Of a stretch of 64,000 nt of DNA, positions 1 through 64,000 are shown piece after piece. Positions within the stretch are counted from its first letter, which is position 1. Each line of letters begins with the position of its first letter. Position numbers and translations under genes: made by a program. The notes below the pieces were generated by a model that searched no databases, was not told the DNA's origin, and was given only the letters and a program-made list of their open reading frames with translations. The stretch covers positions 1 through 64,000 of the forward strand of contig VGFQ01000002.1 of the NCBI GenBank assembly GCA_016868815.1, read 5' to 3'. This DNA comes from Bacteroidota bacterium. GTDB taxonomy: Bacteria; Bacteroidota; Bacteroidia; Chitinophagales; Chitinophagaceae.

Positions 1-1
1 A

Positions 2-1351
2 GATCCCCTGGTGGCATCACGTCTGTCGGAATGGCGGCAGCTGAAATTCGGACTACTCATGCACTGGGGTACCTACAGCCAGTGGGGTATCGTAGAAAGC
101 TGGAGCCTTTGTCCGGAAGACGAGCCGTGGTGTGTTCGAAGAGGGCCGCATGCTGCCGACTGGCATGCCTATAAACAAGCGTATGAAGGCTTGCAGAAAG
201 TATTTAATCCGATCCGCTTCGACCCAAATAAATGGGCGCAGTCGGCCGCTGCCGCCGGTATGCGGTATGTAGTCTTCACCACCAAGCACCATGATGGCTT
301 TTGCATGTTCGACACCCGGCAGACCGACTACTGGGTCACTCACCCCAACTCGCCTTTTAGCAGCCACCCAATGGCCAACATTGCCAAGGAAGTCTTTGAG
401 GCCTTCAGAAAGAAGGGATTCATGACAGGCGCATACTTCAGCAAGCCCGACTGGCATACGCCTGACTACTGGTGGAAGTATTTCCCGCCCAAGGATCGGC
501 ATGTTAGCTACGATCCCAAAAAATACCCGGAGCGTTGGGAGGCTTTCAAGCGTTTTACGCATGCCCAGCTGGAAGAGCTTGCTACCGGCTATGGCCGTTT
601 AGATATCCTATGGCTGGACGGCGGATGGGTGCGGCCGTTTCATACCATCGACCCCCGTGTCGACTGGCAGCGGGCCATCCCCTACGATCAGGATATCGAT
701 ATGCCAGCCATCGCCCGTAAGATGCGAGCACATCAACCCGGGATGCTCATCGTCGACAGGACCGTGGCAGGCGAGTATGAGAATTATGCCACACCGGAAC
801 AGTCGGTACCCAATACATGGCTGCCATATCCTTGGGAGAGCTGCATCACGTTGGGTAATGCCTGGGGTCATGTGCCCAATGAGCAGTACAAATCGTCCCG
901 CACAGTTGTACACCTGCTGACCACCGTTGTTAGTCGCAATGGTAGTCTGTTGCTAAACATAGGCCCCCGGCCGGACGGTGAATGGGACAGCATGGCCTAT
1001 GCCCGTTTGGCGGAGATTGGGGCATGGATGGATGTCCATGGGGAGGCTATCTATGGGACAGAGGCGGACTCACTCCTGAAGTCCGTGGGGCCGTGGGTAT
1101 TTATGCGCAAAGGGTCAGATATTTTTGCCATCTACCAGGCGACGGAAAACGAGGGAAGCCCCCCCTCTAGAATGACTATTCCCTTGGCATATCAAGGCGT
1201 TGTACAGTCGGTAAGTATGCTGGGTCATACAAAGGCGTTGCACCATCGTCAGGATGGGTCCGGTATTCAAATACAGTTCCGCGAGAAAGGGGTGACTCCG
1301 CCTGCTGCCGGACTGGCCTGGGTGTTTAAGGTGCATTACGGCATTCAGTAA
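2..1351 (+). CDS. GH29-like alpha-L-fucosidase, 5' end cut by window
   Basis: Glycoside hydrolase expected to remove alpha-L-fucose or a similar sugar from glycans. The reading frame is open to the window edge; the first possible start is a GTG at 11, so the true N-terminus and any signal peptide probably lie outside. Family features seen, counted from that GTG: the N-terminal FGLLMHWGTYS segment, TKHHDGF near residue 92, and LWLDGG with the expected nucleophile Asp near residue 203. A WESCITLGNAWGH segment and an RNGSLLLNIGPRPDG segment follow, both typical of GH29. A C-terminal beta domain follows the barrel. About 446 residues are visible, close to the usual catalytic-domain length. The exact substrate cannot be read from sequence. 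Confidence 0.85.
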   Translation, partial: DPLVASRLSEWRQLKFGLLMHWGTYSQWGIVESWSLCPEDEPWCVRRGPHAADWHAYKQAYEGLQKVFNPIRFDPNKWAQSAAAAGMRYVVFTTKHHDGFCMFDTRQTDYWVTHPNSPFSSHPMANIAKEVFEAFRKKGFMTGAYFSKPDWHTPDYWWKYFPPKDRHVSYDPKKYPERWEAFKRFTHAQLEELATGYGRLDILWLDGGWVRPFHTIDPRVDWQRAIPYDQDIDMPAIARKMRAHQPGMLIVDRTVAGEYENYATPEQSVPNTWLPYPWESCITLGNAWGHVPNEQYKSSRTVVHLLTTVVSRNGSLLLNIGPRPDGEWDSMAYARLAEIGAWMDVHGEAIYGTEADSLLKSVGPWVFMRKGSDIFAIYQATENEGSPPSRMTIPLAYQGVVQSVSMLGHTKALHHRQDGSGIQIQFREKGVTPPAAGLAWVFKVHYGIQ

Positions 1352-1562
1352 CTTATATATACGCTAGCGCTTGCCATAGGTCTGTGCTCATTCACTGAGT
1401 ATGGATTTCTTTCGTGATAGTATCTTAACCATAGTAGCTCAGTCCTTTCAGGGCAGGCCTTTCCAATAGGGTTATTCCTAAGCGGGTCTTGTACATTTAT
1501 CGTTGATTGCATTATTTTAGCAAATACTCTAGCCTACGCTGCCACATCCACATGCATCCTGT

Positions 1563-2027
1563 ATGGAGGAAAAAACCCAGGTTGAACTTTTTACACAAGC
1601 GTCTGACGTGATGGAGCAATTCCTGTCCGGTGACGGGGAATCAGTCTTTTCATCATTTACAGCGGACTTCCGATTTTCAGACAAGGCCGGTCTCTTCAAA
1701 AACGACATACATCATTTCCGGGATTTTCTTCAACACCTCAAAGACAGTCCGGATTTCCAGTTCAAGTGGAAGATGCGTCGGTATGTTGCCAATGATATTG
1801 AGTTTGCCCTTTATTTCACCAAAAAAAAGCGTTCCAAGAAACGCAAGGACCCCTATATCACCATCATGGCATGGATGTATATGCATCCCACTGGCAAATC
1901 CTCTCGACTTTCCCTGGATTATGTACCTAGGGAAGTAATTGCAGAACTGAGCCAGGGTGGTTTACATACATTGCTCAATCGTCTTAAATATCTGGTGGGT
2001 GTATATCGTACGCCCCGGCGAGGATGA
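1563..2027 (+). CDS. hypothetical protein, 154 aa
   Basis: I do not recognise this protein. It has no signal peptide or membrane segment. The middle is basic (a KKKRSKKRKD patch near residue 90) and flanked by strand-forming stretches. The composition (an early helix ending in FLSGDGESVFSSF, then alternating strands) would be compatible with an NTF2/SnoaL-like fold, but this is only a guess. It stands alone on the plus strand between the fucosidase and a GT2 gene, with about 210 bases upstream that show no clear promoter. The codon usage is less GC-biased than its neighbours. Confidence 0.55.
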   Translation: MEEKTQVELFTQASDVMEQFLSGDGESVFSSFTADFRFSDKAGLFKNDIHHFRDFLQHLKDSPDFQFKWKMRRYVANDIEFALYFTKKKRSKKRKDPYITIMAWMYMHPTGKSSRLSLDYVPREVIAELSQGGLHTLLNRLKYLVGVYRTPRRG

Positions 2028-2235
2028 TAGCAGATTTACGCTTTAGGGTACTTACAGGTAGCTCTAGTATATATGTTTTTTTGAACGATCGCTTGATGGC
2101 AGACTAACTGATATTCATGAGTGAATTTCATGATGCCATTATCTGCCTGTTGTCTTTTTAATGGATGCTAGCGACATTTCTACGCATCGTTCTAAGCACA
2201 GGAATGCTGAACGTTGTTGTACCTTCGGAAGTCAA

Positions 2236-3219
2236 ATGGAAGCAAATCTCCATCCTTTGTCCGCTGCACACGTCCCGTTGCTGTCGGTGGTGATTCCCGT
2301 CTTGAACGAGGAGGACAGCGTCGGCTTGCTCATCGATAAAGTGCAAGAAGCGCTGGCAGCTGTCTCTCACGAGATTGTCATCGTTGATGACGGGAGTACC
2401 GATACGAGCCAGGATCGTGTCCGTGAAAAAATATCAGCGACAGTCATATTAGTGACGCTCAAAAAGAATTATGGGCAAAGTACTGCGATGGCTGCTGGCA
2501 TCGATCATGCTGCCGGTGCCTATATCGCTTTCCTGGATGGCGACTTACAGAATGATCCTGCTGACATCCCCGCCATGCTGGAGAGGCTGCAGGCAGATGA
2601 CTGGGATATCGTGGCTGGCAGGCGCTGCCAGCGGAAGGATGGCATCCTGGTGCGAAAGATCCCCAGCCGCATCGCCAATTGGCTCGTTCGTCGGATCACG
2701 AATGTGGCGCTGAGCGACTTCGGCTGCACGCTGAAGGTGATGAAGGCGGATGTGGCGCGCGACCTCCAACTGCACGGCGAGATGCACCGCTTCATCCCCG
2801 CCATCGCCAGCCTGAGCGGTGCGAGCATGACAGAGGTCGATGTCCGACACCATCCTAGACGTTTTGGGCAGTCGAAGTATAACCTTTCCAGGACCTTTCG
2901 GGTGATCAGCGATCTGATGCTGATCTATTTCATGAGGCGTTATGCCCAGAAGCCCATGCATATCTTCGGCACGGCAGGGTTCCTGGCATTTATTGCAGGT
3001 TCACTAATCAATCTGTACCTGCTGGCGTTGAAAGTTCAAGGGCAAGACATCTGGGGTAAGCCGCTGTTGATTCTCGGTATGATCCTGCTGCTGGGGGGCA
3101 TCCAGTTGGTGACCATCGGCATCCTTACCGACATTGGCATGCGCACCTATCAGGAGGCTTCACAACGTACACACTACCGCGTCCGTAAGATCTACGGTGG
3201 CCCCAGGGAAAGTCTCTAA
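2236..3219 (+). CDS. GT2 glycosyltransferase, DPM1/GtrB-like, with two C-terminal membrane helices
   Basis: Likely transfers a sugar from a nucleotide donor to a polyprenyl phosphate at the inner membrane, as bactoprenol glucosyltransferases and ArnC-like enzymes do. Seen: the N-terminal VVIPVLNEED segment, VDDGSTD, LKKNYGQSTAM and the metal-binding DGDLQNDP motif in the first 110 residues. A GTR-type FGQSKY segment follows, and two hydrophobic helices near residues 240-265 and 280-305. I chose the ATG at 2236 because the conserved domain begins just after it; an upstream in-frame ATG at 2161 would add 25 atypical residues. The stop lies only a few bases from the convergent epimerase gene. 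The sugar is unknown. Confidence 0.85.
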   Translation: MEANLHPLSAAHVPLLSVVIPVLNEEDSVGLLIDKVQEALAAVSHEIVIVDDGSTDTSQDRVREKISATVILVTLKKNYGQSTAMAAGIDHAAGAYIAFLDGDLQNDPADIPAMLERLQADDWDIVAGRRCQRKDGILVRKIPSRIANWLVRRITNVALSDFGCTLKVMKADVARDLQLHGEMHRFIPAIASLSGASMTEVDVRHHPRRFGQSKYNLSRTFRVISDLMLIYFMRRYAQKPMHIFGTAGFLAFIAGSLINLYLLALKVQGQDIWGKPLLILGMILLLGGIQLVTIGILTDIGMRTYQEASQRTHYRVRKIYGGPRESL

Positions 3220-3223
3220 TGAT

Positions 3224-4201
3224 TTATTTCGCGAGAATCTGGCGGATCGTCTCTCCAATCCCCTCACGGAAAGGGGTGATCACATATCCAAGCTCCCTTT
3301 CGGCCTTGGCGGAGCTCACAAAGCGGCTGCTGAAAAATCGTCCGAGGATGTCAGGTGTGAAGGCGGGATCCTTACCGAAGAGATGGTAGCCGGCGAGGTT
3401 TACATAACCGGCTGCTTTCATAGCCCACAGCGGTACTTTCACAAGGTTGCTCTTGCCAGAGTGCTCTGCGACGGCTGCGTAGAAGTCGCGGTAGCTGATA
3501 TTCTCTCCGCCCAGAATATATCGATCGCCATTGCTTCCTTTCTCCATTGCCTGAAGGTGTCCTCGTACGACATCTTCCACATAGCAGTAGTTGGCTACCA
3601 CTTCTAGGCAGGCAGGGACAAAGCTGGTATTTCGCTTTAGAAATCCTTCCAGCATCCGGCTGATGGCATTGCTATGGGTCATCAGTCCTGCGCCGTAGAC
3701 ACGCGTTGGTATGACGATGCTCGTCTTCATGGTTTCGGACGCAAAGCTTCTGACGATCTCCTCCGCCATGTACTTTGTCTTTGCATAGTCGTTTTCAAAA
3801 CCATCATGGCTGTGGTCATTTTCATCTAGCGGCTTTCCCTGATAGGGTCCGAGGACGGAGGCGCTGGAAGTGAAGATGACGCTTTGCACGCCTTGTCGGG
3901 CTGCGGCTTCCATCACATGGCGGGTGCCATCGACATTGGTCTCAAGGAATGGCCGGATGTCTGCCGACCAGAGTCGAGCGAGGGCAGCGCTGTGGTAGGC
4001 CTGGCTGCAGCCTTCCATGGCGCGTTCGATGGCATCGGTATGGGAGAGGTCGCCGGAAAAGGCTTTGACGCCAGGCTTCTGCACATGATGCGACTTGGCG
4101 GGGTTTCTGACAAGCGTATGCACCACGTGTCCCTGCTCGAGCAGCACCTGCATGATCCGATTGCCAATATAGCCGGTGGAGCCGGTGAGGAAGATCTTCA
4201 T
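3224..4201 (-). CDS. NAD(P)-dependent epimerase/dehydratase (extended SDR)
   Basis: Extended short-chain dehydrogenase of the dihydroflavonol-reductase/3-beta-HSD-like type. The Rossmann motif GSTGYIG is at residues 7-13, TSSAS near 111-115 supplies the catalytic Ser, and Y139/K143 form the YxxxK pair. The start at 4201 is chosen because the fold begins at MKIFLTG. The upstream gene's stop (TGA) is one base away on the same strand (TGATATG), so translation is probably coupled. Its partner upstream is a CPBP-like membrane protein. The substrate is not evident. Confidence 0.85.
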   Translation of the reverse strand: MKIFLTGSTGYIGNRIMQVLLEQGHVVHTLVRNPAKSHHVQKPGVKAFSGDLSHTDAIERAMEGCSQAYHSAALARLWSADIRPFLETNVDGTRHVMEAAARQGVQSVIFTSSASVLGPYQGKPLDENDHSHDGFENDYAKTKYMAEEIVRSFASETMKTSIVIPTRVYGAGLMTHSNAISRMLEGFLKRNTSFVPACLEVVANYCYVEDVVRGHLQAMEKGSNGDRYILGGENISYRDFYAAVAEHSGKSNLVKVPLWAMKAAGYVNLAGYHLFGKDPAFTPDILGRFFSSRFVSSAKAERELGYVITPFREGIGETIRQILAK

Positions 4202-4202
4202 A

Positions 4203-4880
4203 TCACTGGTTTGATGTTTTCCGGATGGCATGCATGCCCAAGGGGATCTCGTGCGACAACGTCAGGCATACATGCACGATGGCTGCCGGCCAGCAGGAGC
4301 CGTGGTGGAAGGCGAGTCCGCAGAGGATGGGACCGAAGACAAGCGCTCCGATCTTCTCGCCCTTGTCGCCGTGCATATGAGCCACAAAGTAGAGGGCTGT
4401 GTTCGCCAGGATTGCAGCAGCGATGCCGAAGAGGGCGACCATGGGGAAGAAGAGTGCACCACGGAAGAATGCTTCATATGTCAAGATGAAGATGGTCCGG
4501 AGGGGGAAATAGAGTTTCCAGGCCGATGGGGGTGGGATGTCTTTTTGGCTGTCTTGCCGTATGATTTTTCGGGCGCTCAGATACCCGGCTGTCGCTGCCA
4601 GGATGGATAAGATGGGTGTGAGTGGGAGTCCGCCGTCTGCAGGAAAGGATAGGATGTCTGAGTATGCAGGGGCTGCTCCCATCCACCCGTTCCAGCATAT
4701 GGCCGACAGCGAGAAGAGGATGACCCCTGCAGATAGCAGCGTCGTGTTGGCGGTTCTGGCGATGGCATTGGGCGCATCGGTATAATGATATCCACCTCTA
4801 CGGAGCGCATACCGCTGCACGCCATAGAAGGCGAGGAAAGCAGCAGCTGAGAAGGCGAGCATTTTCGAGTAGGCGTCCAT
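4203..4880 (-). CDS. CPBP-family (Abi-like) membrane protein with degenerate protease motifs
   Basis: Multi-pass membrane protein related to CPBP glutamic-type intramembrane proteases. The motif-1 region reads YEAFFRG, where the family normally has EExxxR, so the second Glu is Ala. Motif 2 (FVAHMHG) keeps its His. Motif 3 (HHGSCWPAAIVH) has His but lacks the usual downstream Asn. About six to seven hydrophobic segments are visible. The first ATG is at 4880; a TTG at 4886 would add two residues. It ends one base before the start of the SDR gene and likely forms a two-gene operon with it. Catalytic activity is uncertain because of the altered motifs. Confidence 0.7.
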   Translation of the reverse strand: MDAYSKMLAFSAAAFLAFYGVQRYALRRGGYHYTDAPNAIARTANTTLLSAGVILFSLSAICWNGWMGAAPAYSDILSFPADGGLPLTPILSILAATAGYLSARKIIRQDSQKDIPPPSAWKLYFPLRTIFILTYEAFFRGALFFPMVALFGIAAAILANTALYFVAHMHGDKGEKIGALVFGPILCGLAFHHGSCWPAAIVHVCLTLSHEIPLGMHAIRKTSNQ

Positions 4881-5025
4881 GGTCAATGCATTTGATATGT
4901 CAGTGACGCTGTCCGATGGGTGCTACGTTGCGGTAGCTCCGGTACGGATAGGACCAAGTTAGCACGAAAGGTAGACATCGATGCTGTAGGTGCAGTTGCG
5001 TGCATATTTCTTGAGACGTCACGGC

Positions 5026-6045
5026 CTATGCGATCATTGGTTTCAGCTGCGTACCCATTAGTTTGATCGTATGGTGCACACGTTCGTTTGGTACCACGGC
5101 GTTCTCCATCATAAAGCAAAGCCGTTGGATACCTCCCAGGGCACGGGCGTGGTCGTGAATTTTTTCCGCCACGTCTTGCGGCGTTCCGATCAGGAAGGCT
5201 CCTTTGTCTGTGAGTTGCGCTTCATAGTGGCTGCGGGTGATAGGTGACCAGCCGCGCTCCCGGCCGATGCGGTTCATATTCTCAAAGTATCCTGGCCAGA
5301 ACTCTTCTATGGCCTGCTCCCGAGTGTCGGCTAGCCAGCCAAACGCGTGCAGTCCTACCCGCATCTCGCTTTCCGGGTGTCCTGACTGCAGCCACGCCTC
5401 CCGATACAGGTCTACCAGTGGCCCGAAGCGATGTGTCTCGCCGCCTATGATGGCCACCATCAGTGGGAGTCCCAGGCGGCCGGCACGCGCAAAAGAGGCA
5501 GGCGTCCCGCCAACGCCCACCCAGATGGGGAGCTTTGGCTGTAACGGCCGGGGATACACGGGGAGGTCATTCATGGCTGGCCGGAACCGCCCCGACCAGG
5601 TGATGCGTTCGTTTTCCCGGATGCGAAGTAGCAGGTCCAGCTTTTCTGTGAACAGCTCCTCATAGTCTTCCAGTCGATAGCCGAAGAGTGGGAATGCCTC
5701 TATGGAAGAGCCTCTGCCAACGATCATCTCGGCCCTTCCGCAAGAGATCAGGTCGAGTGTAGCGAATTGTTGAAAGACACGGACAGGGTCGTCTGCGCTC
5801 AGGACGGTGACGGCACTGGTGAGGCGGATGCGGGAGGTGTGGGCGGCTGCGGCAGCAAGGATGAGTGCATTGGCCGCATCGAGCATATCCTTGCGATGGT
5901 GCTCGCCGATGCCAAAACAGTCGAGTCCGACCCTGTCGGCCAGCGTGATACGTCCCAGGAGATTGGCGATGGACTCATCCGCCCGCATGGGCTTTTCTCC
6001 GGGTCGGGTGAACAAAGCTGCGAAGCTGTCGATGCCGATCTCCAT
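5026..6045 (-). CDS. LLM-class flavin-dependent oxidoreductase (luciferase-like)
   Basis: Cytosolic luciferase-like monooxygenase/oxidoreductase expected to use FMN or F420-type flavin. Seen: GIGEHHRKD near residue 47, the SAVTVLSADDPVRVFQQFATLDLIS segment typical of bacterial LLM proteins, GRGS with a following phosphate-binding stretch, and PIWVGVGGTPAS in the middle. The 339-residue length is normal. The ATG at 6045 sits 31 bases downstream of a TACCTTTG element on the minus strand, supporting this start and a separate transcript. The substrate is unknown. Confidence 0.88.
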   Translation of the reverse strand: MEIGIDSFAALFTRPGEKPMRADESIANLLGRITLADRVGLDCFGIGEHHRKDMLDAANALILAAAAAHTSRIRLTSAVTVLSADDPVRVFQQFATLDLISCGRAEMIVGRGSSIEAFPLFGYRLEDYEELFTEKLDLLLRIRENERITWSGRFRPAMNDLPVYPRPLQPKLPIWVGVGGTPASFARAGRLGLPLMVAIIGGETHRFGPLVDLYREAWLQSGHPESEMRVGLHAFGWLADTREQAIEEFWPGYFENMNRIGRERGWSPITRSHYEAQLTDKGAFLIGTPQDVAEKIHDHARALGGIQRLCFMMENAVVPNERVHHTIKLMGTQLKPMIA

Positions 6046-6076
6046 TGTTTGACTGTTGATGAATGATTAGGGGCCG

Positions 6077-6084
6077 CAAAGGTA
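6077..6084 (-). promoter_or_regulatory. putative Bacteroidota -7 element of the LLM oxidoreductase gene
   Basis: Reads TACCTTTG on the minus strand, matching the Bacteroidota TAnnTTTG consensus, about 31 bases upstream of the ATG at 6045. No well-spaced TTG (-33) element was found, so this rests on one box. Confidence 0.4.
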
Positions 6085-6202
6085 GGCAAAGGGGCAAGTA
6101 TCGACGGGATGATGCGCTTCCAATCTTCCTGCCAAAGCCTGAGAATGCTTATTTTCACACCGGCCCGTTGGGCTTCGAGTCCGGCACCCACAACCCATCC
6201 AG

Positions 6203-7732
6203 ATGGTTCCCTTTTTTCTTCGCAGTATCCCCTGCCTGCTGGCTGTATTTTTCCTCTCCCTCGACATTCAGACCGCGGGCGCTCAGACGCAACACCCCAA
6301 CATCCTCGTCATCTATACCGATGATGTGGGTTACGGCGACCTTTCCGCCAATGGTGGACGCATCTCCACGCCCCACATCGACCGACTGGCCCGCAACGGC
6401 CTCAGTCATACGAATGCCCATGCAACCGCCTCGACCTGCACGCCCTCCCGTTATTCGCTGCTGACGGGCGAATACGCTTGGCGGAGGAAGGGAACCGGCA
6501 TCGCAAGGGGCGACGCTTCGATGATCATCCCTGTCGGTAGAGAGACCCTGCCGAAGATGCTGCATCGGGTCGGCTACCGCACCGGCGTCGTGGGCAAGTG
6601 GCACCTTGGCCTGGGAGGTCCGGAGGGGCCCGACTGGAATGGCAGCGTCTTCCCGGGCCCCAACGAACTGGGCTTCGACTACAGCTACATCATGGCCGCC
6701 ACGGGCGACCGCGTGCCTTGCGTTTACCTGGAGGACGGCAGGGTACAGAACCTGACAAAGAACGACCCCATCCGGGTGGACTACGAACGCAACATAGGTA
6801 ACGAGCCCACGGCCCTCAGCCATCCACAGTTGCTCAAACTGCCGTGGACACACGGGCACAACAACAGCATCGTCAACGGAACCGGTAGGATTGGCTTCAT
6901 GTCGGGTGGGCACTCCGCTCGCTGGCGCGACGAGGACATGGCCGACAGCTTCACCTCGCACGCTTTGCGTTTCATCGACAGGGCCGAGACCCGACCTTTC
7001 TTCCTATACTTCGCCACGCATGACATCCATGTGCCCCGACTGCCGCATGAACGATTCCATGGTAAGTCGGGCTTCGGCCCCCGCGGAGATGCCCTGCTCG
7101 AGCTGGACGACTGCATCGGCAGGATCCTTGGACGGCTCGAGGCGCTGGGAAGATTGGACAATACCCTGATCGTCTTCACCAGCGACAACGGACCGGTGCT
7201 CGACGACGGCTACGTCGACCAAGCCGTCGAGCAGCTCGGCGACCACCGCCCCTGGGGCATCTATCGCGGCGGCAAATACAGTGCCTTCGAGGCGGGCACA
7301 CGCGTGCCCATGATCGTGCAATGGCCGGGCCATGTGCGCAGGGGCATGACAGACGCGCTCATTTCACAAGTCGACCTGCTGGCAAGTCTCGCATCCCTCC
7401 TCGGACAGACCTTCGACACATTATCCGCCCGTGACAGCGAAGACCATTGGAAGGCTCTGGCAGGCCTTTCGGAGAAGGGCAGGCAGTGCATCGCCCTGGA
7501 GGCCATCAGCGGCACCGTGGCATACCTGCGAAGCGATGGATACAAATACATCCCACCCTCCAATGGGCCCGCCATCACCAACCAATGGACGAACATCGAG
7601 ACAGGCTTCTCCCCCCGCGAGCAACTCTACCAAACCTTCAGAGACCCTGGGGAGAGAATTGATCTGGCGGCGAGGCTGCCGGAACTGACTGCCACCCTCC
7701 GGAAAGAATGGGAGCAGCTCAGGCGAAAATGA
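6203..7732 (+). CDS. secreted sulfatase (arylsulfatase A-like)
   Basis: Exported enzyme expected to remove sulfate esters, probably from glycans. An N-terminal signal peptide ends at AGA-Q near residue 28. The sulfatase signature is CTPSRYSLLTG, with Cys79 as the residue to be converted to formylglycine. Metal and active-site segments YTDDVGYGD (near 38-46), KWHLG, DIHVP and SDNGP are present. The 509-residue length is normal. No maturase gene is in the window. It stands alone between two metabolic genes, with no SusC/D next to it, so the substrate is not indicated by context. Confidence 0.92.
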   Translation: MVPFFLRSIPCLLAVFFLSLDIQTAGAQTQHPNILVIYTDDVGYGDLSANGGRISTPHIDRLARNGLSHTNAHATASTCTPSRYSLLTGEYAWRRKGTGIARGDASMIIPVGRETLPKMLHRVGYRTGVVGKWHLGLGGPEGPDWNGSVFPGPNELGFDYSYIMAATGDRVPCVYLEDGRVQNLTKNDPIRVDYERNIGNEPTALSHPQLLKLPWTHGHNNSIVNGTGRIGFMSGGHSARWRDEDMADSFTSHALRFIDRAETRPFFLYFATHDIHVPRLPHERFHGKSGFGPRGDALLELDDCIGRILGRLEALGRLDNTLIVFTSDNGPVLDDGYVDQAVEQLGDHRPWGIYRGGKYSAFEAGTRVPMIVQWPGHVRRGMTDALISQVDLLASLASLLGQTFDTLSARDSEDHWKALAGLSEKGRQCIALEAISGTVAYLRSDGYKYIPPSNGPAITNQWTNIETGFSPREQLYQTFRDPGERIDLAARLPELTATLRKEWEQLRRK

Positions 7733-7851
7733 CAAGGGCTTTTTTCAGATGCAGCATGCCGGAAGACAATGATGCGTCCAGGAACTTATTTTTGCCCATG
7801 GCATGATTCAAGATGATTTTTTTATGTTGAATACAATAAAATAGCAGACAG

Positions 7852-8667
7852 ATGAGCGGATCATCGGAACTCAAGGGTAAGGTGGTGGCCGTCACCGGTG
7901 GGACGGGCATCCTCGGGCATGCATTCATACAAGGAATTGTTCAGTCAGGCGGTGCCGTAGGCATCCTGGGCCGCAATGCAAAGGCAGCTGAAGAGCGTGC
8001 CAAGGCAATCAATGCAGCCGGCGGCAGTGCCTTGGCCTTGGTGGCCGATGTGTTGGACGAGGGACAACTAAAGACAGCCTGCGACAAGATGCTGGGGTAT
8101 TTCGGAAAGATCGACGGGCTGGTGAATGCAGCCGGGGGCAATATGCCACAAGGTGTCGTGCAGCCGGATGATGACCTTTTTCGTATGAACCTACAGGGAC
8201 TACGCGAAGTATTGGATCTAAACCTCTGGGGTACCATCATCCCCACACAGGTCTTCGGCGAGGCGTTGGCAAGTAACGAGTCGGCCAGCATCGTCAATAT
8301 CTCCAGCATGAACTCGAAGCGGGCCGTCACCAAGGTACTCGGATATAATATGGGCAAGGCCGGGGTCGACTGCTACAATCAGTGGTTCGCTGTCGAGCTC
8401 GCCCGTCGCTATGGCGACCGCATCCGCATGAACGCCCTGACGCCAGGCTTCTTCCTGACAGAGCAGAATCGGAATCTGCTGACCAATGCCGATGGTACCT
8501 TCACAGAACGGGGAGCTGCCGTCATCCGGCAGACGCCTTTCAAGCGCTTTGGAGATCCTCAAGAACTGGTAGGTGCGCTCGTCTTCCTCCTGAGTGATGC
8601 CTCGAGGTTTGTGACTGGCTCTCAGCTGGTGGTAGATGGTGGCTTCTCGATCTTCAGCGGTGTATGA
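7852..8667 (+). CDS. SDR oxidoreductase, D-mannonate oxidoreductase/fructuronate reductase-like
   Basis: Classical short-chain dehydrogenase. Seen: GGTGILG (residues 16-22), NAAGG (92-96), Ser151/152, and Y165/K169 in YNMGK. The long insertion after NAAGGNMP and the NALTPGFFLTEQNR segment match the SDR-type D-mannonate oxidoreductases found in hexuronate pathways of Bacteroidota and Bacillus. The function would be interconversion of D-fructuronate and D-mannonate. No uxuA or uxaC is in the window, so the specific assignment is by family resemblance only. The ATG at 7852 gives the normal 271 residues. Confidence 0.8.
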   Translation: MSGSSELKGKVVAVTGGTGILGHAFIQGIVQSGGAVGILGRNAKAAEERAKAINAAGGSALALVADVLDEGQLKTACDKMLGYFGKIDGLVNAAGGNMPQGVVQPDDDLFRMNLQGLREVLDLNLWGTIIPTQVFGEALASNESASIVNISSMNSKRAVTKVLGYNMGKAGVDCYNQWFAVELARRYGDRIRMNALTPGFFLTEQNRNLLTNADGTFTERGAAVIRQTPFKRFGDPQELVGALVFLLSDASRFVTGSQLVVDGGFSIFSGV

Positions 8668-8791
8668 GTTCCGCTTCCTATCGCCCCTGCCACCCGCTAT
8701 CCTATGATAATGGGTATTCAGTGCTCGAAAAGAATGGCATGGCTTCCCGAAGAATTGTTTCGAATCATCTTTTCATTTTTACGAACATCGC

Positions 8792-9640
8792 ATGACCCAA
8801 GTACCTTTAGCTTATATCGACGGATCTTTCCTTCCTGCAGCTGATGCAGCCCTTTCTGTTGATGACTTAGGACTGCAGCGCGGCTATGGCATCTTTGACT
8901 TCTTACGCGTGGAAGGGAGGGTGCCATTATTCTTGGAAGACCACCTGCAGCGGTTCAGTCACTCGGCTTACCTTATGCATATGCCCGTGCCCGTCAGCCC
9001 TGATGCATTGACCACCATCATCCATCAGATCATCGACTCAGCATCACTGCCCGTGTCGGGCATCCGTTTTTTACTCACCGGCGGCTCTTCCTCAGACGGA
9101 TATACGCTCAATACCCCTCGCCTGCTGATCCTACGCCAGCCACTGGCGGCTCCCCCTGAGCAGCTGCCCACCCTCGGCTTGCATCTTTGCAGCTACGAAT
9201 ACCGCCGCCAACTATCGTCTGTCAAGACAACAGACTACCTCATGTCCATCTGGCTGCAACCCTGGCTCAAAGAGAAAGGTGGGGATGACATCCTATACCA
9301 TGTAGGCGGGCAGCTTCGTGAGTGCCCGAGGGCAAATATCTTCTTCGTGACAGCACAAGGGATACTGGTCACGCCGGAGGATGGCATGCTGGCTGGCATC
9401 ACACGCAAACATGTTCTTGAAGTCGCAGCCCAGCAAGATATTCCTGTAGAAATCCGAGATGTAACGCTGGCGGAACTAGCTACCGTGCAAGAGGCATTCA
9501 TCACTTCTTCCACCAAACGACTTTTGCCTGTTTGCCGTATTGACGGCAAACCATTTCATACGCCGGGGCCTGTGACGAAAATGTTGTGGGATGCCTTCCT
9601 AGTGCAAGAGCAGGCATACCTGCAGGTACATGCCCGATGA
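8792..9640 (+). CDS. class IV aminotransferase (branched-chain or D-amino-acid type)
   Basis: PLP-dependent fold-type IV enzyme, cytosolic. Lys145 in the VKTTDYL segment is the expected Schiff-base lysine and Glu177 in RECPRANIF contacts the PLP ring nitrogen. DDLGLQRGYGIFDFLRV at the N-terminus and EAFITSSTKRLLPV near the C-terminus are typical. The 282-residue length suits a small branched-chain or D-amino-acid aminotransferase, or an aminodeoxychorismate-lyase-like protein; the sequence does not separate these. It converges with the esterase gene, 9 bases away. Confidence 0.85.
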   Translation: MTQVPLAYIDGSFLPAADAALSVDDLGLQRGYGIFDFLRVEGRVPLFLEDHLQRFSHSAYLMHMPVPVSPDALTTIIHQIIDSASLPVSGIRFLLTGGSSSDGYTLNTPRLLILRQPLAAPPEQLPTLGLHLCSYEYRRQLSSVKTTDYLMSIWLQPWLKEKGGDDILYHVGGQLRECPRANIFFVTAQGILVTPEDGMLAGITRKHVLEVAAQQDIPVEIRDVTLAELATVQEAFITSSTKRLLPVCRIDGKPFHTPGPVTKMLWDAFLVQEQAYLQVHAR

Positions 9641-9649
9641 GCGGATCGA

Positions 9650-11200
9650 TCAGCGCGAGATGGCTGCCACCTGCTCGCGGATGCTGCGGCCCCACACACG
9701 ATATCCTTGTTCGTTGTAGTGCAGTTTGTCGGGCAGGTAAAGCGACTTGATCGGAGTGCCATCCGATCCGAGGAAGCTGCCGGCGAATCCGATGACATGC
9801 AGGTTGGGCTCGCTGGCGCAATATTCCCGGATGAGTCGATTGGCCTCCTGTACGCGGTCCCATGCCGCCCAGCGCCGCTCACTCGGAGAGATTTCCAGCC
9901 AGGTGATAGGCAGTGTCGGGTACTTGGCCCTGACCTGTCGTATGATGTATTTGAAATGTTCGAGCAGCTGGTCGGGGGCTTTGTCCTTCTCCCCCGCGGT
10001 GATATCATTGCCGACGTACAGGAACAGGGCCTTCGGTTGGTGTGGATAGACGATGCGTGTCACATAGTAGGCGACATCGGCCAGATTGGAGCCACCGAAG
10101 CCACGATGAATGATGTTCGGCTGGCCTAAATCTTTGCGGATGTTCTTCCACATCCGGATGTAGGAGCTGCCCAGGAATAGGAGCGAGCCGCTGCGGTAGG
10201 TTTCTGCCTGGTTAAGGCTGTCAAAGGCTTTGATCTCCATATCCCAGCGTCGCGCGCCTTGTGATGATCCATGCATGGACAGTCGCGTGTAAAGCCAGTC
10301 TGCGATCGAGGTCAGGCAGGTGTCGAGTTTCTTCTTGTCGCTGCCCAGCGTGTGGCCGGCGCCGACGAAGGGTCGCAGGCCCGTGGGGATGCCTTCCGAG
10401 AGACAGCGCTCGAAGAGGATGAGGGGGCCGTGCCCGATGCCGTGGTAAGAATAGCTGCTGTCGTAGGGGACCGTCTTGTCGGCCGTCCCGCCGGTGTTGA
10501 ACAGGGGGGCGTCACCTGCTTTGATCCAGCGGTTGTCGGGTAAAGATCCCCAGAGGTTGACAACGGCCTGCACCCGCGAGGAGACACCTTCATATCCTTC
10601 TCCCTCAAGGGTACCCCATCGGCTGCGATCCACCCCGCGGGGTACTTCATGATCGTCCATATAGCCGACGGCTAGGCTGGTCATCGCACCAGCGGAAGTG
10701 CCCATGAGGAAGACCTGCGATGTGTCGATGCCGAAGCGTTCGGACTGACTGCGTAGGTATCGGATGGCAGTGCGACCGTCCTGCTGGGCCCGGTACATGG
10801 CCTCATAATAGTCGTTGTTCGTTTTTGTAGGGGCTATGCCCAGTCGATAGCTGATGGAGGCGGTGACATAGCCGCGCCGTGCGAAATCTTCACAGAACAT
10901 TCTCACGACCGACAGTTTGCGATTGCCATTCACGAAGCCACCCCCGTGGATGAAGACTACCAATGGCCTCCTTCGCATGGTGTCATGGAATGGAGGCATT
11001 AGCACATCCAGCCTTAACTCCTCCGACTCCCCTTTCCAGTTGATGGCTTTACCATACCGGAGGTCGACGGCAGAGTCGAATCGGTCAAAGACCGGAGAAC
11101 GAAATCGCTTTTGTGCCTGCACTGCCGAAGCGTTGAGCAGGAGGATCATCCATGCCAGGGAGCAGTTGGACCAATACCGTTGAAGAAATTTGTATGCCAT
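9650..11200 (-). CDS. secreted two-domain esterase: alpha/beta hydrolase plus SGNH hydrolase
   Basis: Exported protein with a signal peptide ending near AVQA-Q (residue 29). Domain 1 (about 45-310) is a carboxylesterase: oxyanion motif HGGGF at 85-89, nucleophile Ser169 in GTSAGA, probable Asp241 and His283. Domain 2 (about 335-516) is an SGNH/GDSL hydrolase: GSS (Ser345), a block II Gly near 370, GND at 397-399 and DKLH (Asp491/His494). Both catalytic sets look complete, which suggests removal of two different acyl groups from a polysaccharide. It lies downstream of the SusC/SusD pair but is separated by a terminator and 250 bases, so it may have its own promoter. Confidence 0.88.
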   Translation of the reverse strand: MAYKFLQRYWSNCSLAWMILLLNASAVQAQKRFRSPVFDRFDSAVDLRYGKAINWKGESEELRLDVLMPPFHDTMRRRPLVVFIHGGGFVNGNRKLSVVRMFCEDFARRGYVTASISYRLGIAPTKTNNDYYEAMYRAQQDGRTAIRYLRSQSERFGIDTSQVFLMGTSAGAMTSLAVGYMDDHEVPRGVDRSRWGTLEGEGYEGVSSRVQAVVNLWGSLPDNRWIKAGDAPLFNTGGTADKTVPYDSSYSYHGIGHGPLILFERCLSEGIPTGLRPFVGAGHTLGSDKKKLDTCLTSIADWLYTRLSMHGSSQGARRWDMEIKAFDSLNQAETYRSGSLLFLGSSYIRMWKNIRKDLGQPNIIHRGFGGSNLADVAYYVTRIVYPHQPKALFLYVGNDITAGEKDKAPDQLLEHFKYIIRQVRAKYPTLPITWLEISPSERRWAAWDRVQEANRLIREYCASEPNLHVIGFAGSFLGSDGTPIKSLYLPDKLHYNEQGYRVWGRSIREQVAAISR

Positions 11201-11393
11201 AACGATGATTGGTGAAAGCTAGGGAGATGGTAAATGTAGGGAGTAGCTCGGAATTAGGAACGGCAAATGCCGGTTACCGCTAGCGAAGGATCCACTACAC
11301 TGTCATAAGGGCTTATCCGTGCTTCGAATTGCTCCGGCTTTTGTAGAAGAATGGGGCTTTTTTGTCGGAATATTGCCACGGAAGGGGTCCCCA

Positions 11394-11428
11394 TAAAAAA
11401 AGCGCGAAGGATCGTCCCTCACGCTTTT
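11394..11428 (-). terminator. intrinsic terminator of the SusC/SusD operon
   Basis: On the minus strand an AAAAGCG...CGCTTTT hairpin (arms 11416-11428 and 11398-11410) is followed directly by a T-run. It lies 25 bases past the SusD stop. Confidence 0.75.
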
Positions 11429-11452
11429 GTATGAATGAAGTTTCAGATCGGA

Positions 11453-13048
11453 TCAGAATCCGGGGTTCTGCACCATTTTGGGATTATTCTGCACCTGCGA
11501 CACCGGGATGGGCAGGATCGTGCGGTAATAGTAGCTGTTGGTGGTGGCTTGATAGTCGATCAGTCGCGAAGTCGAATTACCTGCCGAGTTGATCTTGACG
11601 TAGTTGGTCTTCGTGCGGTTGAGGTCGAATAGCCTTTGTCCTTCCAGCGCAAATTCCTTGCGGCGCTCGACGATGATGCTATCCACGTAAGCCGCTGCCC
11701 GGATGCTGCCGGCAGGTGGCATCGCGAGCAGTGAGGCGGCGAAGGGCTTGGTGGTAGAGGCTGTATCACGTCTCATCCGGACGAAGTTGATGTCTGCTAG
11801 GGAGGCTGTCAGCGCATTGTTATCGTTGTTCTGCACCGCTAACCTGGCTAGCGCCTCGCCGCGGGATAGATACATCTCGGAAAGTCGGAATACTTTGATG
11901 TTCTCAAGGAAGGTGACAATATTGGTGTACTTGAGACAGAGCGGAACGTTTGTCTCGCCACCGATGGAATTACGGTTGCCGAGGGCGACGAACTGGCGGC
12001 GCATGTCGGTGTCTCTATAGGACTCATATAGAGACCTGAAGGTGGTGAGCGTTGTGCCCGTACTGCGGCTATTCATCCTCGTCTGGGTGCCGAGCATCTC
12101 CCCATAACCCTCCTGGCTGCAGAGGTAGGCGATCCCGTCGGTACCTGGGTTGTCGTTGGTGTTGTTGGTGACCTCGAAGATAGACTCGTTGTTGTTGGGG
12201 GTTCTGAAGTCCTGCACCAAGGAGCCATAGGGGAGCAGGCTGAAACGCCCTGATGAGATGACTTCCGTAGCGGCACTGACCGCTGACTGCCAGTCACCTT
12301 TAAATATGGCTACCCGCGCCCTCAACGCCAGCGTTCCCCAGCGGTTCATCCGAATCTTGGAAAAAGATGGGTTAACACTGCCGTTCCACCAGACGTTGCC
12401 AGTGGTAGGCAGCCGCTTAAGGGCTTCGGAAAGGTCCTTTTCGATCTGCTCATAAACTTCTTTCACCGAATTCCTTGCTGGGTAGACCACTTCCGTCACC
12501 TTCGTGACGGCCTTCAATACCAGAGGCACACCGAGATGTGACCCGTCGACCGTATGGTTGAGTGGCCGGGCAAAGAACTTTGCCAGATCGAAGTAGGCCA
12601 GTGCCCGTACGGCATAGGCCTCTCCGATGAGCTGACCGAACTCCTCCTGTTGCAGGGGGGTGATCAAGGCCCGCAGTTTCTCCTCATTGGCGATGATGTT
12701 ATTGGCAGAGCTTACCACTTTATACATCTGGTTCCACATGCGGCTGACGTTTGCGTCGGTAGCCGTATGCGTCATCGTGTTCATGCCGGCGTAGCGGTTG
12801 CCGGTGCGAACGCTGCGCGTGGCATTGTCGGACAAAACTTCCGGTATGACGAGTGCATCGCGTCCGTAGTAGCTATACGACTGCATGAGAGAGTAGAGAC
12901 CATTGACGGCGGCACGGGCTGTGGCAAGGCTCGAAAACACGTCCTCCGCGAAGACGCTCTGCTGCGGCTTCAGGTCGAGGAAGTTCTTTCCGCAGCCCAT
13001 CGTCAGCAGCAGGGCCGAGAGCGAAAGGAAGGTGAGTATGCGTTTCAT
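11453..13048 (-). CDS. SusD/RagB-family glycan-binding lipoprotein
   Basis: Outer-membrane lipoprotein that, with the SusC partner, captures oligosaccharides at the cell surface. The signal peptide ends in a lipobox (LTMGC, Cys near residue 19) followed by FLDLKPQ, a usual SusD beginning. TPR-like helices include the EAYAVRALAYFDLAKFFARP stretch. The C-terminus ends in the family-typical NNPKMVQNPGF. The ATG at 13048 is preferred over a start at 13069, because the signal peptide begins there and the gap to the SusC stop is 30 bases. It is about 531 residues, a normal length. The ligand is unknown. Confidence 0.92.
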   Translation of the reverse strand: MKRILTFLSLSALLLTMGCGKNFLDLKPQQSVFAEDVFSSLATARAAVNGLYSLMQSYSYYGRDALVIPEVLSDNATRSVRTGNRYAGMNTMTHTATDANVSRMWNQMYKVVSSANNIIANEEKLRALITPLQQEEFGQLIGEAYAVRALAYFDLAKFFARPLNHTVDGSHLGVPLVLKAVTKVTEVVYPARNSVKEVYEQIEKDLSEALKRLPTTGNVWWNGSVNPSFSKIRMNRWGTLALRARVAIFKGDWQSAVSAATEVISSGRFSLLPYGSLVQDFRTPNNNESIFEVTNNTNDNPGTDGIAYLCSQEGYGEMLGTQTRMNSRSTGTTLTTFRSLYESYRDTDMRRQFVALGNRNSIGGETNVPLCLKYTNIVTFLENIKVFRLSEMYLSRGEALARLAVQNNDNNALTASLADINFVRMRRDTASTTKPFAASLLAMPPAGSIRAAAYVDSIIVERRKEFALEGQRLFDLNRTKTNYVKINSAGNSTSRLIDYQATTNSYYYRTILPIPVSQVQNNPKMVQNPGF

Positions 13049-13078
13049 AATATAAACGTGTTCGGTCATTCGATGGGG

Positions 13079-16000
13079 TTAAAAGGTCAGGTCAATGCCG
13101 ATCAGCAGGGTCCTGAAGACGGGTGGTCGCTGCGACATGACACCGTCGATGCTGACCTCTGGGTCGGTGTTGTAGCGCTTATCCTTCACCCAGGTATAGA
13201 GGTTCTGCGCCCGGAGGTAGGCCTTGGCGCTGGTCACACTTGCCCTGGCAATAAAGGTCTTGGGCAACGTATAGGAAAGGGAGACATTGCGCAGCCGCAC
13301 ATAGCTGCCGTCATACAGGAATCGGGTACTTTCATAGCTACCGGCCGATGACTGGGTACCCAGGAATACGGGCTTGGGTACATCCGTGACCTGTCCCGGT
13401 GTCGTCCAGCGACGGTTGAACTCATAGCGGCTGAGGCCGTTGCTCTGGTCGGAGAAGCCGAGGTTGGCGTCGGTCTTCTGAAGGTAACCATATTCGTCGT
13501 AGATCATGTTGCCCCAGAACACGTAGACCTGGAAGCTGAACTGAAAGTTTTTGTACGACATGCTGTTGGTCATACCACCGTAGAACTTTGGCAGCGCGCT
13601 GCCCGAGACGAGGCGGGGCAGCGCCGTCGTGAAGACGTTGGTGGTGGAATCCTTCCCATCGTTGGTGTACCAGGAAGCCTCACCATTGGCCGGGTTGACA
13701 CCTGCGTAGCCGCGCTGGAAGTGGCGGTAATAGTCGCTGCCGATGCGGCGGAAATAGGCACCATTATTCGAGAAGAGGGAATCGATCTCGGTGATGCGGT
13801 TCCGGTTGCGGGTGATGTTGAAGTCAGTCACCCATTTGAAGCCGTTGCGCGTGGAGGGTGAGATGTTCACCGAGGAGATGGACAGCTCAATGCCTTTATT
13901 TTCCATGGCGCCGTTGTTCACAGTGATGCTGGTCACGCCATTGACGCTTGGGATGGACTGGTTCACCAGCAAGTTCGAAGTGATGCGCTTGTACCAGTCG
14001 ATTGTGCCTGAAACCCTTCCTTTGAACAGGCCGAACTCCAGGCCCAGGTCGAGCGGGATGTTCCTCTCCCAGGTGAGGTTGTCGTTGGCGAGCTGCGAGG
14101 GCGTGAGACCGGAACCGAAGTTGTAGTCGGAGCCAGCGCTATATAACCCCTGAGATTCAAAATTGTCGATGCCCTGGTTGCCGGTGTATCCGTAGCTACC
14201 CCTCAGTCGGAGCTCACTCACCCAGTCGGCTTGGAAGAAATCTTCGTTGTGGATATTCCAACCGCCGCCGAACGACCAGAAGTTTGCTGACTGGAAGTTC
14301 TTCGCGAAGCGGGACGAGGCGTCCTCCCGCAGTGAGCCTGAGAGGAAGTATCGATCCTTCCAGGAATAGCTACCATTGAGGAATTGACTGACCATTCGGT
14401 TGGCCGTCCCCGTGCCCGTGGTGAGATCGGGTGAGGAGCCGCCGGCAGGGGTGGTGGTGCCAGGAGCTATGCTGTTCACGCGGATGTTGATGTCGATGTC
14501 ATCGCGACTCTGCGCCTCATAACCGGCGAATACTTCCACGTCATGGCCGCCCTTGAGTTCCCGCTTGAAGCGCAGGATGTTGGTGGTGATCCAGTTGTTG
14601 ATGTCCTGGGTATAGTTCTCGATCGATCCGCCAACGGCTACGTTGGCGTTACCCACGCGCGGGTCGTAGTAGATGGTTGTGAAAGCGTGGTTGAAGTCGA
14701 GCGCTGCGTTGCTTTCGAAGGTGAGCCCCTTGAGGATTTTATATTTCGCGGAGGCGTTGGCGCCAATATTATAAGTCCTGGCATTTCGCCGCGTCGTATT
14801 GATGACGGCGACGGGGTTGTAGCCACTGTTGTATCTGAACTCATAGGTCTGGCCATCGGCCTTGTAGACAGGTAGCCAGGGGGCCAGGCGGTACATGGCT
14901 CGCACCGGGTTGGCAAAGAAGCTGCCACCTAGGAAGTTGCTGGTACGCTGGAAGCTGCCGCTGAAGCCACCTTTGAAGGAGAGCCGCTCGCTGACCTGCG
15001 AGGAGACGTTGATGCGGTAGGTGGCCTTGTCGTAATTGATACCCTTGGTGGGGGCTTCCGATTTGTAATAACTACCCGAGACAAAGTAGGTTGACTTATC
15101 GTTACCGCCGCTGAGCCCGAGGTTGTACTGCTGGTATTGACCCTGCCGGAGCACCTGCTCGAACCAGTCGGTGTTGATGGTGGTGTCGATGGCATTGGCC
15201 TTGAGGAGGGAGTCGAAGGAATTGGGGTTTTTGCCAGCGTTTGCCCAACCTTCGCGGTAGTACTGTATGTACTGCGGGGTAGTGAGGGTCTTCTGCTCCT
15301 CGCGGATGTTGTATTTGTTGAAGCCCTGCTGGAAGGTGAAGCTCACCTTGCTCTTGCCTGGCTTGCCCGACTTGGTCGTGATCAGCACGACGCCGTTGGC
15401 GGCGCGCGAGCCATATAGGGAGGTGGCGGACGCGTCTTTGAGCACGATGAGCGACTGGATATCGTTCGCGTTCAGTCCCGCGATGGTGTTGCTGTTCAGT
15501 CCCGAGATGTCTCCGCTGACCACCGGGATGCCGTCAACCACATAGAGCGGTGTGGAGGAGGCGTTGATGGATCCGATGCCGCGGATGCGGATATTGGGCA
15601 CCGAGCCGGGCTGTCCGGAGCCATTGGTCGATTGCACGCCGGCCATGTTGCCCTGCAGGCTCTCCTGTACGGAGGCGTTGGGTGCGTTCTCTATGACCGT
15701 GTTCTTGATGGTGGTGGCCGAACCCGTGAACGTGCTTCGCTTCTGGTTGCCATAGGCCACGACGACAACTTCCGAGAGGTTGTTCTCGGACTCCTCGAGC
15801 AGTACGATTAGCTCACCTCTCCCGTCGGGGGTCTTTACGGTCTTCGAGAGCATATTCACGCTGGAGAACTCGAGCGACTGGCCCTGCTGGATGGTAAGGG
15901 TGAAGCTGCCATTGGCCCCGGTGGTCGTGCCGCGGCGTTGTCCTTGTATACGGACCGTGATGTTCTCGAGCGGACTGTTATCTTTCGCGTTCAGCACTTT

Positions 16001-16159
16001 TCCCTTTATGATCAGATCGGGAAGCCTTGTTTCTTCGCTGTAAGGGAACAGGATATCCGAGGTCGCTCGTCCTGTCCGGCTCGTGTCGGCCTGAAGGTTC
16101 AGGGCCGCTGCCATCATGCACAACAGCAGGGCTGAGCCCATGCGTATTATTTTTCTCAT
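13079..16159 (-). CDS. SusC/RagA-family TonB-dependent receptor
   Basis: Outer-membrane beta-barrel importer energised by TonB/ExbBD. A signal peptide (about residues 1-24) is followed by a carboxypeptidase-like regulatory domain (GKVLNAKDNSPLENITV region), a plug domain with the SusC signature NIRIRGIGSINASSTPLYVVDG and the LKDASATSLYGSRAANGV motif. A long barrel ends in Phe (LTF). It is about 1026 residues, which is normal. There is no N-terminal STN domain, so no classical transmembrane anti-sigma signalling is expected. The start at 16159 is chosen at the signal peptide, 36 bases from a promoter-like element. It is first in the operon with SusD. Confidence 0.94.
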   Translation of the reverse strand: MRKIIRMGSALLLCMMAAALNLQADTSRTGRATSDILFPYSEETRLPDLIIKGKVLNAKDNSPLENITVRIQGQRRGTTTGANGSFTLTIQQGQSLEFSSVNMLSKTVKTPDGRGELIVLLEESENNLSEVVVVAYGNQKRSTFTGSATTIKNTVIENAPNASVQESLQGNMAGVQSTNGSGQPGSVPNIRIRGIGSINASSTPLYVVDGIPVVSGDISGLNSNTIAGLNANDIQSLIVLKDASATSLYGSRAANGVVLITTKSGKPGKSKVSFTFQQGFNKYNIREEQKTLTTPQYIQYYREGWANAGKNPNSFDSLLKANAIDTTINTDWFEQVLRQGQYQQYNLGLSGGNDKSTYFVSGSYYKSEAPTKGINYDKATYRINVSSQVSERLSFKGGFSGSFQRTSNFLGGSFFANPVRAMYRLAPWLPVYKADGQTYEFRYNSGYNPVAVINTTRRNARTYNIGANASAKYKILKGLTFESNAALDFNHAFTTIYYDPRVGNANVAVGGSIENYTQDINNWITTNILRFKRELKGGHDVEVFAGYEAQSRDDIDINIRVNSIAPGTTTPAGGSSPDLTTGTGTANRMVSQFLNGSYSWKDRYFLSGSLREDASSRFAKNFQSANFWSFGGGWNIHNEDFFQADWVSELRLRGSYGYTGNQGIDNFESQGLYSAGSDYNFGSGLTPSQLANDNLTWERNIPLDLGLEFGLFKGRVSGTIDWYKRITSNLLVNQSIPSVNGVTSITVNNGAMENKGIELSISSVNISPSTRNGFKWVTDFNITRNRNRITEIDSLFSNNGAYFRRIGSDYYRHFQRGYAGVNPANGEASWYTNDGKDSTTNVFTTALPRLVSGSALPKFYGGMTNSMSYKNFQFSFQVYVFWGNMIYDEYGYLQKTDANLGFSDQSNGLSRYEFNRRWTTPGQVTDVPKPVFLGTQSSAGSYESTRFLYDGSYVRLRNVSLSYTLPKTFIARASVTSAKAYLRAQNLYTWVKDKRYNTDPEVSIDGVMSQRPPVFRTLLIGIDLTF

Positions 16160-16194
16160 CTGCAGCCGTCTTTGGTTTGGTGTAATTCGAATAC

Positions 16195-16223
16195 GCAATC
16201 TAAGGATGAACACGTTTACTCAA
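16195..16223 (-). promoter_or_regulatory. putative promoter of the SusC/SusD operon
   Basis: On the minus strand TTG, 18 bases, then TAGATTGC resembles the Bacteroidota TTG-N17-23-TAnnTTTG pattern with one T missing in the -7 box. It ends 35 bases upstream of the SusC ATG. Confidence 0.35.
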
Positions 16224-16314
16224 AAGGTGTTTTTTTCATTGTTCCTAGGGTGCCCGCAATCTAGTCAAAGCCGGATGCAGTTTTTTTTGTAACATGAGGC
16301 GGAAAACCGATCCG

Positions 16315-17193
16315 ATGCGACATTTCCTATTCTTCATATTCGTCTATACCCTTGCCTTGGGCGTCTCAGCCCAGAAGCTGCCCGTCGGGGCATCCACGAT
16401 CGTCTACTCCAACCACGGTGAGCCCCTGACGCTGTACGCCTATCGGCCACCAACCTATGCTGACGGGCCGTTGCTGGTGGTCTTCCATGGCGTCAAGCGA
16501 AATGCGGAGGACTATCGGAACTACGCCATCCACATGGCCGAGAAATTTCGTGCCATTGTGGTGACACCTGAGTTCGACTCCGTCCGCTTCTCCTCTTCAC
16601 GCTATCAGCGCGGTGGGGTTGTGAGGGATAAAAAGGCGGCGCCCCGGGAGGAATGGACCTATGCCATGATCCCCGGCATCGTAGAGTTCGTCCGCGGAAG
16701 GGAGGGGCGGAAGGAGCTGCCATACTATCTGATCGGGCATTCCGCCGGTGGACAGTTCCTCGTGCGCATGGCCGCATTCCTGCCAGGAGATGCCCGGCGC
16801 ATCGTCGCCGCCAACCCGGGCTCCGACCTCTTCCCCACACGTGAGCAGTCCTTCGGCTACGGCTTCGGCGGACTCCCCGAGGAACTCTCCTCTACTTCCG
16901 TCCTGCGGGCCTACCTAGCCGCTCCGCTCACGCTCTACCTGGGCACCGACGACATCTACCCCCGACCCAGCTTCGACGACAGTCCCGAGGCCATGGCCCA
17001 AGGCCGTCACCGCCTAGAACGCGGGCGCAACTGCTTCGCCTTTGCCAAGGCCCTCGCCGAGAAGAACGGCTGGCCTTTCGGCTGGCGTAAGGTGGAGACT
17101 CCCGGCATTGGCCATGACGCCGCCTTCATGTTCGCAGCCCCCGAAATGGAGGACGCGATCTTTGGTCTGTTGCCGACGCCGGCCGCCAAATGA
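16315..17193 (+). CDS. secreted alpha/beta hydrolase
   Basis: Exported esterase-like protein. The signal peptide ends near VSA-Q (about residue 20 from the ATG at 16315; another in-frame ATG at 16294 would add seven residues). Nucleophile elbow GHSAGG, an oxyanion-type FHGVKRN segment, TPEFD and a C-terminal GIGHDAAF with the probable catalytic His are seen. The fold resembles PHB-depolymerase/Est-like secreted hydrolases. It is the first gene of a plus-strand run with rhaT, the isomerase and the kinase, 42 bases before rhaT. It may therefore de-esterify a rhamnose-containing glycan, but this is context inference. Confidence 0.8.
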   Translation: MRHFLFFIFVYTLALGVSAQKLPVGASTIVYSNHGEPLTLYAYRPPTYADGPLLVVFHGVKRNAEDYRNYAIHMAEKFRAIVVTPEFDSVRFSSSRYQRGGVVRDKKAAPREEWTYAMIPGIVEFVRGREGRKELPYYLIGHSAGGQFLVRMAAFLPGDARRIVAANPGSDLFPTREQSFGYGFGGLPEELSSTSVLRAYLAAPLTLYLGTDDIYPRPSFDDSPEAMAQGRHRLERGRNCFAFAKALAEKNGWPFGWRKVETPGIGHDAAFMFAAPEMEDAIFGLLPTPAAK

Positions 17194-17235
17194 ACCGAAC
17201 ATAGATCTCTACACGCAAACCTTCAAAACAACCAC

Positions 17236-18333
17236 ATGTCAGCGATCTTCGGCGTTATCTTCCATTTCATCGGGGGCTTCGCCTCCGGCAGTTTTTACAT
17301 GCCATACCGTCAGGTCAAGGGCTGGCATTGGGAGAGTTACTGGATCGTGGGTGGGCTCTTCTCTTGGCTGATCGTGCCGCCCCTGGCGGCTTGGCTCACC
17401 ATCCCCGGCTTCGGCGAGATCATAGCGGTCGCTGGGGGCCCCGTCATCGGCACGACCTTTCTATTCGGTGTGCTCTGGGGCATCGGAGGCCTTACCTACG
17501 GACTCGGCGTGCGCTACCTGGGTGTATCCCTCGGCAGCAGCATCATACTGGGACTCTGCATGGTCTTCGGCGCGCTGATACCAGCCCTGTGGTACGACTT
17601 CCATCCCGTCGAAGGGAAGGATACCTTCTCGGCGATGATGTCTGCTCTGTGGGGCAACACGATCCTTGTGGGACTGCTTGTCTGCGTCCTCGGCATCTGG
17701 ATCAGCGGCCGTGCCGGAATGATGAAGGAACGGGAGCTGCAGGCAATCGGCAGCGCGGGAAAAGATGGCAGCCCCGGACTCGAATACCGCTTTGGACTGG
17801 GCATGCTCGTCTCCATCGTGTCGGGTGTCCTCAGCGCCTGCTTCAACTTTGGTCTCGAGGCGGGACAGTCGATGGCCTCCCTCGCCAATGAGATCTGGAA
17901 GACCGCCCATCCCGGAGAAGGAGAATTCCTCTTCCGCAACAACGTCGTGTATGTGGTGCTCTTATGGGGAGGGCTGACGACCAACCTCATCTGGTGTATG
18001 GTCCTCAACGCTCGAAACCGATCCTTCGGCGACTACACCGACGGTCGTACCCCGCTCCTGCGCAACTACCTGTTCTCCGCGCTGGCCGGCACCACCTGGT
18101 TCCTGCAGTTCTTCTTCTACGGCATGGGTGAGAGCCGTCTCGGCAACGGGCCCAGCTCCTGGATCCTTCATATGGCCTTCATCATCCTCGTCGCCAACCT
18201 TTGGGGACTCGTTTCCAAGGAGTGGAAAGGCGTGAGTATGGCCACGATCCGCACCATCGCCGCCGGCATCGCCATCATCATCCTCTCGGTGCTGGTGGTG
18301 GGATACGGCAACGCCTTGCATCAGGGAGAGTGA
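17236..18333 (+). CDS. rhaT: L-rhamnose:H+ symporter RhaT
   Basis: Inner-membrane sugar transporter with about ten hydrophobic helices. The opening MSAIFGVIFHFIGGFASGSFYMP, the FLFGVLWGIGGLTYGLGVRYLG stretch and the late GNGPSSWILHMAF region match RhaT. At 365 residues it has the family length (about 345). It is followed by isomerase and kinase genes, which supports rhamnose or a similar 6-deoxyhexose as substrate. Confidence 0.9.
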   Translation: MSAIFGVIFHFIGGFASGSFYMPYRQVKGWHWESYWIVGGLFSWLIVPPLAAWLTIPGFGEIIAVAGGPVIGTTFLFGVLWGIGGLTYGLGVRYLGVSLGSSIILGLCMVFGALIPALWYDFHPVEGKDTFSAMMSALWGNTILVGLLVCVLGIWISGRAGMMKERELQAIGSAGKDGSPGLEYRFGLGMLVSIVSGVLSACFNFGLEAGQSMASLANEIWKTAHPGEGEFLFRNNVVYVVLLWGGLTTNLIWCMVLNARNRSFGDYTDGRTPLLRNYLFSALAGTTWFLQFFFYGMGESRLGNGPSSWILHMAFIILVANLWGLVSKEWKGVSMATIRTIAAGIAIIILSVLVVGYGNALHQGE

Positions 18334-18391
18334 CCTGACAGCCTATCGAAAATGATTGAGTGAAAACCATCCTTCTAAGAAAAAAGTTGAT

Positions 18392-19666
18392 ATGAGACTC
18401 GGGAAGAAAGAGATCGAAGCACACAATGAAGCAATCTTCGACGCGCATCATCGTCGCTACGCATTCGCGAAGCAGACGATGGCCAACGCAGAAGCCGTCG
18501 TGGCCAAGCTCATGGCCTTCCAAGTGGCCATCCCCAGCTGGGCGCTGGGCACCGGTGGTACCCGCTTCGGGAGGTTCTCGGGGCCTGGTGAGCCCGGCAG
18601 CCTGGAGCAGAAGCTCGATGATGTCGGTCTGCTCCATGCCCTCAACGCTAGCAGCGGTGCCATCTCGCTACACATCCCCTGGGACATCCCGAAGGACCAT
18701 GCAGCCATCCGCCACCAGGCCGCTGAACTCTGCATTGCCTTCGACGCCGTCAACTCGAACACCTTCCAGGACCAGCCAGGACAGCCGTACAGCTACAAGT
18801 TCGGATCCCTGCAGCATGTCGACCGCGCTGTACGCCGACAGGCTGTCGCGCACAACATCGAAGTTATCCGTCACGGCGTAGAACTCGGCTCGAGGTCGCT
18901 CACCGTATGGCTAAGCGACGGTAGCTGTTTCCCCGGACAGCTCAACTTCCGAAAAGCCTTCCAGCACACGCTCGAAGGACTGGGAGAGATCTATGCCGCC
19001 CTGCCGGACGATTGGAAGGTCTTCGTCGAATACAAGGCCTTCGAGCCCAACTTCTATTCGATGACGGTGGGCGACTGGGGGCAGTCGCTCCTCTATGCCA
19101 GCAAGCTCGGAGAGAAAGCCTACACGCTGGTCGATCTGGGCCATCACCTGCCCAACGCCAACATCGAGCAGATCGTCGCGCTGCTGCTGATGGAAGGCAA
19201 ACTCGGCGGCTTCCACTTCAATGACAGCAAGTATGGCGACGACGACCTCACGGCCGGCTCCATCCGGCCCTACCAGCTCTTCCTCATATTCAAGGAGCTA
19301 ATCGAAGGAATGGACGCCCGGGGCATGGACCATGCCCATGGCCTCGGCTGGATGATCGATGCCAGCCATAATGTGAAGGATCCGATGGAGGATCTGCTGC
19401 AGTCGGTCGAAGCCCTCATGCTGGCCTATGCCCAGGCCCTCTGCGTTGATCATGCTGCGCTCGCCGCCGCCCAGCAGGCCAACGACGCCGTCGCCGCACA
19501 GGAGCAGCTGCAGGATGCCTTCCGTACCGACCTTCGACCATTGCTCGCTGAGGCACGCCTTCGTGCCGGGGCAGCCCTCGACCCCGTCCGCTGCTTCCGC
19601 GACCTGCGCGTCCGCGAGGCCCTTGTGAAGGAACGCGGCCATGCCACCGTTGCAACGGGACTATGA
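18392..19666 (+). CDS. rhaI: L-rhamnose isomerase-type sugar isomerase (RhaI family)
   Basis: Predicted to convert L-rhamnose to L-rhamnulose (RhaI-type TIM barrel, metal dependent). Seen: PSWALGTGGTRFGRF near the N-terminus, SLHIPWD, FVEYKAFEPNFYS with a metal-ligand Glu, LVDLGHHLPNANIEQ, FHFNDSKYGDDD with His/Asp ligands, and DASHNVKDP. The first ATG is at 18392; an upstream in-frame TTG at 18356 would add 12 lysine-rich residues. The length (about 424) fits. The TGA stop overlaps the next ATG in an ATGA, so the kinase is translationally coupled. Confidence 0.87.
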   Translation: MRLGKKEIEAHNEAIFDAHHRRYAFAKQTMANAEAVVAKLMAFQVAIPSWALGTGGTRFGRFSGPGEPGSLEQKLDDVGLLHALNASSGAISLHIPWDIPKDHAAIRHQAAELCIAFDAVNSNTFQDQPGQPYSYKFGSLQHVDRAVRRQAVAHNIEVIRHGVELGSRSLTVWLSDGSCFPGQLNFRKAFQHTLEGLGEIYAALPDDWKVFVEYKAFEPNFYSMTVGDWGQSLLYASKLGEKAYTLVDLGHHLPNANIEQIVALLLMEGKLGGFHFNDSKYGDDDLTAGSIRPYQLFLIFKELIEGMDARGMDHAHGLGWMIDASHNVKDPMEDLLQSVEALMLAYAQALCVDHAALAAAQQANDAVAAQEQLQDAFRTDLRPLLAEARLRAGAALDPVRCFRDLRVREALVKERGHATVATGL

Positions 19667-20964
19667 TGCATAAGGAGCCGGCCATCCTCGTCTTCGATAT
19701 CGGCAAGACCAACCGCAAATGCTTGGTCTTCGACAGGGCCTACAACGTCCTCTTGGCGGAGACGTTCGACATCAACGATGCCAAAGATGAACAGGGGAAG
19801 CCGGTTCTCGACCTAGGTGCACTCACGACCGCCATGCGTGGGCTGCTCCACAAGTATCTGGACGAACCCGCCCTCGACCTCAAGGCTTTCAACATCACCA
19901 CCTATGGTGCGACCATCGTCAACACTGATGCGGATGACCGGCCGGTGCACCTCCCATGGGATTATCTGCGGGCGTACGATGATTCGGTCTTATCGAGATT
20001 CGATATGCACTACGGAGACAACGGTCAAGTATATGCGAAAACAGCCTCTCCACGATTGGGGAACCTGAACACAGGGATGCAGCTCTACCTGCTGAAGCAT
20101 CAACAGCCCGCTGTCTTCGACTCTATCCACCACAGTACCTGGCTTCCTCAGTGGCTGAGCGGGCACTTTACCGGGCAGCTATTCACGGAGAATACCAGCA
20201 TCGGTTGCCATACGCTCTGTTGGGATTTTGCCCGAGGCGTATATCCCTATTGGACGCATGCCGAGGGCATCTCCCGGCTATTCCCATCGATGCATGCGGC
20301 AGACCGTCCGCTGAAAGTCACGATTGCCGGCCGCGAACTCATGGCGGGGATTGGACTGCACGATAGCTCCTCTGCGTTGATCCCCTACCTGATGTCCATC
20401 CCCGAGCCATTCATGCTGCTATCCACCGGCTCCTGGAGCATCTGCCTCAACCCATTCAACAATACCCCGCTGACAGACGATGAACTGAAACAGGACTGCC
20501 TTTGCTATCTCACTTATCAGGGCCGCCCCGTTAAAGCTTCTCGATTGAATGCAGGCTTCCGCCATGAGGAGGCCGTCGCCGCAATTGGTCTCCAACATGG
20601 TAAGGACCTCGAATTCTTCTTTCGGCTAGCATGGGACTCTTCGCTGGCTGTTCGAATGCGGGATAACGCAGCTTCAGTGGACATCGAGCCTGCCGTCATC
20701 GACTACTATGCCTGTATCGATGCCATTGTCAACGACCAGATAGAGAAGATTGCCCTCGTCTCCTCCGCCCATATCCGGACACTATTTGTCGACGGTGGCT
20801 TCAGCAAGAATGCGGTGTTCATGGGCATGTTGCGGGAGCGGCTAACGGGGTGGGAGGTCCGTGCCGCAGAAGTGGGTCAGGCGACGGCAATGGGGGCGGC
20901 GGCTGTATTGCACAACCATTGGAATGGTCTGGGGAGACCTGCGGGTCTGGTGCAATTTTCTTGA
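19663..20964 (+). CDS. FGGY-family carbohydrate kinase, probable L-rhamnulokinase
   Basis: ATP-dependent sugar kinase of the actin/hexokinase fold. FDIGKTNRKCLVFD (residues 11-24) is the first phosphate-binding segment, LSTGSWS is in the middle, and DGGFSKNAVFM with GQATAMGAAAV closes the second domain. The length of 433 is slightly short for rhamnulokinases. Because it overlaps the isomerase gene by four bases and follows rhaT, phosphorylation of L-rhamnulose is most likely. L-fuculose is the main alternative. No cognate aldolase (rhaD/fucA) is present in the window. Confidence 0.85.
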   Translation: MMHKEPAILVFDIGKTNRKCLVFDRAYNVLLAETFDINDAKDEQGKPVLDLGALTTAMRGLLHKYLDEPALDLKAFNITTYGATIVNTDADDRPVHLPWDYLRAYDDSVLSRFDMHYGDNGQVYAKTASPRLGNLNTGMQLYLLKHQQPAVFDSIHHSTWLPQWLSGHFTGQLFTENTSIGCHTLCWDFARGVYPYWTHAEGISRLFPSMHAADRPLKVTIAGRELMAGIGLHDSSSALIPYLMSIPEPFMLLSTGSWSICLNPFNNTPLTDDELKQDCLCYLTYQGRPVKASRLNAGFRHEEAVAAIGLQHGKDLEFFFRLAWDSSLAVRMRDNAASVDIEPAVIDYYACIDAIVNDQIEKIALVSSAHIRTLFVDGGFSKNAVFMGMLRERLTGWEVRAAEVGQATAMGAAAVLHNHWNGLGRPAGLVQFS

Positions 20965-21003
20965 GGAGCCGTTGCTGATTGTAAAGATCCTGGTTAGGAT
21001 CAT

Positions 21004-22008
21004 TCACTTCCGCTTCACCATCACCACGCTCACTACGGCCCGCTCCGCACCTGTGGTACTCGGACGTATCAGCATCGATCCGCCCACCAGCATCGAGGTA
21101 GACCCTCCGCCGTCTAGGTTGACGGCATGACTGCAGCCCAGCGACTTCATCATCATTGCCGTCTCCTGCAGCGTTAGGCCTGCATAGCCGGGTACGTAGC
21201 CGTCACCCTGCACCGCCACGATGAGCACGATGCCAGAAGCTGTGTAGCCGATGGCGGACCGGGGCCGTGTGGAACCGTTATTGACTTCGATGAGCTCCTC
21301 AGTGTCTGTGATGCGGATGTCGTTGTTGTATACGAGCATGGGTGATCCGCCGATACCACTTGACACGTTCCAGGCTGCTCCTCCCGCCGGATAGTTGGCG
21401 TCTGGTGTCTGTAGGGGCTGCTTGTTGACATCGTTGGGTGCGGGCGACGGATAGCTATAGATGGGATCATTCCCTCCGCCGATGTGATAGATCCAAGCAG
21501 CCGTGGGTGAACCAGTGGTGGTAATGCCAAAGGCGGCCCTTGTCGGGAAGTAGTATCCGAAGGGGCGACTCAGCGATTTGATGTTGGGGGCCAGCGTGGC
21601 ATTATTGTAGCGCACCAGGCTGTAAGACTGGTTCGAGCCGAAGAAGCCTCCGTTGATGCAGGCATAGACGCTGCCTGGCTCCTGCTGCACGAACTCTGTC
21701 GGTGTCTTGGCGGTGGCGGACAGCACTGGCTTGAACTCCAGGGTGGTGTTGCTGCTTTCGTAGGCGAAGCAGTAGGCCCGTGTTTGTCGGTTGTTGAATG
21801 TGCTGTCGAAAGCGTAGAGCTGAACATTGGCGGGGAAGGTGGAAGTGGTCGTTGCATTCATCTTCCATCCCGGCGGTAGTGTGATCAGTGGCTTTACCAC
21901 CGGCGGAGGCATGGGCAACGGTGGAGGTGGCGTATCACCACCCCCCTTCTTGCAGGAGACCGTCGAGATCAGCAGCAGCAGGGATATTATATTGGATCTC
22001 TCTTTCAT
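21004..22008 (-). CDS. phosphodiester glycosidase (NAGPA-domain) lipoprotein
   Basis: Lipoprotein: the hydrophobic segment ends in STVSC (Cys near residue 19), followed by a Pro-rich linker (residues about 26-40). The C-terminal NAGPA domain carries the diagnostic VNLDGGGSTSMLV stretch. The family includes the lysosomal uncovering enzyme that removes GlcNAc from GlcNAc-phosphate-mannose, so a sugar phosphodiester is a likely substrate. The start at 22008 forms an ATGA overlap with the GHL10 stop, placing it last in a four-gene operon with the symporter, the DUF4434 protein and the GHL10 protein. Confidence 0.85.
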   Translation of the reverse strand: MKERSNIISLLLLISTVSCKKGGGDTPPPPLPMPPPVVKPLITLPPGWKMNATTTSTFPANVQLYAFDSTFNNRQTRAYCFAYESSNTTLEFKPVLSATAKTPTEFVQQEPGSVYACINGGFFGSNQSYSLVRYNNATLAPNIKSLSRPFGYYFPTRAAFGITTTGSPTAAWIYHIGGGNDPIYSYPSPAPNDVNKQPLQTPDANYPAGGAAWNVSSGIGGSPMLVYNNDIRITDTEELIEVNNGSTRPRSAIGYTASGIVLIVAVQGDGYVPGYAGLTLQETAMMMKSLGCSHAVNLDGGGSTSMLVGGSMLIRPSTTGAERAVVSVVMVKRK

Positions 22009-23090
22009 GGGTTGTCTGGATAGATAGGTTTGTCCATGGAGGGCAGCGTCTCGTAATAGAAAAGGCATTCGCCCTGAAAGCCGTAGGCGCGGTTCAGCCG
22101 GATCATCTCCCGCAGCATGTCCTCCTTTACGCGATAGCCGTTACCCAGTGAGGTGAGCATGCCGGGGAACACTTGGCGGCGCTTCCGTCTCGGGACTTGC
22201 GACTGCAGTTCCTTCAGGATCTTCTCATACGCCTTGATGTCGTAGCGGTAGAGCTGCGGCAGCATCGCATCGGCATATCCACCCTTCAGCCATCGGGGCC
22301 AGTCCTGCAGATAGTTCTCGAGCGACCAGGGGTAGATGCTGGGCGACCACGTGACTTTGCACCCGCGGCGGACTTTCTTTACCGATTTGTAGAGCGACTC
22401 TCCGTAGACGCTGAGCCGGTCGGCCTTCCACTGTCGCCAAGAGCTGTCGGAGGCCGCTCTTGGAGGAGCTTCACCATCGTGCTCCGCCCTGTATACCTGT
22501 TGGGTCCATTCGTCGTACCCGCCTTCGGAAGGCATGGCTGGGAGGCGGTCATCACCCTGTACACCGTCCACCTCATATTTTCGTACTACTTCCAGCACCA
22601 GCTCCTTCATCATCGCCTGCACTTCCGGATGGAGCGAGTTCCACCAATAGAAGCCGTTCTTCTGAAGCAGGTGACCTTTCGCATTGCGGCCTTGCCAATG
22701 CGGGTAGCGTGTCGACCAGGGCGTGAGGGAATCACGGTAGCCATAGGCGAAGCCGTACTCGAACCAGGCGTGCACCTGGAGACCCGCCGCATGGCCCTGT
22801 TCGATGATCGATTTCAAGGGATCAAATCCGTTGTAAACAGGGTCTTGCCGGATGCCCACGTATCGTTCGGCCACCTCCGAGGGAAACATTGTCTTTCCCG
22901 CATTCCAGACGACCACAAAGACTGTGTTGACGCCATGCCGACGGCATTGCTCGACCACGCCTCGGATGTTCTCCTCCGATCGCAGGGCACTGCTGGCGAC
23001 ATTGGTCACCCAGGTGCCGCGGATGGGCTGTGCCTGCAATGTCAGCACTTGTGAAAGCAGCAGGAGGGTGAGTATGCGAAGATATCTCAT
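22005..23090 (-). CDS. GHL10 (family 10-like, YngK-type) putative glycoside hydrolase, secreted
   Basis: Signal peptide (about residues 1-20, ending LQA-Q) then a GHL10/DUF187 TIM barrel. Landmarks are RGTWVTNVASSAL, VNTVFVVVWNAGKTMFPS, VHAWFEYGF, the acidic VDGVQGDDRLP, and LQDWPRWL. The 361-residue length is normal. Close paralogue of the lipoprotein gene at 26006-27163 in the same locus. It overlaps both neighbours by four bases (ATGA), so the three downstream genes are translationally coupled. The real substrate of this family is poorly known. Confidence 0.88.
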   Translation of the reverse strand: MRYLRILTLLLLSQVLTLQAQPIRGTWVTNVASSALRSEENIRGVVEQCRRHGVNTVFVVVWNAGKTMFPSEVAERYVGIRQDPVYNGFDPLKSIIEQGHAAGLQVHAWFEYGFAYGYRDSLTPWSTRYPHWQGRNAKGHLLQKNGFYWWNSLHPEVQAMMKELVLEVVRKYEVDGVQGDDRLPAMPSEGGYDEWTQQVYRAEHDGEAPPRAASDSSWRQWKADRLSVYGESLYKSVKKVRRGCKVTWSPSIYPWSLENYLQDWPRWLKGGYADAMLPQLYRYDIKAYEKILKELQSQVPRRKRRQVFPGMLTSLGNGYRVKEDMLREMIRLNRAYGFQGECLFYYETLPSMDKPIYPDNP

Positions 23091-24025
23091 GGTATAAGGC
23101 TTGCTCGGTATTCCATGTAGCGGTCGTGCAGCCGCTGCGCGGCGGGATATACCGACTGCGGACTCAGGAAGTGTGAGAATTCGAAGGTGATGGCCTTGGC
23201 ATAACCCTGCCGCCGGGCAGCCTCCAGCTTAAGGCGTAGCTTCTCGAACTTGATGGGGAGGAACTTGATGGGCATGTCGCGGTCGAAGGTCTCAGCGTTA
23301 GTCCAGCACGCCAGTCCATGCCGGTCGGCCATGCGCTTGTTGGCAGAGAAGAAAGCGTCGAGCTCGTCGTATTCGATATGTCCGTCCTGGAAGGCCACGG
23401 CATCAATCGCTCCGCAGAGTCCGCCGAAGATCTCGTCCCATTCTCGTTCGTGCGCCTCTAGGCTCACGGCGTCCTCCTTGGTGAGTTCAGCAGAGGCGGC
23501 CATGACGGCCTTCTTGCCGTCGATCCAGGGAGAGATGAAGGTGGGGAGCCCGCCGCTGGCATCCTTGCACATCTTGCCTAGGGAGCGGAAGGCCTCTGTA
23601 GCGCCGATGGTGCGTCGGCTGATCTCCATGCTCAGGTACCATCCTTTGAAGGAGGGATGGTGGCCGTAGCGCGCCCAGGCCTCGTCGATGACGAAGCGAT
23701 TGGAATCTATTTCATTGGTGAGATCTCCCGTATCCCAGTACCGTCCGCTGTCATAGAGGCCGAAGTAGAACGACATCCCGTGCCGGTCAGCCAGAGTGAG
23801 GAAGAGTTCCACCAGGTCAGTCGGTGGCGTGTAGCACCCGTATTCTTTGGACAGGTAGGCGGAGGGATAGGTCACGAACTTCCGGTGCCCACAGCGGATG
23901 AGGATGACGGTGTCGATGCCGGTATCGGCCATGTACTGGAAGTCTCGCGCCCACTCCTTCGGCCCCCAGTTCTGGTGGGGAATGTCGTGACTGATCTCAT
24001 CTATAAACGTGCCTGTGATTTGCAT
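23087..24025 (-). CDS. DUF4434-type TIM-barrel protein
   Basis: About 312 residues without a signal peptide. The opening MQITGTFIDEISHDIPHQNWG followed by DTVILIRCG, FYFGLYDSGRYW, KGWYLSMEIS and AVAFQDGHI fits the DUF4434 group of glycosidase-like barrels in Bacteroidota glycan loci. Conserved acidic residues sit at the ends of predicted strands (LSMEIS, FQDGH, NAETFD). It is probably cytoplasmic, downstream of the symporter, and could act on the imported glycan fragment. The activity is not established. It overlaps the GHL10 gene by four bases. Confidence 0.75.
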   Translation of the reverse strand: MQITGTFIDEISHDIPHQNWGPKEWARDFQYMADTGIDTVILIRCGHRKFVTYPSAYLSKEYGCYTPPTDLVELFLTLADRHGMSFYFGLYDSGRYWDTGDLTNEIDSNRFVIDEAWARYGHHPSFKGWYLSMEISRRTIGATEAFRSLGKMCKDASGGLPTFISPWIDGKKAVMAASAELTKEDAVSLEAHEREWDEIFGGLCGAIDAVAFQDGHIEYDELDAFFSANKRMADRHGLACWTNAETFDRDMPIKFLPIKFEKLRLKLEAARRQGYAKAITFEFSHFLSPQSVYPAAQRLHDRYMEYRASLIP

Positions 24026-24061
24026 GGATGCATCTGCCGCAATAGGGCCTTTAATGGATAT

Positions 24062-25918
24062 TTATTTTTCATCGAGTTGGTCCCACCAATATTTTTTCAG
24101 CAGCCAGGTGGTGACAAAGAGCACCATCGTCCAGATGGCGAGGTGGGTGTGATCCTTCACCATCAAATACATAGGGATGACGACCTGCGCCATCTGCCAG
24201 ACCATGCCCACGAGAATGTTGATGACATCACGGTGGAAATCGCGGTTGGGCTGGAAGCCGGGGTCGTCTTTCATGACGGCCTCGCGCACCGGTCCCCACC
24301 AACCCCAAGGACGTGTCTCCTTGTAGAACGCCTTTACGGCTTCGAAGTTTTCCAACGGCGCGAAGAAGGTGCCCAGCAGGCATCCGATGCCCGAGAATAG
24401 CAGGATGGCCGGGAAGAACCAGATGTCGGCCACCGGATCGGTGACGCTGAGTGCATCGAGGATCAGCTGCTTGAAGAAGAGCAGGGCGGTGGAGGCCAGC
24501 AATCCCGCCAGCATGCCACCGAAGTATCCGTAACCATTAAAGCGCCACCATATCCATTTGAGCATGTTCGCGCAGGCGTAGCCGCCATAGAGTGCTGAGG
24601 TGATCCACAACGTGAGGGTGTTAAGGGAGGAGGCGTTGAAGCCGAACACCACGCCGATCACAACGAGTAGCAGCGAAGAGAGGATGCTCAACCGGATCAG
24701 CTTCGTCTCGGGCGCGTCTGGCCGGATGTATTTGCGATAGATGTCGTTCACGATATAGGCGGGCGCGGCGTTCACGAAGGCCGCGAAAGTGCCCATGAAG
24801 GCGGCCAATAATCCCGCGAGCAGCAACCCTTTCCAGCCGACCGGCACGAACTTGTTGATGGCCAGGGGCAGGACCTTTTCGAAGTCGATGTCCTTGCCCA
24901 TGGCGGCGATTTCGGGCTGCAGATAGACTAGTCCCAGCACGGCGAATCCGGCGACCATGATGTATCGGGGGATGTACATCACGGCGATGGTGGCGGCGCT
25001 CATCTTGGCGGCGTCCGAAGGGGTGCGAGTGCTGAGGATGCGCTGCATGTCATAACTAGGTACGGGACCCGCCAGCGAGGCGAAGACGCCTTTGAAGAGC
25101 ATCATCATAAAAAGTGCGCCGAAGAGCCCAAAGCCGTCGTTTGCGATCTTCTCATCGACACCTGGGTAGGGGGTCTGCGACCAGTCCAGCCCAAGGTCCC
25201 AGCCAAATCCCAGGTCGCCCCATCTCGCAGGAGTTGCGGCCTGCACTTGCTCGGCCGTCACACCATTCCAGGCAATCCAGCCGATCACAAGGCAGCTAAG
25301 TGTCATGATGACAAACTGCAGTACTTCCGTCGCCACCACGCTGTACATCCCGCCTTTCAGCGTGTAGAGTGTGGTGATGCCGATGACGATCAGGGCGTAG
25401 GACTGCTCGCTCTTCACTGTCAACGAGCCAAGTGTCAGGGAGAGGTTCCAGGGCAGGATGGACGTGCAGAACTTGCCGATGCCTTCGAAAAAATAGGCCA
25501 TGAATCCCAGCACGCTCACCACCGCGAAGATGACGATGATGATATGGGAGAGCCTCGCGCCCCTGCCCTCGCCGAAGCGGAAGCTGATCCACTGGGCGCC
25601 CGTCATGGTGCCGCTTCTGCGCATCCAGGCTGCGAGGAATACGAAGACGAAGACCTGGTTCCAAACGGGCCAGAGCCAGGGGATCCACGCACTCTTGAGG
25701 CCGTACACGAAGAGGATCATCACTGTCCACATCGTGCCGCTAATATCCCACATACCGGAAGCATTCGACAGCCCTAGCATGTACCACTTCAGTGTGTTAC
25801 CGCCGAGGAAGTACGACCGCATGTCGCGCGTCGCGCGGCGCGACAGCCAGAAGCCCAGTCCTAGCGTGCCCGCCAGGTAGAGTAGGATGATCGTCAGGTC
25901 GAGCCCGTGCAGCTGCAT
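24062..25918 (-). CDS. sodium:solute symporter (SSS family)
   Basis: Inner-membrane transporter with about 13-15 hydrophobic helices over 618 residues. Typical N-terminus: LDLTIILLYLAGTLGLGFWLSRRATRDMRSYFLGG. Further family features are LSNASGMWDISGTMW, TLYTLKGGMYSVVATEVLQF and LAAFMGTFAAFVNAAPAYIVNDIY. Likely imports the sugar or amino sugar released by the neighbouring glycosidases with Na+. It is the first gene of the minus operon, starting 33 bases downstream of a -7-like TAGTTTTG element. Confidence 0.9.
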   Translation of the reverse strand: MQLHGLDLTIILLYLAGTLGLGFWLSRRATRDMRSYFLGGNTLKWYMLGLSNASGMWDISGTMWTVMILFVYGLKSAWIPWLWPVWNQVFVFVFLAAWMRRSGTMTGAQWISFRFGEGRGARLSHIIIVIFAVVSVLGFMAYFFEGIGKFCTSILPWNLSLTLGSLTVKSEQSYALIVIGITTLYTLKGGMYSVVATEVLQFVIMTLSCLVIGWIAWNGVTAEQVQAATPARWGDLGFGWDLGLDWSQTPYPGVDEKIANDGFGLFGALFMMMLFKGVFASLAGPVPSYDMQRILSTRTPSDAAKMSAATIAVMYIPRYIMVAGFAVLGLVYLQPEIAAMGKDIDFEKVLPLAINKFVPVGWKGLLLAGLLAAFMGTFAAFVNAAPAYIVNDIYRKYIRPDAPETKLIRLSILSSLLLVVIGVVFGFNASSLNTLTLWITSALYGGYACANMLKWIWWRFNGYGYFGGMLAGLLASTALLFFKQLILDALSVTDPVADIWFFPAILLFSGIGCLLGTFFAPLENFEAVKAFYKETRPWGWWGPVREAVMKDDPGFQPNRDFHRDVINILVGMVWQMAQVVIPMYLMVKDHTHLAIWTMVLFVTTWLLKKYWWDQLDEK

Positions 25919-25923
25919 CGCTG

Positions 25924-25954
25924 TTGAATAAATAAATTATTTATCTCTATTCAA
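25924..25954. promoter_or_regulatory. inverted repeat, possible operator
   Basis: TTGAATA (25924-25930) and TATTCAA (25948-25954) form an inverted repeat with 17 AT-rich bases between. It begins 5 bases upstream of the symporter ATG and overlaps the minus-strand -7 element, a good position for a repressor or activator site. No regulator gene sits next to it. Confidence 0.35.
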
Positions 25955-25959
25955 AACTA
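25952..25959 (-). promoter_or_regulatory. putative -7 element of the symporter operon
   Basis: Reads TAGTTTTG on the minus strand, a match to TAnnTTTG, 33 bases from the symporter ATG. No TTG box was found at the right distance. Confidence 0.4.
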
Positions 25960-25971
25960 ATCTTCTTCAAA

Positions 25972-25979
25972 TACATTTG
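25972..25979 (+). promoter_or_regulatory. putative -7 element of the GHL10/GH92 operon
   Basis: TACATTTG matches TAnnTTTG and lies 26 bases before the ATG at 26006. It is divergent from the minus-strand element at 25952-25959, giving back-to-back promoters in an 87-base spacer. No clear -33 box. Confidence 0.4.
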
Positions 25980-26005
25980 ATGTAAGTCTCGGAAAAATTG
26001 TGAAG

Positions 26006-27163
26006 ATGACCCTGTGCCCGCGACGTATAGCAGCATGTCTGTTGATGACGGCCATTTCCCTGGGCTGCAAGAAGGTAGGTACGCCCTCGCCTCCACCACC
26101 ACCCGTCACGCCGCCCACGCCGGTATGGGATGTAAATGCGTACCGCGGTGTCTGGCTTACCAACGTGGCGAGTGCCGCGCTCGACAGTCGAGACAACATC
26201 AAGTTGGCGATCGATAACTGCAAGAAGGGCGGCATCAACCACGTCTTCGTGGTGGTGTACAACGCCGCCCGCACGCTGTATCCCTCCGCGGTGATGCAGA
26301 ATCTGATCGGCATCCCCATCATGGAGCGATTCGCCGGTCGAGATCCGCTGAAGGAAGTAATAGAGGAGGGACATGCGGCGGGACTCAAGGTGCATGCTTG
26401 GTTCGAGTATGGATTCTCTTCTTCCTACTCACAGAACGGAGGCCCGATCCTGGTCGCTAAGCCGCAATGGGCCGCGCGTGACTTCAATGGCGCACTCACC
26501 GTCAAGAATGGATTCGACTGGCTCAACGCATTTCATCCCGAAGTACAGCAGTATATGATCAACCTCTTCAAGGAGGTGGTCACGAAATATGATATCGACG
26601 GCGTACAGGGTGACGACCGCCTCCCGGCCGTACCCTCCTCCTCTGGATACGATGCATACACGACAACGCTCTACCGCGCCGAGCGGGGTACTGACCCGCC
26701 GCCGAGTAGCAGCGAACCCAACTGGGTGGCCTGGCGGGCCGGTAAACTCAATGCCTTTCTGAAGCGGCTGCGCAATGAGGTCAAGGCCATCAAGCCCAAC
26801 GTTCTGGTGACGATGTCGCCCTCACCCTATCCCTTCTCGCTGAACGAATACCTGCAAGACTGGCCCGTCTGGGTCGACAGCGCCTGGGTGGATGCCGTCT
26901 TCCCGCAATGCTACCGTTACGACCTGCCCGCCTACAGCGCGGTGCTGTCGCAACAGGCCGCCGTACTTCGAGGCAGCAAGGCCTCTATCTGCTACCCGGG
27001 CGTGCTGGTGAAGTCAGGCACCTACGTCGCCACCGACGGATTCCTCACGCAGATGATACAGGTCAACCGCTCCAATGGATTCAAGGGCGAGGCCTTTTTT
27101 TTCTATGAGGGACTCAAAGACCGCATCTCCTTCTTCCAGGGACAGTACCCGTATATCAAGTGA
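26006..27163 (+). CDS. GHL10 (family 10-like) putative glycoside hydrolase lipoprotein
   Basis: Lipoprotein (lipobox ISLGC, Cys near residue 21) with a Pro-rich linker and a GHL10 barrel. Landmarks are RGVWLTNVASAAL, INHVFVVVYNAARTLYPS, VHAWFEYGF, VDGVQGDDRLP (shared with the 22005-23090 paralogue, written IDGVQGDDRLP here) and LQDWPVWV. The ATG at 26006 is two codons into a GTG-started frame and directly precedes the signal peptide. It heads a plus-strand pair with the GH92 gene, 48 bases apart. Being surface-tethered, it may act before the secreted paralogue. The substrate is unknown. Confidence 0.87.
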   Translation: MTLCPRRIAACLLMTAISLGCKKVGTPSPPPPPVTPPTPVWDVNAYRGVWLTNVASAALDSRDNIKLAIDNCKKGGINHVFVVVYNAARTLYPSAVMQNLIGIPIMERFAGRDPLKEVIEEGHAAGLKVHAWFEYGFSSSYSQNGGPILVAKPQWAARDFNGALTVKNGFDWLNAFHPEVQQYMINLFKEVVTKYDIDGVQGDDRLPAVPSSSGYDAYTTTLYRAERGTDPPPSSSEPNWVAWRAGKLNAFLKRLRNEVKAIKPNVLVTMSPSPYPFSLNEYLQDWPVWVDSAWVDAVFPQCYRYDLPAYSAVLSQQAAVLRGSKASICYPGVLVKSGTYVATDGFLTQMIQVNRSNGFKGEAFFFYEGLKDRISFFQGQYPYIK

Positions 27164-27211
27164 TCAGCGCGGTGAAGGACACCCCACACGGCGCACAAAC
27201 GAAAGCGAGCC

Positions 27212-29362
27212 ATGAAAAGGATCTTTCTCCCTCTGCTCCTCCTGCCGAGCCTGCTGCATGCACAGCGTTACTCCCGTTTCGTGGACCCCTTCCTGGGTAC
27301 GGGTGGGCATGGGCATGTGTATCCTGGGGCGGCCGTACCCTTTGGGATGGTGCAGTTGAGTCCGGACAATGGCACCAACGGCTGGGACTGGTGCAGCGGC
27401 TATCATTACAGCAGCGACAGCATCGCTGGCTTCAGCCACACCCACCTCAGCGGTACGGGTATCGGAGATCTCTGTGATATTTCGGTACTACCACTCCTGG
27501 ACACGAATGGCATCCGGTCCAATCGGCTCAAGATCCCCTTCTCCCATAAGGATGAATTCGCCTCCCCGGGACGATATGCCGTACGGCTAGGCAATGGCGT
27601 GGGCGTGGAACTGACGACTACGGTACGCAACGGCGTGCATCGCTACCGATTCCCAGGAGCTGCCGGCTGGCTGCGGTTCGATATGGGCTTTGCCATCAAC
27701 TGGGACAGTGCCACCGACGGATTACTGAGGCTGATCGACGACAGCACCCTGGTTGGTTATCGATATTCCACAGGATGGGCCAAGGGGCAGAAAGTGTTCT
27801 TCGCCGCTCGATTTTCGCAGCTCGTGTGCGAGCGCATCGTGATCGACGAAGCGGGCTTCTTCAAGGGCGATATTGGTCCGAACGTCAAGATGGCCCTGCG
27901 CTTCGATACAAAGGGACAACCATTGACTGTGCGTGTAGGCCTCAGTTCCAACGATATCGACGCGGCGCTGGCATCTCTTCGGGAATCTGCAGGAAAGACT
28001 CCGGAGCAGGTCATGCGGTCCGCGGAAACCCTTTGGGAGCAAGAGCTGCGAAAGATCGAGATTGATACCGCCGATCGATCCCTGGCGACCCGATTCTACA
28101 CTGCGCTCTACCGCACCTGCCTGGCTCCCAATGTTTACTCCGATGCGGATGGCGCCTATCAGACGCATGACCACCTGCGACGCCGGATGCCAACGGGACA
28201 GAAGTACACCATATTCTCCCTTTGGGATACCTTCCGGGCTTTGCATCCGCTGTTCACCATTACCCAGCCAGAGCGGGTTCCTGACATGATCAATAGCATG
28301 CTCGCCTTCCACGATGACAATGGTCTGCTGCCAGTGTGGGATATCGCTACCTGGGAGGCCAATACGATGACAGGCTATCATGCCATCCCCGTCATCGCCG
28401 ACGCCATCCTCAAAGGGGTGGAGGGCTTCGACCACCGCCGCGCCTATGCGGCCATGAAGAAAAGCGCTGCCCAGCAGCAACGGGGTACGGCCGACTATGC
28501 CCGCTTCGGCTACCTCCCGCAGGACAAGCATGGCTGGAGCGTCACCTACACCCTGGAGTATGCCTATGACGACTGGTGCATCGCACAGGTCGCCCAAAAA
28601 CTCGGGGAACCAGAAGACCATGACCGCTTCCTCAAACGGGCAGCTTCCTACCGGAATCTCTTCGACCCCGCCACCGGCTTCATGCGCGCCAAGGACAGTG
28701 CCGGGCGCTTCGTCGAGCCCTTCGACCCGCTCGTCTCCGAACACGGCTTCGAAGGACAGTACATCGAAGGCACGGCCTGGCAGCACAGCTTCTTTGTGCC
28801 TCATGACGTGCCGGGTTTCGCTGTATTACATGGCGGGAAGGAAAAGCTCGTCGCCAAGCTCGACGAACTCTTCGCCTCTTCCTCGGTGTTGAAGGGCGAC
28901 AACATCTCCATAGACGTGACGGGACTGATCGGGCAGTATGCACACGGCAACGAACCCTCGCATCACATTATCTACATGTACACTGTCCTCGGACGTCCCG
29001 ACCTCGCTGCCCGCTGGCTGCGCACTGTGGCCGACAGTATGTACCGCACCGGTCCAGACGGGCTCTCCGGTAACGATGACTGCGGACAGATGAGCGCATG
29101 GTTCGTGTGGACGGCCCTTGGCATGTACCCCCTCAACCCCGCCTCCGGGGAATACGTCTTCGGCTACCCACTGGTTAACCGTGCTGTCATCACCTTGCCC
29201 GAGGGTAAGGAACTCACGGTGAAGATCAACCGAATTATGGGTGGTGTGCCAGGGGTGAAGTCCGTTCGGCTTAATGGGAAGCCCCATGCCAAGCCCTCGG
29301 TGAGCCATTGGGAGATCCTGCAGGGCGGGCTGCTCGAGATGGAAGTAGGGGAGAGGCCCTGA
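27212..29362 (+). CDS. GH92 alpha-mannosidase, secreted
   Basis: Ca2+-dependent exo-alpha-mannosidase family. Signal peptide ends at LHA-Q (about residue 17). Seen: YSRFVDPFLGTGGHGHVYPGA, FGMVQLSPDNG, GFSHTHLSGTG in the N-terminal beta domain, then WDTFRALHPLFT, VWDIATWEANTMTGYHAIPV and GNDDCGQMSAWFVWTALGMYP in the (alpha/alpha)6 domain. The 716-residue length is normal. GH92 enzymes cleave alpha-1,2/1,3/1,4/1,6-mannosides, and some cleave mannose-1-phospho-6-mannose. The nearby NAGPA protein makes a phosphomannan-type substrate conceivable. Member of the 26006-29362 operon. Confidence 0.93.
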   Translation: MKRIFLPLLLLPSLLHAQRYSRFVDPFLGTGGHGHVYPGAAVPFGMVQLSPDNGTNGWDWCSGYHYSSDSIAGFSHTHLSGTGIGDLCDISVLPLLDTNGIRSNRLKIPFSHKDEFASPGRYAVRLGNGVGVELTTTVRNGVHRYRFPGAAGWLRFDMGFAINWDSATDGLLRLIDDSTLVGYRYSTGWAKGQKVFFAARFSQLVCERIVIDEAGFFKGDIGPNVKMALRFDTKGQPLTVRVGLSSNDIDAALASLRESAGKTPEQVMRSAETLWEQELRKIEIDTADRSLATRFYTALYRTCLAPNVYSDADGAYQTHDHLRRRMPTGQKYTIFSLWDTFRALHPLFTITQPERVPDMINSMLAFHDDNGLLPVWDIATWEANTMTGYHAIPVIADAILKGVEGFDHRRAYAAMKKSAAQQQRGTADYARFGYLPQDKHGWSVTYTLEYAYDDWCIAQVAQKLGEPEDHDRFLKRAASYRNLFDPATGFMRAKDSAGRFVEPFDPLVSEHGFEGQYIEGTAWQHSFFVPHDVPGFAVLHGGKEKLVAKLDELFASSSVLKGDNISIDVTGLIGQYAHGNEPSHHIIYMYTVLGRPDLAARWLRTVADSMYRTGPDGLSGNDDCGQMSAWFVWTALGMYPLNPASGEYVFGYPLVNRAVITLPEGKELTVKINRIMGGVPGVKSVRLNGKPHAKPSVSHWEILQGGLLEMEVGERP

Positions 29363-29599
29363 TTTATCTTTTTCAGGATTTACATGATCTCAAGACTTTT
29401 GTAAAAGAGTTTCGTCAGCGGCAGCGTTTGGGGATGGAGCAGGATAACGGGGTATCAAAAATTTGATGTCACAAATCGTTTTCTGAAGGGCACCTTGCAT
29501 TCTATGCGTTTTTTACCAAGATTTTCGGATAACTAGGACTTTCAGGATAGGCTTGGCGAGTTTACCGAGCTTCTTAATGTCATTCCTGGATGTGCAAAA
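29363..29599. other. intergenic spacer without recognised gene
   Basis: Lies between the convergent GH92 gene and the SusD terminator and has lower GC than flanking genes. I see a short ATCAAA/TTTGAT dyad around 29453-29466 but no open reading frame, RNA gene or promoter match. Confidence 0.4.
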
Positions 29600-29627
29600 A
29601 AAGGGCGGTGTGTAAACACCGCCCTTT
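29600..29627 (-). terminator. strong intrinsic terminator of the AGE-FAD-SusC-SusD operon
   Basis: Perfect 12-base stem AAAGGGCGGTGT/ACACCGCCCTTT with a 4-base loop. On the minus strand it is followed by a run of T, 31 bases past the SusD stop. It could also stop GH92 transcripts from the other side. Confidence 0.88.
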
Positions 29628-29658
29628 CAAAAATTAAATTAACTCAAAAAAGAGCTTC

Positions 29659-31440
29659 TTACCATCCGGGATTCTGGGTCATGCCTGTGGGGTTGGCATC
29701 GACCTCGAACTGGGGGATGGGCCATAGCTTGTACTTGGCATTCGTATTGGTCCGGATCTGGTTGCGGAAACGGATGCGCTGACTGATGCTGGTGGTGTAA
29801 TTGGGCACTTCGTCGGCATCAAAAGTCGGATTATTCGGGGCGATGGCGGGATCTAGGGCATAGCCGACGACGGGCCCGCTGTTGGCATTTGCATAGATAT
29901 CCCAGCGTCGCAGGTCGAAAAGTCGGTGCCCTTCTCCTGCCAGCTCCACAACACGCTCGCGGCGAATGCGTTGGCGAATCTGTGCCTGGGTGCCGGAGGC
30001 GATGGATGGCTGTCCGGCACGGGTGCGGACGGTATTCAAAGCGGCCAGCACGGTCGCGTCGATCTCGTTCAGCTCCACCTTTGCCTCCGCATACATCAGC
30101 AGGATATCGGCATACCGCATCAGGATGTATCCCGTTTTGTGTTCCCAGATGTACTGGGTGGAGTCGAGGTACTTTTTCCATACGTATCCTACGCCTCCGA
30201 TATTGCCAGTGGCACTTACCTGCCACTGGATCCCTGCGGCCTGTGCTCCGATCCAATCGTTGTTGCCGGAGACGGTGTCATATCTATTCTGAATCCAGTT
30301 CCAGCGGAAGCGTCTGTTGCTATGGATGTTGAAGATCTGTCGTTCCCTAGGGTTGCTGTAGGGAAGGGTTGGTGCGGTGAGGGTGTGGTGCTGCATGGTG
30401 TCACCGGGCATGTAGACGGTCCATGCCAGTCGGCGGTCGCGGTTGAGGCGGGGGTTGAGGCGGCTGTAGATCGTGGAGGCATCGATCCGGCTCCCATTGC
30501 GGTCCTCGTAGCGATCTACGAGTGCCTGTGAGGGGAAATGGCTGCTCTGGGAGTTGGTCACCTGCCTCGGCACGCACCCCAGGATGGGCCCCCAGTTCTG
30601 CGGGTTTAGCTGATCTGTGGGGAAGGTCTGGTTGAATAGGATCTCGCGGTTGGCATTGGAGGCTTGCCCGGCGAGCATGAATAGCGCCGGATAGTTCGGG
30701 TTGAGGCCGTACTGGTTGAGGTCGATCACGGCCTTGGTGGCCGTGGCGGCCATGCGCCAGTCCTTGATCAGCAGGGCCAGCTTGGCCTTCAGGCCGAGGG
30801 CCACGGCGCGGTTTACACGTCCGTTCGCGAGTATCGGCTGGGCGGTGGCGAAGGCGGCAGAAGCCTCATCCATGTCTTTGTAGAGCTCGGCCACGATGGT
30901 GGCGACGGGTGTGCGCTTGGCAGAGAGTACCTCGTCGACGCCGGGCGCCTTGGGATACCAGGGTACGTCGCCGAACATGTACATCAGGTGGAAATAGCCC
31001 CAGGCACGCAATACCAGCGTCTCGGCTCGAATGCGCCCGTAGACGGCTGCAGAGACGTTGGCCTTTCCGTTTTGCATGCCTAAGAGTTGTTGGTTGGAGC
31101 GCTGGATGAGGCGGAAGGCCTGGCTCCAGCAGGTATTGACGAGGGCGTTGTTGACGAGGAAGGGACCACCGTCGCCCATGGCAACGAAGTCTTCCGCGTT
31201 GCCACCCCGCTTCATAGAAATGTCGGTGGATGCCTCCACGGCATAGAGCAGTGGGGTGTTGTTGGGGAATATCCAGAAGGCGGCAGCATAGACGCCGGTG
31301 AGGCCCTGCTCCATCTCGTTTTCGTTGGACAGGTAGTTGGTGGCCGAGGACTGGTCCAGTGGCCTCCGGTCGAGGAACTTGTCGCAGCCGGCGGCACCCA
31401 GGAGGAGTGCCAACAGGCCGAGGTTCTGTATCTTCTTCAT
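29659..31440 (-). CDS. SusD/RagB-family glycan-binding lipoprotein
   Basis: Surface lipoprotein partner of the SusC gene upstream. The lipobox is GAAGC (Cys near residue 19), followed by DKFLDRRPLDQ. Helical TPR-like segments include RAETLVLRAWGYFHLMYMFGDVPW and ILMRYADILLMYAEAKVELN. The C-terminus ends NPTGMTQNPGW, as usual for this family. Length 593 residues. It is the last gene of the operon. The ligand cannot be predicted, but the operon's epimerase and FAD oxidoreductase suggest an amino-sugar- or oxidised-sugar-containing glycan. Confidence 0.93.
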   Translation of the reverse strand: MKKIQNLGLLALLLGAAGCDKFLDRRPLDQSSATNYLSNENEMEQGLTGVYAAAFWIFPNNTPLLYAVEASTDISMKRGGNAEDFVAMGDGGPFLVNNALVNTCWSQAFRLIQRSNQQLLGMQNGKANVSAAVYGRIRAETLVLRAWGYFHLMYMFGDVPWYPKAPGVDEVLSAKRTPVATIVAELYKDMDEASAAFATAQPILANGRVNRAVALGLKAKLALLIKDWRMAATATKAVIDLNQYGLNPNYPALFMLAGQASNANREILFNQTFPTDQLNPQNWGPILGCVPRQVTNSQSSHFPSQALVDRYEDRNGSRIDASTIYSRLNPRLNRDRRLAWTVYMPGDTMQHHTLTAPTLPYSNPRERQIFNIHSNRRFRWNWIQNRYDTVSGNNDWIGAQAAGIQWQVSATGNIGGVGYVWKKYLDSTQYIWEHKTGYILMRYADILLMYAEAKVELNEIDATVLAALNTVRTRAGQPSIASGTQAQIRQRIRRERVVELAGEGHRLFDLRRWDIYANANSGPVVGYALDPAIAPNNPTFDADEVPNYTTSISQRIRFRNQIRTNTNAKYKLWPIPQFEVDANPTGMTQNPGW

Positions 31441-31459
31441 GGTCGTTAGATAAGTGGGT

Positions 31460-34400
31460 TTAGAAGTTGACGTTCAGGCCGGCTGTCACCGTACGCATCA
31501 CTGGGTAGAACTCGGCGTTTGCGTTGTTGATCTCGGGGTCGAAGCCATCCCAGGAAGGCGTTAGGGTCAGCAGGTTCTGGCCGCTCACGAAGACGCGGAG
31601 CGACTGGATACGCAGGCTGTTCAGCACATTCTTCGGCAGCGTATAGCCGAGATTCACGTTTTTCAGGCGGAAATATGCCGCACTGCGGATCCACCAGTCG
31701 GAGGCCACGAAGTTGTTGCCGCCAAAGCCAGAGGGCAGCAGGCGCGGGAAGACGGCGCCCGTGTTGTTAGGCCTCCAGGCGTTCGTCTGGTGTTGCAGGA
31801 GCGAGGCGATGAAGTCGCTGCTAGCAAAGGGGACGGCGCCCGTGCCACTCAGGTAGTTGTCGCGCATACCGACCCCTTGGCCGAACAGGTTCAGGTCGAA
31901 GTTGCCGTAGGATATGTTCAGGTTGATGCTGTACTCGTAACGGGGGAAGTTATTTCCGAGGAAGGTGCGGTCGTTGGCGTCCACCTTGCCGTCGGGCTTA
32001 CCGTCGGGACCGCTGATGTCGGCATACTTCATGTCGCCTGGCTTGGGACCCGTGGTGGGTGTAGCATTCCAGGGGATGCCAAACTGAACGGGTGAGCTCT
32101 TGATGTTGTTGGAGTCGGCGAAGAAGCCTAGTGCGCGGTAGCCATAGTAAGAGCCCAGGGCATAGCCCGGCTGGGTGCGGGTGCTGCCGCCGTCGATGAA
32201 GGGCAGGCCTGCAATGAGGCCGGTGACTTCATTGCGCACATCCGCAAGCATGACGGTCGCGTCGAAGTTCCATTTCTTCACCTGCTTCTTATAGTTCATG
32301 GAGACTTCCCATCCGCGGTTCTCCATGTTGCCGGCATTGACAAAGGGGTTTCCGAGGCCGCCGGCAGAGGCGGGCAGCGTGCGGGGCAGGATCATGTCCT
32401 TCAGCGACTTCACATAGTAGTCGGCCGTCAGGGTGAAGCCACCCTTGAACGTAAGGTCAAGGCCCGCATTCCACTGCCGCGAGGTCTCCCATCCAATGTC
32501 GGGGTTGGGAAACTGCAGCACGGCCACCCCCAGCGTAGTGGCACTGTTGAAATAGGCGCTGGTGCCATTGGTGGGGTTGCTGTACACCGAAGTACCGTAG
32601 AAGGCGTCGAAGGCGTAGTTGGAGCTGAAGTTCTGGTTGCCATTCCCGCCTATGGAGCCACGGATCTTACCGAAGCTAATAACATCGGACAGCTCATCCC
32701 AGAAACCCTCGCGGCTGAATACCCAGCCGGCGGAGGCGGAGCCGAAGTTGCCCCACTGGCGATCACGAACCTGCGAGAAGCGCGAGGAGCCGTCGCGGCG
32801 ACCATTGACTTCAAATAGGTATTTGTCGCGGAAGGCGTAGTTAACTCGGCCGAAGGCACCCGCCAGCGCGAGCTCGGAGACGCCCGCGCTGTTGTCGCGC
32901 GCGCCCGTGCCCAGGTTTAGGTAGGGCTGGTTGGGATTCACGAAGCCCTGGCGCGAGGCGCCGAAGAAGTAGTTCTCATAGAGCTCGCTCTGACTGCCCG
33001 CCATGACCTTGATGGCATGGTCCTCTCTGAGCTGCAGGCTGTAGGTGGCCTGTGCGCTGTAGGTCGTATAGAGGTCGTTGCGCCAGCTCTCCGACAGCGA
33101 GGAGGTGCCAGGCCAGGCTGCGATTCGGTCGTAGCTGTTCGTCGCAAGGTTCGGAGCGTAGATGTCGGCATTCTTCGTGAAGCTCTTGGTATAAGGGTTA
33201 CGCTTCTCGCGGCCCCAGGCGGCTTCGAGCTCAAGTCCCCTGACCGGGTTGGCCACCAGGGCCACACGCGTGAGCATCGTGCTGCCCTGCACCACGGAAG
33301 TACCGGCAGCCTCGGCCATAGCGATGGGGTTGCGGTTGTTGGTCTGTGCGGCCGTGCCGTACATGTCTTGACCGAACTTGCCCGCACCGATGGCGGGCAG
33401 GCCGATGGCCTGGCGGATGATGAATTCGGGAGAGCCGGTGGACGGGTTGATGGTCTTGTTCTGATTATAGGCCAGCGTGCCCGTTAGCGTCAGCCACTTG
33501 GCGACTTTGAATTCGGGGTTGAATCGCAGATCGTACTTCTCAAACGAGTTGTTTTGGATCAACCCTTGCTGGTTCATGTAGGTCATACCTGTGAACACGC
33601 TGAAGCGTTCGCCGCCGGAAGAGATTTGCACGTTGTGGTTCTGCAGCATGCCGCTGTTGGTTAGCACCGCGTCGATCCAGTCTGTGTTGATGACGTCCAT
33701 ATTATTGCCGGCTGGATTGGCGACGTACTTGTCGATCAGCGTCTGCGGATACACCACGGCCGAAGGGTTGCCCGTGCGGTTCTGCTCGGCTTCGTTGCTA
33801 TAGCGCAGGTGGTTGACGGCACTCACCCGCTCAGGCAGTGAGGTGAAGCCTTGCTTCGTGAAGAAGTTGTTATATGAGACCTTGGTACCTTTTGTCCCAC
33901 CTCGCTTTGTCTTCACCACAATGACGCCGGCCGAGGCGCGGTTGCCGTATATGGCAGTGGAGGCTGCATCCTTCAAGATCGTCACGCTTTCGATGACATT
34001 CGGGTCAATCTGGTTCAGGGCGTCGGGACCCGAGCCGGTCGGCATCAGCAGACCGTCGATGACGATCAGCGGTGTGCTGTTGCCCTGGATGGAACTCTCG
34101 CCGCGGACGCGGATGAAGGCGCCATCGGCACCGGGACGACCCGACTGCTGCTGCACTGTCAAGCCGGGTGCCAGGCCCTGCAGCACCTGTGAGGTACTCG
34201 TCACCTGACGCTTGGTGATGGTGGCATTGTTCAGCGTCACCTGTGCGCCGGTGAGGTTTGACTTGCGCTGGGTGCCATAGCCTACAACCACGACCTCGCC
34301 GAGGTCGCCTGCGGTGGGCTGAAGCACCACGTCCAGCTCGCTGCCAGAGACGGACACCTCACGGGCGGTGAAGCCGATGCCCGAGAAGACCAGCGTCTCC

Positions 34401-34606
34401 CCTTTGGACGCCGAAAGGTTGTAATATCCGACTGCTCCGGTGGTGGTCCCTCGCAGAGTACCCTTCACAGTCACCGTGACGCCCTCTGCCCCGTTGCCGG
34501 TGCTGGCGCTTGTGACTCTTCCGGTCACGTTGATGTTCTGCGCTGCCAGTCGCACCCCCCAGGCGAGGACTAGCATCAGCAAAAGCATTGTCCGTTTCAT
34601 AGTCAT
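31460..34606 (-). CDS. SusC/RagA-family TonB-dependent receptor
   Basis: Outer-membrane importer of about 1048 residues. A signal peptide (about 1-22) is followed by a carboxypeptidase-like domain (VTGRVTSASTGNGAEGVTV region) and a plug with FIRVRGESSIQGNSTPLIVIDG and LKDAASTAIYGNRASAGVIVV. A barrel ends in Phe (NVNF). There is no STN domain. The ATG at 34606 makes an ATGA overlap with the upstream FAD-oxidoreductase stop, so it is translationally coupled; an alternative ATG lies two codons later. The SusD gene follows after 19 bases. Confidence 0.94.
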   Translation of the reverse strand: MTMKRTMLLLMLVLAWGVRLAAQNINVTGRVTSASTGNGAEGVTVTVKGTLRGTTTGAVGYYNLSASKGETLVFSGIGFTAREVSVSGSELDVVLQPTAGDLGEVVVVGYGTQRKSNLTGAQVTLNNATITKRQVTSTSQVLQGLAPGLTVQQQSGRPGADGAFIRVRGESSIQGNSTPLIVIDGLLMPTGSGPDALNQIDPNVIESVTILKDAASTAIYGNRASAGVIVVKTKRGGTKGTKVSYNNFFTKQGFTSLPERVSAVNHLRYSNEAEQNRTGNPSAVVYPQTLIDKYVANPAGNNMDVINTDWIDAVLTNSGMLQNHNVQISSGGERFSVFTGMTYMNQQGLIQNNSFEKYDLRFNPEFKVAKWLTLTGTLAYNQNKTINPSTGSPEFIIRQAIGLPAIGAGKFGQDMYGTAAQTNNRNPIAMAEAAGTSVVQGSTMLTRVALVANPVRGLELEAAWGREKRNPYTKSFTKNADIYAPNLATNSYDRIAAWPGTSSLSESWRNDLYTTYSAQATYSLQLREDHAIKVMAGSQSELYENYFFGASRQGFVNPNQPYLNLGTGARDNSAGVSELALAGAFGRVNYAFRDKYLFEVNGRRDGSSRFSQVRDRQWGNFGSASAGWVFSREGFWDELSDVISFGKIRGSIGGNGNQNFSSNYAFDAFYGTSVYSNPTNGTSAYFNSATTLGVAVLQFPNPDIGWETSRQWNAGLDLTFKGGFTLTADYYVKSLKDMILPRTLPASAGGLGNPFVNAGNMENRGWEVSMNYKKQVKKWNFDATVMLADVRNEVTGLIAGLPFIDGGSTRTQPGYALGSYYGYRALGFFADSNNIKSSPVQFGIPWNATPTTGPKPGDMKYADISGPDGKPDGKVDANDRTFLGNNFPRYEYSINLNISYGNFDLNLFGQGVGMRDNYLSGTGAVPFASSDFIASLLQHQTNAWRPNNTGAVFPRLLPSGFGGNNFVASDWWIRSAAYFRLKNVNLGYTLPKNVLNSLRIQSLRVFVSGQNLLTLTPSWDGFDPEINNANAEFYPVMRTVTAGLNVNF

Positions 34607-36477
34607 TGTTTTGATGTATGGTTTGGTTGAATGAACACTCCATGGTGGTCGACTGGATGCTTCGCGAATGCATCTGCCAGCCTCTCTAACAGTACCGCGA
34701 ACTCACTGCGCAAGATAGGTCGGCCCGGCTGAAAATCCTGTAGGCCCCAGCCCGACCAGCGCGTGGCCGCATCGGTCGGCATTCCCCCCTCCAGTGCCCG
34801 GAAGCTCTGCTCCACCGTCAGCAATTCGCCTGTCACATCAAGGCTTCTACCCAGGCATGCCATCAGCCCGGCCTTCACTTCGGTTACGTGTACTGGTGAG
34901 TCTGGGTAGAACCAGGTGCGGTTGGCCCATTGGTAGGGCTGCCCCATGCCTTGGAGGATGCCGGTGGCCCCTGCCCTTTGGATCTCGGTGAATTGTGGAT
35001 GGTCAGGCTTGACGTCATAGTAGGGCATGAGGTAAGCCTTGGCTTGCAGTAAGACCGACTGTATTTCTCGTATAGAAACAGCTCGCGGCTGTTTCCGCTG
35101 CTTCACCGACAGAGCCGCCAACACGCCGGCTGCCTGGCCAGTCAGCATCACCACCGGCTGCAAGCGCGTCGTTCCGTTGGCGGCATTGCTCACGCTTATG
35201 CCTTTCTCGGCTACGATGAGACCATCCGTTTGTTTCGGGATCAGCGCTCCGAGTGGGATGTTGAAGGAAGGGACTGGGTAGAAGCCGAGGTGCTGCGGGG
35301 CGGCTAGATTCTCGCGGTGGTGGTGGTCCACAGGGTAGTCGCCCACCGCGATGCCTGTGCGGTATAAGGCCAGGGGCTGAGTGTAGGGTTCGGAGATGTG
35401 GTTGAGGTCGAACCGCACAAGTCCCTGCAGCCGCCGTCCCTCGCGGTGGTAGGGCATGAGTGGCAGCCGATCGGCTGTGGGGAACTCATCGTCCACCAAC
35501 CCGAGGTGCTTGTTGCCGAACTGCGTCTGCAGGAAGTAGATGAACCGAAGGGTCTTGGCCTTAGCCTGGGCGATGGCCTGTTCCCGCTGCACCCCGTTCA
35601 TGGAGATCATATTCAAATAAATATCATTACCCTTGCCCGGCCAGTTGATGAGATACTTGCCGTTGGGCAGCCTGGCATAGTCCATCAACTGCTCCTTACT
35701 CACGTTGATGGTAAGCTTGGAAGGGGTGCTGCAGAAATCGCGGCAGCAGCCGTCGAACTCCATCGGGTCATAGCCGCTTGGTCGCACTAAGGTGCAGTCG
35801 GCGTCGCGCCCGTAATCCTTCAATATGGCCGTATAGGTGATGTCCTGCACGATGTCGCTGCTCTCCGGCACGTTGACTTTTTCGCCGGTGAGGCGGCTGG
35901 CCTCCATGCCCCTGTCGCTGCTCACGTCTGCGGAGGCCATTGCGTCGCCGAGTTCGGTCGCATCTACTACGCAGCGGGCGTGGACGATCCGTTCCCGACC
36001 GGTCGACAGGTCAAGAAAAATGGCGCCTGTCACCAGACCATTCTTTATTAATGTACGTATGAAGCGGTGTTTGTAGTGTACCGTCAACCTTGGCTCCTGT
36101 GCCGCCAAGGCCTTGAGGATGCTGTCGGCCACTCGCGGTTCGAAATGCGTGTTGCTCACCCAGCCGGTGGCTACTTTCTCGGGGCCACCGTAGCGTCGGT
36201 ACACAGCCTCGCGGAATTCGTTCCAGAGTCCTGATGGCAGGTTGTGGTTGCCGTCGGTAGCAGAGACGCCCGCGGCCGATAGCATGCCTCCCAGCCAGGG
36301 TCCCTCTTCCATCAGCTGGGTGCGCACACCCATGCGGGCGGACTGCAGGGCCGCTGCCGTACCGCCTGTGCCACCTCCAATCACCAATACGCCGGTGCGG
36401 TGGCTTGGCTGCGCATGGATCCCCCATTGCGCCAAGGCGCAAGCGAAGAGCAGGAGGATATGTTTTGCTTTCAGCAT
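34603..36477 (-). CDS. secreted FAD-dependent oxidoreductase
   Basis: Exported flavoprotein of the FAD_oxidored (PF12831-like) group. The signal peptide ends near IHA-Q (about residue 22). The dinucleotide motif VLVIGGGTGGTAAALQSARMG is at residues 30-50, and further on are GPWLGGMLSAAGVSATDG, ARCVVDATELGDAMA (second FAD segment) and GLIVAEKGISVSNAANG. These proteins occur in Bacteroidota glycan loci, where their substrates are mostly unknown; oxidation of a sugar or linker is possible. It sits between the epimerase (22-base gap) and SusC (4-base overlap), an order where enzymes precede the transporter. Confidence 0.85.
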   Translation of the reverse strand: MLKAKHILLLFACALAQWGIHAQPSHRTGVLVIGGGTGGTAAALQSARMGVRTQLMEEGPWLGGMLSAAGVSATDGNHNLPSGLWNEFREAVYRRYGGPEKVATGWVSNTHFEPRVADSILKALAAQEPRLTVHYKHRFIRTLIKNGLVTGAIFLDLSTGRERIVHARCVVDATELGDAMASADVSSDRGMEASRLTGEKVNVPESSDIVQDITYTAILKDYGRDADCTLVRPSGYDPMEFDGCCRDFCSTPSKLTINVSKEQLMDYARLPNGKYLINWPGKGNDIYLNMISMNGVQREQAIAQAKAKTLRFIYFLQTQFGNKHLGLVDDEFPTADRLPLMPYHREGRRLQGLVRFDLNHISEPYTQPLALYRTGIAVGDYPVDHHHRENLAAPQHLGFYPVPSFNIPLGALIPKQTDGLIVAEKGISVSNAANGTTRLQPVVMLTGQAAGVLAALSVKQRKQPRAVSIREIQSVLLQAKAYLMPYYDVKPDHPQFTEIQRAGATGILQGMGQPYQWANRTWFYPDSPVHVTEVKAGLMACLGRSLDVTGELLTVEQSFRALEGGMPTDAATRWSGWGLQDFQPGRPILRSEFAVLLERLADAFAKHPVDHHGVFIQPNHTSKQ

Positions 36478-36499
36478 GGTTTGTTCATCCTGACCGATG

Positions 36500-37690
36500 T
36501 CAAGGCTTCGAAGGGGCTTCCAGGGTCTTCCATACTTGGTAAAGCGAACGGGGGATGTGGAAGCATCCCTTCCACTTGCCGCCTTTCAACGGCAGCAGGA
36601 CCTCGCCCCGACGGTTCAGGTAGCCGAACCACTCCCCGTGGTCGGGGTCGCGGAAATGGTTCCAGGTATAGTCGTGCAGTGTTTGGAACCATTCGGCGCA
36701 GCGTTCGTCGCCAGTCATTGTCCAGGCCTTTGCCATCGCCACCAGCGCTTCGACGTGCACCCACCAGAGTTTCTGGTCCCATTCCAGCTGCTGGGTGGGG
36801 TGGCCCTGGATGTCGAGGAAATACAGGATGCCGCCGTACTCCTTGTCCCACCCGAAGTCGAGCGTGCGCAGCATCACGTCGCGCGCCTTGCCGATGAGTG
36901 CCTCATCGCCGATGCGTCGTGCCAGGTCCATTATGAACCACATTGCCTCCAGCGTATGGCCCGGGTTGAGGAGTCTGCCTTCGAAGCTGTCGCTGAAGCT
37001 GCCATCGGGCTGCACATTCTCGAGGATCAGTCCGCTGTCGGCCTGCAGGAAGACTTCCATCACCTCATGGATAACGATGGGGATGAAGCTGTCGACGCGT
37101 TCTTTTCCCAGAATGCCTTCCATCTCCAGTGCGAGGTTACAGAGAATCATCGGCAGGCTGAAGTTGCGCAGCGGGCGGGTGCCGGGGAAGGCCTTACTGT
37201 AAGTTCCCTTCCAATGGTGCTGGCGCCGCAGGATGTTCTCGAAGGTGTCGAGTGCGATCGTCCGGTAGCGCTCCTCGGGTTTGATCTTGTAGAGGGCGGC
37301 GAAGGCCATGCACGCGAAACAGTCGCTGAAGATGTTGTAGGGCTGTACCAATGGCCGGCCGTCGGCCGTGAGTGAAAAGTACCAGTTTCCCTCGGTGTCG
37401 CGTCCGTGTCGTTCGAGGAAGTCGGCTCCCAAAAGGGCCATTTCCAGCCATTCGGGACGAGCTTCGAGGTGGGCAAACATGAAACTGAAACACCATACCT
37501 CACGTCCTTGCAGCCAAATGAACTTGTCGGTATCGAATACTTCGCCGGTACGGTCCAGACAGGTGAAATATCCGCCGTTCTCCCGATCAGGGCTTTTCTC
37601 CACCCAGAAGGGCAGGATGTTCTCTACCAATTCCTTGCGATAACCCTCCGCCAGGGCACTTAGCTGCTTCCCTAATATATGCTCAACCAT
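36500..37690 (-). CDS. AGE-family epimerase, N-acylglucosamine 2-epimerase-like
   Basis: (alpha/alpha)6-barrel epimerase expected to interconvert GlcNAc and ManNAc, or act on a related sugar such as cellobiose. The FIWLQGREVW, GADFLERHGRDTEGNWYFSLT, QPYNIFSDCFACMAF and PGTRPLRNFSLPMILCNLALE segments match the renin-binding-protein type. Conserved catalytic His residues appear in PGHTLEAMW and CFHIPRSLYQ. The ATG at 37690 is chosen over a TTG at 37705. About 396 residues, no signal peptide, cytosolic. It is first in the operon with the FAD oxidoreductase and SusC/D. This suggests amino-sugar catabolism, but no NanA lyase or sialidase is in the window. Confidence 0.86.
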   Translation of the reverse strand: MVEHILGKQLSALAEGYRKELVENILPFWVEKSPDRENGGYFTCLDRTGEVFDTDKFIWLQGREVWCFSFMFAHLEARPEWLEMALLGADFLERHGRDTEGNWYFSLTADGRPLVQPYNIFSDCFACMAFAALYKIKPEERYRTIALDTFENILRRQHHWKGTYSKAFPGTRPLRNFSLPMILCNLALEMEGILGKERVDSFIPIVIHEVMEVFLQADSGLILENVQPDGSFSDSFEGRLLNPGHTLEAMWFIMDLARRIGDEALIGKARDVMLRTLDFGWDKEYGGILYFLDIQGHPTQQLEWDQKLWWVHVEALVAMAKAWTMTGDERCAEWFQTLHDYTWNHFRDPDHGEWFGYLNRRGEVLLPLKGGKWKGCFHIPRSLYQVWKTLEAPSKP

Positions 37691-37954
37691 CAATCCTGTA
37701 TTCAATCGAGTAAATGAGGAGATAAAGATAATCAGGCATTTATAGGAAGTCCACCAACTTGTTAAATTATTATGTATTAATGTGTCCCTGCATTCAACAA
37801 AATGAGTTCTCCTTACAATAGATTTAAACTTTCCACCGCCAATAGCCCTGCATGACGGAGCCTACCCCTATGTCTGATAAATTCCCACTTGAAGTGGTGG
37901 GTGGCTTGGCCTTAGAGAACTGAGCCCTGAACCGTGCCATTGTCCAGTATCTGA

Positions 37955-38727
37955 ATACTCGGGATCGGCGTCAAACTCTGGGGTTGCATCAATCACCTCA
38001 CAGGACAATGCTACAGCTTCTTTCATTTCCAGGAGGAGCTGCTGAGCCGGATCATATCCCAGCAGTTCGGCATCCCCTCTTTTTGAAAAATGACTCCCGA
38101 TCTATGGCCTACGGGGAATTCAAACGGGGTGTCGTGAGCAACGAGCGCGATGTACTGTTTGTCAACATCGACTTCGGCTTTGGCATGGGCATCCTCATCG
38201 GCGACTTAACATGTTATGCCAAGTCAGGCTTCAGCGGTGAGTTCGGGCAAATCCCCTTCTTCCAGAACGAGCGGATCTGTCATTGCGGCAAGCGGGGCTG
38301 CCTGGGGACTGAGACTTTGGACTTGGCTCTTTTGGAAGCGGTGAAAGCTCGTATCAAACTCGGCTCTTCCTCCGTGCTTTCCGTCCGGCATACCGACGTC
38401 CATCAACTCCGGCTGGAAGAAATCATCAAGGCGGCCCGCCAGGAGGATAGCCTGGTGGCCAAGCTCCTTTCAGACATAGGCGACAAGCTGAGAAAGTCCA
38501 TCGCCATGCTGATCAACATGTTCAATCCCGAGCTGGTGATCTTCGGTGGCAAAGTTTTCGAGACAGGGGATTTCACCTGGCTCCCGATCCGCAATGCCTT
38601 GAACAAATTCGCACTTGGCCTGGCCAACAACGACACGCAGCTACAGCTCTCGCTGCTCGGCGCACGCGCCAGGGTGATGGGCGGTTGTCTGATCGCCCGG
38701 GGGCAGGTGATTTTCGGCTGCAACTGA
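37955..38727 (+). pseudogene. frame-disrupted, N-terminally truncated ROK-family regulator
   Basis: The C-terminal part (from about 38080) clearly encodes a ROK domain: FLKNDSRSMAYGEF, FVNIDFGFGMGI, GFSGEFGQIPF and the zinc motif CHCGKRGCLG. The segment just upstream reads as ROK only in a different frame (37955-38083: LGIGV..., SFFHFQEELLSRIISQQFGIP). That frame then runs into TGA at 38084-38086, next to a run of five T (38080-38084). One more T there would restore IPSFLKNDSR. The N-terminal winged helix expected of NagC-type repressors is not found, and a stop closes the frame at 37952. It is divergent from the AGE operon and was probably its regulator. Confidence 0.7.
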
Positions 38728-38768
38728 GGGGCGCTCCGTACCTTGCGCTGGCACAAAATTGCCTGCTG

Positions 38769-39629
38769 TTGATTTATCTCAAACTTGTTGGCGTTGCCCT
38801 TTTCTGGGCGGGTGGATTTATCGCCACCAGGATCGCTGCCCAGACGTTCGGTCCCTTCACCGGGGCCTTCCTGCGTTATCTGATCGCTGGGTCCTTTCTG
38901 TTGCCGCTTGCCTGGCGTGCCACACCGGGGCTATGGCGCATGGACCGCCAGCAGTGGCTGCGGCTCTGCCTGCTGGGCTTCTCCGGTGTCTTTGCCTACA
39001 ACTATTTTTTCTTCAACGGACTCAAACGCATGCCCGCCAGTCATGGGGCCCTCGTTGTAGCCCTCAACCCTGCCATCGTGATGCTATTCTCTGCTTGGCG
39101 TTATGGGGAGCGCATCCAACGGATGCGTTGGATCGGCATGCTGCTGGCCTTGTCTGGGGTCGCCTTTGTCATTGCCCGCGGAAACCTCGCGCAGATTCTG
39201 GAGAGTGTGGAATGGGGGGATGCCTTCATGTTGGGATGTCCTTTCACCTGGGCCGTCTATACCCTTGTAGGCAAGCAGGCCTTAGGCACGTCTACCCCGC
39301 TGGTAGCTACCACCTGGGCCTCGCTAACCGGGATGCTGTTCCTGCTCCTCTTCGCAGTATTTGAAGAACAGCCTGCCAGCGTGCCATTGGAAGCCTGGAT
39401 ATCCCTCGCTTATTTAGGTGTGATCGGCACGGTCTTGGCCTTTATCTGGTTCTATGAAGGTATTCAGCGCATCGGTGCTTCCCGCACGGCCATCTTCAAC
39501 AACCTCATTCCCGTCTTTACCTTGGTCTTATCGGTCATCATCCTCGACGAGCAGGTACCCGCCTATACCTACGCGGGCGCAGCGCTCGTACTCACCGGCA
39601 TCACGATGGTGAACTGGAAGGGTTGGTGA
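38769..39629 (+). CDS. DMT/EamA-family transporter
   Basis: Inner-membrane protein with ten predicted helices in two EamA repeats; LFWAGGFIATRIAAQTFGPFTGAFLRY opens repeat 1 and LGVIGTVLAFIWFYEGIQRIGASRTAIFNNLIPVF lies in repeat 2. Such proteins export metabolites or amino acids. No ATG is available near the start; I chose the TTG at 38769, just before LIYLKLVG. The frame is open back to a TTG at 38685, which would overlap the ROK remnant. It converges with the aminotransferase gene 11 bases away. Confidence 0.83.
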   Translation: MIYLKLVGVALFWAGGFIATRIAAQTFGPFTGAFLRYLIAGSFLLPLAWRATPGLWRMDRQQWLRLCLLGFSGVFAYNYFFFNGLKRMPASHGALVVALNPAIVMLFSAWRYGERIQRMRWIGMLLALSGVAFVIARGNLAQILESVEWGDAFMLGCPFTWAVYTLVGKQALGTSTPLVATTWASLTGMLFLLLFAVFEEQPASVPLEAWISLAYLGVIGTVLAFIWFYEGIQRIGASRTAIFNNLIPVFTLVLSVIILDEQVPAYTYAGAALVLTGITMVNWKGW

Positions 39630-39640
39630 GTGGTCAAGTC

Positions 39641-40837
39641 CTAGCATGTCCGCCCTGGATATACTTGCAGCGCTGCTTCCAGGCAGTCCATGGCCTCGTC
39701 TACAGCCTCTTGCCGAAGCACATAGGCCAGCCGCACCTCATTCTTTCCTGCACCCACCGTCCCGTAGAAGCCGGTAGCAGGCGCCATCATCACTGTGCTG
39801 CCTTGATGGGAGAAAGATTCCAGCATCCACTGGCAGAAGGCATCGCTGTCGTCGATCGGCAGGCGGGCCATGGCATAGAAGGCCCCACCGGGAGTGGGGC
39901 AGAATACGCCTGGCATGCTGTTGAGGCGACGTACCAGCAGGTTGCGTCGGGCGAGGTATTCCTTCCGAGGGGCTTCAAAATAATCGGATGGAAGGTCCAC
40001 GGCCGTCTCGGCCATGATCTGTGCGAGGGCAGGCGGGCACAGGCGGGCCTGGGCAAACTTCAAGGCTGACTCGTAGAGACCCCGGTTCTTCGTCACCAGC
40101 GCGCCAATTCTCGCCCCGCAGGCAGAATATCGCTTCGAGATGGTGTCCAGCAGCACGGCATGTTGCTCCATGCCCTCCAGATGCATGGCGCTCACATGTG
40201 TACCTTCATAGCAGAACTCGCGGTAGGCTTCATCGGAGAAGAGGTATAGGTCGTTGTCGAGACAAAGGCTGCGCAGCGCCCTCATCTCTTCGAGGCTGTA
40301 GAGGTATCCTGTCGGGTTGTTGGGGTTGCAGACGACGATGCCGCGCGTCTGCGGGGTGAGCGCCTTCCGGAACGCCTCGATTGGAGGAAGGGCGAAGCCG
40401 CTAGAGATATCAGAACGGATGGGGACTACTGTCACGCCGGCCATGACGGCGAACCCGTTGTAGTTGGCATAGAAAGGCTCGGGGATGATGAGCTCGTCGC
40501 CCGGGTTCAGGCAGCTCATGAACGCGAAGATGATGGCTTCGCTGCCGCCGGTGGTGACGAGGATCTCGCTGGCCATCACGTCGATACCGATGCTCCGGTA
40601 GTAGTCGGACAGCTTGCGTCGGTAGCCCTCATTGCCTGCGCTGTGGGTATATTCCAGCACTTTGATGTCGGCTTTTCGGACGGCTTCGAGCATGGCCGGC
40701 GGTGTCTCGATGTCGGGCTGCCCGATGTTCAGGGGGATGACTCGGATGCCTTTTCGGCGGGCAGCCTCTGCAAAAGGTACCAGCTTGCGTATCGGCGAGG
40801 CAGGCATGTCCCGTCCGCGGCGAGATATCTGTAGCAT
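39641..40837 (-). CDS. class I/II PLP-dependent aminotransferase
   Basis: Fold-type I aminotransferase of the aspartate/aromatic type. The N-terminus MLQISRRGRDMPASPIRKLVPFA is the usual form in Bacteroidota. Further landmarks are LNIGQPDIETP, TTGGSEAI, VCNPNNPTG (PLP-binding Asn), SDEAYREF (Asp/Tyr) and SISKRY-type KRYSACGARIG with the Schiff-base Lys. Length 398. A TACTTTTG element ends 5 bases from the ATG, which would give a nearly leaderless mRNA. The amino donor is not determined. Confidence 0.88.
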   Translation of the reverse strand: MLQISRRGRDMPASPIRKLVPFAEAARRKGIRVIPLNIGQPDIETPPAMLEAVRKADIKVLEYTHSAGNEGYRRKLSDYYRSIGIDVMASEILVTTGGSEAIIFAFMSCLNPGDELIIPEPFYANYNGFAVMAGVTVVPIRSDISSGFALPPIEAFRKALTPQTRGIVVCNPNNPTGYLYSLEEMRALRSLCLDNDLYLFSDEAYREFCYEGTHVSAMHLEGMEQHAVLLDTISKRYSACGARIGALVTKNRGLYESALKFAQARLCPPALAQIMAETAVDLPSDYFEAPRKEYLARRNLLVRRLNSMPGVFCPTPGGAFYAMARLPIDDSDAFCQWMLESFSHQGSTVMMAPATGFYGTVGAGKNEVRLAYVLRQEAVDEAMDCLEAALQVYPGRTC

Positions 40838-40841
40838 TTGG

Positions 40842-40849
40842 CAAAAGTA
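40842..40849 (-). promoter_or_regulatory. putative -7 element of the aminotransferase gene
   Basis: TACTTTTG on the minus strand matches TAnnTTTG and ends 5 bases upstream of the ATG at 40837, implying a very short or absent leader. No -33 box was identified. Confidence 0.35.
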
Positions 40850-41176
40850 GACCCTGGGCCGCTGACCGCCAAAGCGGACAGTGGTTTACAAAGTCATGAG
40901 TGGGCATGTCCACACCTTGTGCGCAACCTATTATCGCGGTTTTTTTTCCGTGCCTGCCCGACAGATCAGCGGTGCCTTTCTAGCTAAGATCCGCTACTAT
41001 AAGCAGCTATTCCCGGACCGTGAAGCTGCCGTGCCACAGCTGGTCAACGCCTCGCCCGCCATAGGCCCATGGTGCAGAGAGAGATTCGGGAATACCTGCA
41101 AGCGTTCCTCGACGAGCTGCGGCAGACAGACGTAGAAGTGATGCTCAGCAGCGTCGGCTGGGGCTATGCGCAACAC
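40850..41176. other. gene-free stretch, possible decayed coding sequence
   Basis: No intact gene. On the plus strand a frame around 40944-41080 (FLAKIRYYKQLFPDRE...) appears to continue in another frame from an ATG at 41069 (REIREYLQAFLDELRQ...) to about 41170. The join would need a one-base shift near 41080. This would fit a decayed small gene but I do not recognise a family, and chance open frames are common at this GC. Confidence 0.25.
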
Positions 41177-41208
41177 AAAGAACCCCGGCCAGAAGCCAGG
41201 GTTCCTTT
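41177..41208 (-). terminator. intrinsic terminator of the DUF1573 gene
   Basis: Hairpin AAAGAACCCCGGC/GCCAGGGTTCCTTT with a short loop and one bulge, 42 bases downstream of the minus-strand DUF1573 stop. The following T-run is short. Confidence 0.6.
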
Positions 41209-41250
41209 GATGAACAGGATTTAACATCCTGTCAAATAAGTGATGATCGA

Positions 41251-41640
41251 TCAGTTGGAGACTACTTCTCCGGTGATCTTGATTTCAACGGGGGCATCTA
41301 CACCCTTGACTTTCACGAAGATGCTTTTCTCGAAGACACCCGGGGCAGCCGCATTGTAGCCAGCCTTGATCTTTTCGTTCTTACCGGCCATCACAGGCGC
41401 CTGTGGCCAGGCAGGCGTAGTGCAACCGCAAGAGGCCGTTGCATTTTCAATGGTCAGCGGGGAGGTGCCCACATTGGTGAATTCGAAATCATGGTTCACG
41501 GGAACGCCTTGCTTGATCTTTCCAAAGTTGAACTTCATCTCCTTGAAACGGATCAGGTCTTCGGACTTCTTAGCATTGTCTTGCGCATGGCCCAGGCTCC
41601 CAAAGGTGAAGAAGGCAATGAGTAAAAGGATTTGCTTCAT
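41251..41640 (-). CDS. DUF1573-domain secreted protein
   Basis: Small exported protein (129 residues) with a signal peptide ending LGHA-Q (about residue 19). It has a single immunoglobulin-like DUF1573 domain: FNFGKIKQGVPVNHDFEFTNVGTSPLTIENATASCGCTTPAWP is the hallmark strand-Cys-Gly-Cys region, with KAGYNAAAPGVFEKSIFVK behind it. The start at 41640 is the ATG before the signal peptide; the frame is open further upstream without other support. The function is unknown; proteins of this type are common in the Bacteroidota periplasm. Confidence 0.88.
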   Translation of the reverse strand: MKQILLLIAFFTFGSLGHAQDNAKKSEDLIRFKEMKFNFGKIKQGVPVNHDFEFTNVGTSPLTIENATASCGCTTPAWPQAPVMAGKNEKIKAGYNAAAPGVFEKSIFVKVKGVDAPVEIKITGEVVSN

Positions 41641-41702
41641 GGTAGGTATCGATTTGATAGTTGGAATTGTATAAAAGACGGTAGAACAACTGATATCGTT
41701 GC

Positions 41703-41717
41703 ACACCGTTACGGTGT
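41703..41717. promoter_or_regulatory. perfect palindrome upstream of the DUF1573 gene
   Basis: ACACCGT-T-ACGGTGT, a 7-base dyad around one central base, 63 bases upstream of the DUF1573 ATG and between two divergent genes. A second short dyad (GTCCTT/AAGGAC, 41733-41751) is beside it. Possible protein-binding site. Confidence 0.3.
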
Positions 41718-41863
41718 AAAATTAAGGTATCGGTCCTTGTTTTAAAAGGACAAAGAATGTCGGCCTTAAGATTTTTCAACCAAGCCCCCCCGATGGTCGC
41801 TTTCAGGCTCAATGCTAACAGAATTGCTTAAAATATCCCCACCGGTGAGGAAGACCTTAAAAT

Positions 41864-44275
41864 ATGGGTAGATTTGCTCACATGGACGGCACTTTTGCCC
41901 GAGAGACGCTTGAGGACGGACAGCTTAGCTTCGAGGCTTTCCGAGAGGTGGTTCAACAAGACTACGCCCTCTGCTGTTTGAGCCGGGAGGCCAGCCTCCT
42001 GGGCCGCAAGGAAGTGCTCACAGGAAAGGCTAAGTTCGGCATCTTCGGCGATGGCAAGGAGGTCCCCCAGGTCGTGATGGCCAAATGCTTCCGGCCAGGC
42101 GATTTCTACAGCGGCTATTACCGCGACCAAACCTTCGCTTTTTCGACCGGTGTCGCGAATGTCAAAGAGTTCTTCCTACAGCTCTACGGACATCCCGTCC
42201 GCGACGAAGAGCCCCATAGTGCCGGCCGGCAAATGAATGCCCATTTTGCCACCCCTTTTCTCGACGATGAAGGAAATCTGTTGCCGCTGGCCCATCACAA
42301 GAACCTGGCCGCTGGCATGGCACCTACTTCCGGACAGATGCCCAAGGCCCTTGGCCTGGCCTATGCCTCCAAGGTCTTCCGCCAGGTGCCTTCTGTCCAT
42401 TCTCTAGCCGACCTCTCCGATGGGGGAAATGAAGTCTGTTTTTGCACCATTGGGGATGCTGCCACCAGCGAAGGTCAGTTCTGGGAGACGATGAATGCAG
42501 CTGCCGTCTTGCAAGTCCCGCTCGCCGTCTTCGTCTGGGATGACGGCTATGGTATCTCCGTCCCCAAAAGCTATCAGACTGCCAAGGGGTCCATCTCCCA
42601 GGCCCTGTCGGGCTTCTGCAAAGAAGATGGCACCAATGGCATCGACATCTACACGGTTAAGGCATGGGACTATGTCTCCCTGTGCGAGGTCTTTGAGGCG
42701 GGGATAGAACGCATCCGACGTACGCATGTGCCAGCCATCTTTCACGTTGAAGAGGTCACCCAGCCACAGGGCCATTCCACCTCTGGCAGTCATGAAAGGT
42801 ATAAGTCGCCGGAGCGCCTTGCATGGGAGCGGGAATGGGACTGCCTGCCTAAGATGCGTGAATGGATCCTCGACAACGGACTCTTTAACGAAGAGGAGCT
42901 TTTTGACATCGAAGCCCGGTCGAAGCGTTCGGTCCTCGAGAGCCGCCAAGATGCTTTGCAGACCTTCCGTCAACCGGTGACAGCCCAGGTCGAGCGGGCA
43001 TTCTCCCTGCTCCGTTCGCTCTCCCCTGAAATCTTGGAGCAGCACCCTTGCGTAGCCACCTTGCTCGCTGAATTCGAATCCAACCGGGAGCCCCTCCGCC
43101 GCGACGTTATGCAAGCCCTCGGTATTGCTGTGGCTATCCTCGGGGATGCTCCTGAAGCGCATGCCATGCGGGCCTACCTCCAAGAGCTGCGTAGCGAAGC
43201 GGCCTTGCTGTATAATACACACTTGCTGAATGAGACGGCCAAGAGCCCACTGCGCATAGTAGCCCAAGACCCTATCACGGAGGAAGAAGCCCCCCTGCTC
43301 AACGGCTATGAAGTACTCAACCGGTATTTCGATGCCCTGTTCACTGCGAATCCCAGGGTCTTTGCCTTTGGCGAGGACCTCGGACGCATCGGGGATGTCA
43401 ACCAAGGCTTCGCCGGACTGCAGGCCAGGCATGGCAAGGGCCGCATCTTTGATACTGGTATCCGCGAGACGACCATTGTGGGCCAGGCCATCGGCCTTTC
43501 GATGCGAGGCCTCCGGCCCATTGCAGAGATCCAATACATCGACTACCTCGTGTACGGCCTCGTTCCGCTCACGGATGATGTCGCCTCCATGCATTTCCGC
43601 ACCTGCGGCCGTCAAGCGGCGCCCCTCATTATCCGCACCCGCGGCCACCGCCTCGAAGGCATCTGGCATAGTGGGTCTCCGATGGGTATGATCTTGAGTA
43701 CCCTGCGTGGCCTCCACGTCTGCGTACCCCGCAACATGGTACAGGCAGCCGGGATGTATAACACGCTGCTGGCCGGCAACGACCCCGGAATCGTTATCGA
43801 ATGCCTAAACGGCTACCGCCTGAAGGAGCAATTGCCTTCAAATCTGCTAGAGATGCGGGTGCCGCTCGGGCAGGTAGAGGTCATCCGGGAGGGTGCCGAC
43901 GTCACCGTCGTATCCTACGGCTCCACCCTTCGCATCGTAGAAGAGGCGGCCCGCATCCTCGAGACGCAGCACATTCATCTAGAGATCATTGATGTCCGTA
44001 CGCTATTGCCTTTTGACCTGAGCCACGGCATCCTGGCATCGCTGAAAAAGACCAACCGCATCCTGTTTGTCGATGAAGACGTGCCCGGCGGCGCCTGTGG
44101 CTATATGTTCAACAAGGTCATCGAAGAGCAGGGCGGCTACCGCTGGCTCGATGTCGCCCCGCGGACCCTCACTGGAAAGGATCACCGTCCCGGCTATGGC
44201 AGCGACGGCGACTTTTTCGGAAAACCCAATGTGGTGGACATCATCGAGACGGTGACCCACATGATGCGAGAGTGA
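41864..44275 (+). CDS. 2-oxoacid dehydrogenase E1, fused alpha and beta subunits
   Basis: Thiamine-diphosphate-dependent decarboxylase component of a pyruvate or branched-chain 2-oxoacid dehydrogenase complex. The alpha part (about residues 1-400) carries the ThDP/Mg motif GDAATSEGQFWETMNAAAV and SYQTAKGSIS. After a linker, the beta part begins near residue 480 (NGYEVLNRYFDALF) with FGEDLGRIGDVNQGF, GIRETTIVGQAIGLSMRGLRPIAEIQYIDY and LFVDEDVPGGACGYMFN. At 803 residues this is the single-chain form frequent in Bacteroidota. No E2 or E3 gene is adjacent. The substrate cannot be settled; branched-chain acids are a good candidate. Confidence 0.9.
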   Translation: MGRFAHMDGTFARETLEDGQLSFEAFREVVQQDYALCCLSREASLLGRKEVLTGKAKFGIFGDGKEVPQVVMAKCFRPGDFYSGYYRDQTFAFSTGVANVKEFFLQLYGHPVRDEEPHSAGRQMNAHFATPFLDDEGNLLPLAHHKNLAAGMAPTSGQMPKALGLAYASKVFRQVPSVHSLADLSDGGNEVCFCTIGDAATSEGQFWETMNAAAVLQVPLAVFVWDDGYGISVPKSYQTAKGSISQALSGFCKEDGTNGIDIYTVKAWDYVSLCEVFEAGIERIRRTHVPAIFHVEEVTQPQGHSTSGSHERYKSPERLAWEREWDCLPKMREWILDNGLFNEEELFDIEARSKRSVLESRQDALQTFRQPVTAQVERAFSLLRSLSPEILEQHPCVATLLAEFESNREPLRRDVMQALGIAVAILGDAPEAHAMRAYLQELRSEAALLYNTHLLNETAKSPLRIVAQDPITEEEAPLLNGYEVLNRYFDALFTANPRVFAFGEDLGRIGDVNQGFAGLQARHGKGRIFDTGIRETTIVGQAIGLSMRGLRPIAEIQYIDYLVYGLVPLTDDVASMHFRTCGRQAAPLIIRTRGHRLEGIWHSGSPMGMILSTLRGLHVCVPRNMVQAAGMYNTLLAGNDPGIVIECLNGYRLKEQLPSNLLEMRVPLGQVEVIREGADVTVVSYGSTLRIVEEAARILETQHIHLEIIDVRTLLPFDLSHGILASLKKTNRILFVDEDVPGGACGYMFNKVIEEQGGYRWLDVAPRTLTGKDHRPGYGSDGDFFGKPNVVDIIETVTHMMRE

Positions 44276-44308
44276 ATCCACATACTTTCCCCCTTTTCTT
44301 TCCCGTAT

Positions 44309-44752
44309 TCAGTCCAGGAACCTGCCCTTCAGCTCGGGCGTGGGCAGGTAACAGGTCTCCCGCTTGCCAAACCAGCGGTACCGATTTCTGGCTACGAAGG
44401 CATATACGGCATCTCTCCACCGGGCCGGCAGCAGGATGAAGGCAAAGGAGAGGCTCCAGGGGAATCCCAGGTGTCGGAGCGTGCGGAGGACGCTTTCGGA
44501 TGATTGGTACACCTTCCCATTGGCTTGTAGCAGGGAAGTGTCGGGAGTGATGTCGGGCATCCCGAGTGTCGATAGCAGGTTCTTGCCGTAGACGCCTTGC
44601 AGGCTGGCGAAACGGAAGATGCCCTTTCGGTCGTGGCGGATGATGAACTGGACTGTGGCGTTGCAAAGATTGCATGCTCCGTCGAAGAGCAGGATGGGCC
44701 TGCTAGAGCCGGCTGCTGGCGCTTGGTGGGACGTTTGGCCGATGGCTGTCAT
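44309..44752 (-). CDS. DCC-family thiol-disulfide oxidoreductase-like protein
   Basis: Small protein (147 residues) of the DUF393/DCC family, named for its DxxCxxC motif, seen here as FDGACNLC with Cys27 and Cys30. A hydrophobic stretch (LSFAFILLP) and the aromatic C-terminal RNRYRWFG segment are typical. Its ATG overlaps the yebC stop by four bases, so both are likely co-translated. The family function is poorly defined; redox activity is inferred. Confidence 0.85.
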
Positions 44753-45471
44753 TCGAGGTTGTGGAAGACTTTCTGGACGTCGTCATCCTGTTCGAGGCGG
44801 TCTACAAGTTTGAGTACTTCCTGTGCACCTTCTTCACCCGCTTCTACCAGGTTCTGAGGAATCCACTCTATTTCGGCGCTGAGGGGGGTGATGCCTCTTT
44901 CTTCCAATGCCTTTTGCAGGTTGCCGAAGTCGGCAAAACTGCAACGCAGCACCAGCACCTCTTCCCCGTTCTCGCCACTGCCTTCTCCCAGTTCTTCGAG
45001 GCCGAAGTCGATCAGCTCCAATTCGAGACTTTCTGCGTCCAAGCCTTCCGGCTTTAGTTTGAAGACACCCATCTTCTTGAACTGGAAGCTGACGCTGCCA
45101 CTGTTGCCAAGGGTGCCATTGCCTTTGTTGAAATACGATTTGATGTTGGCGACGGTGCGGACGTGGTTATCGGTGGCTGTCTCCACCAAGATGGCGACGC
45201 CATGCGGTCCGTAGCCTTCATAGAGGATCTCTTCATAGTTCTCCATTTCCTTGCCCATGGCGCGCTTGATGGCGGCCTCGACACGATCCTTTGGCATGTT
45301 GACGCTCTTGGCGTTCTGAAAGCAGCGGCGCAGCGCAGGGTTGGTATCGGGGTCAGGGCCTCCGCTTTTGACAGCGATGGCGATCTCCTTGCCAATGCGG
45401 GTGAACTGTTTAGCCATGCGGTCCCAACGGGCAAACATGGTAGCCTTGCGTACTTCGAATATGCGTCCCAT
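44749..45471 (-). CDS. YebC/PmpR-family protein
   Basis: YebC/TACO1-type protein of 240 residues. It begins [30 protein letters not shown], a Bacteroidota variant of the family N-terminus, and has [47 protein letters not shown] and a C-terminal EWIPQNLVE segment. Members act as DNA-binding regulators or in relieving ribosome stalling. The DCC gene follows with a four-base overlap. No clear promoter motif upstream. Confidence 0.92.
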
Positions 45472-45536
45472 TAGAAGCGTAAATGGATGAGAGATGTAAT
45501 TTTCGGGTCTGTGAAGTTACGATTCAGGCGGGCAAA

Positions 45537-45577
45537 AAATCCCATTCTCCGCAGCGGACGGGATGATGCGGAGGAAT
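45537..45577 (-). terminator. probable terminator of the APC permease gene
   Basis: On the minus strand ATCCC..TCCGC/GCGGA..GGGAT folds into a hairpin immediately followed by TTTTT. An alternative longer pairing (ATTCCTCCGCA/TGCGGAGAAT) is also possible. It lies 32 bases past the permease stop and before yebC. Confidence 0.6.
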
Positions 45578-45608
45578 ATTATTCGAATTCGGTGGCCTTT
45601 GGCAGGAT

Positions 45609-47072
45609 CTAGCTGGGACGGTGCAGCATGCTGCGGCTGCGGCTATAGCTGAAGTATACGAGTAGTCCCACCACCATCCATATCATCGCAAACAGCAGGG
45701 TGCGTTGGTCGATGGCCACGATCATCCCCAGGCATATGACGGCGCCAAGGATGGGCACGATCGGCACCAGCGGAGTCTTGAATGGCCGTTGCATCTCGGG
45801 GCTTTTCCTACGTAGGATCCATACACCGAGGCTCACGAGCACGAAGGCGAAGAGGGTGCCGAAGCTGGTGAGGTCGCCGGCCATATGGCCGGGGATGAAG
45901 GCGGCGAAAAGGCCTACAAAGACGAAGAGGATAAGGTTGGCCTTATAGGGTGTCTTGAAGCGAGGGTGCAGGTCGCCAAAAGCCTTGGGGATGAGGCCAT
46001 CCTGGCTCATGGTGTAGAAGATGCGGCTCTGTCCCATGAGCATGACGAGGATGACGGAGGAGAAGCCGGCGAGGATGGCCACGGTGATCATGGTGGAGAG
46101 CCATTCATAGCCTTTCATATAGGTGGAGATGGTATAGGCGACAGAGGCCTCTTGTCCTTTGGTGGGGTCGGTGAAGTCGGTGTAGGGCGCTACGCCAGTG
46201 AGGACGTGTCCGAAGAGGATATAGAGGATGGTGCATACGACCAGCGAGCCGAGGATGCCGATGGGCATGTCTCGCTTCGGATTCTTGGCTTCCTGTGCGG
46301 CGGTGCTGACGGCGTCGAAGCCGATGAATGCGAAGAAGACGATGGCGGCGCCGCCGAGGATGCCGCCGTAGCCGTGCTTGAAGAAGCCTTCATGGTCGGC
46401 GGTGCCTTCAGGGATCATATAGGGTACATGGTTGGCAGGCTCGATGAACTGCCATCCTAGGGCGATAAAAAGCATCACGATCGCCACTTTGACGAAGACA
46501 ATGATGGCGTTGACGAAGGCGCTCTCCTGGGTGCCTTTGATAAGCAGCAGGGTCAGCAGGAGTAGGATAACGAGGGCCGGTAGGTTCATGATGCCCGTGC
46601 GGGTGACGCCGTCGATGGTGATGGATTCCAGGGGCGAGTGTGACCATTCATAGGGGACCGCCCCTCCCAACAGCTTGTTGAGGTATTCGCTCCAGGCGAT
46701 GGAGACGGTCGCCGCTCCTAGGGCATATTCCATTATGAGCGCCCAGCCGATGACCCAGGCAACAAGCTCGCCCATGGTGACATAGCTATAGGCATAGGCG
46801 CTGCCGGCGACGGGGATCATGGCAGCGAACTCTGCATAGCAAAGGCCGGCAAAAGCACATCCGATGGCGGCCACCACAAAGGAGAGGGTGACAGCTGGCC
46901 CGGCTGCCTGCCCAGCGGCAGCGGCGGTTCGAACGAAGAGGCCCGCACCGATGATCGCTCCGATGCCTAGCGCCACGAGGTTGCCGGCTCCGAGGGTGCG
47001 CTTCAGTCCCTTCTCGCCGTTATCGGCTTGCGCCAACAGGCTGGCAAGGTCCTTTTTTCTAAACAGACTCAT
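45609..47072 (-). CDS. APC-family amino-acid permease (cationic amino acid transporter type)
   Basis: Inner-membrane amino-acid transporter, 487 residues, about 12-14 helices. Seen: GAGNLVALGIGAIIGAGLFVRTAAAAG at the first helix, AGSAYAYSYVTMGELVAWVIGW, FFAFIGFDAVSTAAQEAKNPKRDMP and the ILRRKSPEMQRPFKTP loop. All match the CAT/YhdG-like branch. The single ATG at 47072 precedes a soluble N-terminal segment with basic residues. It appears monocistronic between a terminator and a divergent symporter. Confidence 0.92.
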   Translation of the reverse strand: MSLFRKKDLASLLAQADNGEKGLKRTLGAGNLVALGIGAIIGAGLFVRTAAAAGQAAGPAVTLSFVVAAIGCAFAGLCYAEFAAMIPVAGSAYAYSYVTMGELVAWVIGWALIMEYALGAATVSIAWSEYLNKLLGGAVPYEWSHSPLESITIDGVTRTGIMNLPALVILLLLTLLLIKGTQESAFVNAIIVFVKVAIVMLFIALGWQFIEPANHVPYMIPEGTADHEGFFKHGYGGILGGAAIVFFAFIGFDAVSTAAQEAKNPKRDMPIGILGSLVVCTILYILFGHVLTGVAPYTDFTDPTKGQEASVAYTISTYMKGYEWLSTMITVAILAGFSSVILVMLMGQSRIFYTMSQDGLIPKAFGDLHPRFKTPYKANLILFVFVGLFAAFIPGHMAGDLTSFGTLFAFVLVSLGVWILRRKSPEMQRPFKTPLVPIVPILGAVICLGMIVAIDQRTLLFAMIWMVVGLLVYFSYSRSRSMLHRPS

Positions 47073-47225
47073 AAGAAGTTAGATGATAAGGTGAATGGGT
47101 GATTTCCCGTTGCTCAAGGTAAAGACTAAATCGTTTCTATACTGAAAATACCTTCAGACGATGCGTTGCGCTCGCACTGTCGGCTTTCTGCCGTATGTCC
47201 TATATTGCACAGGCAAGATAATCCC

Positions 47226-48497
47226 ATGGCAAATAAGGGCAACCGCCTCACCGCAGTAATCTTTTTATCAATGGTTGCAGGCATCGGCATTGGATATGTG
47301 ATGCACCGGAATATGTCGGTAGAGGCCGTATCCTCTTGGGCCGCCAACCTGAAGATCCTCGCCAACGTCTTCCTACGGCTGGTGCAGATGATCATCGCCC
47401 CGCTGGTCTTCTCTACCCTGGTCGTGGGCATAGCCAAGCTGGGTGACCTGGGCACGGTGGGCCGGGTCGGTGGAAAGGCCATGCTTTGGTTCGTCACAGC
47501 CTCGCTTTTTTCCTTGCTGATTGGACTTTTCTGGGTGAACCTTATGGAGCCGGGCGTAGGCTTCGAACGCTCGGTAGGTGATGCCAGCGGCGCAGCCGAC
47601 GTGCTGAGCAAGACGAAGTCGTTCAATGTGGTCGACTTCTTCAACCACCTCTTTCCCCGCAGCATCTTCGAGGCTATGGCCGCCAATGAAATCCTACAAA
47701 TCGTCATCTTCTCCATCTTCTTCGGCGTCGCCGCAGCTGCCATGGGAAAGCCTGCCGAACCGCTGATCCATGCCCTCGACACCTTCTCACACATCATCCT
47801 ACGCATGGTCGGCTATGTCATGAACTTCGCCCCACTGGGGGTCTTCGGCGCCATCACGGCCGTGGTGGCTACCCGGGGGGTGGAAAGCATCGCCGTCCTC
47901 TATCTGAAATATTTCGGGGCCTTCCTCCTGGGCATTCTTTCTTTGTGGGCTTTGTTGCTGGGGGTCGGATGGCTGATTCTGGGCCGCCGACTGCCCGGCC
48001 TGCTGCGCTGCATCGCCAGCCCCCTGGCCATTGCTTTCAGCACCACAAGCAGTGAGGCCGTCTTTCCCAAGCTCGTCGAAGAGCTTGACCGCTTCGGCTG
48101 CAACCGCAAGATCGTCTCCTTCATCTTGCCGCTGGGCTACAGCTTCAACCTCGACGGAAGCATGATGTATATGACCTTCGCCAGCATCTTCATAGCACAA
48201 GTCTTTGGCGTGCCCCTCTCGCTTGGGGAGCAGCTGACCATGCTGCTGGTACTCATGCTCACCAGCAAGGGTATCGCCGGCGTGCCCCGCGCCTCGCTCG
48301 TCGTTGTCACGGCCACCTGTGCCATGTTCCAGATACCCCCTGAAGGTATTGCCCTCATCCTGCCCATCGATCATTTCTGCGACATGTTCCGTTCCATGAC
48401 AAACGTCATCGGCAACGCCCTTGCTACCACTGCCGTCAGTAAATGGGAGCATGAACTCAGCCCGCCAGTGCCTTTCGAGGCAGGAGCCGAGGGTTGA
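47226..48497 (+). CDS. dicarboxylate/amino-acid:cation symporter (DAACS, SDF family)
   Basis: Glutamate-transporter-fold symporter, about 423 residues. The family features seen are RLVQMIIAPLVFSTLVVGIAKLGDLG, STTSSEAVFPKLVEEL (hairpin 1 serine-rich motif), SFNLDGSMMYMTFASIFIAQ and GIAGVPRASLVV with the IPPEGIALILPIDHFCDMFRSMTNVIGN C-terminus. The ATG at 47226 is chosen because the first helix begins soon after. It imports Glu/Asp or C4-dicarboxylates with Na+ or H+. It may be followed in one transcript by the dedA gene after 43 bases. Confidence 0.92.
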   Translation: MANKGNRLTAVIFLSMVAGIGIGYVMHRNMSVEAVSSWAANLKILANVFLRLVQMIIAPLVFSTLVVGIAKLGDLGTVGRVGGKAMLWFVTASLFSLLIGLFWVNLMEPGVGFERSVGDASGAADVLSKTKSFNVVDFFNHLFPRSIFEAMAANEILQIVIFSIFFGVAAAAMGKPAEPLIHALDTFSHIILRMVGYVMNFAPLGVFGAITAVVATRGVESIAVLYLKYFGAFLLGILSLWALLLGVGWLILGRRLPGLLRCIASPLAIAFSTTSSEAVFPKLVEELDRFGCNRKIVSFILPLGYSFNLDGSMMYMTFASIFIAQVFGVPLSLGEQLTMLLVLMLTSKGIAGVPRASLVVVTATCAMFQIPPEGIALILPIDHFCDMFRSMTNVIGNALATTAVSKWEHELSPPVPFEAGAEG

Positions 48498-48540
48498 AGG
48501 ATGACATGCTTTCCGTTCCTCTGGATATATTCATAAACCA

Positions 48541-49227
48541 ATGATGATGCACCTCCTTCAATTCGCCTGGACAGACCTGCTAAACCCCGAATTCTACATC
48601 GTCAACGGTGGCCTCTGGCTGTTTCTCTTCATTGTCTTTGCCGAGACGGGACTTTTCGCTGGCTTCTTCTTGCCTGGCGACTCGCTGCTGTTCGTCGCCG
48701 GTATCTACAGCAATGAGTTGGCCAGGGAGCTGGTCGATTTGAACAACGACTTCCTCAACTTGCTTCTGCTGACGTCCCTGGTTGTCGGCGCTGGCATCCT
48801 CGGGAACATCGTCGGCTACTGGTTTGGGGCGAAGAGTGGACCTTACCTCTACAAGCGGGAGGATACATTCTTCTTCCGTAAGAAGCACCTGCTGGCGGCC
48901 AAGGACTTCTATGAGAAGTACGGTGGTGGCGCCATTGTCTTTGCCCGATTCCTACCCTTCATCCGCACCTTTGCCCCCATCGTCGCCGGGATTGTGCAGA
49001 TGGAGCGCCGCAAGTTCATGGTGTATAATATCATCGGCTGTGTCGCCTGGGCGGTGTCGATGCTGATGGCTGGGCACTACCTCTACCAGTTCATCCGGCA
49101 GCAATACGGCTTCGACCTGAAGGATCGGTTAGAAGTCATCGTCATTGGTATCATAGTCGTCACCACCGCCCCCGTCATCATCCGCTTGCTCCGGCATGGC
49201 CGCGAGTCTGGCAAAGGCAGCGCCTAG
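48541..49227 (+). CDS. DedA-family (VTT domain) membrane protein
   Basis: Inner-membrane protein of 228 residues with about five hydrophobic segments. The DedA hallmarks are FAETGLFAGFFLPGDSLLFVAG near residue 35-57, GNIVGYWFGAKSGPYLYKRED and FARFLPFIRTFAPIVAGIVQM with the conserved Arg pair. The family supports membrane lipid scrambling and proton-dependent processes. The MFS gene starts within about 18 bases downstream, suggesting an operon. Confidence 0.92.
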   Translation: MMMHLLQFAWTDLLNPEFYIVNGGLWLFLFIVFAETGLFAGFFLPGDSLLFVAGIYSNELARELVDLNNDFLNLLLLTSLVVGAGILGNIVGYWFGAKSGPYLYKREDTFFFRKKHLLAAKDFYEKYGGGAIVFARFLPFIRTFAPIVAGIVQMERRKFMVYNIIGCVAWAVSMLMAGHYLYQFIRQQYGFDLKDRLEVIVIGIIVVTTAPVIIRLLRHGRESGKGSA

Positions 49228-49245
49228 GTGAAAAGCCATCGCCAC

Positions 49246-50496
49246 ATGAAAAGAGAAAATGCCTCCGTCTTCAACCTCACCGTCGTCGTAGCGGCTCTCG
49301 GCTACTTCGTCGACATCTACGACTTGCTGCTCTTCACCATCGTCCGGGAGCCCAGCCTGCGCGGCATCGGTGTCACCGACGTGGGTATGATGGACGCTAG
49401 CACCCGCATCATCAACTGGCAGATGGTGGGGCTGCTGATCGGAGGTATCATATGGGGTGTGATGGGCGACCGCAAGGGCCGTCTCAGCGTACTCTTCGGC
49501 TCCATCCTGCTCTATTCGGTCGCCAACTTCCTGACGGGATATGTCCAGACGACCGACCAGTACGCCATGGCCCGCTTCATCGCCGGCATCGGCCTGGCGG
49601 GCGAGCTGGGGGCAGGCATCACCCTGGTCAGCGAACTGCTGCCCAAGCACAAGCGCGGCGTCGGCACCTCTCTAGTGGCAGGCATCGGCCTCTTCGGGGC
49701 TGTCTTCGCCTATTTCGTGTACAAGACCTCCGGCGACTGGCGCCTCTGCTACAAGATCGGCGGCGGGCTGGGCATCATGCTCCTGTTGTTGCGCATCAGC
49801 GTGGCCGAAAGCGGGATGTTCCATTCCGTCAAGGAACGCAACATCTCCCGGGGCAACCTGCTCATGTTCTTCAACAACGCCACGCGGTTTCGCAAGTACC
49901 TACTGGCCGTGCTGATCGGACTGCCCACCTGGTTCGTGATCGGCATCCTTGTGAACCTCAGCAACCGCTTTGCCACCGCCCTCTACGGTCTGAACGCGAT
50001 AGACTCCGGCGCATCTGTCATGTATGCCTATGTCGGCATCGCCCTCGGCGACATCACCATCGGCCTCGTCAGCCAATGGTTCAGGAGCCGCAAGAAGGCG
50101 CTGTTCCTCTTCTATGCCATGACAGTCGTCTCCGGTATCGCATACTTCTCGCCGCTCAATCAAAGCGACACCGCGATGTATGCCATCTGCGGGGTCCTCG
50201 GCTTCAGCACGGGCTTCTGGGCCATCTTCGTCACCATGGGCGCTGAACAGTTTGGCACCAACCTGCGTGCCACCGCCGCCACTACCATTCCCAACATGGT
50301 GCGTGGTGCCTTGCCGCTGATCAACATGCTCTTCAAAGACTACTTCCAGGGAAGCCTGCAGTGGGGCATCGTGCAGAGCGCCATCGTCACGGGCTGCCTC
50401 GTGATGGCCATCACCCTGGTGTCGGCCTGGTTCACGGAAGAGACCTTTCATAAAGACCTCGACTATGTGGAGATCGAGGCAGAGGGGATTCCCTGA
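49246..50496 (+). CDS. MFS transporter
   Basis: Twelve-helix major facilitator, about 416 residues. Seen: GYFVDIYDLLLFTIVR at helix 1, the GVMGDRKGR loop between helices 2 and 3 (the MFS A-motif), ARFIAGIGLAGELGAGITLVSELLPKHKRG in helix 4 and SQWFRSRKKAL between helices 8 and 9. It resembles sugar/organic-acid type MFS proteins. The ATG at 49246 is preferred to a GTG at 49228 because the downstream residues match the family start. The substrate is unknown. Confidence 0.88.
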   Translation: MKRENASVFNLTVVVAALGYFVDIYDLLLFTIVREPSLRGIGVTDVGMMDASTRIINWQMVGLLIGGIIWGVMGDRKGRLSVLFGSILLYSVANFLTGYVQTTDQYAMARFIAGIGLAGELGAGITLVSELLPKHKRGVGTSLVAGIGLFGAVFAYFVYKTSGDWRLCYKIGGGLGIMLLLLRISVAESGMFHSVKERNISRGNLLMFFNNATRFRKYLLAVLIGLPTWFVIGILVNLSNRFATALYGLNAIDSGASVMYAYVGIALGDITIGLVSQWFRSRKKALFLFYAMTVVSGIAYFSPLNQSDTAMYAICGVLGFSTGFWAIFVTMGAEQFGTNLRATAATTIPNMVRGALPLINMLFKDYFQGSLQWGIVQSAIVTGCLVMAITLVSAWFTEETFHKDLDYVEIEAEGIP

Positions 50497-50507
50497 GAGG
50501 CCTGCGC

Positions 50508-50515
50508 TATCTTTG
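50508..50515 (+). promoter_or_regulatory. putative -7 element in the MFS-GT9 spacer
   Basis: TATCTTTG matches TAnnTTTG, 25 bases upstream of the mini-ORF ATG at 50541 and 275 bases upstream of the GT9 gene. No TTG box with proper spacing was recognised. Confidence 0.35.
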
Positions 50516-50540
50516 AAGCAATCACTTTCCGACCTGCTGT

Positions 50541-50785
50541 ATGGATGCAGCCAATTATTATATTTATATTACACCGACCTACGACGGTTTAGATCAAAAG
50601 GTATCTTCATTCGTCATTTATTCTTGTAGCACGAATCCATTCACTGGCCATTATATATGAACATTGACATGGGCGGTTTGCTCAAATACATCTTATGCCA
50701 AAGCAAGTATATCAGGCATTACAAGCAGATGAAGATTTCTCAAGCAGCTAGACTGTCTCTGCTCCTCTTCTGCGGCAAAAGCTAA
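50541..50785 (+). other. two overlapping mini-ORFs (39 and 42 aa), coding status uncertain
   Basis: An ATG at 50541 opens 39 codons ending in TGA at 50658-50660. A second ATG at 50657 overlaps that stop as ATGA and opens 42 codons ending TAA at 50783-50785. The second product has a short C-terminal hydrophobic stretch (LSLLLF). The DNA is clearly AT-richer than the neighbours, which makes open frames less likely by chance. Neither peptide is recognised, and either could be spacer. This is also the only content I see in the 294-base gap 50497-50790. Confidence 0.25.
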
Positions 50786-50790
50786 GGCCC

Positions 50791-51804
50791 TTGCCAGTCC
50801 CTCGCCATATCCTCGCCATCCGCTTCTCCTCTATGGGCGACGTTGCCATGTGCGTGCCTGTAGTTCGCCATCTGCTGGAGCAGCATCCCGATCTGAGGGT
50901 CACCTTTGTGTCTGACGGGGCCTTTGCCCCTTTCTTCGAGGGGATCGATCGATTGCGTTTCCATCCCTCGGAGCCGAAGGGCGCCCACCGCGGGCTCCGC
51001 GGGTTGCTCGATCTATACCGCGACATCATGGCCTCCGACCCGCCCGAGGCGGTGGCTGACCTGCACGGCGTCCTCCGCACCCGGGTCATGCGGATGTTCT
51101 TTCTGGCTTCCCGCACCGCCTATGCAGCGATCGATAAAGGGCGAGCCGAGAAGCGGGCCCTCACTCGCCGCGAGGCGAAAGACCTGCGGCCCCTGCCCAC
51201 TACCTTCGAGCGCTATGCTGCCGTCTTCGAATCTTTATCGCGCCCTGTCAGCCTCTCCCGGCCGCTTGCCATCCCCCAGCGGAAGTTGGGTGAAGCTTTT
51301 CGAGTCGGCATCGCGCCTTTTGCACGGCATGCGGAGAAAGCATGGCCACCGGAAAGGATGCGCGAGGTCGTGGCGGCACTGCTGGCGCGCGGAACGGTGG
51401 AAGTATCGCTTTTTGGTGGCGGCCAGGCGGAAGCCGCCATGCTCTCCGCCTGGGAGGATGCCGAAGGTCATGTCAAAAGCTATGCATCCGGCTACAGCCT
51501 ATCCGAGCAGCTCGCCCAGATTTCTCGTCTTGACCTGATGGTGAGTATGGACTCTGCCAGCATGCATATGGCTTCCCTTTTTGGCGTGCCCGTCGTATCG
51601 ATCTGGGGAGGCACGCACCCCTTTGCCGGGTTTTTAGGATGGAGGCAGTCGTTGGAGGATACGGTGCAACTTGATATGGACTGCCGTCCCTGCTCCGTCT
51701 TCGGCAACCGATCCTGCTGGAAGGGTACACGGGAATGCCTCTCTGGACTCTCGACAGAGCGGGTGCTGGAGAAGATTTTGCAAAAGTTGGATGCGCTGGG
51801 GTAG
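50791..51804 (+). CDS. glycosyltransferase family 9 (heptosyltransferase-like)
   Basis: GT9 enzyme likely adding heptose to lipid A-core or a related glycan in the cytosol or at the inner membrane. Seen: RHILAIRFSSMGDVAMCVPVVRHL at the N-terminus, ADLHGVLRTRVM, SLFGGGQAEAAML, DLMVSMDSASMHMASLFGVPVVSIWGGTHP and a Cys-rich C-terminus (CRPCSVFGNRSCWKGTRECL) typical of Bacteroidota members. There is no ATG; the TTG at 50791 gives 337 residues, the family length. It converges with mdh, 5 bases apart. hldD, which makes ADP-heptose, is 9 kb downstream. Confidence 0.88.
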   Translation: MPVPRHILAIRFSSMGDVAMCVPVVRHLLEQHPDLRVTFVSDGAFAPFFEGIDRLRFHPSEPKGAHRGLRGLLDLYRDIMASDPPEAVADLHGVLRTRVMRMFFLASRTAYAAIDKGRAEKRALTRREAKDLRPLPTTFERYAAVFESLSRPVSLSRPLAIPQRKLGEAFRVGIAPFARHAEKAWPPERMREVVAALLARGTVEVSLFGGGQAEAAMLSAWEDAEGHVKSYASGYSLSEQLAQISRLDLMVSMDSASMHMASLFGVPVVSIWGGTHPFAGFLGWRQSLEDTVQLDMDCRPCSVFGNRSCWKGTRECLSGLSTERVLEKILQKLDALG

Positions 51805-51809
51805 CAGGC

Positions 51810-52739
51810 TCAGAGTGTCTTCAGCACGTCGTTCATCGAACGTACCGCTTCGGCACTCTTTGCGAACAGGACCTTCTCCTCTTCGTTCAGGTCCATTGGC
51901 AGGATGCGCTCCCATCCCTGGCGCCCGATGGTCACGGGTACGCCAAGACAGATGTCTTGCTCCCCATATTCCCCTTCCAAGCTCACACAGCATGTGAAGA
52001 GCTTGTGCTCGTCGCGTAGGATGCTGGCCACCAGGGCGGCTCCGGCTGCTCCCGGAGCATACCAGGCCGAAGTGCCGATGAGCTTGGTGAGGGTGGCGCC
52101 GCCTACCATGGTGTCGGCAACGATCTGCTGTTGCTGCTCCGCGTTGAGGAAGGATGTAACAGGAATGCTGTTCCAAGTGGAGAAACGGATGAGCGGGATC
52201 ATCGTCGTGTCGCCATGGCCGCCTATGACAACGGCGTTCAGGTCGGCCGGACTGCAGCCCAGCCGCAGGCTTAACTGGTATTTGAAGCGGCTGCTGTCGA
52301 GTGTGCCGCCCATGCCTATAATGCGGTGCTTGGGCAGTCCGGTCGACTGCAGTGCCAGGTACGTCATCGTATCCATCGGGTTGCTGATTACGATGACGAT
52401 TGCATCGGGGGAATGCTTCAACAAGTTCTCACAGACGCTCTTCACGATGCCGGCATTGGTGCCGATAAGTTCCTCGCGTGTCATGCCCGGCTTGCGGGGG
52501 ATGCCGGAGGTGATGACTACGACGTCGCTGCCAGCAGTCATGGAGTAGTCGTTCGTCGAGCCCGTGATGCGGGTGTCGAAACCAAGCAGCGCGGCGGTCT
52601 GCATCATATCCTGTGCCTTGCCTTCGGCCAAGCCTTCTTTGATGTCGAGCAGGACGAGTTCATGGCAGACAGCGGAACGGGCGATATTGTCGGCACAGGT
52701 AGCACCTACGGCGCCTGCTCCTACGACGGTTACTTTCAT
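51810..52739 (-). CDS. mdh: malate dehydrogenase (LDH-like type)
   Basis: NAD-dependent malate dehydrogenase of the TCA cycle, 309 residues. GAGAVG (residues 7-12) binds NAD, RKPGMTREEL carries the substrate arginine loop, VISNPMDTMTYLA and GMGGTLDSSRFKYQLS follow, and the catalytic His/Asp appear in GGHGDTTM. The Arg in RKPG favours malate over lactate. A good Bacteroidota promoter lies upstream (52795-52826), so it is probably monocistronic. Length is normal. Confidence 0.94.
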   Translation of the reverse strand: MKVTVVGAGAVGATCADNIARSAVCHELVLLDIKEGLAEGKAQDMMQTAALLGFDTRITGSTNDYSMTAGSDVVVITSGIPRKPGMTREELIGTNAGIVKSVCENLLKHSPDAIVIVISNPMDTMTYLALQSTGLPKHRIIGMGGTLDSSRFKYQLSLRLGCSPADLNAVVIGGHGDTTMIPLIRFSTWNSIPVTSFLNAEQQQQIVADTMVGGATLTKLIGTSAWYAPGAAGAALVASILRDEHKLFTCCVSLEGEYGEQDICLGVPVTIGRQGWERILPMDLNEEEKVLFAKSAEAVRSMNDVLKTL

Positions 52740-52794
52740 TTAAAAGGGTTTCATGTGGTAATGGTATGAGGGCTGGTGCTCTCTGTGTGGCATG

Positions 52795-52826
52795 CAAAGT
52801 TAGTCGATGCAAGGAGATGATACAAA
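52795..52826 (-). promoter_or_regulatory. promoter of mdh
   Basis: On the minus strand TTTG (52823-52826), about 20 bases, then TAACTTTG (52795-52802) matches the Bacteroidota -33/-7 consensus with correct spacing. It would give a leader of roughly 50 bases to the mdh ATG at 52739. Confidence 0.6.
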
Positions 52827-52857
52827 TGGGATGAACTCAGAATTTAGCAGGTATTTG

Positions 52858-53379
52858 TCAGTATCCAGTCGGCTGGCTCATGCCCAGCGCGCCAAGAATT
52901 TTATCGACAGGCACGGTGCCACGAAACACCTCCAATAACTGCTGACGCCGATCATACAGGGCAAGCAGTGGCACATTGCGGGCTGCGAAAAAAGGGACGA
53001 AGAAAAAGCCTGCATCCCGGCCGACTCGGATGGCAGGAAATTCCTTCAGCCGAAACGTCTCCTGAAAGGATTTAATCATGTCGAGGGCTTCGTAGGTGCA
53101 GAGTACGATCTGCAGGTCGCCCAAATCAGCCATTCGTCGGGTGATCTCCGTTGTCTGGCGGTGGCAGTGGTCGCAGTTGGGACTGAACAACATAATGAGC
53201 ACGGGCCGGCTGCTGTCCAGGTCATCGCGGCGAAGGATGCTGCTGCCATCGGTCAGCTGCAGGGTGAAATGCGGCAAGCGGCGCTGCTGCAGATAGGGAG
53301 GCAACGAGTCTGTCTGTGCAGACAGCAATGCCGGAGTCAGGACCAAAGCAAGCCCTATGCGCCAATGTTTCACATTCAT
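52858..53379 (-). CDS. secreted thioredoxin-like protein
   Basis: Exported redox protein of 173 residues. Signal peptide ends LLSA-Q (about residue 21). The thioredoxin fold has the active-site motif Cys69-Asp-His-Cys72 after VLIMLFSPN, and a probable cis-Pro in KEFPAIRV. The CDHC active site and size suit a TlpA/AhpC-TSA-like reductase or assembly factor in the periplasm. It stands alone, with no cytochrome maturation genes adjacent, so a specific role is not indicated. Confidence 0.85.
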   Translation of the reverse strand: MNVKHWRIGLALVLTPALLSAQTDSLPPYLQQRRLPHFTLQLTDGSSILRRDDLDSSRPVLIMLFSPNCDHCHRQTTEITRRMADLGDLQIVLCTYEALDMIKSFQETFRLKEFPAIRVGRDAGFFFVPFFAARNVPLLALYDRRQQLLEVFRGTVPVDKILGALGMSQPTGY

Positions 53380-53501
53380 ATTCTAGGAATAAAGATACCA
53401 ACCTCCCGATTATCAGGGTAGAGCCCTTGTTTGCTGCCTTGGCTTTTTACCCTATTTTCACGCCCTGATTATCATCGCTTAGCACCGACTAATCCTGTAT
53501 T

Positions 53502-54068
53502 ATGGCAAATACATCCGACATCAGCAGGGGCCTGATCATCAAGCTTGAAGGCAGCCTCTACACCGTCGTGGAATTCGGTGAGAATAAGACGGCCCGCGCC
53601 GCCGCAAAGGTCTGGGCCAAGCTCAAGGGCGTGGACAACAGCCGGACGATCGAAAAAACCTGGAACTCGGGAGATACGATCTTTCCAGTCCGCGTAGAGC
53701 GTAAGAACTACCAATATCTCTACCAAGACGATACCGGCTATAACTTCATGGATAATGAAACCTTCGAACAGGTCGTCGTGGAAGCAGCCAAAGTCGATGC
53801 CGCTCAGTTTCTCAAAGAAGGACAAGAAGTGTCTGTTCTTTTCAACACAGAGACGGAACAGCCGATGAGTGTAGAGCTGCCTGACAAGATTGTCTCGCGC
53901 ATCACCTATTCCGAACCAGGCGTGAAAGGGGATACGGCCACCCGTACCCTCAAACAGGCTACCATTGAGACGGGCGCCACCGTCATGGTGCCCCTCTTTG
54001 TAAACGAAGGAGACGTCATCCGGATCAACACAAAGACGGGGGAGTACATCGAACGCGTGAAAGAATAA
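53502..54068 (+). CDS. efp: elongation factor P with Arg32-type loop
   Basis: EF-P relieves ribosome stalling at polyproline. Three beta domains over 188 residues are normal. The domain I loop reads ENKTARAAAKVWAKLKG. By ungapped alignment from the N-terminus, residue 32 is Arg with Asn28/Lys29 before it, as in the Pseudomonas-type NKSGR loop, rather than the PGKG loop with Lys34 of the Escherichia type. Arg32 EF-Ps are glycosylated by the rhamnosyltransferase EarP in the species studied. ITYSEPGVKGDTATRTLKQATIETGATVMVPLF is the conserved domain III. It is followed by accB, with a 108-base gap. Confidence 0.95.
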   Translation: MANTSDISRGLIIKLEGSLYTVVEFGENKTARAAAKVWAKLKGVDNSRTIEKTWNSGDTIFPVRVERKNYQYLYQDDTGYNFMDNETFEQVVVEAAKVDAAQFLKEGQEVSVLFNTETEQPMSVELPDKIVSRITYSEPGVKGDTATRTLKQATIETGATVMVPLFVNEGDVIRINTKTGEYIERVKE

Positions 54069-54176
54069 TGCGCTCTGGCATGCCCGCCGCTATGCTGCTG
54101 GAGAAGCCCGTTCCGAGAAAGATCCCTACCTTCACCACTGGTCAGTCATTGCGCCTGGCCGCTAAATGTATCTGTT

Positions 54177-54659
54177 ATGGATATGAAGGAAATCCAGGAC
54201 CTGATCAAGCTGATCAATAAGTCCAACATTGGCGAGCTCAAGATCCAGCAGGGAGAATTTAAGATCACTATCCGACAGAAAGAGGAGAAGGTCGTCTCGG
54301 TCTCTGCTTTACCACAAGCAGTTCCCATGATGTCTGCCCTGCCGGCAGCTCCTTCCTCCGTCCCCCCGGCTGTTGACACTGCCGCCAAGCCTGCATCTAA
54401 GCCCATTAAAGAAGACAACCTCGTCGCCATCAAGAGTCCAATGATCGGCACTTTCTACCGGAGGTCTTCGCCTGACAAGCCCCTTCTAGTGGATGTGGGT
54501 GATGAGGTTTCCATAGGCAAGGTCGTATGCATTATAGAAGCTATGAAGTTGTTCAATGACATAGAGAGCGAAGTCTCGGGTCGCATAGTAAAGATTCTGG
54601 TGCAAGACGCCATGCCCGTCGAATTCGACCAGCCTCTATTTCTGGTAGACCCATACTAA
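54177..54659 (+). CDS. accB: acetyl-CoA carboxylase biotin carboxyl carrier protein
   Basis: Carries biotin for the first step of fatty-acid synthesis. The N-terminal helical part (MDMKEIQDLIKLINKSNIGELKIQ) is followed by a Pro/Ala-rich linker (about 45-78) and the biotinyl domain, with Lys124 in EAMKLFN as the biotinylation site and SPMIGTFYRRSSPDKP before it. The 160-residue length is normal. accC follows after 64 bases, so both are likely co-transcribed, possibly with efp. Confidence 0.96.
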   Translation: MDMKEIQDLIKLINKSNIGELKIQQGEFKITIRQKEEKVVSVSALPQAVPMMSALPAAPSSVPPAVDTAAKPASKPIKEDNLVAIKSPMIGTFYRRSSPDKPLLVDVGDEVSIGKVVCIIEAMKLFNDIESEVSGRIVKILVQDAMPVEFDQPLFLVDPY

Positions 54660-54723
54660 GCTTGTAGGGTCGCAGCCATCGGCAATTGGGCTCGGCTCTT
54701 CCGGGACTCCTTAATCACCCCCC

Positions 54724-56082
54724 ATGACCAAGGACCATCGCACCGACTTCAAAAAGATCCTCATCGCCAACCGCGGGGAGATCGCACTTCGTGTGATCCG
54801 CACCTGCCGTGAGATGGGCATCAAAACGGTTGCCGTCTACTCTACGGCCGACAAAGACAGCTTGCACGTGAAATTTGCCGATGAGGCTGTCTGTATTGGA
54901 CGCCCCTCCAGCAGTGAATCCTACCTGAACATTGCTCATCTCATGGCAGCCGCTGAGATCACCAATGCCGACGCCATCCATCCCGGCTATGGGTTTCTGG
55001 CAGAAAATGCACGTTTTTCAGAGATCTGCGGCGATTCCGGCATTAAGTTTATTGGGCCTACCCCCGATCAGATACGCGCCATGGGTGATAAAATCACGGC
55101 CAAAGAGACTATGATCCGGGCAGGGGTGCCTGTGGTTCCCGGCAGTGGGGGTCTTCTGGAGAGCGTTGACCAGGCCAAAGGGATGGCCCAGGAGATTGGC
55201 TATCCCATCATTCTGAAGGCCACTGCCGGCGGCGGTGGTAAAGGAATGCGCGTCGTCTGGGAGGAGTCCGACCTGGAACGGGCCTATGATACTGCAAAGG
55301 CAGAGGCTGCCGCCTCTTTTAAGAACGACGGCATCTACATGGAGAAGTTCGTCGAAGAACCAAGGCATATTGAAATCCAGGTGGCTGGGGATCGCTATGG
55401 GACGGTCTCCCATCTGAGTGAGCGCGACTGCTCCATCCAGCGTCGTCACCAGAAATTGGTAGAAGAGTCACCCTCCCCCTTCATGACAGATGAGCTGAGG
55501 GAACGTATGGGAGCGGCTGCCGTCAAAGCCGCCGCCGCTATTAACTACGAGAGCGTTGGGACGATAGAGTTCCTGGTCGACAAGCACCGGAACTTCTATT
55601 TCATGGAAATGAACACTCGCATCCAGGTGGAACACTGCGTAACGGAGGAAGTGACCAACTTCGACCTGATCAAAGAACAAATCAAAATTGCTGCCGGAGA
55701 GCCTATCTCCGGGAATAACTACTTTCCATCGATGCATGCCATCGAATGCCGGATCAATGCAGAAGACCCATACAACGACTTCCGTCCCAGCCCCGGACGC
55801 ATCACCGTCCTCCACACCCCTGGCGGGCATGGCATACGTGTCGACTCACACGTCTATGCCGGGTATATTATCCCTCCCTTCTACGACTCCATGATCGCCA
55901 AGATCATTGCCGTGGCTCGCACCCGGGAGGAAGCTATCAACACCATGAGCAGAGCCCTCAGTGAATATGTAATCGAAGGCGTGAAGACCACCATCCCCTT
56001 TCATCAGCAGCTAATGCGGCACGACGACTTCTGCAAAGGACATTTCACAACCAAATTCATGGATGGTTTTCGGATGGTATGA
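54724..56082 (+). CDS. accC: acetyl-CoA carboxylase biotin carboxylase subunit
   Basis: ATP-grasp enzyme that carboxylates biotin on AccB. Seen: [48 protein letters not shown] (ATP loop), [16 protein letters not shown] and [14 protein letters not shown] with catalytic residues. The 452-residue length is standard. It is the last gene of the efp-accB-accC run and is followed by a strong bidirectional terminator shared with the convergent glnN. Confidence 0.96.
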
Positions 56083-56119
56083 TGCCGGATGGGTTGATCT
56101 CCTTTCTGACATAAAATAT

Positions 56120-56148
56120 TAAGAGCGGCCTCGATGGGGCCGCTCTTA
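56120..56148. terminator. bidirectional intrinsic terminator between accC and glnN
   Basis: Perfect 11-base stem TAAGAGCGGCC/GGCCGCTCTTA with a 7-base loop between convergent genes. The tails are AT-rich on the left and weaker on the right. Confidence 0.8.
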
Positions 56149-56177
56149 TACTGTGCAGTCATAGGGGAATCCCGGGA

Positions 56178-58370
56178 TCAGCGCAGGAACAAGATTTCCC
56201 GATATTTAGGGAGTTCCCACTGGGAATCATCGACCAGCAGTTCCAACTTGTCGACATGGTAGCGGATTTCGTCGAAGAGCGGCTTGACCTTATCACAATA
56301 GGCAACGGCCTTGTCGCGAGAGTGCGTCAGACTATTGGCCTGCTTGCGGGCTTCGGTCATATTGGCTGCGAGCGCCTGTACCTGCTGGATATGTTCGGAA
56401 ATCTCCACCAGCACGTTTTGCTGTGCTTTGTAGGCGGACTCCGGAAGTCCCAACTCCTTCAGCCCCTTGATATTGGTGATGAGTACGTTCTGGTAACGGA
56501 TGGATGCCGGTAGTATGTGGTTTCCGGAGAGGTCTCCGATGACACGCCCTTCGATCTGTACCGTCTTGATATATTTCTCCAGTTCGATCTCATGGCGGGC
56601 CTCGAGTTCGCTGTGGGAGTATACTTTATGTTTTTCAAACAGGTGTTTGGCCTTATCAGTCACCATCGGGTCGAGGGCCACGGGTGTGGTCTTTAGATTT
56701 GGTAGCTCTCTACGTGCTGCCTCCTGCTGCCATTCGTCGCTGTAGCCATCGCCTTCGAACAGCACTTTTTTGCTGTCTTTGATATACTGCTTGATGACTT
56801 GCATGATGGCTACATCCTTCTTATCGCCTTTCTCAATGTGGCCATCAACTTCTTTCTTGAAGTTGCTGAGCGTTTCCGCCATGATGGTGTTGAGGATCGT
56901 CATACAGCTGGCACAATTGGCCGAAGAGCCTACGGCACGAAATTCGAATTTATTGCCTGTGAAGGCAAAGGGTGAGGTTCGGTTGCGGTCCGTATTATCC
57001 AATAGCAGCTCGGGGATGCTCTTATGGATGTCGAGTTTGAGCATCACTTCATCCTGCTCATCGAACTTGTCGCTAACGCGGCTCTCGATTTCGGAGAGGG
57101 CTTTTGTCAGGAAATGTCCGATATAGGCAGAGATGATGGCGGGGGGCGCCTCATTGGCTCCCAGGCGATGGTCGTTGCCGGCTGAGGCGACTGCGGCACG
57201 CATCAGGTCGGAATGGTCGTGCACGGCTTTGATCGTGTTGACGAAGAAGGCCAGAAACATGAGGTTGGTCTTCGGCGTACGCCCCGGTGCCAGCAGGTTG
57301 ATGCCCGTATCGGTGGCCATGCTCCAGTTGTTATGCTTGCCGCTGCCGTTGATGCCGGCGAAGGGTTTCTCGTGCAGCAGGACTTTCAGCCGGTGGCGCT
57401 TGGCGACCCGACTCATGAGATCCATCAACAGCGTATTGTGATCTACTGCCAGGTTCAGCTCTTCGAAGATGGGGGCGCACTCAAACTGGGCGGGCGCCAC
57501 TTCATTGTGCCGGGTCCGCAGCGGGATGCCGAGGCGGTATGCCTCGTATTCGAAGTCGCGCATGAAGGCATAGACGCGCTCGGGGATAGAGCCGAAGTAG
57601 TGATCTTCCATCTGCTGCCCTTTGGCTGGCGTATGGCCAAAGACGGTCCGTCCCGTCATCACAAGGTCGGGGCGGGCATTGGCGAGCCCCTCATCGACCA
57701 CAAAATATTCTTGCTCCCATCCCAGGGTGGCAGTCACCTTTCCGACGTTGCGGTCGAAATAATGGCAAACATCCACTGCTGCTCGATTCAAGGCCTCGAT
57801 GGATTTGAGGAGGGGAGCTTTGTAGTCCAGCGACTCTCCCGTGTATGATACGAAGATGGTAGGAATGCAGAGGGTCATGCCCTGCCCTATGTGCATGATG
57901 AAGGCAGGAGATGTCGGGTCCCAAGCTGTATATCCCCGAGCTTCGAAGGTGGCGCGTAGCCCACCGCTGGGGAAAGAGGACGCGTCTGGCTCCTGCTGGA
58001 CCAAGGCATCACCGTCGAACTGCTCCAATGGGGTACCGTCTCCTTTGAGAGTGAAGAAGGAGTCGTGCTTCTCGGCCGAAGAACCTGTCAGTGGCTGAAA
58101 CCAGTGCGTATAGTGCGTAACGCCTTTCGACTCAGCCCATTGGCGCATGCCGGCTGAAATTTGTGCGGCCATGGTCCGGTCAATTTTATGCCCGGATTTG
58201 ATGGATGCCAACAGGCTCTTGTAAGCCTCGTCGCTCAGAAAGTCGCGTGCGGTCTTTAACGTGAAGACGTTTTCTCCGAAAAGTGCCGTGACCTTGCCTA
58301 CTCCGTCTACACTATAAAACGTATCGCCTGATGTGAGGTGATCGATGGCCTTGAAACGTAAAGATTGCAT
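56178..58370 (-). CDS. glnN: glutamine synthetase type III
   Basis: Large dodecameric glutamine synthetase that assimilates ammonium, in the form typical of Bacteroidota, about 730 residues. Seen: TFYSVDGVGKVTALFGENVF, GWEQEYFVVDE (metal-binding Glu), VAPAQFECAPIFEELN, GSGKHNNWS, NDHRLGANEAPPAIISAYIG and NRTSPFAFTGNKFEFRAVGSSANC. The ATG at 58370 is used instead of a TTG at 58394. The 310-base upstream spacer (58371-58680) may hold the nitrogen-control region, but no recognised site was found. Confidence 0.95.
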   Translation of the reverse strand: MQSLRFKAIDHLTSGDTFYSVDGVGKVTALFGENVFTLKTARDFLSDEAYKSLLASIKSGHKIDRTMAAQISAGMRQWAESKGVTHYTHWFQPLTGSSAEKHDSFFTLKGDGTPLEQFDGDALVQQEPDASSFPSGGLRATFEARGYTAWDPTSPAFIMHIGQGMTLCIPTIFVSYTGESLDYKAPLLKSIEALNRAAVDVCHYFDRNVGKVTATLGWEQEYFVVDEGLANARPDLVMTGRTVFGHTPAKGQQMEDHYFGSIPERVYAFMRDFEYEAYRLGIPLRTRHNEVAPAQFECAPIFEELNLAVDHNTLLMDLMSRVAKRHRLKVLLHEKPFAGINGSGKHNNWSMATDTGINLLAPGRTPKTNLMFLAFFVNTIKAVHDHSDLMRAAVASAGNDHRLGANEAPPAIISAYIGHFLTKALSEIESRVSDKFDEQDEVMLKLDIHKSIPELLLDNTDRNRTSPFAFTGNKFEFRAVGSSANCASCMTILNTIMAETLSNFKKEVDGHIEKGDKKDVAIMQVIKQYIKDSKKVLFEGDGYSDEWQQEAARRELPNLKTTPVALDPMVTDKAKHLFEKHKVYSHSELEARHEIELEKYIKTVQIEGRVIGDLSGNHILPASIRYQNVLITNIKGLKELGLPESAYKAQQNVLVEISEHIQQVQALAANMTEARKQANSLTHSRDKAVAYCDKVKPLFDEIRYHVDKLELLVDDSQWELPKYREILFLR

Positions 58371-58657
58371 GTGTTGGTTGGGTTTAGAAAACAAAAATGT
58401 GGATTTTTAGAGAAAAAGTATTCATTCCTCTAGGTTTGGGGATAAAAAAGCCTTTACTGTGTGCCAAAAAAAAGGTTTATCGATCGATTTATTCTTGTCC
58501 ATGCCATGTTTCACAGTTATGAATTATATAGTGAAAAATGTCATATGATAAATTTTGACAAGTAACCCCCACTGCATTGCACATTCTTGCACACAACATA
58601 GACAGCGGTTCCGCATCCACGGGAAGGTCTTGAATCGGCAGGCATTGTCGCCGCGCC
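58371..58657. other. AT-rich intergenic region between divergent glnN and purL
   Basis: Divergent control region, clearly AT-richer than the genes on both sides, with A- and T-runs. I see no open reading frame longer than about 15 codons and no RNA gene; a purine or PII-linked site could be present but is not recognisable. Confidence 0.4.
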
Positions 58658-58665
58658 TATCTTTG
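58658..58665 (+). promoter_or_regulatory. putative -7 element of purL
   Basis: TATCTTTG matches TAnnTTTG and ends 15 bases before the purL ATG. The nearest TTG is 25 bases upstream, slightly beyond the usual spacing. It may also drive the downstream hldD and RiPP-like genes. Confidence 0.45.
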
Positions 58666-58680
58666 CCGATATTTTGATTC

Positions 58681-60894
58681 ATGGAAACGACTGTTGACAC
58701 AGCGGCACAGCTTGGTCTGCGGCCTGAAGAGTTTGATCAGATTAGGGAGACCCTCGGGAGAAACCCCAATTTCACAGAATTGGCGGCCTTTTCAGTGATG
58801 TGGAGCGAGCATTGCAGCTATAAAAACTCGATCCGCTGGCTTAAAACGCTCCCGCGCGACGGTGGCCGTTTGCTGGTGGCCGCCGGAGAGGAGAATGCTG
58901 GTCTGGCCGACATCGGCGATGGACTGGGCGTCGTGTTCAAGATTGAATCCCACAACCACCCCTCCGCCATTGAACCCTTTCAGGGGGCCGCCACCGGCGT
59001 GGGAGGCATCCATCGCGATATATTCACCATGGGGGCGCGTCCCATTGCAGCGTTGAATTCGCTGCGCTTCGGCGACTTATCGGACCCCAAGACCCGCCAT
59101 CTGTTGCGGGGTGTCGTCCAGGGCATAGGGCATTATGGCAACTGCTTCGGCGTACCGACGGTAGGTGGCGAAGTGTATTTCGAGTCTTGCTATCATACCA
59201 ACCCGCTGGTCAATGCCATGAGCGTCGGGATTGTCGAGTTGGGGAAGACCGTCAGCGCAACGGCAGAAGGCATTGGCAACCCCGTCTTCATCGTTGGATC
59301 AGCTACCGGTAAAGACGGCATAGGCGGTGCCTCATTTGCCTCTGCAGACATTACGGAAGACAGTGCACAGGACCTGCCAGCCGTGCAAGTAGGAGATCCC
59401 TTCCAGGAGAAGAAACTGCTCGAGGCGTGCCTGGAAGTCATTCCTACTGGTGCACTGGCAGGTATGCAAGACATGGGAGCCGCCGGCATTATCTGCTCAA
59501 CGGCGGAGACGAGTGCTAAGGGCCACGTCGGCATGCGCATCGACCTAGAAAAGGTGCCCACACGCCAACAGCACATGAAAGCCTGGGAGCTCTTGCTGAG
59601 TGAGAGCCAGGAACGGATGTTGATGATCGTCGATAAAGGAAGAGAGGAAGATGTCCTCCGCATCTTTGCCAAATGGGACCTGCCCTGCTCGGAGATCGGG
59701 ACCGTGACGGACGACGGCTTGCTGCGTTTCTACATGAACGGTGTGGAAGAGGCCGTCATCCCCGCTGAGAGCCTGGTGCTTGGAGGGGGCGCCCCAGTTT
59801 ACGAACGAGCCTATCAAGAGCCGGCCTACCTGCAAGCGGTGCGCGACTTCAGCCCCAGTAGCGTGACGGTGCCGGCCGACCTAAAGGCCGTGGCCACCTT
59901 CCTTGCGTCCTTGCCCAACATCGCCAGCAAGCGATGGATCTATCAGCAATATGACAGCATGGTAGGAACGGCTAATGCCACGACCAATCACCCTTCCGAC
60001 GCCCCAGTCGTTTGGGTCAAAGGAACCTCCAAAGGACTTGCCATGACGACCGACTGTAACAGCCGGTATGTCTATGCCGATCCATATAAAGGAACGATGA
60101 TCGCCGTCTTCGAGGCAGCCCGCAACATTGTATGCAGCGGTGGCCAGCCCCTGGGCGTAACCAACTGTCTGAACTTTGGCAACCCCTACGACCCAGGCGT
60201 ATATTATCAGTTTGTACATGCGATACAAGGTATGGGCGAAGCCTGCCGCCTATTGGGGACTCCGGTCACAGGAGGGAATGTCAGTTTTTACAATCAGCAT
60301 CCTGAAGGCGCTGTCTATCCTACCCCAACCATCGGCATGGTCGGACTGCTGGAAAATATCCAACAGCGGATGGGGCTGGCATTCCAGTCTCCCGGCGATG
60401 CCATCTATCTGTTAGGAGAGGTCACAGACGACATCAGTTCTTCCGAATACCTGCACAAATGGCATCGGGTCGAACATTCCCCTGCACCCTATTTCGACCC
60501 GGCGGCCGCCCTCGCGCTGCATCAGGCGCTGTCGTCCCTGATACGCGATCAGCTCATACAGTCTGCCCATGACCTCAGCGAAGGCGGACTCTTTATTTCC
60601 CTGCTTGAAAGCGCGATGTCGGGCAGCCGGGGGTTTTCGGCCTCGCGACCTTCGGCAGGTCCAAGGGCCGATGCCTATTGGTTCGGGGAATCCCAGGGAC
60701 GTGTGGTCGTCTCGGTGATGCCAACTGACGTCGACGCCTTTGAGGCGGCAGTTCGCCATGGACATCTGCCATGCCTGCGCATCGGGGAAGTGACGGCCGG
60801 TGCACTCCGGGTAGATGGATCCGACTGGGGGGATATCTCCGCATGGCAAAAGCACTACGACGAGGCCATCGGATTGCAGATGGCTGCCTTGTAA
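58681..60894 (+). CDS. purL: phosphoribosylformylglycinamidine synthase, PurL subunit
   Basis: Purine biosynthesis enzyme (FGAM synthetase, small PurL form needing PurQ and PurS), 737 residues. Seen: [82 protein letters not shown] and [15 protein letters not shown]. Neither purQ nor purS is adjacent. hldD begins 10 bases after the stop, so the genes to the right may be co-transcribed with purL. Confidence 0.96.
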
Positions 60895-60904
60895 ACACCA
60901 GCAC

Positions 60905-61933
60905 ATGGAAGTCGATTCGCAGAGACTGAATGCTAGGCTACCTGAACGCAGCGGCCCCTATACGATTGTGACAGGGGCAGCCGGCTTTATTGGAAGCGCC
61001 TTAGCGAAGTATCTGAACACACTCGGGAGTCGCCAGCTGATCCTGGTGGATGCGTTCACCCGTGCAGACAAGCAACCCAACCTGGCCGGCATCGAATTTG
61101 CCTATAAACTAGATCGCGATCTGCTGTTTGCCTGGCTGGAGCTGGAGCGGCCATCCGTCTCGCATTTTTACCACCTCGGTGCCCGGACTGACACGACGGA
61201 GTTCGACTATCGCGTGCATGAGCGACTCAACCTCCACTATTCACAGCAGGCCTGGCAGTATTGCACCCAGCATGGTATCCCCCTTGTCTACGCCTCTTCG
61301 GCTGCCACGTATGGCGATGGTGCACTCGGCTATTCGGACCATCATGATATGCCCGAGAGGTTGCAGCCCTTAAACCCATATGGCGTTTCAAAAAACGAGT
61401 TCGACAAGTGGGCCCTGTGCCAGTCCTCACAGCCACCCCATTGGTTCGGCCTTAAGTTTTTCAATGTATACGGCCCCGGTGAATCCCACAAAGGGCGGAT
61501 GGCCAGCGTGGTCTTTCACGCCTTCCAGCAGATCCGTGCACGGGGCTTTGTAGAGCTGTTTTGTTCGCACCGTCCGGAATATCGTGATGGCTGGCAGTTG
61601 CGCGACTTCGTCCATGTCAGCGACGTGGTCGCAGTGTGCCAATGGCTGGCAGATCACCTGCCGGAATCAGGTCTCTACAACCTCGGGACAGGCCAAGCCC
61701 GCAGCTTTAATGACCTCGCCAAGGCCACTTTTGCAGGAATGGAATTGCCCCCAGACATTCGCTATATCGCTATGCCCGTAGACATTCGAGACAGGTATCA
61801 GTATTTCACGGAGGCTGACATGCAAAAGCTTCGACATGCCGGCTTCCCGCAGACATTCCGGACGCTGGAAGAAGGAGTCATGGACTACGTCCGGCATTCC
61901 CTGCTGCCCTCTACAACGCCCCACTCAACTTAG
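60905..61933 (+). CDS. hldD: ADP-L-glycero-D-manno-heptose-6-epimerase
   Basis: Final step of ADP-heptose synthesis for lipopolysaccharide. Rossmann motif GAAGFIGS (about residues 21-28), HLGARTDTTEFD (family-typical ARTDTT), YASSAATYG, YGVSKNEFD with the YxxxK pair, KFFNVYGPGESHKGRMASV and RDFVHVSDV match HldD. I chose the ATG at 60905, 10 bases after the purL stop; an upstream start would overlap purL. About 342 residues, a little longer than usual because of the N-terminus. A PqqD-like gene starts 10 bases after its stop. Confidence 0.9.
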   Translation: MEVDSQRLNARLPERSGPYTIVTGAAGFIGSALAKYLNTLGSRQLILVDAFTRADKQPNLAGIEFAYKLDRDLLFAWLELERPSVSHFYHLGARTDTTEFDYRVHERLNLHYSQQAWQYCTQHGIPLVYASSAATYGDGALGYSDHHDMPERLQPLNPYGVSKNEFDKWALCQSSQPPHWFGLKFFNVYGPGESHKGRMASVVFHAFQQIRARGFVELFCSHRPEYRDGWQLRDFVHVSDVVAVCQWLADHLPESGLYNLGTGQARSFNDLAKATFAGMELPPDIRYIAMPVDIRDRYQYFTEADMQKLRHAGFPQTFRTLEEGVMDYVRHSLLPSTTPHST

Positions 61934-61943
61934 ACAGACCTTC

Positions 61944-62225
61944 ATGGAGATTTTCCTCGATACAAGGCTTGTACGTGCCGAACAACGGTACCTCTCCAAT
62001 CGTGTGGGAGACGAGACCATCCTGCTCGACTTGCAGACAGGCGATTATATAGCACTCAACGACACCGCCGCCAGTATTTGGGAAAGGTTGCAACAGCCCC
62101 ACACCGTGCAGGAACTGTCAGCATCCCTTGGCCTGACCTTCGATGTAGCTCCTGACCAATGTCTGGCAGAGACGCTTGATTTTCTCCGCGGGATAGAAGC
62201 CCTTCATTTGCTGGCACCCGCCTGA
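61944..62225 (+). CDS. PqqD-family (RRE) protein, lasso-peptide B1-like
   Basis: Small protein (93 residues) with the PqqD/RiPP recognition element fold. An initial strand (VGDETILLDLQTGDYIALNDTAASIWERLQQP) is followed by a helix-rich tail (VQELSASLGLTFDVAPDQCLAETLDFLRGI). In RiPP pathways this element binds the precursor leader and hands it to the protease. The ATG at 61944 is chosen for its 10-base spacing from hldD and its match to family N-termini. It is followed by the B2-type gene after 11 bases, the usual B1-B2 order in lasso clusters. Confidence 0.85.
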   Translation: MEIFLDTRLVRAEQRYLSNRVGDETILLDLQTGDYIALNDTAASIWERLQQPHTVQELSASLGLTFDVAPDQCLAETLDFLRGIEALHLLAPA

Positions 62226-62236
62226 GCAGATACGGC

Positions 62237-62680
62237 ATGTCCATCCGGAAACGCATACGTACATACAATACATCCACGCAGCTGGACCGTCAGCTCTTTG
62301 CCCTCACCATGATTGCCTGTCCCTTTTTTCGGGTGGCCCTGCTGGCCATGCCCTTCTCAAGGGTACTGGCATGGCAGGGGGTGCCCGGGGAGGAAACTAC
62401 GGAGTTGCCCGACCCTGGCTCACTGGCCTATCGAAAGGCTATGCATGTGGCCTTGTTGCGTACAGCCCGCTACTTTCCATGGGCAGCCAACTGCTATGCG
62501 TTGTGCCTTGCGGGCAAGTTTCTTTTGCGCAAGCAAGGAATTTCCTCCACCCTTTATCTGGGTTTTTACAAGACCCCGGAAGGCTGCCATCAAGGGCATG
62601 CCTGGCTTCGGTCTCATGATACCTGGATTTCGGGTGGGGGGCAGCGGTATCTCTACTGCGTACATTCGTGCTATAGCTGA
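62237..62680 (+). CDS. lasso-peptide B2-type protein (transglutaminase-like fold)
   Basis: Predicted leader peptidase of a lasso-type RiPP, 147 residues, PF13471-like. The catalytic set appears as Cys86 (in AANCYALCLAGKFLLRKQG), His121 and Asp128 (in HQGHAWLRSHDTWISGG). The spacing of the Cys from LLRKQG matches the C..LLRRRG pattern of B2 proteins. The N-terminal helical part (residues 1-60) replaces the usual hydrophobic segment. With the PqqD-like gene immediately upstream and an asparagine-synthetase-like gene downstream, it completes a B1-B2-C set. Confidence 0.85.
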   Translation: MSIRKRIRTYNTSTQLDRQLFALTMIACPFFRVALLAMPFSRVLAWQGVPGEETTELPDPGSLAYRKAMHVALLRTARYFPWAANCYALCLAGKFLLRKQGISSTLYLGFYKTPEGCHQGHAWLRSHDTWISGGGQRYLYCVHSCYS

Positions 62681-62706
62681 AAAACCAACGACCAGCAGTA
62701 ATCGGC

Positions 62707-63858
62707 ATGGGGATCTGTCTACATATGATGGTAAAGAATGAAGCCCCCCGGTTGCCACAGCTCTTCGCGTCGCTTGGAACGATGGTAGATGCCTGTGTGG
62801 TGTCTGACACCGGCTCTACAGATGATACCATCGCCTGCATATGTTCATGGGCTGATCGTCTAGGAATACCCTGTCAGGTGGAGAACCATGCCTGGAAAAA
62901 TTTTGCGCATAACCGCAACCTCGCGTTGCAGGCTGCCTACAAAGCCCGGCGCGATGGCTTTCATGACTGCAGCTGGCTGATGGTCATCGATCCGGATGAG
63001 GTGTTGCAAGCGGAAGATCTAGCATGGAAGGCGGGCCTGATCCGTGGGGAGTCCTATTCATTGCATGTCCGCGCTGGCGGCACCTCAGTGTGCCGCCCTT
63101 TTCTGCTAGACATCACCGCTACGGAATGGCGTTGGCAGGGTCTTATCCACAACTGGGTGGAAAGCCTTCCGCCCGGTACACCATTTAGTTTTTTAGAGGG
63201 GGTCGCACTACAGTCCAGTGTATTTGTGGGTGCTAAGTCGCACGCCTACTGCTCACCTGTAGAGAAGGCCGAGGAAGACCGGCGGCTGCTTCTGGAGGAA
63301 TTATCCGGCTCGCCCTTGTCGATGCGTAATGCTCATCGATGGTTTCAGCTTGCCTATGTTTGCCAATTGGCGGGGCGACATCGAGAAGGGATGGAACGAT
63401 TGTCTTGCTTATGGGCATCTTCGGAGGTGCATCCTGAGATCCGTTATGCGTCCGCCATCCTGGCTTCTAAGTCCGTTCGTGCCACCAACGGTACGCATGA
63501 CGAAGCGTTATCTCTTCTTCATCAGGCTCGCTTATGGGAGCCTCATCGTTGGGAGGCATCCTATTATATTTCAGGCCTTATGCGGGAGGCTGGCGATGCT
63601 GCGGCAGCCCTGGAGGCCCTTCCGGCAGTCGGTCTGATGCCGCCCCGGCTGAACGGTATTTTCTGGATGGAGCACGACCTATACACCTGGAGGGTGTCTT
63701 ACGAGCGCGCCTTTTTGCTCTACCAGACGGGCCGGTGGCAAGAGGCTTCCAAGCTGGCGACCTCGCTTATGGAACGTTCCATTCTGCCACCTGCTGAAGC
63801 AGGATTCCTGCTTGCCTTGCTACAGCGGATAAGACAAGAGACCAGTACATCGAACTGA
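62707..63858 (+). CDS. GT2 glycosyltransferase with helical-repeat C-terminus (SunS-like layout)
   Basis: Cytosolic-looking glycosyltransferase of 383 residues. The GT-A domain shows LHMMVKNEAPRLPQLFASL (2-22), VSDTGSTDDT (32-41) and the metal site DPDE (95-98). The C-terminal part (about 205-380) consists of TPR-like helix pairs, e.g. WFQLAYVCQLAGRHREGMERL, SYYISGLMREAGDAAAALEAL and AFLLYQTGRWQEASKLA. GT2 plus TPR is the layout of peptide S/O-glycosyltransferases such as SunS, and also of some unrelated enzymes. Its place between B2 and the asparagine-synthetase-like gene suggests that a peptide is glycosylated. Confidence 0.8.
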   Translation: MGICLHMMVKNEAPRLPQLFASLGTMVDACVVSDTGSTDDTIACICSWADRLGIPCQVENHAWKNFAHNRNLALQAAYKARRDGFHDCSWLMVIDPDEVLQAEDLAWKAGLIRGESYSLHVRAGGTSVCRPFLLDITATEWRWQGLIHNWVESLPPGTPFSFLEGVALQSSVFVGAKSHAYCSPVEKAEEDRRLLLEELSGSPLSMRNAHRWFQLAYVCQLAGRHREGMERLSCLWASSEVHPEIRYASAILASKSVRATNGTHDEALSLLHQARLWEPHRWEASYYISGLMREAGDAAAALEALPAVGLMPPRLNGIFWMEHDLYTWRVSYERAFLLYQTGRWQEASKLATSLMERSILPPAEAGFLLALLQRIRQETSTSN

Positions 63859-63879
63859 TCGCTTCCAAGGCTTCTGCCT

Positions 63880-64000
63880 ATGAGTACCATCTTTGGCATA
63901 GTAAGGCGCGAAGGCCCTGCCACCCGCGGGGATGCAGGTACGCGTATGTTCTCTGCCATGGATCACTGGCAAGCCGACCACCGCAGCCAGTACGAAGAGG
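63880..64000 (+). CDS. asparagine-synthetase-like protein, lasso cyclase candidate, 3' end cut
   Basis: Only the first 40 codons are visible. The opening MSTIFGIVRREG followed by a helix with MFSAMDHW resembles the glutaminase-like N-terminal domain of asparagine synthetase B. Residue 2 is Ser instead of the nucleophilic Cys, as in lasso-peptide macrolactam synthetases (McjC-like). The ATG lies 21 bases after the glycosyltransferase stop. The synthetase domain and everything after it lie outside the window, so this is partial evidence. Confidence 0.65.
   Translation, partial: MSTIFGIVRREGPATRGDAGTRMFSAMDHWQADHRSQYEE

Follow-up and report, generated by a model that had tools for sequence, protein, structure and literature searches.

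A lasso-peptide gene block with a GT2 glycosyltransferase between B2 and C in a small group of Bacteroidota

The window analysed here is the whole 64,000-nucleotide stretch at the start of contig C2 (G000:C2:1-64000) of a Bacteroidota bacterium of the family Chitinophagaceae (genome G000, 2.85 Mb in 33 contigs); contig numbering equals window numbering. Its right end carries four genes on the plus strand, separated by gaps of 11, 26 and 21 bases: B1 (61944..62225, 93 aa), encoding a PqqD-family leader-binding protein (RRE); B2 (62237..62680, 147 aa), encoding a transglutaminase-like leader peptidase; a gene for a GT2 glycosyltransferase with a TPR tail (62707..63858, 383 aa); and C (63880..65787, 635 aa), encoding an asparagine-synthetase-like lasso cyclase with Ser2, the first 121 bases of which lie inside the window and the remainder past 64000. 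A preliminary description of the window had reported B1, B2, the glycosyltransferase and the start of C as co-directional and 11–26 bases apart, and all of them were found at these coordinates, with matches in Pfam or NCBIfam. It had also reported that the window holds no precursor gene and placed one beyond its edge or elsewhere; a 64-aa precursor (A, GTG start, 65819-66013, plus strand) was indeed found 1.8 kb past that edge. Further outside the window follow ORFs for an HPrK-type kinase (66048-67025, minus strand) and a PF14907 nucleotidyltransferase (67003-68274, plus strand), whose coordinates are ORF limits, the true starts probably lying slightly further in, and then ProC, PyrG and YidC (contig read to 80000). 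Further genomes of the genus carry this gene set together as well, which is more than chance would give.

B1 matched Pfam PqqD (60.3 bits, cut-off 23.4; 2.3e-16), and its score against the NCBIfam model lasso_PqqD_Bac (45.2 bits) was under the cut-off of 80. B2 exceeded the cut-offs of both Pfam Transglut_core3 (49.6 bits, cut-off 26) and NCBIfam lasso_biosyn_B2 (NF033537; 56.6 bits, cut-off 33), and the Cys86/His121/Asp128 triad previously proposed for it was invariant in all 6 copies aligned, a broken copy in G308, which ends short of the His/Asp, having been left out. By sequence B2 had no match in the PDB up to E 1, and its structure model (pLDDT 77.0) shows a Cys-bearing helix followed by the His/Asp strands; this order, together with the Pfam and NCBIfam matches, suggests a transglutaminase fold. 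The full C protein contains an Asn_synthase domain (Pfam, 117.8 bits, cut-off 21), and its best NCBIfam model was the lasso cyclase NF033535 (226.6 bits, below the cut-off of 525); C, B1 and the kinase all fall under the cut-offs of their specific NCBIfam models. That C lacks Cys2, as read earlier from its first codons, holds for the complete protein, and the Met-Ser start and the ATP loop SGGLDSS are found in 6 of 6 aligned sequences.

The precursor had no family match in Pfam, NCBIfam or PHROGs at the thresholds used. Searched against 99 genomes (its own included), it matched relatives from four congeneric genomes (E 1.9e-13 to 6.3e-8), all of them adjoining C and kinase genes; all further matches, self aside, had E >0.008. 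The precursors of G311 and G320 were read by their place, the former not being found by similarity and the latter only at E 0.147. Counted from Gly, the cores are GPTPGTLENMTFSYKSI (G000), GPTPGALENFTFSNKSI (G317), GPTPGTTENSTFSDKSG (common to G296 and G308), GPSPGTQENFTYSDKSG (G298), GPNSGKPEGPTTDGSQ (G311) and GPSTGKDETGFPSYLPS (G320). All seven read GPxxGxxE, with G1, P2, G5 and E8 invariant, and none contains Cys. Six of the 979 small ORFs (25-95 aa) at the seven loci carry this pattern, and each of these is the precursor; the one remaining precursor copy is part of a longer ORF. For the final 35 codons, dN/dS was 0.18/0.98 (G000-G317), 0.13/1.12 (G296-G298), 0.13/1.56 (G308-G298) and 0/0.12 (G296-G308), from which we conclude that the precursor is a translated gene under purifying selection; the G296 and G308 precursors are near-copies and do not amount to two independent cases.

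The leaders carry a Trp at -17 (five precursors) or -16 (two), with a Pro three residues later, resembling Tyr(-17) and Pro(-14) as given for the YxxPxL leader motif (PMC10368454). The precursor had been predicted to have Asp/Glu at core position 7-9 and Thr near the end of the leader. Glu8 after Gly1 in 7 of 7 agrees with the former; the latter failed, position -2 (Gly being residue 1) being occupied by Asp in G000 and by Ala, Ser, Ser, Ser, Leu and Leu in the others. Since Thr, usual though not universal at -2 in lasso precursors, is thus absent there from all seven, the leader cut site is one that we infer, with the core probably starting at Gly and giving a putative G1-E8 ring; the ring would be 9 if the residue before Gly were residue 1. 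A core start after Ile-Leu (Ile at -2) was also considered and rejected for G000, where Glu would fall at position 10; only for G311 and G320 is it retained as an alternative.

Of 41 genomes of the genus, 8 (G000, G317, G318, G308, G311, G320, G298 and G296) encode a GT2 homolog (E <= 1e-5), and in all eight the gene adjoins lasso genes, with B2 directly before it in seven and C directly after it in seven, the exceptions being contig ends (G298, G296). RfaD (E <= 1e-80) is encoded in 12 of the 41, namely all 8 GT2 carriers and 4 genomes that lack GT2. Wherever both edges are on one contig, the block lies between RfaD and ProC, an interval of 6.4 kb in G000, 8.5 kb in G311 and 10.6 kb in G320, the three clusters measured. 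The site is empty in G203, G321, G286 and G309, in which the RfaD and ProC matches end ~12-111 bp apart and GT2 is missing from the whole genome. Because these genomes keep RfaD-ProC without the block, the GT2 gene is part of the block and RfaD and ProC are merely its neighbours, and B1-B2-GT2-C-A-kinase-nucleotidyltransferase is one unit. A single gain of the block was also considered; on a tree of RfaD from the 12 genomes, its distribution needs 2 changes, with 6 of the 9 inner branches open. RfaD was also considered as a sugar supplier of the cluster, a role rejected on the ground that it sits between PurL and ProC in the 4 block-less genomes.

The glycosyltransferase matched Pfam Glycos_transf_2 (25.2 bits, cut-off 23.3) and TPR_19 (28.9 bits, cut-off 25). 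The G000 protein has the motifs DTGSTD and D-x-D (DPDE); in the alignment all 5 full copies share DTGS[ST]D, and all 6 copies have His-Asn and a D-x-D motif, which reads DPDE in G000 and otherwise DADE. The His-Asn pair in place of His-Glu was considered as a special catalytic change and dismissed, other GT2-TPR proteins having His-Asn as well (HE in 54, HN in 21 and other pairs in two, with near-copies merged and the own group included). An AlphaFold2 model built from a six-row alignment (pLDDT 83.7, pTM 0.76) was compared with the PDB using Foldseek. The six best chains were all SunS/ThuS (E 2.6e-14 to 1.0e-12), with TM 0.54-0.59 by query length and, for the best chain (E 2.6e-14), TM 0.58 by query and 0.54 by target; the first match outside SunS/ThuS was TarS (5.7e-07). 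A GT2 profile searched against the PDB gave as best glycosyltransferases GmaR (1.7e-11) and SunS (2.5e-07 and 3.4e-07), among many TPR proteins. The glycocin glycosyltransferases SunS and ThuS act on side chains of RiPPs, and flagellin is the target of GmaR. The likeness to SunS/ThuS lies in the fold, a glycosyltransferase domain followed by a helical tail, whereas the identity is 14-16%, the score against the SunS model TIGR04195 (10.6 bits) is far under its cut-off of 350, and the substrate here has no Cys. Since Cys is missing from 7 of 7 precursors, a Cys-linked sugar is excluded and Ser/Thr is the likely acceptor. A tail motif T-[FY]-S at core 11-13 is kept in the five GPxPG precursors (5/7) and not in those of G311 and G320. 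In G320, genes for a GT4 glycosyltransferase and a methyltransferase also lie in the interval, past the nucleotidyltransferase and ahead of ProC, as would suit a longer glycan in that genome.

The protein PsmN carries a nucleotidyltransferase annotation and is taken here as a member of the PF14907 family, like the nucleotidyltransferase of the present block. PsmK and PsmN of pseudomycoidin are a published precedent, PsmN adding hexoses to phospho-Ser, and lasso kinases phosphorylate the C-terminal Ser in paeninodin (PMC9266682); BsfK phosphorylates Ser3, with Thr also accepted there (PMC10368454). In the 6 kinases that we aligned, His126, Gly141, Gly146-Lys147-Ser148 and Asp164-Asp165 are invariant and match those given for BsfK (PMC10368454). 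Ser is the last residue of the G320 precursor and the penultimate one in each of the remaining six, and core position 3 is Thr or Ser in six of seven; because acceptors are kept at both places, both kinase sites (Ser near the C-terminus and Thr/Ser3) are possible. Ten further lasso loci come from the same taxonomic family, nine of them with a kinase match, and 9 of their 10 likely precursors end in Ser and one in Thr; these were picked by a leader/acceptor pattern without demanding a terminal Ser, an antisense ORF in locus L047 being set aside and two near-identical copies in L052 counted as one. A 590-aa ABC exporter is encoded between the kinase and nucleotidyltransferase genes in G311 and G320 (53% identity to each other) and is absent from the blocks of G000, G317, G298 and G308, in which these two genes stand side by side; G318 and G296, where contigs end, are left out of this tally. 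An ABC transporter, frequent in lasso clusters, had been expected near the downstream genes, and the G000 block has none; the best match to the G311/G320-type exporter in the G000 genome is only 26% identical and lies elsewhere in the genome.

No GT2 of this family was found in the ten other same-family lasso loci (B2 over the cut-off, ~7-9 kb read per side where the contig allows); of two weaker B2 matches in that family, the one read further (L054 of G204) showed no lasso genes. For the phylum, the B2 matches listed number 40, in 36 of 395 genomes, and 29 further Bacteroidota B2 loci had no GT2 of this family within 1.5 kb per side where the contig allows, a reach that would miss a more distant gene. 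The same was true of 21 lasso loci, read as 16 kb stretches, from the family of a Paenibacillus genome, in which 120 of 197 genomes were B2-positive; other glycosyltransferase families were screened by a simple motif in these 21 loci alone. A search of 396 genomes of the order at E <= 1e-20 gave G000 plus two weaker matches, neither of them having B2 within 1.5 kb; this sample includes none of the seven other carriers and at most 4 candidates were scored per genome, so the result means that this GT2 is rare outside the genus, nothing more. Among the best 80 of 336 GT2 relatives from named genomes, B2 was present in 2 and absent from the stretch for 78, and a single-sequence scan of named genomes found nothing.

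Sun et al. (2025, Chem. Sci.) have reportedly described a lasso peptide with iterative glycosylation at one residue. Ser glycosylation is listed among lasso peptide modifications in a review (PMC13352647), and few glycosylated lasso peptides were found in the literature searched. The clusters of paeninodin and pseudomycoidin have A, B1, B2, C and the HPrK kinase in common with the block described here, and that of pseudomycoidin also the nucleotidyltransferase (PMC9266682, PMC10368454); unlike them, the present block has an extra GT2 between B2 and C, a Ser last but one, no exporter and no Thr(-2). The bsf cluster of Bradymonas sediminis shares B1, B2, C, kinase, nucleotidyltransferase and a non-Thr residue at -2, and its kinase acts on Ser3, a position that is Thr/Ser in 6 of the 7 precursors here; in contrast, it has an ABC exporter, and the seven bsf genes listed in that source include no glycosyltransferase (PMC10368454). 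Lasso clusters of Butyrivibrio fibrisolvens (Bacillota) are described as having GT2, HPr kinase and nucleotidyltransferase together, as here (PMC7533575), a likeness of GT2 by description. The preliminary description had called a glycosyltransferase between B2 and C unusual: the GT2 is there, but a glycosyltransferase within a lasso cluster is less unusual than was claimed, GT2 genes being reported from the Butyrivibrio clusters (PMC7533575). For Bacteroidota, no such arrangement was mentioned in the titles and abstract starts of the literature searched, mostly without subscription papers. Since there are already published glycosylated lasso peptides, as well as lasso clusters with GT2 genes, the layout is a variant only: a distinct gene order, so far seen in one small bacterial group, for a lasso peptide that is probably decorated, as others are already known to be.

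We consider it likely that this is a complete lasso-peptide block with tailoring enzymes, in which the GT2 glycosylates a Ser/Thr of the tail and the kinase phosphorylates the peptide; judged from sequences and models, an O-glycosylated, phosphorylated lasso peptide would be the most likely product. B1 would bind the precursor (64 aa) through its W-x-x-P leader and bring it to B2, which would remove the leader at the putative cut site. C would then join Gly1 to Glu8, with the tail NMTFSYKSI presumably trapped in the ring, this chemistry and threading being those predicted for a lasso cyclase. Phosphorylation by the kinase may fall on Thr/Ser3 or on the Ser one before the C-terminus, and the phosphate so made may be acted on by the PF14907 protein, as in pseudomycoidin. 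The GT2-TPR protein, to judge by its SunS/ThuS-like fold and its membership of the block, may add a sugar from a presumed donor to a tail Ser/Thr, giving a product with a putative biological role. Of the glycosylated lasso peptide proposed in the preliminary description, the lasso part thus stands on the genes and the precursor, and glycosylation is predicted from the SunS/ThuS fold and the block edges.

The sugar may, with a rather low probability, be placed elsewhere, the GT2 extending or capping a phosphate or hexosyl-phosphate close to the C-terminus, itself made by the kinase and PF14907 protein, instead of acting on the bare peptide. Such a role would have a parallel in PsmN, which adds hexoses to the phosphorylated C-terminal Ser of pseudomycoidin (PMC9266682), and all 7 precursors retain a Ser at one of their two final residues, as against 5 of 7 for the tail T-[FY]-S. 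However, the ten same-family loci, nine of them with a kinase match, have no such GT2 within ~8 kb, so kinase-bearing clusters do without it, and the predicted fold is that of enzymes which glycosylate peptide side chains. It is still less probable that the GT2 serves another pathway, such as a surface glycan or another protein, and merely travels with the block: GT2-TPR proteins are common in unrelated settings, as the 78 B2-less cases among the best 80 of 336 relatives illustrate, but here the gene is spaced by 26 and 21 bases from B2 and C, adjoins lasso genes in 8 of 8 carriers and is missing from the four genomes with the empty RfaD-ProC site.

That the block, although derived from a lasso cluster, yields a modified peptide which is not threaded but linear or branched cyclic, and which may be intracellular, appears very unlikely. 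The clusters of G000, G317, G298 and G308 have no exporter, and linear phosphorylated peptides made via a kinase and an NTP-transferase do exist (PMC13381572), yet C with an intact ATP loop and the invariant Glu8 have both been kept. Within the preferred reading, that of a tail-glycosylated and phosphorylated lasso peptide, we tentatively suggest that two sugar routes may be combined, an O-linked sugar on the tail from the SunS/ThuS-fold enzyme and a C-terminal-side phosphate bearing a nucleotidyl or hexosyl group, with the kinase Ser moved to last but one by one extra residue and the blocks of the own group exporter-less. If this were true, the sugar could be a second plug holding the thread.

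Enzymes that attach sugars to lasso peptides have been little studied. For the exporter-less blocks one may ask whether the product gets out of the cell at all and, if so, by what route. As the 6.4 kb interval contains the substrate, the GT2 and two tailoring enzymes, and relatives have an empty site, the roles of these genes are separable gene by gene, and the seven precursors provide natural variants of the acceptor sites.

The precursor gene of the window's own genome (G000) was assigned a GTG start codon at L002:4820 (contig C2 65819), and GTG was taken as the start in G317 by likeness; ATG was assigned in the remaining five genomes. A GTATCTTTA box lies 5' of the G000 precursor (L002:4793–4801; contig C2 65792–65800), and in G000, G296, G298 and G308 this box is found 26 to 52 bases 5' of the precursor start, with a near-match upstream of the precursor in G317. 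It is similar to a Bacteroidota -7 promoter element.

An ABC exporter is encoded between the kinase and the nucleotidyltransferase in the clusters of G311 (L057:2336–4108) and G320 (L058:12271–14043), and is lacking from four others, including that of the window. The G320 block additionally contains methyltransferase and GT4 glycosyltransferase genes ahead of ProC (L058:15298–17089). In G308 (contig C84), the B2 gene ends short of His121/Asp128 and its reading frame passes uninterrupted into GT2 (L056:3762–5234), in a stretch containing no N; this joined frame may stem from a deletion, from gene fusion or from misassembly.

Another ten lasso loci in the family (L044–L053) all lack the GT2 of the window's block. 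These loci have W/YxxP leaders, with Ser as the final residue in 9 of the 10 likely precursors, and L052 carries its precursor in two near-identical copies.
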